20,000 nt of DNA from Pigoraptor vietnamica (lineage: Eukaryota; Opisthokonta; Filasterea). The stretch lies in the NCBI GenBank assembly GCA_943704525.1, contig CALSCQ010002632.1, forward strand, positions 32,501-52,500, given 5' to 3'. Each line of letters begins with the position of its first letter. Within the stretch, counting starts at the first letter, position 1. The translations under genes were made by a program, and so were the position numbers. The notes beneath the pieces were generated by a model. It saw nothing but the letters and a program-made list of their open reading frames with translations, was not told the DNA's origin and did no database searches. Positions 1 to 20,000 of the stretch are shown here, piece after piece.

Positions 1-591
1 GTGGCGCGCTCGCTGGCACGAGAGTGGGGCGGGGCGCGGATTCTTGCTGAGGGCGGGGGAGAGGCCGTGTCGCCCATCGACATTGCGCCGTACGCCCACA
101 TTCGCGCCAACGCAGCGTCTGCAAGCGCACGCTATCGCCCCGTGGCCGTCGATCCCTCCCGTGTGCGGCCGCTTGCTCTCCGGGCGAATGCACAGCAGGG
201 CGAGCCCGTTGCGCTGCTCTTCCGCCAGGGCGCGTTCCCTGCGTCGCACGCCGGGGAGTCGGACGGGTCGTTCGCAGCTGTGGTCACGTGCTTCTTTGTG
301 GACGCGGTTTCCGATGGCGCCGAGGTGGTCGCTGCGGTTGCGCGGCTGCTATCGCCGGGCGGCGTGTGGATCAACTACGGGCCCCTCCACTACCACGCCT
401 CGGACTCGCCACCGCTCGCGCTCGACCAATACGTGGCCCTCATGCGTGCCGCTGGACTGCGCGTGGAGCGTGCAGACGTGACGTCCGGCACCCCATACAT
501 TGACGACGGCAACTCTCTGCGCAGTGAGATCTTTCGGTCGGTGCTGTGGGTGGCGGTGCGCGAGGGCGCGGGGCATGCAAACGGCGCGTGA
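1..591 (+). CDS. CARNMT1: Carnosine N-methyltransferase-like protein (N2227 family), C-terminal part
   Basis: Partial gene: the 5' part lies before the window. The frame is open from base 1 and ends at TGA 589-591. Family role: an S-adenosylmethionine-dependent methyltransferase that converts carnosine to anserine (human CARNMT1, yeast YNL092W). Seen here: a stretch like the family's tryptophan/histidine pre-core segment (DIAPYAH, residues about 27-33, then RYRPVAVDP). Next comes the hallmark core VVTCFFVDAVSDG (about 94-106) and LLSPGGVWINYGPLHYH (about 116-132), matching the family pattern of TCFFIDTA followed by LKPGGVWINLGPLLYH. The tail (YIDDGNSLRSEIFRSVLWV) matches the usual C-terminus, so the 3' end is complete. 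The SAM-binding N-terminal half is not visible. The GTG at base 1 is only the window edge, not a start, and the first ~25 residues could include intron. Convergent with the next gene, 79 bp between stops. Family call is firm; the exact substrate is inferred. Confidence 0.85.
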   Translation: MARSLAREWGGARILAEGGGEAVSPIDIAPYAHIRANAASASARYRPVAVDPSRVRPLALRANAQQGEPVALLFRQGAFPASHAGESDGSFAAVVTCFFVDAVSDGAEVVAAVARLLSPGGVWINYGPLHYHASDSPPLALDQYVALMRAAGLRVERADVTSGTPYIDDGNSLRSEIFRSVLWVAVREGAGHANGA

Positions 592-670
592 GTCGTCCTG
601 GGCGGTGCACGCTTAGTCTGTCGGCTGACTGGGCCACCTTTTCAGTCGAACTGCGCTCATATTTCTTCCT

Positions 671-3600
671 TCATTCGGACGCCACAAGGGACCCCACGGC
701 CTCGGTGAGAGACACGGTGCGGCGCAGGAGGTCTCCCGTCGCCTCGAGCAGCTCGCGGCGCCTTCGGTCGGGCGCGTCGCTCCCCCCGGCCAGGTGCGCC
801 ATGAGGGCTCCGCGGAACGCCCGCGACGAGTTGAGAAAGGCGGAGAGGTTTGCCCCGCTCACTGCGTCGGAACGGCCCCCGCTGTGGTCGCGCGCACTCG
901 CGATATCGGTCGCGAGACGTTGGAAGAGCGCCGATAGCGTACCGGCCTCCTCCGCAAGCCGCACGGGGTCGTCCACGACGCGCGGTAGCTCGGACAGGCG
1001 TTCGCAGAGTCGGAGGCCCGTCTGGCGGGCCGCGAGTGCCGGAGATGCGGCATGCAAGTCCCCCGGTGCCGCCGCGACTTGCGACTGCGACGAGGGGGCT
1101 TGCAACTGAGGGGGTCGGCTAAGCGCGGGGGAAACTTGCTGTTTGGCGGTTGTGGGCTCCGACCGCCGCACGGCGCCAGGCCACAGCACGGCAGCGTCCA
1201 CTGGGAGAGGCATGGGCTGCGCGACCGCCGAGACCGCGGCATGTGGTCGCGCGTTGGGGAGGGACGGAGGTGCTGCAACGACTGCTGACACTGGCCTTGA
1301 GGGAGCCCGCGGCGAACTCGGGTGCTGCTGTCCAAGCGGCTGCGCAACTGGGACGGCGCTGACCGTGTTCGTTCGGTCGGCGCTGTGCGTGGTCGCGGCG
1401 GGTGCCTGTCCGATGGGTGCTGCGTAGACTGCGTTGTCGCGCGCATTGCCACCGGATGGCCGCGTGTCGGCCGCAATGGCCGAGCCTGACGCGGGAGGCT
1501 GGGCCGCAGCCGCAGCCGTCGCAGCCGCGGGAACAGGCGAAGCGGCTGCCTGTGGTGTGGCGGGGTCTTCGGATGACGAGTACGATTCGCTGTCCTCGTC
1601 GTCGTCGTCCGTGTACTCGTCGTCGTCGTACGATGCGTCGTCATCATCATCGTCGTACGAGCCGTCGTCGTCGTCGTCGTACGAGCCCTCGTCGTCGCTG
1701 TCGTCCGCGTCCGCGTCGCTCTCCGTACGCCCCGGCGACGCTGGCGCAGCGGGCACGAGGGGCACGGGAGGGCGGCTTGCGGGATGCGGGACTTGCGGGT
1801 TTGTCCCTGAGGGTCGTGCATTCGCAGCTGGTGGCTGGTTGGGCTGTTGCTGTGCTACGGGTTGTGTCGTCGGCAGCGGGGGCCTTGCACCGGGGGCCGG
1901 CTCGACTTCCGCGTGTTGCGTTGCGGGCACCGACACGGCCTTCCCGGGCGGTTGGGGATGCGGCGTGGAAATAGGCGCTCCTCGTTCCGTTGCACGGTCT
2001 GTGAGCGGAACAGTCGACGTAGGCGACGGCGGCGCATCACGTTGCGGGGCAGTCGCGGGCCCTGGCGGCTGCAGCGGTCGTGCGCGTGCGGCCGATGGAG
2101 ACCCGTCCAGCGAATCGTCCGACCCGCGTTCTCGCCCCGCGGGCAGCAGAAATGTCACACGGTTGCGGCCGGATCGCGGCGTCCCGTCGGTGTCATCGAG
2201 ACGCGCGTCGCTGCGTGCATTTCGGGCTGTGTCCTCAACTGAGGGCGCTGGAGAGGAAGGCGTGACTGCGGCGACCTGCGCCTTTGTCGGGCTTGCGCCG
2301 TGTGGTACAGTCACAGCGCGCACCTCATTCGCACCAGACGCGACAGTTGGCAGCGCGACGACAATTGGCGCGGCGGGCCGCATGCTTTCGGCGGTCGCCG
2401 CGTGCATTTCCGCTCGACGCATGGGCTCGTGCGCGCTGCTGTGCCCCGCACTTTCCGGCACTTCTGCTGGCGCCGACAGTCTGCGGGGAACTTCGGCGGC
2501 CCTCACCTCCATCGTCTTATCCTGCGCCGGCACTGCCACGACCGCCGCCGCCGCCGCCGCCTCCCGCTCGGGCTCCCTACGAGGCGACGGGGGCGTGGAC
2601 TGGGCCACGGGCATGTCCGCGGGCGCATCTGTCGCCCCTGGGGCGTCTGTCGGCAGGTGTGTCAAAGACCCCATGTCGCGGCTGCCCTTGCGCCGCATGC
2701 GCTTCTCGCCGTGGCGCGCGCGTGCCGCGTCCTCCGGAGGGATTGCGATCGCGGCAAGGATGGGCGAGTACGCCTTCCCCTTGGGGGCGGCTGCGTCGGC
2801 GCCCTCAGTTGTACTGCTGGTGGCCGCTGCAATGAGGCGCGGCGGTTCGGACAGGCGCAGTGTTGCGCTGGGAGGGCTCATCGGGCCCCGCGACGACCCG
2901 TCGTGCGACATGGCGACGGCCACGCGGAACGAGCAGAGCATGCCGGGCGGGGCGCGCGCAAACGAGGCGCGCGCGTCGAAGGAGAGTCCGTCGACCAGGT
3001 ACTCCTCGCCGTCGCTGCGCCGCACGACAAAAACCGCGGGGTGCGCATATCCCTCGGGCGGCAACCACGTTAACATCCCCGCCGAGTCTATCTGCGGCCG
3101 CGACGGCGGTTTGTCGGGGGCGGACTGTCCCTCGGCAGGTACTGCCACCACCACCCGCGCCTCGCCTTCCGCTGTCGCTGCGGGCGCCTCAGGCCGCTCA
3201 CGCCGCCGCTCACCCTTGCGCTTTCCGCGAGAGGTCGCCATGCTGCCGTCGGACAGGAGAGACTCACGGGACGACGTCGCCGACGACGGCTCGGGCAGTC
3301 TCTTCGCCTCCTGTTGGGGAGAGTCAGTCGGGTCCGCCGCCTCGCGTTTCCTGTCCATCGAGCGCGACGGGTGGTCGTGGTCGCCGTCCTCCGATTGCAA
3401 CAAACTCTCTGTCGCGGACTCGCCTGCGGAGCTCTCGTTCAGGACATCGCGGCCGGCGTCGTCCCGCTTGCCGTGCGCACGTGACCGTCGACCTCCCTTC
3501 TCTCGGCTGCGGGAACGCCGGCCCTCAAGGGCGCGCTCCGCCTCGGCCAGGCGCGCACGCGTGTTTTCCAGCTCGGCGCGCATTGCAGCCACTTCCCTCA

Positions 3601-4609
3601 CGAGTGCGGACGTGCGGTCGCCGTCGTCTGCCTCCGCACCCGCACGCGGCTCGGCGGCTGCCTGTGCTTCCGCGACGTGCCGCTTTTGTCGCAAGCGCTG
3701 GTCAATAAGCATCGACTCGCGTCGCCAGTACTCACGGTCGAGCACCGCGGGGCCATTGCCAGGGACGTGTCCGCCGTCGCCGTCCAACGAGGCTACGTCC
3801 CCGCCCCCCTCTGCGTCCCATCCGCTCGAGTGAGACGCAGCCGGCGAGGCATTCTCCGGCCGCGCCGCCGCACGCACTCTTACTGCCCTTCGCGGGTGCG
3901 ACAGGTCACGGGATGCTGCCGGCGGCACGGGTATTGAATACATGTGATCGACCTCTGCACTGTACAGCAGCTCATCGCCCTCGCCGTCAGTGTCGCCGCT
4001 GCTGTCGTATGCGTTCGTGCGTACACTGTGCACACGCACGGCTCGCTGCGGCGGCTGCGGAGGGCCAATCGGGGGAAACTGGGGCACAGGGGCAACTCTT
4101 CCGCGCGTGCCATTCCACGACGACGACGGCGACGAGGACTTGCCCCGGGCGACGCCGCGAGGCGCCCCCACTTCGGCATACGTCGAGCGCGCCTGCACGT
4201 GCCCGTGCGATCGGGCGAGGCTGGCTGCGCGCTGCCATGCGCCGCGCGCACCTGTTGCCGTCGATGGTCGTTTCTGCGACGGGCTCGGAAGGGCAAACCC
4301 AGGCCCCGTGCCCACTGCGGGCGCGAGGCGAAACCCGTACGACGCCGGCGAGGTTGCGGTGGCAGGCCGCACGGTGCGAACGAGGGCAACGGCACTGCGC
4401 GGGCGGGCAGGGGCCGAGGGCCGCGCCTTTGCCACACGTGTGCTCACATCCCTTCGGGTGAAGCCCGGCGAGTACCCGTCGGCCACGGCGCCGTGCGCGG
4501 CCGCCAGCGTGCGAAATGCATTGGGCACGCTATCCGCAAACGCGCCATAGACGCGCGCTTGCTGCATGGGGACATATTGAAAGGCGCCGACGGGCGAGAA
4601 TCCGTCCAT
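671..4609 (-). CDS. Large low-complexity protein with coiled coil, FN3-like domain and acidic run (1312 aa, function unknown)
   Basis: A single uninterrupted frame on the minus strand, ATG at 4609-4607 to TGA at 673-671. The frame stays open to about 4712, but the only earlier start-like codon is a TTG, so the ATG is preferred. I do not recognise the whole protein. Visible parts: a Ser/Ala/Pro/Arg-rich N-terminus; a charged helical, probably coiled-coil stretch at residues about 290-360 (VREVAAMRAELENTRARLAE); then an Arg/Ser/Lys-rich basic patch that could be a nuclear signal. At about 500-590 there is a fibronectin type III-like domain (GMLTWLPPEG, later FRVAVAMS and GPMSPPSATLRL). A Pro/Ala-rich linker follows, then an Asp/Ser/Tyr run at about 963-1015, and a helix-rich C-terminus (about 1195-1312). 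There is no signal peptide or membrane helix, so the protein is probably intracellular and possibly a scaffold. It is intronless although most neighbours are heavily spliced. Existence is likely; function is unknown. Confidence 0.75.
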   Translation of the reverse strand: MDGFSPVGAFQYVPMQQARVYGAFADSVPNAFRTLAAAHGAVADGYSPGFTRRDVSTRVAKARPSAPARPRSAVALVRTVRPATATSPASYGFRLAPAVGTGPGFALPSPSQKRPSTATGARGAWQRAASLARSHGHVQARSTYAEVGAPRGVARGKSSSPSSSWNGTRGRVAPVPQFPPIGPPQPPQRAVRVHSVRTNAYDSSGDTDGEGDELLYSAEVDHMYSIPVPPAASRDLSHPRRAVRVRAAARPENASPAASHSSGWDAEGGGDVASLDGDGGHVPGNGPAVLDREYWRRESMLIDQRLRQKRHVAEAQAAAEPRAGAEADDGDRTSALVREVAAMRAELENTRARLAEAERALEGRRSRSREKGGRRSRAHGKRDDAGRDVLNESSAGESATESLLQSEDGDHDHPSRSMDRKREAADPTDSPQQEAKRLPEPSSATSSRESLLSDGSMATSRGKRKGERRRERPEAPAATAEGEARVVVAVPAEGQSAPDKPPSRPQIDSAGMLTWLPPEGYAHPAVFVVRRSDGEEYLVDGLSFDARASFARAPPGMLCSFRVAVAMSHDGSSRGPMSPPSATLRLSEPPRLIAAATSSTTEGADAAAPKGKAYSPILAAIAIPPEDAARARHGEKRMRRKGSRDMGSLTHLPTDAPGATDAPADMPVAQSTPPSPRREPEREAAAAAAVVAVPAQDKTMEVRAAEVPRRLSAPAEVPESAGHSSAHEPMRRAEMHAATAESMRPAAPIVVALPTVASGANEVRAVTVPHGASPTKAQVAAVTPSSPAPSVEDTARNARSDARLDDTDGTPRSGRNRVTFLLPAGRERGSDDSLDGSPSAARARPLQPPGPATAPQRDAPPSPTSTVPLTDRATERGAPISTPHPQPPGKAVSVPATQHAEVEPAPGARPPLPTTQPVAQQQPNQPPAANARPSGTNPQVPHPASRPPVPLVPAAPASPGRTESDADADDSDDEGSYDDDDDGSYDDDDDDASYDDDEYTDDDDEDSESYSSSEDPATPQAAASPVPAAATAAAAAQPPASGSAIAADTRPSGGNARDNAVYAAPIGQAPAATTHSADRTNTVSAVPVAQPLGQQHPSSPRAPSRPVSAVVAAPPSLPNARPHAAVSAVAQPMPLPVDAAVLWPGAVRRSEPTTAKQQVSPALSRPPQLQAPSSQSQVAAAPGDLHAASPALAARQTGLRLCERLSELPRVVDDPVRLAEEAGTLSALFQRLATDIASARDHSGGRSDAVSGANLSAFLNSSRAFRGALMAHLAGGSDAPDRRRRELLEATGDLLRRTVSLTEAVGSLVASE
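1563..1720 (-). repeat. Imperfect GAC/GAT trinucleotide repeat encoding the poly-Asp run
   Basis: On the + strand this is a run of tcg/tca triplets broken by tacga and gcg units. On the coding (minus) strand it encodes Asp tracts separated by Gly-Ser-Tyr or Ala-Ser-Tyr spacers, ending in a Glu/Ser/Tyr patch. The repeated D-run plus GSY/ASY unit looks like local triplet expansion and duplication. It probably varies in length between strains. Confidence 0.75.
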
Positions 4610-5094
4610 CCCCAAGATTAGGCTGCGGCGGCCGCCAGGTCCGGCCTCTACGGACTGCTGCTGGCCGCGGCCCCCATCCAGCACGCCCAAACCACTTTGA
4701 CTCCCGGGTGTTCAGGGCGCGTGAGGCACCAGACGATTGCTGCCGTCCACCGCCCGCTCGCTGTGAGACGGTGTGCGAGCTTTCTTCAGAGCGCGTGGGT
4801 AGGTGCGATTGCAGAGTTGAAGTCTGGTGGCCCAAGTCGCGTGTTTGCATACCGGACACGCGTTTCTATGGGAGCATGTACCGTCATAGTGATGTCATTA
4901 GTGCTCTCAGTGCCTGGTGCCGATTGTTTGAACCAAGCTTCCAATTTCTCACTGCAGAGCGCGATTTTTTCAATTCGAGAGTCCCGACAACGCGTGTCCA
5001 GTCCACCTCCAGCCTTGCCACCTGGACAATGGCCGCCGGTTTCGAACAGAAAGTGAATAAGGAGCCAATCAATCGAGCAAGGCACGCCGCAGCA
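4610..5094. promoter_or_regulatory. Divergent intergenic promoter region (485 bp)
   Basis: This lies between the ATG of the minus-strand FN3-like gene (4609) and the ATG of the receptor kinase (5095), so it must hold both promoters and both 5' UTRs. Its 3' half (about 4780-5080) is visibly less GC-rich than the flanking exons. A CRE-like TGATGTCAT lies at 4890-4898 and a T-run (gcgattttttcaattc) at about 4961-4976. No clear TATA box at a fixed distance and no convincing ORF or RNA gene. An in-frame ATG at 5029 could extend the kinase N-terminus by 22 residues. Confidence 0.5.
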
Positions 5095-8000
5095 ATGGCG
5101 CTGCACGGGGGTTTGCGCGGCCATGGCGCTGTTTCGCTGCTCCTTCTGCTTGCGGCGGCGGCTGCGCCCGCCCTGTCGCAGAACGTCGCCATTGTTTCCG
5201 GTGAGCGGCCATCTCACCGCCTTTGCGCAGTGCGTCGTCGTTGACTGAGCCACTCGCCGGGCTCACCCTCCTCTTCTCTTCCACGCATTCTAGGGTTCGT
5301 GACGGAGTTCAATACGCTGCCGACGGTCGGCTGTCGGCGCGCAATGGCCGAGTTTTACGGGCCTGGCAACGACGGCCGCTGCCAGTTCATTCTGACCAAC
5401 CCAAGTCCCGTCAACATGGCGTACGTCCGGAGCGTCGTTGCAGGTGGGGCTCTCGCGTGCGAGTGCACGAAGGCATCGCGGGGCGAGTTCTCGTTTGTCG
5501 ACTCCTGCCGTGACTTCCTCCATGTGCCTTGCACGCAAACACCTAATGTGTTAGGACAGCAATAGGTGGCAATAGCGGTCACAATCGCCATGTCTCGCAA
5601 TGTGCAAAAAGTGTGTGTTTGAGCGCCGGTGCATGTGCATTGTTGAGGTGACACCCTCTGCTGCGTCTACACAGATCCGCAGTACGCCCACGTCGTCTTC
5701 ATCGGCTTCTACTTTGAGACTGCGACGTACGCCATGGCCCTGGAGTTCCGCAACAAGACATTCACCATGATTGACGTCGGCTTGGACGAAAGCCAGCCAC
5801 AGATAGCGTTCCTCAAGCAGAACGTGCAGGGCGTCGTGTTTGCGGAGGTACATCATGTCATTAAGCAAGGGGTGTGCACGCTCACGTCGTCTCGCAGCCG
5901 TACACCAACGACACACGTGTGCTCCCGCAGCCCCCTAAATGCGCCCACTGCATGAGCCCACTGCATGAGCCCCATTGCATGAACCCCACTGCATGAACGT
6001 GCGCTAATGCGCGCGCTTGCGTGCTCCCACCCCCACCCTCTCGTCCATCCCTGACACGCACTCACACACCGACAGGACCAGTCCGGCTTCATGGCGGGCG
6101 TCGTCGCGGGCCTCATCACCAGCAGCTTCCGCGTGGGCATCATCAGCGGGACGCCCTTTGCTCCCCTCGTGCGCTTCGTCAACGGCTACTTTGGCGGCGC
6201 GCGTTACGTGTGCCCCTCGTGCCAGGTCTTCAGGGTGTACGTCAACTCGTTCGACAACGCGACGCTCGGAATTGCAGCCGCGGACTGTGAGTGGCGAGCC
6301 CGTGTCCATTGTGCGTGCGTGGACACTGCGCCTGCCCCACTGCGCTAATTGCTTGTGTGTCAGCGCTCATCCAGAGCGGCGTCGACGTCATCTTTGGGGC
6401 GGGCGGTTCGATGGGCAGCGCGGGCATTCTTTACGCTTCGGCGCGCGGCTTGTACGTCATCGGCGTCGACGCCAACGAGGCGCTGTCGACGTTTGCGGGC
6501 GCACCGGACATTCAGCTGTCTAAGGTGATAACGTCCGCCGAGAAGCGCACGGACACGGCGGCGTACCTCTCGATCATCGACAGGCTGCGCGGCGTGTTCT
6601 CCGGCGGCACTCGCGTGGTGGACGCGTCGGTCGGAGGACTCGCGCTCTCCCCCTGTCCGAACGCGCTCGCGTGCAGCGTGCTGTCCGGACTCGTGCCTGT
6701 TACCACCTCGACGTCTTCGTCGTGCGCCAAGACGGTGCTCGTTGACCGGCAAACGCGGATCAACTCGATCTTCGAGAGCATCAAGGCCCGTGCGCTCAAG
6801 ACGGGCACAACCGCGGACGGCTACTTTACGACCGTTTCTGACCAAGGTTTGTGCTGGGGAGGGCTTCGTGTGTGCGTGGTCATCCCAGTTGCTAATGCGC
6901 CGGCTTACGCGCGTACGCGACTGAGCAGGCGCTGACATCGACGAGTGGGCGAGCGTCAGCCTCTTTGGGCCCGCGATGCCTGCCACGAAGGGCCACTCTG
7001 CCACGCTTGCGCGCCACAACAACATTCTCGTGTTTGGAGGCGAAGTCAACGGAAACCCTTCCTCCGCGTGCCACGTGCTCCAGTTCGGTGTGTGACCGCC
7101 AAAAATTGCCACACGGTGTGTTCCAGCCTGACTGTGAATGCGGCCTCGCAGACACGCAGGAGTGGGCCGTGTGCAATGCGACGGGCGCGCCATCGCCGCG
7201 GTCACTGCACTCGGCCGTCGCCCACGGCAACCAGGTGGTTGTGTTTGGGGGGCGGTCGGGGCTCGTCATACTCAGCGACGTCATTTCGTACGACATGGGT
7301 GAGTCTCGCGTGCACACTCGGTAGCATGAGTGCATAGCAAGGTGGCTTCCGACTTAGGCCTCTTTGCCGCGCAGCCACTTCCACGTGGACGACGCAGCCC
7401 ACCAACATTGCACTACGCCGCTGCGAGCACGCCGCCGCCGTGCAGGGCAACCGCATGTTCGTCTTTGGCGGATCGTCCGGTGTTGTGTCCGACGAACTCT
7501 GGTGAGTGACAATCGGCTCGACTGCTTCCAGCCGCCTCCACTTCAGCTGATGCGCTAACGCTGGAATGCGCACAGGTCGCTCGACCTCCTGTCCTACACG
7601 TGGACGCAGGTGGTGACGACGGGTGCAATCCCCCGCGGCACACGGGGCGGCGCTCTCGTAGGGGCCGCCAACGGCACGGCGCTCTATTTCTACGGTGGCC
7701 TCTTTGCATCCGGGGCGTACTCGTCCTCGCTGTACGCTCTAGACACAGGTGTGTGCGTGGCCATTTCACGTGTGTGTGTGTATGTGTGTGTATGTGTGTG
7801 CGTGTGTGTGTGCGTCTGTGTTTGCGTTTGTGTGCACGTGGCTGTGTGTGCGCGTGTGCGACTGCATGTGTGTTGTGGGTGTCAGCGTGCATACGTGCGG
7901 CACTTTTTCCGCCCTGTGCCAACGTCAGCAATTCGCAGCGAGCGCGGCGTGGACGGCGCTGTCCCCAAGCGACCCCTTTGGTGTCAAGCCGGTGGGCGTG

Positions 8001-10498
8001 GCGTTCTTCGGCGCCGCCTTCTATGGCCAGGTCATGGCCGTGCTCGGCGGCGTCACGGCGGACGGCTCGGCGGCGGACACGTACTACTACGCTACCGGCG
8101 CGAACGAGTGGCGTCGGGGCCGGCCGCTACCTTCACCCACCAGCGCGCTTGCCGCGGTCGCCTTTCGGCAGACGGACGACCCTGCGGGCTGCGTGTACAC
8201 GCCGGCCTCGTACCTGAGCCTGTGCGTCATGCGGAATCGGCTGGCCATCGTGCGCTTTGGCGGCCTCGAGGTGTCCGGGACGGCCGAGGCGTCGACGTCG
8301 TCGGACGTGGACATCCTCTACGTGGGCGACGCGCCGCTCCCTGGCGAGCCCGAGGTGGTTGCCGTGACGAGTTCGAGCAAGGTTTGGGTCGTGGCCGTGG
8401 CCGTGGCGGTCCCTGTCGGAACGGTGTGCGTCGCGCTGCTTCTCGCGCTCTTCCTCGTGAACAAGAAGCGGCGCGAGATGCAGGGGAAGGCGCTCAACTG
8501 GATTGTGGACCCGAGCGAGATTGTCATTGGCGCGGAGATTGGGGCGGTGGGTTGTGTAGCTGTGTGTGGTGGCAGTGCTGTTCGCCCGTGTTGGTGGCGT
8601 CTTCTGATCAGGCCCAATGCGCTCCCTTTTGGTCGACGCAGGGTCGCTTTGGCACCGTGCACGAGGCGAAATTCCGGTGGGTGCGCACGCGGCGCCCTGT
8701 TGATTCGCCGTGTTTGCCTTGGTGAACTTGTCTGTGGATGCGCGTATCTGTTCGTCTGGATTTCTCGTTGAAAAATTGACGTCCGGGCTTCATGTTATAC
8801 CCGCAGTGGCACGCGCGTGGCGATCAAGCTGCTGCGCGAAAAGGAAGAGCAGGACGAGCAGGCCCGCTCGCTCGTCAATACGCTCACGCAGGGAAAGTGC
8901 GTGGTCTCCGCCTTCGCCATCGCGTGCCATCTCATTGTCTCACACTCCCCTTGCGCAGCTCGTCAAAGGCGGGGTGGACGGGCGGGAGCGTGTCGATGGG
9001 TCGCGCGATTTCGTCCATCATGAAGCGGGTGGGCCTGACATTCACTGCAAGTCCGCTGCAGGGTGACGCGTGCACTGTCGCGTGCTGTTCCGTTGACTCA
9101 CAACCATGCCATACTGCTTCCGCCCACTCGTTCTCTCCGCCGCGCAGGGACGCTCGCAGTCGCGAATGTCCGAATTCGAGCGCGCGCGTGCACTTCTCAT
9201 TCTGGAGATCGAGACAATGTGGGCAGTGGGCTGTGCGCTGCCTGCGTTGGTGCAAGCGATCGTGCAATCTGATTGTCGAAGGGGCGTTCAATCATCCTCT
9301 AATGTCTCTCAAAACAAGCAAAAAGCAGGCTTACGCTCTCGCCGTCCTCCCCCGCCTCCCCCGCAGGGTCACGCTCCGCCACCCAAATATTGTCCAGATG
9401 CTTGGCGCATCAGTCGACAAGCGCTGCCCCTGCATCGTGCTTGAGCTCATGTCGGCGTCCCTCGACAGCCTGTTTGACAAGGGCCCCGATATCTACCCCT
9501 GGTCCACCCGCCTGGCGTACGCGAGGGTACGCGTGCCTCTCACTTGTGCGGCGCTCGTTCTTCGCCCCTTGTTGCCAATCGATGCCTGCCTGAGTCAGCG
9601 GCCGCCCCGTCTTTCAGCCACTTCCCCTCGGCTGACCCCCCGTCGCTCGCAGGACATCGCCCTCGGGATGACGTATCTGCACTCCGCCAAGCCGCCCGTG
9701 CTGCACCGCGACCTCAAGAGCATGAACGTCCTCATCGATTATGCTTCGAACCGCGTTAAGGTCAGCCCACGCCCGACTCGTTATTGTTTGAGGACACTCG
9801 TCGCGCGTGGGTGGTGAAAGCACTGCTGGTGGCATATGGTCCTGCCTTTCGAGTGGCATCTTTCGTCGCCTGCGTGGCTGACTTCGCAAATCGTCCGCAG
9901 GTGAGCGATTTCGGACTCGCGCAGTTTAAGGTGCTCAAGCCCACCTCGAGCGCAATGGCGGCACGGCCGGTCGGTTCCTACCTGTGGATGGCGCCGGTGA
10001 GTGTGCGCACACTGACGCTTTGTTGTCTGTCTAGTGACCAAATCTATCGGCGCGTGCAGGAAATTTTCAGCGGAGAACAGTACACGGAGGCGAGCGATGT
10101 CTACTCGTATGGTGGGCACCTTATAGTCTGGACGAGTCCGCGTGCTAGGCCTAATCTCGATTGCATCACGCAGGCGTCATCATGTGTGAGCTGTCCACGT
10201 GGACGCGCCCCTATGCGGAGCAGCGGGGAGAGCTCATCCTCGAAATCCTCATGGTCCAGGTGGGCGAGTGGGTGGGCGAGTGTCCCTGTGCGTGCGCGAT
10301 GTATTTCCCTGTGTGCCGTGGTGCATATTCTTAGGGACTACTTCGCAGGTGACAAGCGGCTCCATGCGCCCCAAAATCGCCGAGGGCACGCCGGACGCCT
10401 TCGCGAGCCTGGCCAAGCAGTGCATGGACAACGCCCCCGCAGTGCGCCCCACATTCGCCGACATTGGCGAGGCACTCGCGAACATTGCGGCCAAGTAA
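5095..10498 (+). CDS. Receptor-like protein kinase: signal peptide, BMP/PnrA-type ligand-binding domain, Kelch repeats, TM helix, TKL kinase
   Basis: Proposed exons: 5095-5200, 5294-5443, 5675-5847, 6076-6286, 6364-6846, 6929-7087, 7152-7298, 7375-7501, 7576-7748, 7939-8546, 8642-8676, 8807-8896, 8959-9028, 9148-9218, 9367-9526, 9653-9760, 9901-9996, 10060-10111, 10174-10259, 10349-10498 (TAA). All joins are GT-AG and keep frame, giving 1084 aa. Domains: signal peptide (SLLLLLAAAAAPALSQ, ~14-29); BMP/PnrA-type periplasmic-binding fold ~30-375 (GFMAGVVAG, RFVNGYFGGARYV, GVDVIFGAGG, YVIGVDANEA, KVITSAEKRTD); five Kelch-type repeats ~385-680 (NILVFGGE, QVVVFGGR, RMFVFGGS, ALYFYGGL, VMAVLGGV); membrane helix ~725-750 followed by NKKRR; kinase ~763-1080. 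Kinase motifs are complete: glycine loop IGAGRFGTV, VAIK Lys798, LRHPNIVQMLG, HRDLKSMN (Asp941), SDFG (Asp960), APE, SDVYSYG and a late RPTF. HRDLKSMN and the C-lobe point to the TKL group, Ser/Thr or dual specificity. Inferred role: a plasma-membrane sensor of a small extracellular ligand, possibly a nucleoside. Least certain are exon 8959-9028 and the 9148 acceptor (9160 also fits, minus 4 residues). Confidence 0.88.
5943..5998 (+). repeat. Four imperfect copies of GCCC(C)A(C/T)TGCATGA inside kinase intron 3
   Basis: Four near-identical units of 13-15 bp occur head to tail (gcccactgcatga, gcccactgcatga, gccccattgcatga, accccactgcatga) inside intron 5848-6075. This is a small minisatellite with no visible coding role. 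Confidence 0.8.
7749..7881 (+). repeat. GT/TG-rich simple repeat in kinase intron 9
   Basis: The proposed intron 7749-7938 is mostly tg/gt dinucleotides broken by cg, ta and tt variants, beginning at the donor gtgtgtgcg. It separates the fourth and fifth Kelch blades. Its open reading frames (runs of Cys and Val) are artefacts of the repeat. Confidence 0.85.
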
Positions 10499-10630
10499 CA
10501 CCAATGACCCTTTGACTCCGCACCACCCCTCCCATTCTCTCGGCTTCCCCACCGATGCGAATTTCCCCTGTTCCCTTTGGCGCAATACAACACGGCGAAA
10601 TGACAACCACGACAACGTTTATGAAGCCAA

Positions 10631-13189
10631 CTACATCTCCATGGCGACGCTGTCGATGCCGCCGGGGCACCCCACCGAGAAGTCGAGGAGGATGATGCGC
10701 ACGCCCTCCTTGGCGCCCTCCGACGACCTCATGTACGGGTTGTGCGGGTACCGCTCGAGAGGGCCCCGCACGGCGCAGACAAGTTTGGCATCGTTGTACT
10801 GCGGCGTGAGCACGGTAAATTCAAATCCACGCCAAAAGGCGCAGTGAGCCGCACACGAGACGCGGCATGACGCACAGGCGGCACACGTATTGCGCTACGC
10901 ACCTGCACACGCCACACTGCACTGGCCTCCGGCTGCGCCTGCGCCCCGGCGTCCTCCGGCGCGACGGTGAGCAGCGGATTGCGGATGAGCTGGCCGGTGC
11001 GCGTGTCCCAGAGGCGCACGGTGCCGTCGTCCGAACCGCTGATGATCTTGTCCTCGTCAAACTGCACGCACGTCACAGAGCTGTGGTGGCCCATGAGCGT
11101 GTTGAGGCACTCGCCCGTGCGGACGTCCCACACGCGAATCGTCTCGTCCGCATTGCCCGACACGAGAATATTGCCGCGGAGGTGCATGAGGCCGACAAGC
11201 GACCGATGCCCTGCGCGTTCAGACGATTCGGACCAATATGAGTCCGTGCGCGCGCGCGCAGGGCCTTGCGGGCCTTGACACGTGACAGAGACAAACAACG
11301 TGCGGCACGCGAGACCAACCCATGAGGGTGCGCAGAAGCGCGCCGGTGGAGGCGCTCCACATGCGCACGGTCGAGTCCATCGATCCGCTCGCAATCAGGT
11401 CGCCCTGGAACTGCAGCGAGTAGATCTTGGCAGTGTGACCCTCGAGGTTGTGCCGCAGCGTCCCCTTGCTGGCGTCCCACACCTTCACGCAAGAGAGAGC
11501 AGCTTCAGTGTGTGTGTGCAGTGCGCGTGTGCATGCATCGGCGGGACAATGTTCGGGGAGGCGCCAGCACACACCGGACCGCACATGGCCGAGCATCGTC
11601 ACTGGTCAAGTTGTCGGAGCAAGTGACAAAGACAACATTAGGAGAGGAGACGCGTGCGTACCTTGAGCGTGTTGTCATACGATCCGCTGACGATGGTGTC
11701 CCCGCTGAATGCGACGCAGCGGACAGCCGCAATGTGGCCCTTGAGAACGAAGAGGCAGTGTCCGCCGTCCTGCGCAGGCACCCCGACTCAATTCACCTTG
11801 CACGAACCCACGCCTATGCACAAACGCAGCCACGCACACAAACCCACATACACACTTACATACATACATACATACACACACGTACATACACACATAAACA
11901 CATACACAACCGCACGCGCGCGCACACAAAAAACACACACCACACACACACACATGTACAGCGACCAACACGCAAGAATTGCCAAAAAAATCGCACCTTC
12001 TCGCTGATGGACCATACGCGGAGTGTCGAGTCGCGGGAACCGCTCACAACAATGTTGCCCTGAACATCGAGGCAGCGCACAGTCGACGTGTGCCCCATCA
12101 ACGTATAGCGGCACTCGCCCGTCGCGACGTCCCACACCTGGCGGCAGGGTGTGCGTCAGTATAACGCACCAAAGAGCAGCCGGGACGACGCCAGCGAACA
12201 TTGGTGGCAGTGCGCACGCACCTTGAGCGTCTTGTCGGTCGATCCGCTCACGATGGTGTGCCCGGCAAAGTGGCAGCACCACACGCCGCCCTTGTGCCCC
12301 GTGTACGTGCGGATGCACTCGCCCGTGATCGACGACCAGAGCATGAGCGTGCAGTCGTCAGAGCCGCTCAACACGAGGTCGTCGTGCAGCTGCAGGCACG
12401 TGATCACGTGGTCCGTGTGGCCGATCAGGCTGCGCGAGACAAAGCTACGCAGAAAACATTGCTTCGGTTGAGAAGCAATGGGCGGCACCAGCACACAAGC
12501 ACGTTGGCCCACCCGAGTTGCTGCAACACTCAGTCCCGAGCACTGAACTGCGCCCAAATGCACCCACCGCCCCTCCTGCCAGTTGAGGCGCAGGCGGTGC
12601 TTGGCGCTGAACACGTCCTTCCAGCGGACGCCCTCGCGCTGCAGCGACTCCCTCGACCGGTATGAGCGCAGCACGGCGTCGCTCAGGCGGTGCCGCTCGC
12701 AAACTTTCTTCCACAGCCTGCATATTGACACCGTGAGCATACAACGCCACACAGAAAGCAAAGAGCACAAAGGAGCGATGCAGCCAGTAGGGCACGTGAC
12801 GCGGCACCCACACATTGTCGTTGGCTAGGCGGTACCATGCGCGCGAAACCTGCGCAGCAGCGCATATGCTGCGATAGTCGAGAAAACCGAGAAGGAAGAT
12901 GGAGAGCTCCTGGGGCAGCATCGAGACAAAGTCGCGCTGAAGCAGCGGCACTACAAGTGAATGTAGATGACTGCGCGAGTGTTAGAGAATAACAGCCCAC
13001 AGCACGCGCCACTTTGAACCCGCAAACCCACCGAAGCTGCTTGCTCGCACATCTCGGCACAACGCCGACAATTGCTGCGCGCTTATCGTCGTCCGTAAAG
13101 CGCTCAAACTCGCGGAGCCACTCGGCAACGGCGGGCGACGGCATTGGCGCGTCGCCCGCACTGGGACTCGCAGGCGCAAACATGTCCAT
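10631..13189 (-). CDS. FBXW7: FBXW7/Cdc4 orthologue: F-box and eight-blade WD40 substrate receptor of an SCF ubiquitin ligase
   Basis: Proposed exons, transcription order: 13189-13032, 12970-12812, 12717-12568, 12444-12222, 12137-11997, 11769-11662, 11482-11320, 11210-10903, 10798-10631 (TAG). All frames join, giving 525 aa; introns are 61-227 bp. Role: the F-box binds Skp1 in an SCF E3 and the WD40 propeller binds phosphorylated degrons for ubiquitination. Seen: a helical N-terminus (VAEWLREFERFTDDDKR) aligned with the FBXW7 dimerisation region; F-box about 65-105 (LQRDFVSMLPQELSIFLLGF); linker ending LNWQEGR; then WD40 repeats to the end (GHTDHVITC, GHKGGVWCC, GHTSTVRCL, GHIAAVRCV, GHTAKIYSL, GHRSLVGLM, GHHSSVTCV, and a last incomplete-looking blade with YNDAKLVCAV). 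Arg251, Arg265 and Arg294 match human Arg465, Arg479 and Arg505, which bind the phosphodegron. Several exons match single blades. The ATG at 13189 is the first in frame. The 3' splice site at exon 7 reads AAG, not CAG/TAG. Alternative acceptor for exon 4: exon start at 12429. Confidence 0.93.
11818..11962 (-). repeat. CA/TACA-rich simple repeat in FBXW7 intron 6
   Basis: The + strand shows tandem cacaca, taca and cata units, including a clean cluster of five (taca/atac) units near 11859-11880. Within intron 11770-11996 of the minus-strand gene the transcript would carry GU/UGUA-rich sequence. No coding role. Confidence 0.85.
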
Positions 13190-13685
13190 CTCCACACCCG
13201 CACCGCCGCAGAGCGCAGCGGCGTTTCAATTCTCTCGTCAAGCGTGCTCGTGCGGTGTGCTGCGTGTGTGCGGTTATCGTTTGTTCGCAGGCGTGTGTGT
13301 GGTGTGGGTTCACACCTTCCACTGTTTCGTCGGGGAATGTGACGCACTCACCCGGCGAATTTATATTAGAAAACGGCGAATAAATTTGAAAATCGGGGGG
13401 TCGGGCGCAATTCAGTCAATTCCATCCGCCGAGATCTCGCTTGCGGTCACGTGTCTTGGAACGGCCACACGCGCACCACAACCGAACGACGACAAACGAG
13501 TGCTTCCGTTAACTGTCCCTCCATCGCGTTGTAGTGAGTCGCGCGGGGATCTCCTTAGTCTTTTATTGGCACTTTTGGCTGGTTTTCCTGCACTTTTTTC
13601 CTTCGGACCACTCGCAAAGAGGTGCTTTGTCTCACCTATTTCGTGGGCTCGACCGTGTTCGATCCCTCACTGACGGGCGTGTTGC
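13190..13685. promoter_or_regulatory. Bidirectional promoter region between FBXW7 and the Hop-like gene
   Basis: 496 bp separates the two divergent start codons. It contains an AT-rich patch at about 13358-13397 (gaatttatattagaaaac, then gaataaatttgaaaat) in otherwise GC-rich DNA. Close to the exact midpoint is the paired motif described separately (13429-13453). The stretch nearest the Hop-like ATG (about 13555-13625) is pyrimidine-rich, like a 5' UTR or initiator region. No ORF or RNA gene is convincing. Confidence 0.55.
13429..13453. promoter_or_regulatory. Palindrome CCGAGATCTCG plus CACGTG box
   Basis: The perfect 10-bp palindrome CGAGATCTCG (13430-13439) is followed after 8 bp by CACGTG (13448-13453), an E-box/G-box core bound by bHLH or bZIP factors in many eukaryotes. 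It sits about 240 bp from each of the two divergent ATGs. The same pair recurs at 18626-18651. Function is inferred from recurrence and position only. Confidence 0.5.
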
Positions 13686-15415
13686 ATGGCGGCGGCGCCC
13701 GCGCTCACAGCGGCGCCGGCGCCGGCCGACGTCTATGGGCCGGCGCCCGGGGCCGACGTACCTCGCAATGCAGCCGCAAAGCGTCTCGCCTCTCAGACGC
13801 GTGCGCTGATCGCAGCGGGGCGTTTGGACGACGCACTGCGCATGTGCAACATAGCGGTGGACACAGGGCGCGAGGCAACGGAGGACGAGACCGCACCCAC
13901 GCGGCATGCGCTGGACGCGGACGCCGCGGCCGTGCTCCTCTGCGACTGTGCGTCGGCGATGCTCACCGCGGGCCGTGTGTCCGACGCCGCCGCCTGCATT
14001 CGAAAGGCCCTCGCGCTGCAGCCGACGGCGCACGCTCGGTCGCGAGCATGCGTGCTGCTGGACTCGATCACGTGGTCTGCGGACCCGCGGGGCGCGCAGG
14101 CGCTTGGCATGCGAGAGCTGGCGAGTCGGCGCGCGGACGCACACGCGGCCAAGGAGGAGGGAAACCGCCTGTACAAAGTGGGGCGCCTGGACGAGGCCAT
14201 CGAGTGGTACTCGTACGCGATAGACATTGACGGACAGGACGTCACCTTCTACACGAACCGGGCCGCCGCTTATCTCGAGCGCGGCATGTTCTATGCGTCG
14301 GTCGTCGACTGCCGAAAGGCGCTCCGACTCGCCGAGATGCGCTACCCGGGGACGTCGCCCGCGGTACTTGCCAAGGCGCACGCGCGGCTTGCGACGGGCC
14401 TTGCGCGCATGGGGCGCACTGCGGACGCCGTGGCCTCGTACCGCGCGTCGCTGGCCGTGTCCGACAGCGAAGAGGTGCGGCGGAGGATGAACGCGACCAT
14501 GACCGCGACAGCGCTGACACCGTGGAGCGCCGAGGGCGGTGCTGGCGACGAGTTGCCACCGGACGCCGTGATGCGCGCCACGGCTGCAATGGACGGTCAG
14601 GAGGAGCGGGCGATGGCGGACGCGCTCTTTAAGGTACTGTCTGATGCCACTGAGTGGTTGCACATGCACGTGTGTCCCAACTGACATTGCTTGAGTGACT
14701 CTGAGATTGTCTTGGCTGACGCGTGCGGTGCTATTCAACCGCACAGGAGGGCAAGTACCGCGAGGCCATTCGGTACTACGACATGGCGTTGCGACGGGAC
14801 ATGCACGGCCCCATTGCGGACCGCCACCTCATGCACGTGTGTCGCGCGCTCGCTTTCTCTGCCGTCAGCCGGCGCGGGGACGCAATGGACGCGTGCGACG
14901 CCGCCATCGCAGCCGATCCGGGGCAGCCGGAGGGGTATCTTGTGAAGAGTGATCTGCTCGCGGCGAGCAAGCCGGGTGGCGGCCGCGCGGCTCTGCAGGT
15001 GCTTCTCGGCGTGTATTCCGTCTGGCCGACGGAGCTCACGGAGCACCTTGCGCGGAGGATGCGGTCGGCGCTGGTCACGTGCCTGCAGCAGGACCGCGAG
15101 CTGATGCAGACGGACACGCCCCAGGCACACGCGCGGCTGGCCCGCGACGTCGCCCACGCCCGTGCCCTGCGGCAGATTAAGGAGGTGCAGACGGCCGCGC
15201 GCGATCCGCGCATTCTGGCGCTTGCGATTCGTCTCGTGCGGTCGGACGCGGTGGCGGTGATCGAGTCGCTTGGGGATGACATGTGCGAGATTATTGCGCT
15301 GCTGTGCCGGCTGTGCCTCGCCAAGTACATCAGCCTGTTCCCTACGCGCGCGGACAACCGCGTCCTCTTCGTCGACGGCATCATGACATGGCGGCTGCAA
15401 ACGACCAACTTGTAG
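13686..15415 (+). CDS. Sti1/Hop-like TPR co-chaperone
   Basis: Two exons, 13686-14633 and 14747-15415 (TAG), joined in phase 0; 538 aa, close to human Hop (543). Known role of the family: bridges Hsp70 and Hsp90 through TPR carboxylate clamps that hold their C-terminal EEVD. Seen: a degenerate N-terminal TPR module (~28-115); a strong TPR module at ~150-275 (AAKEEGNRLYKVGRLDEAIE, TNRAAAYLERGMF, AKAHARLATGLARMGR) that matches Hop TPR2A. Its clamp residues are all present: Lys156, Asn160, Asn191, Lys230, Arg234. A third TPR module crosses the splice (ALFK joined to EGKYREAIRYYDMAL) but lacks the clamp Lys/Asn. The C-terminus (EVQTAARDPRILALAIRLV) resembles the DP2/STI1 domain, with a weak match. 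The likely partner is Hsp90 through TPR2A. The divergence of TPR1 and TPR2B makes a Hop paralogue or another TPR adaptor possible. The ATG lies just after a T-rich leader and begins an Ala/Pro-rich tail. Confidence 0.75.
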
Positions 15416-15673
15416 CTCACGCGTGCGGCCTGGCGATGTCACGCACGGATCCCTTGTATTTATCCCGCTCAATGAATTTGCGTCGTTCGTCAGTCGTCGT
15501 TTCACTGTCATCAGCCCTAGGGCTGCTCCGTGTGCAAGGTGTTACATCCAGGGTAGCGTCCAGGAGTGTGACAGGCACGTGACGTGCGTGTGGGCGTGGT
15601 ATGACCATCAACTTGCCAGCATTTGAGCGACGTTTTACAGTGTGAAAGAGCGCATTCTCAGTAGCAAACAGAC
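15416..15673 (+). promoter_or_regulatory. Intergenic region: 3' end of Hop-like gene and promoter of HADH
   Basis: 258 bp between a stop and the next start on the same strand. A CACGTG box lies at 15576-15581 (ggcacgtgacgtgcg), about 95 bp upstream of the HADH ATG, with no palindrome partner nearby. No clear polyadenylation signal of the AATAAA type; ATCAAC/TTTACAG-like sequence precedes the ATG region. Confidence 0.4.
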
Positions 15674-16509
15674 ATGGCGTCCCTCGTCCATCTTGCCCGC
15701 GTCGCTGCCCGCACGCCCGCACGCGCCTTCAGCACGTCTGGCGCTGCATCGGCCCCCATCAAGCACGTGACCGTGTTCGGCGGCGGCCTCATGGGCGCCG
15801 GCATCGTGCAGGTGGCGGCCACGTCCGGCCACAACGTCACGCTTGTCGATGTCAACGACGCGGCCATCCAGCGCGGCAAGTCGCAGCTGGAGGGGGACCT
15901 CAAGCGCGCGGCGAAGAAGGCGTCGGCGGGCGACGAGGCGAAGGCAGCGGTGTTTGTCAAGGACGCGCTCGGCCGCATCTCGTTCAGCACGGACGGGGAG
16001 AAGGCCGTGCAGCAGACGGACCTTGTCGTGGAGGCCATTGTGGAGAACCTCGAGATCAAGCGGCAGCTGTGGGCCAAGCTTGACAAAGCCGCACCCAAGC
16101 ACACCATCTTCGCGTCGAACACGTCGTCCCTTCCCATCCAGGCGATGGCGTCGGCGACCACCCGCGAGGACAGGTGCGTGCGCTGCAGCTTAGTGACAGT
16201 ATTAGGGTGGCGCGTATGTATCCGTGCGTGTGTTTTGCGATTACTGCTTCAGCCGTTGGCTTACTGCGGCCGTGCGCAGGTTCGGCGGGCTCCACTTCTT
16301 CAACCCTGTGCCCGTGATGCAGCTTGTGGAGGTCATTCGTGCGGAGAAGACGAGCGAAAGCACCTTCAACTCGCTCATGGCTTTTGGGACGGCCGTCGGG
16401 AAGAAGTCGGTCGCGTGCAAGGACACGCCAGGGTTCATCGTGAACAGGTGCTTAGCCCCCTTTGTGATGCACACACCCTGCGGACCGCCGTTGTCAAATG
16501 TCGCAGCCA

Positions 16510-16562
<53 letters not shown>

Positions 16563-16896
16563 ACACACACACACACACACAACGACACGTTGGCTCGTCG
16601 ACAGATTGACGTGCACGCTGACGACAAACCCGTCCACGCTTACTCACACAACACTCGCACTCACACACACACACTCACGCACAGGCTGCTTGTGCCGTAC
16701 ATGATGGAGGCCATTCGCATGTTTGAGCGTGGCGATGCGTCGAAGGAGGACATTGATGCCGGGATGAAGTTGGGCGCCGGTTATCCGATGGGTCCCTTCG
16801 AGCTCCTCGATTACGTGGGTCACTCAGACACATACACACACACAGAGTACACACACTCCATACACCCCACACTCACACACACACTCACACACACAC

Positions 16897-16934
<38 letters not shown>

Positions 16935-17177
16935 GCACACACACAAGCACACATCCCGCAGTACACAGGCACGCACACACGCATACTGAATGGCTCAATA
17001 CTTTCCGTGCGTGTGTAGGTTGGTCTTGACACGTGCAAGTTCATCGTCGACGGGTGGGCGCGCGCGTACCCTAACGAGCCGGCCTTCAAGCCGTCGCCGC
17101 TCCTCTCGAAGCTTGTCTCGGAGGGCAAGTTTGGGCGCAAGTCGGGCGAGGGCTTTTACAAGTACGCCAAGAAGTAG
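15674..17177 (+). CDS. HADH: Mitochondrial short-chain L-3-hydroxyacyl-CoA dehydrogenase
   Basis: Four exons: 15674-16173, 16280-16447, 16685-16814, 17019-17177 (TAG), all GT-AG and in frame; 318 aa (human HADH 314). Reaction: NAD-dependent oxidation of L-3-hydroxyacyl-CoA to 3-ketoacyl-CoA, the third step of beta-oxidation. The first ~27 residues ([17 protein letters not shown]) are Arg/Ala/Ser-rich without acids, a typical mitochondrial presequence. The NAD-binding Rossmann loop GGGLMG is at 36-41 with VDVND after beta2. Catalytic and substrate residues are all present at a constant +14 offset from human: Ser151 (NTSS), His172 (HFFNPVPVM), Glu184 (LVEVI) and Asn222 (PGFIVNR). The C-terminal helical domain has the signature [18 protein letters not shown] and ends in [13 protein letters not shown]. 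Introns 2 and 3 carry long CA microsatellites. Convergent with RNF220, 110 bp between stops. Confidence 0.96.
16512..16581 (+). repeat. (CA)n microsatellite in HADH intron 2
   Basis: A near-perfect CA array (16513-16560), one c duplication at 16561, then further CA units to 16580. It lies within intron 16448-16684, well upstream of the acceptor cgcacag at 16684. Confidence 0.95.
16829..16952 (+). repeat. CA-rich microsatellite in HADH intron 3
   Basis: Starts just after the donor (gtgggtcac at 16815) and fills most of intron 16815-17018. Mixed tacaca/ctcaca units lead into long clean CA blocks (about 16872-16933), then caag-interrupted units. Confidence 0.93.
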
Positions 17178-17287
17178 GGCTGTGTGACAGGGAATGAATC
17201 TGACACGCGATGGCGTGGGGTTATAGGGACAGTGCGATTCCCCGCTTGCATGCACGCACAACGCAAGTGTCACACTGCGCTTGACAT

Positions 17288-18532
17288 TTAGAGGTATATT
17301 TTTCGCAAGTCAGGTGGCGCCGTGATCGTGTTGCACTGCGGACACAACCGCTTGACGCCGAGCGTCTGCAACCAGCACCGCTCGCAGTGCACGTGCCAGC
17401 ACAGCACAGACACGAGCGGCTGCGCGTATCGCTCCATGCAGATCAGGCACCGCGGCGTCCCTGCGCTGCTCGCATTCGACGCCGCCTCCAGCTCTCGTAT
17501 GCGCGACTTGAGGCTCGCAATGACCACCGCAGCGCCCGTCCCAGCGACACCCGCGTCGCCCTCCCCCGTCCCCAGCACTGCGCCCGACGGTGGCACGTGA
17601 CCGTACTCGGCCTCTTCGTCCAACCTCACTATCGAATCCTCGCCGTACTGCGCCTCGCCAAATTGCGCCGTCGCGTCGTCGTCCACGTCAATGTCGGCGT
17701 CCTCGTCGCTGTCGACGCGCGCGCGTTTCGCACCGCTTCTCCCGGCCGCGCTCCCGCTGCTGTGCACGCCGGGCGCCGCATTCGCAAACCCCCCGACAAC
17801 CATGGTCGACGCTCGCACGCGCGTCTGTCCCGCCCACGAATACACCTCGTACTGCTCCGAGTCCTCCCCCGCCGCGTGCTGACTGCCCGCCACTGGCTCC
17901 CCGCGCGGCGCACCCCCCGCAGCCAAGCACCCGTCCACATGCGCATTAATGTCCGCCTCGTTACCTCGCACAATGTCGCCGCAAATTGGACATCGCGGAA
18001 TAATCTCGCATTCCATAGCCTCGGCTTCTGCAGACGCCGCTGCCGAGCGACGTCGCCGTCCCCCACGCCCCTCGAGCCGTTCCCGCCGGCCCTTCCGCGC
18101 GCGCCGCAGCACCTCCAAACAACGCAACGAAGCTGCCGACTGCGCACCCGCCGAGCCATCTGCGAGCGCCATTTCCGCGTCAAAGTCCTCGTCTGGTCGG
18201 TCGCGTGGTCGCAGGCCGTTGCTGCGCAGTTGGATGGCCTGCGAGTGCACGAGCCGCCGTGCGTTGAGCGCTGCGCCCCTTTTCCCGCTGGCCGCCTGCG
18301 GCAAATCGCGCTCAGCATCGCTCTTTGCGCGCGCAACCGCCGCCACTGGGTCGCGGAGTCTTGCCAATTCGAGCGCATAGTGGGCCTCATACTCGCCCGG
18401 CGGCAGGGGCGCACCGCACAGCGGACACACAACCACGGCGCCCCTTTGCAACCCCGCAGACGGCGCGCGGCGTGGTGCCGGTCCATCCGCGGCAGACCGC
18501 GACGGCAGCGGCGCTATTGGGAGCACGTCCAT
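17288..18532 (-). CDS. RNF220: RNF220 orthologue, RING-type E3 ubiquitin ligase
   Basis: Single exon, ATG 18532-18530 to TAA 17290-17288; 414 aa (human RNF220 566). Known role in animals: an E3 ligase acting on nuclear regulators (Sin3B, Gli factors) and on beta-catenin stability. Seen: an N-terminal zinc-knuckle-like motif CPLC...EYEAHYALEL (Cys36, Cys39, His51), matching the CPIC...ELQEH motif of RNF220. A second CPICGD...NAHVDGC motif follows at about 179-200. The RNF220-specific block YSWAGQTRVRAST...GGF is at ~228-246, followed by the acidic block DSDEDADIDVDDD and QYGEDSIV. A C-terminal RING has Cys362, Cys365, Cys378, His380, Cys383, Cys386, Cys397, Cys400 with the family's exact CWHVHCE and LCPQCNTIT signatures, ending RKIYL as in animals. 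All eight zinc ligands are present. A basic KRAR before the acidic block may be a nuclear signal. The long animal N-terminus is missing. Divergent from the WOPR gene, 483 bp between starts. Confidence 0.93.
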   Translation of the reverse strand: MDVLPIAPLPSRSAADGPAPRRAPSAGLQRGAVVVCPLCGAPLPPGEYEAHYALELARLRDPVAAVARAKSDAERDLPQAASGKRGAALNARRLVHSQAIQLRSNGLRPRDRPDEDFDAEMALADGSAGAQSAASLRCLEVLRRARKGRRERLEGRGGRRRRSAAASAEAEAMECEIIPRCPICGDIVRGNEADINAHVDGCLAAGGAPRGEPVAGSQHAAGEDSEQYEVYSWAGQTRVRASTMVVGGFANAAPGVHSSGSAAGRSGAKRARVDSDEDADIDVDDDATAQFGEAQYGEDSIVRLDEEAEYGHVPPSGAVLGTGEGDAGVAGTGAAVVIASLKSRIRELEAASNASSAGTPRCLICMERYAQPLVSVLCWHVHCERCWLQTLGVKRLCPQCNTITAPPDLRKIYL

Positions 18533-18625
18533 GGCTGCGTGAGTGGACTTGCTGCGGGATCTGCCTCACGTAGCGAGAAGAAGAGGGACCCCAGCCCAAG
18601 AAAGCGCCAAACGGTCACTCGTTGG

Positions 18626-18651
18626 CACGTGGGGAAATTTCCGAGATCTCG
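18626..18651. promoter_or_regulatory. CACGTG box plus overlapping palindromes GGAAATTTCC and CGAGATCTCG
   Basis: CACGTG at 18626-18631, GGAAATTTCC at 18633-18642 and CGAGATCTCG at 18642-18651, the last two sharing one base. CACGTG and CGAGATCTCG are the same two palindromes found at 13430-13453, in the opposite order and 10 bp apart instead of 8. It lies 94-119 bp upstream of the RNF220 ATG. Confidence 0.5.
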
Positions 18652-18666
18652 TCAGCGATTAACTCT

Positions 18667-18692
18667 ATTTTTTGGCAATGCCATTTTTTTTA
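18667..18692. promoter_or_regulatory. Inverted repeat TGGCA-A-TGCCA flanked by T-runs
   Basis: An 11-bp palindrome TGGCAATGCCA at 18673-18683 is flanked by a T-run on the left and eight Ts on the right. It could be a factor-binding site or a poly(dA:dT) nucleosome-depleted element of the divergent promoter. Function is unproven. Confidence 0.35.
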
Positions 18693-19015
18693 GGATGCCG
18701 TGTTGAAAGTAGTGTGCGGAAAAGCAGCGCCAACCACGCGAACCCACAACAAACACGCGCACCCACGCCTGCTTGCGCGCACGCGTGTTCCTCACCGCGC
18801 GGACGGTTTTGCGCCCCTGCGATCGACCGACACACGCAGCGCCCCGCAATGAGCGGCTCATGACCGACTGAAACGACCGCGTTGTGATTGGGCGCGTTCG
18901 CCCCAGTGGGCGGCTGCTTTCGTGTCGTACTCTCTGGGGGGAATCGAGTGCTGGCGGGGTGGTGTGCGTGCGTGTGCGGCGTCGTCGACTGCGCTGAGGC
19001 GCATCCGCCGGGCTG

Positions 19016-19159
19016 ATGGCGTCCGGTGGAGGGGCGCACGCCCCGCGCATTCCGAATAGCTACGTCTCGTTCATGGGCTACGTGCGCAACGAGGAAACGG
19101 CCTTCAAGTGAGTCGCGGACTGTGTGTGTGGGTGTGGGTGTGTGCGAGGGAGGGGGATA

Positions 19160-19199
<40 letters not shown>

Positions 19200-19801
19200 G
19201 TGTAGTGGCGGTCCGACTCTATTGCCCAATTTTTTGTGCGTTTGCTTATCTGTTGTGCTCTCAGAATCTTCAACGAGGCGAAGCGCGGCGGCTGTCGGCT
19301 AGTCACCTATCGCCTGCGCGACGTCCTCTTTGGGCCTGGCGAGGGGTACGTGTACGACTCGACGTCCAGCGACATTCAGCGGTGGACGGACCCCTACGAC
19401 TGGGGAGAGACGCACCACACGGACAGCCGCTACCTGCTCTACTACCGCCAGGCCAATGTCGTCGTGGACCCCGCGACGGGCACGCGGAGAAAGGTGGAGC
19501 GCGAGGGTGGTCTCCGCAAGAAGATTATGACGGATCCTAATAGCAATCTTCGGCTAATCAACTATTACAGCGACAGGTGCGCCTTTGTTTGGATGGGATT
19601 GTTTTGGGGCTGCGTGTGAACAAGGCATTGCGACTGTGCTGCGCGTGTGGGATATGCCTTGCAAGTCGCGAGAGGAGGAGGGGTTGACTCTCCGCCGTGC
19701 GTGTTCAGAATATCCCCCTAATCGAGTGTGTGTCTGCCGCAGTTACATCGCCACGCACGGCAACGACGACATTTACTTTGTGCCACCAAGCACGCCCCAC
19801 C

Positions 19802-19845
<44 letters not shown>

Positions 19846-20000
19846 CGTGTGTGTGTGTGTGGGTGTGAGAGAGTTGTCCTGCGTGGGAAGTAGTGCTCCC
19901 ATTGATATCCCATCACGTCACCGAGCAGTGCTCAAAATGCCAAGGAAATGCTCGCGTCCCGCCTTCTCAAGCGCAAGGACCCCTCGGCCACGTCGCCCTC
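19016..20000 (+). CDS. WOPR (Gti1/Pac2) domain protein, N-terminal part
   Basis: Partial at the 3' end. Proposed exons: 19016-19107, 19265-19576, 19743-19802, 19929-20000 and beyond; all GT-AG and in frame. Known role: WOPR proteins (Wor1, Ryp1, Gti1, Pac2, Sge1) are DNA-binding master regulators of cell-type switching in fungi. Seen: the first WOPR half at about residues 16-100 (SFMGYVRNEETAFKIFNEA, then YRLRD, GYVYDS, DIQRWTDPYDWG, YLLYYRQ), matching the family pattern of GYV near the start, an RRL/RLRD step, G-V-V, S-I-RWTD-W and FLVYRE. The second half is GLRKKIM followed by LRLINYYSDS (about 117-140), matching GLIKKT and HLISYY. The linker between halves is only about 20 residues, much shorter than in many fungal members. 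After it: YIATHGNDDIYFVPPSTPH and a Lys/Arg-rich start of the tail. No other domain visible before the edge. Family call is strong; DNA-binding role is inferred. Confidence 0.83.
19160..19198 (+). repeat. Uninterrupted 39-G homopolymer in WOPR intron 1
   Basis: 39 consecutive G on the sense strand, inside intron 19108-19264, preceded by gagggaggggga. It could form a G-quadruplex in DNA or pre-mRNA. The exact length is probably unreliable because homopolymers of this size are hard to sequence and assemble. Confidence 0.9.
19803..19862 (+). repeat. (GT)n microsatellite starting at the donor of WOPR intron 3
   Basis: A nearly pure GT array begins with the 5' splice site itself (cg|gtgtgtgt at 19803) and runs about 60 bp with two cg interruptions. 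The donor position inside the repeat could slip by 2-nt steps, which would shift frame if the splice site moved. Confidence 0.9.

Follow-up and report, generated by a model that had tools for sequence, protein, structure and literature searches.

The main finding of our analysis of a 20,000-nucleotide stretch of Pigoraptor vietnamica DNA (hereafter, the window) is a single gene whose product is likely a small-molecule receptor kinase. The original prediction, made from the DNA letters, had proposed a receptor kinase that senses a small molecule through a BMP/PnrA-like solute-binding ectodomain, followed by Kelch repeats, a membrane helix, and a TKL kinase. The domain layout is confirmed by our analysis, and we judge the small-molecule receptor reading to be probable. 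The gene consists of 20 exons on the + strand, runs from an ATG at position 5095 to a TAA at 10498 with a reading frame that is open throughout, and encodes a product of 1084 residues. All 19 introns, with a mean length of 113 bases, are bounded by GT-AG and are in phase. The exons and the features that they are predicted to encode are as follows:

5095..5200, + strand: exon 1, signal peptide followed by the first strand of BMP (residues 1-35); the start is aligned in the paralogues C422 and C1200
5294..5443, + strand: exon 2, BMP N-lobe with the remodelled base-reading loop (E40-F41-N42)
5675..5847, + strand: exon 3, BMP, D119 (equivalent of a ribose-binding Asp)
6076..6286, + strand: exon 4, BMP, F202 (equivalent of a stacking Phe)
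6364..6846, + strand: exon 5, BMP, D249 and K274; cysteines 311, 317, and 334
6929..7748, + strand: exons 6-9, Kelch repeats 1-4 (GG at residues 411, 460, 508, and 559)
7939..8546, + strand: exon 10, Kelch repeats 5-6 (GG at residues 613 and 684), helix at about 723-745, NKKRR stop-transfer, and start of the kinase
8642..8896, + strand: exons 11-12, glycine loop of the kinase and its VAIK lysine, K798
8959..9218, + strand: exons 13-14, insert and alpha-C helix (E864); both are aligned in C422
9367..10498, + strand: exons 15-20, remainder of the TKL kinase (HRDLKSMN, DFG, WMAPE) up to the TAA

It should be noted that exon 13 (8959-9028), which lies within the kinase insert region, is the least certain exon of the model. 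For exon 7, a downstream acceptor was rejected since it shifts the frame; an acceptor 8 bases upstream is in frame and is matched in C422.

The domain layout was examined by a Pfam search with the spliced 1084-residue protein. The BMP family PF02608 matched with an E value of 6e-27 (best stretch, residues 85-296) and a score of 94.9 bits versus a curated cut-off of 24.1, which places the ectodomain in the BMP/PnrA-like family as predicted. The Kelch and kinase assignments were likewise recovered, with PF24681 at 1.5e-50 (best stretch, 379-546) and PK_Tyr_Ser-Thr (PF07714) at 1.5e-46. The N terminus is a signal peptide-like hydrophobic stretch, and the protein contains one strongly hydrophobic helix at residues ∼723-745 that is followed by NKKRR, in agreement with the predicted signal peptide and basic stop-transfer. 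The resulting order of signal peptide, BMP, Kelch, helix, and kinase is that of a receptor kinase with a BMP module predicted to be extracellular. One detail has to be revised: five Kelch repeats had been counted, and the protein contains six GG motifs (residues 411, 460, 508, 559, 613, and 684, leaving an additional GG pair at residue 543 out of the count), so a propeller of six blades is likelier than one of five.

The kinase retains its catalytic motifs, namely K798, E864, H939-R940-D941, N946, and D960-F961-G962, which upholds the claim of a catalytically intact enzyme. Its catalytic loop, HRDLKSMN, fits the TKL pattern HRDLKxxN and not HRDLAARN, and the closest solved structures are the plant TKL kinase CTR1 (1e-39), followed by MLK4 and TAK1. 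Based on the loop and the nearest structures, the kinase belongs to the TKL group. The resemblance to CTR1/Raf-like kinases is limited to the kinase domain, which differs from theirs by an insert of ∼50 residues between beta-3 and alpha-C; CTR1 itself is not known to be a single-pass receptor kinase.

Relatives of the gene were sought with the BMP profile in the window's own genome (32.5 Mb, 1395 contigs). The profile matched at least 28 places on at least 18 contigs, which collapse to at least ∼19 genes (C1193 carries two), and 11 of 18 BMP-bearing contigs also carry Kelch matches. A home-made spliced aligner, which recovers the model of the window gene, was used to compare 17 paralogue regions with the window protein. 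As a control, 16 of these regions were aligned in reversed form (C1200 was left out for its masked bases), with maxima of 187 for BMP, 188 for Kelch, and 176 for the kinase. A Kelch-type BMP domain scored above the control in 12 of the 17 regions, and the kinase was reached in six of these 12. The whole order from signal peptide to kinase is repeated in C422 (BMP/Kelch/kinase scores of 1534/1490/1020) and C1349 (998/770/602), and the domain order is also repeated in C542, C712, C446, and C1015 (kinase scores of 468, 420, 277, and 211, respectively). Masked bases in C1200 lie just after the first kinase residues, and its kinase-only score of 169 is below the control; the kinase start is aligned by tblastn (E 1e-11). 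Four Kelch-type BMP genes, C1143, C126, C54, and C533, are truncated at a contig end, and the Kelch score falls below the control in the last three (177, 164, and 141), all cut short. C507 gave a kinase score of 153, below the control maximum, and has several hydrophobic stretches and no kinase after its BMP-Kelch portion.

Intron positions were also compared. Introns occur at the codon and phase found in the window gene in 18/19 cases for C422, 14/19 for C1349, 10/11 for C1200, 11/19 for C542, 7/18 for C712, 6/9 for C1143, and 4/8 for each of C126 and C54. Sharing is low in the most diverged paralogues (C446, 1/19; C1015, 2/19; C507, 0/19). Since the complete domain order recurs in C422 and C1349 together with many of the introns, the locus is, as far as DNA can show, a single gene.

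The gene is under purifying selection, with dN/dS values well below 1 for BMP and Kelch in comparison with both close copies, C1200 and C422, and for the kinase in comparison with C422. Versus C1200, dN/dS is 0.11 for BMP, 0.15 for Kelch, and 0.60 for the short kinase stretch of 42 codons; versus C422, the values are 0.16, 0.15, and 0.25 for BMP, Kelch, and kinase. The more distant C1349 gave 0.42 to 0.68 from BMP onward, at a dS of ∼0.9 to 1.2. In C422, BMP exons 4-5 are 93% identical to those of the window (6076-6846), as compared to 69% for exon 2 and 81% for exon 3, and dS climbs from 0.45 for BMP through 0.71 for Kelch to 1.0 for the kinase. This unevenness suggests gene conversion or patchwork evolution.

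The ectodomain had been predicted to bind nucleosides, possibly purines, and this claim was upheld in part. Among solved structures, those nearest to the ectodomain in sequence are Lbp (7x0r, 2e-18), PnrA/TmpC (2fqw, 9e-16), 4pev, BmpD (6shu), and the 6y9u/6yab chains named Lipoprotein, then BmpA (9q1u). The one NCBIfam match, to a putative B6-transporter binding protein, is weak (36 bits versus a cut-off of 400). According to PMC13325309, Phe27 and Phe176 of BmpA stack on the ligand, and binding is no longer detected when either is changed to Ala; Asp98, Asp225, and Lys242 point towards the ribose, Asp19 and Asp24 lie on the polar face, and the specificity of PnrA is tuned by a short N-terminal loop. 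Residues of a P48 model that match the BmpA pocket are listed in PMC12892991. We aligned 13 family members, including the window gene, with the best 80 of 138 bacterial relatives found by peptide patterns; one pattern spans the D119 column, so the conservation of this column among the bacteria is partly built in. The window gene retains F41, N42, D119, F202, D249, and K274 of the pocket of these 80 relatives, as well as 34 of the 48 columns that are 90% conserved among them. Within the family, F202, D249, and K274 are found in 13/13 members, D119 in 12/13, F41 in 10/12, and N42 in 5/12.

The loop before this pocket tells a different story. G36 and V38 of the window protein replace both of the bacterial loop aspartates that precede the SFN motif; these aspartates are present in 74/79 and 80/80 bacterial relatives (columns 36 and 38) versus 0/12 among the family members extending into the loop. 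The distance from the first Asp column to F41 is eight residues in 79/80 bacteria versus four in 11/13 family members, the exceptions being C712, which is without the region, and C533, for which the model is unsure. Mean pairwise identity, computed without C533, is 0.93 at the five anchors in the family (0.96 in bacteria) as compared to 0.41 over the whole domain in the family, and the loop (columns 37-40, 42, and 43) has an identity of 0.18 in the family versus 0.68 in the 80 bacteria. The anchors are the best-kept column set tried, with 0 of 20,000 random column sets as high. Sets as low as the loop arose at a frequency of 0.010 over the whole domain and 0.057 over the N-terminal exons alone, figures to be read with the loop columns having been picked post hoc from the alignment and the N-terminal exon models of distant paralogues being less sure.

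We infer that the family pocket kept its clamp and had its selector retuned, and the constant anchors together with a variable loop suggest that the paralogues are tuned to different ligands. Retention of F41/F202 and D119/D249/K274 makes a nucleoside-like ligand plausible for the window ectodomain. With both aspartates lost, the loop four residues shorter, and N42 in only 5 of 12 members, PnrA-like base recognition cannot be assumed, and purine specificity is unproved. Two other features set the domain apart from a bacterial lipoprotein. The cysteines at 311, 317, and 334 are present in 13, 13, and 12 of the 13 family members and in 0/80 bacterial relatives, and this pattern fits a secreted, oxidising setting. 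The lipobox cysteine is absent, the first Cys being residue 49. An ABC-transporter partner was not seen in a scan of five open frames next to the gene.

The genome probably carries a family of cell-surface receptors with BMP ectodomains and varied outputs. C446 and C1015 have the BMP-Kelch-helix order, a tyrosine kinase-type loop (HRDLAARN), and a common C-terminal Y[IL]DLV tail. The best solved matches of the C446 kinase are a 678-residue chain labelled EGFR (9p9u, 2e-91) and FGFR4 (5e-61); no DFG was recovered in the C1015 model, which reflects either a missed exon or a lost motif. In C712, the catalytic loop is HLDIKSAN in place of HRD, in a kinase that is otherwise intact. The hydrophobic stretches that follow BMP-Kelch in C507 lie in other frames and are without a Pfam match, and this gene perhaps encodes a multi-pass receptor. 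A second BMP type is represented by both C1193 copies together with C555, C1008, and C325. The BMP of C1193 is nearest to 3s99 (1e-20) and 6pi5 (2e-18) and not to PnrA, so the receptors draw on two or more BMP lineages. An EGF-like piece follows BMP in C1193 and C325 according to Pfam, and in C555 and C1008 by eye only. The first C1193 copy has a kinase downstream (aligner score 329; tblastn 8e-4), and the second reaches the contig end after what appears by eye to be a kinase start. For the kinase, C555 scored 219 versus a control maximum of 176 and gave no tblastn match. C1008 and C325 consist of BMP, an EGF-like piece, a helix, a weakly supported kinase-like stretch (aligner scores of 233 and 186), and a nucleotide cyclase (PF00211), with a linker that matches HNOBA; in Pfam, the kinase-like stretch of C325 falls short of the 23-bit cut-off with a score of 20 bits, and the C1008 frame gave no match. 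The BMP locus on C619 is cut by the contig end and is left unassigned.

A bacterial origin of the BMP module had been put forward as a possibility. In a tree built with the best 80 of 138 bacterial relatives, in which C533 was left out and the second type was represented by two C1193 pieces only, the 12 Kelch-type BMPs form one clade (100/100) that adjoins five Chloroflexota/Actinomycetota sequences (98/87) on a flagged branch of length 3.33. Given the great length of the branch that bears the eukaryotic clade, a bacterial origin can be called no more than possible. Bacterial contamination was rejected on the basis of the 19 introns and the eukaryotic domains, WD40 and RNF220/RING, of neighbouring genes. 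No viral relative of the gene was found in one IMG/VR scan. Elsewhere in the window, positions 17291-18565 (- strand) encode an RNF220-like RING protein (E 3.5e-30), of a family known mainly from animals, which may point to a host related to animals, and positions 674-4711 (- strand) hold a 1346-codon open frame with no Pfam match at E 0.001 that by eye is low-complexity, acidic, and rich in proline and alanine.

In the mechanism that we propose, a secreted BMP/PnrA-type Venus-flytrap held at the cell surface would take up a small molecule from outside the cell between its lobes. This ligand would probably be gripped by the aromatic sandwich of F41 and F202 and the ribose clamp of D119, D249, and K274, and a nucleoside-like or other planar molecule would be the first guess for its identity. 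Closure of the lobes would be passed through the membrane-proximal Kelch propeller to the one helix, probably via rearrangement of a dimer, and so transmitted would turn on the cytosolic TKL kinase.

Other explanations have to be weighed against this mechanism. The ectodomain could bind no small molecule at all, with BMP and Kelch forming a protein or glycan adhesion module and the kinase being switched by contact. Kelch propellers are often protein- or glycan-binding, and the bacterial aspartates are gone from the base-reading loop. In addition, fAR1, which is a class C GPCR of Dictyostelium, uses its flytrap to bind LPS besides folate (PMC5969738). However, five anchors that form the best-kept column set would be difficult to account for if the cleft held no ligand, and we regard an adhesion module as unlikely. 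Less probable still is a surface protein that either is constitutive or scavenges ligand, its kinase working uncoupled from the ectodomain. The sequence gives no sign of coupling between the two, but the recurrence of BMP on TKL kinases, a tyrosine kinase, and cyclases is the usual mark of a sensor with exchangeable outputs.

A secreted BMP-Kelch gene lying beside a separate kinase gene, joined in error, would be an artefact of a model that was read from DNA alone and in which exon 13 is weakly supported. This two-gene explanation was rejected and is in our estimation highly improbable, since a single open frame within exon 10 runs from the end of Kelch across the helix into the beginning of the kinase and since order is conserved in six paralogues, with introns in common in C422 and C1349.

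In a broader version of the proposed mechanism, which we rate as possible rather than probable, the organism would have a large modular sensing system built from bacterial BMP/PnrA domains, in which a constant clamp and a variable loop fit every paralogue to a separate nucleoside-like ligand. Two or more lineages (PnrA-type with Kelch, and atrazine-binding-protein type with an EGF-like piece) would feed a TKL kinase, a tyrosine kinase, a multi-helix part, or a kinase-like stretch with a cyclase. If true, this would be an extracellular nucleoside-sensing network coupled to kinases and cyclases, independent of the animal P1/P2 purinoceptors, and perhaps used for detecting bacterial prey. A bacterial nutrient-binding module serving as a receptor-kinase ectodomain, with at least one tyrosine-kinase sibling, would in any case fall outside the characterised systems that we found. 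Such a module is relevant to two questions, namely how receptor kinases came by ectodomains for small molecules and whether kinases let unicellular eukaryotes detect nucleosides outside the cell, and the pocket residues provide a concrete ligand hypothesis for the BMP ectodomain.

The original prediction knew of no characterised receptor with this order of domains. This stands insofar as no description of a BMP-Kelch-kinase order was found in the literature searched, which was mostly outside subscription journals, and the words kelch, BMP, and periplasmic are absent from the main text of the Acanthamoeba genome paper (PMC4053784). It requires qualification in that BMP ectodomains and flytrap kinases are each known already, and it is their combination with Kelch that was not found described.

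The nearest BMP-bearing receptors are those of the Dictyostelium Grl group, to which fAR1 (GrlL) belongs. Most of these family-3 GPCRs (GrlJ etc.) have a signal peptide and BMP before seven helices (PMC1885808, PMC10445921), and they resemble the window protein in being eukaryotic membrane receptors with a signal peptide and an N-terminal BMP (PMC1885808). They differ in their seven-helix G-protein output, and the layouts described there are without Kelch or kinase. The window gene has one helix and no 7tm_3, and is thus not a Grl receptor; none of the 7tm_3 matches in the genome lies on a contig with a BMP match. At C1305:41920-45720, Kelch matches are followed by a 7tm_3 match on the same strand, a possible Kelch-class C GPCR.

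Domain order in the animal receptor guanylyl cyclases resembles that of the C1008 and C325 siblings and not that of the window gene, and the cyclases have an ANF-type flytrap where these siblings have BMP. Animal Venus kinase receptors (VKRs) combine a flytrap of another family with a tyrosine kinase (PMC3703292) and share the single membrane helix (PMC4026697). Their flytrap is like that of class C GPCRs, binding amino acids, and is not BMP; their kinase is a tyrosine kinase and not TKL, the HRDLAARN-type loop being found in the siblings C446 and C1015; and they have been described in invertebrate animals. ANF_receptor is absent among the 14 families listed by Pfam for the window protein. With a flytrap of another family and a TKL kinase, the window protein is not a VKR, though it would work like a flytrap receptor kinase. 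Relative to bacterial PnrA/TmpC, BmpA, BmpD, and Lbp, the domain is the same (E 2e-18 to 2e-11), with the aromatic sandwich and ribose residues kept, and differs in its receptor fusion, extra cysteines, shortened Asp-less loop, and lack of a lipobox cysteine.
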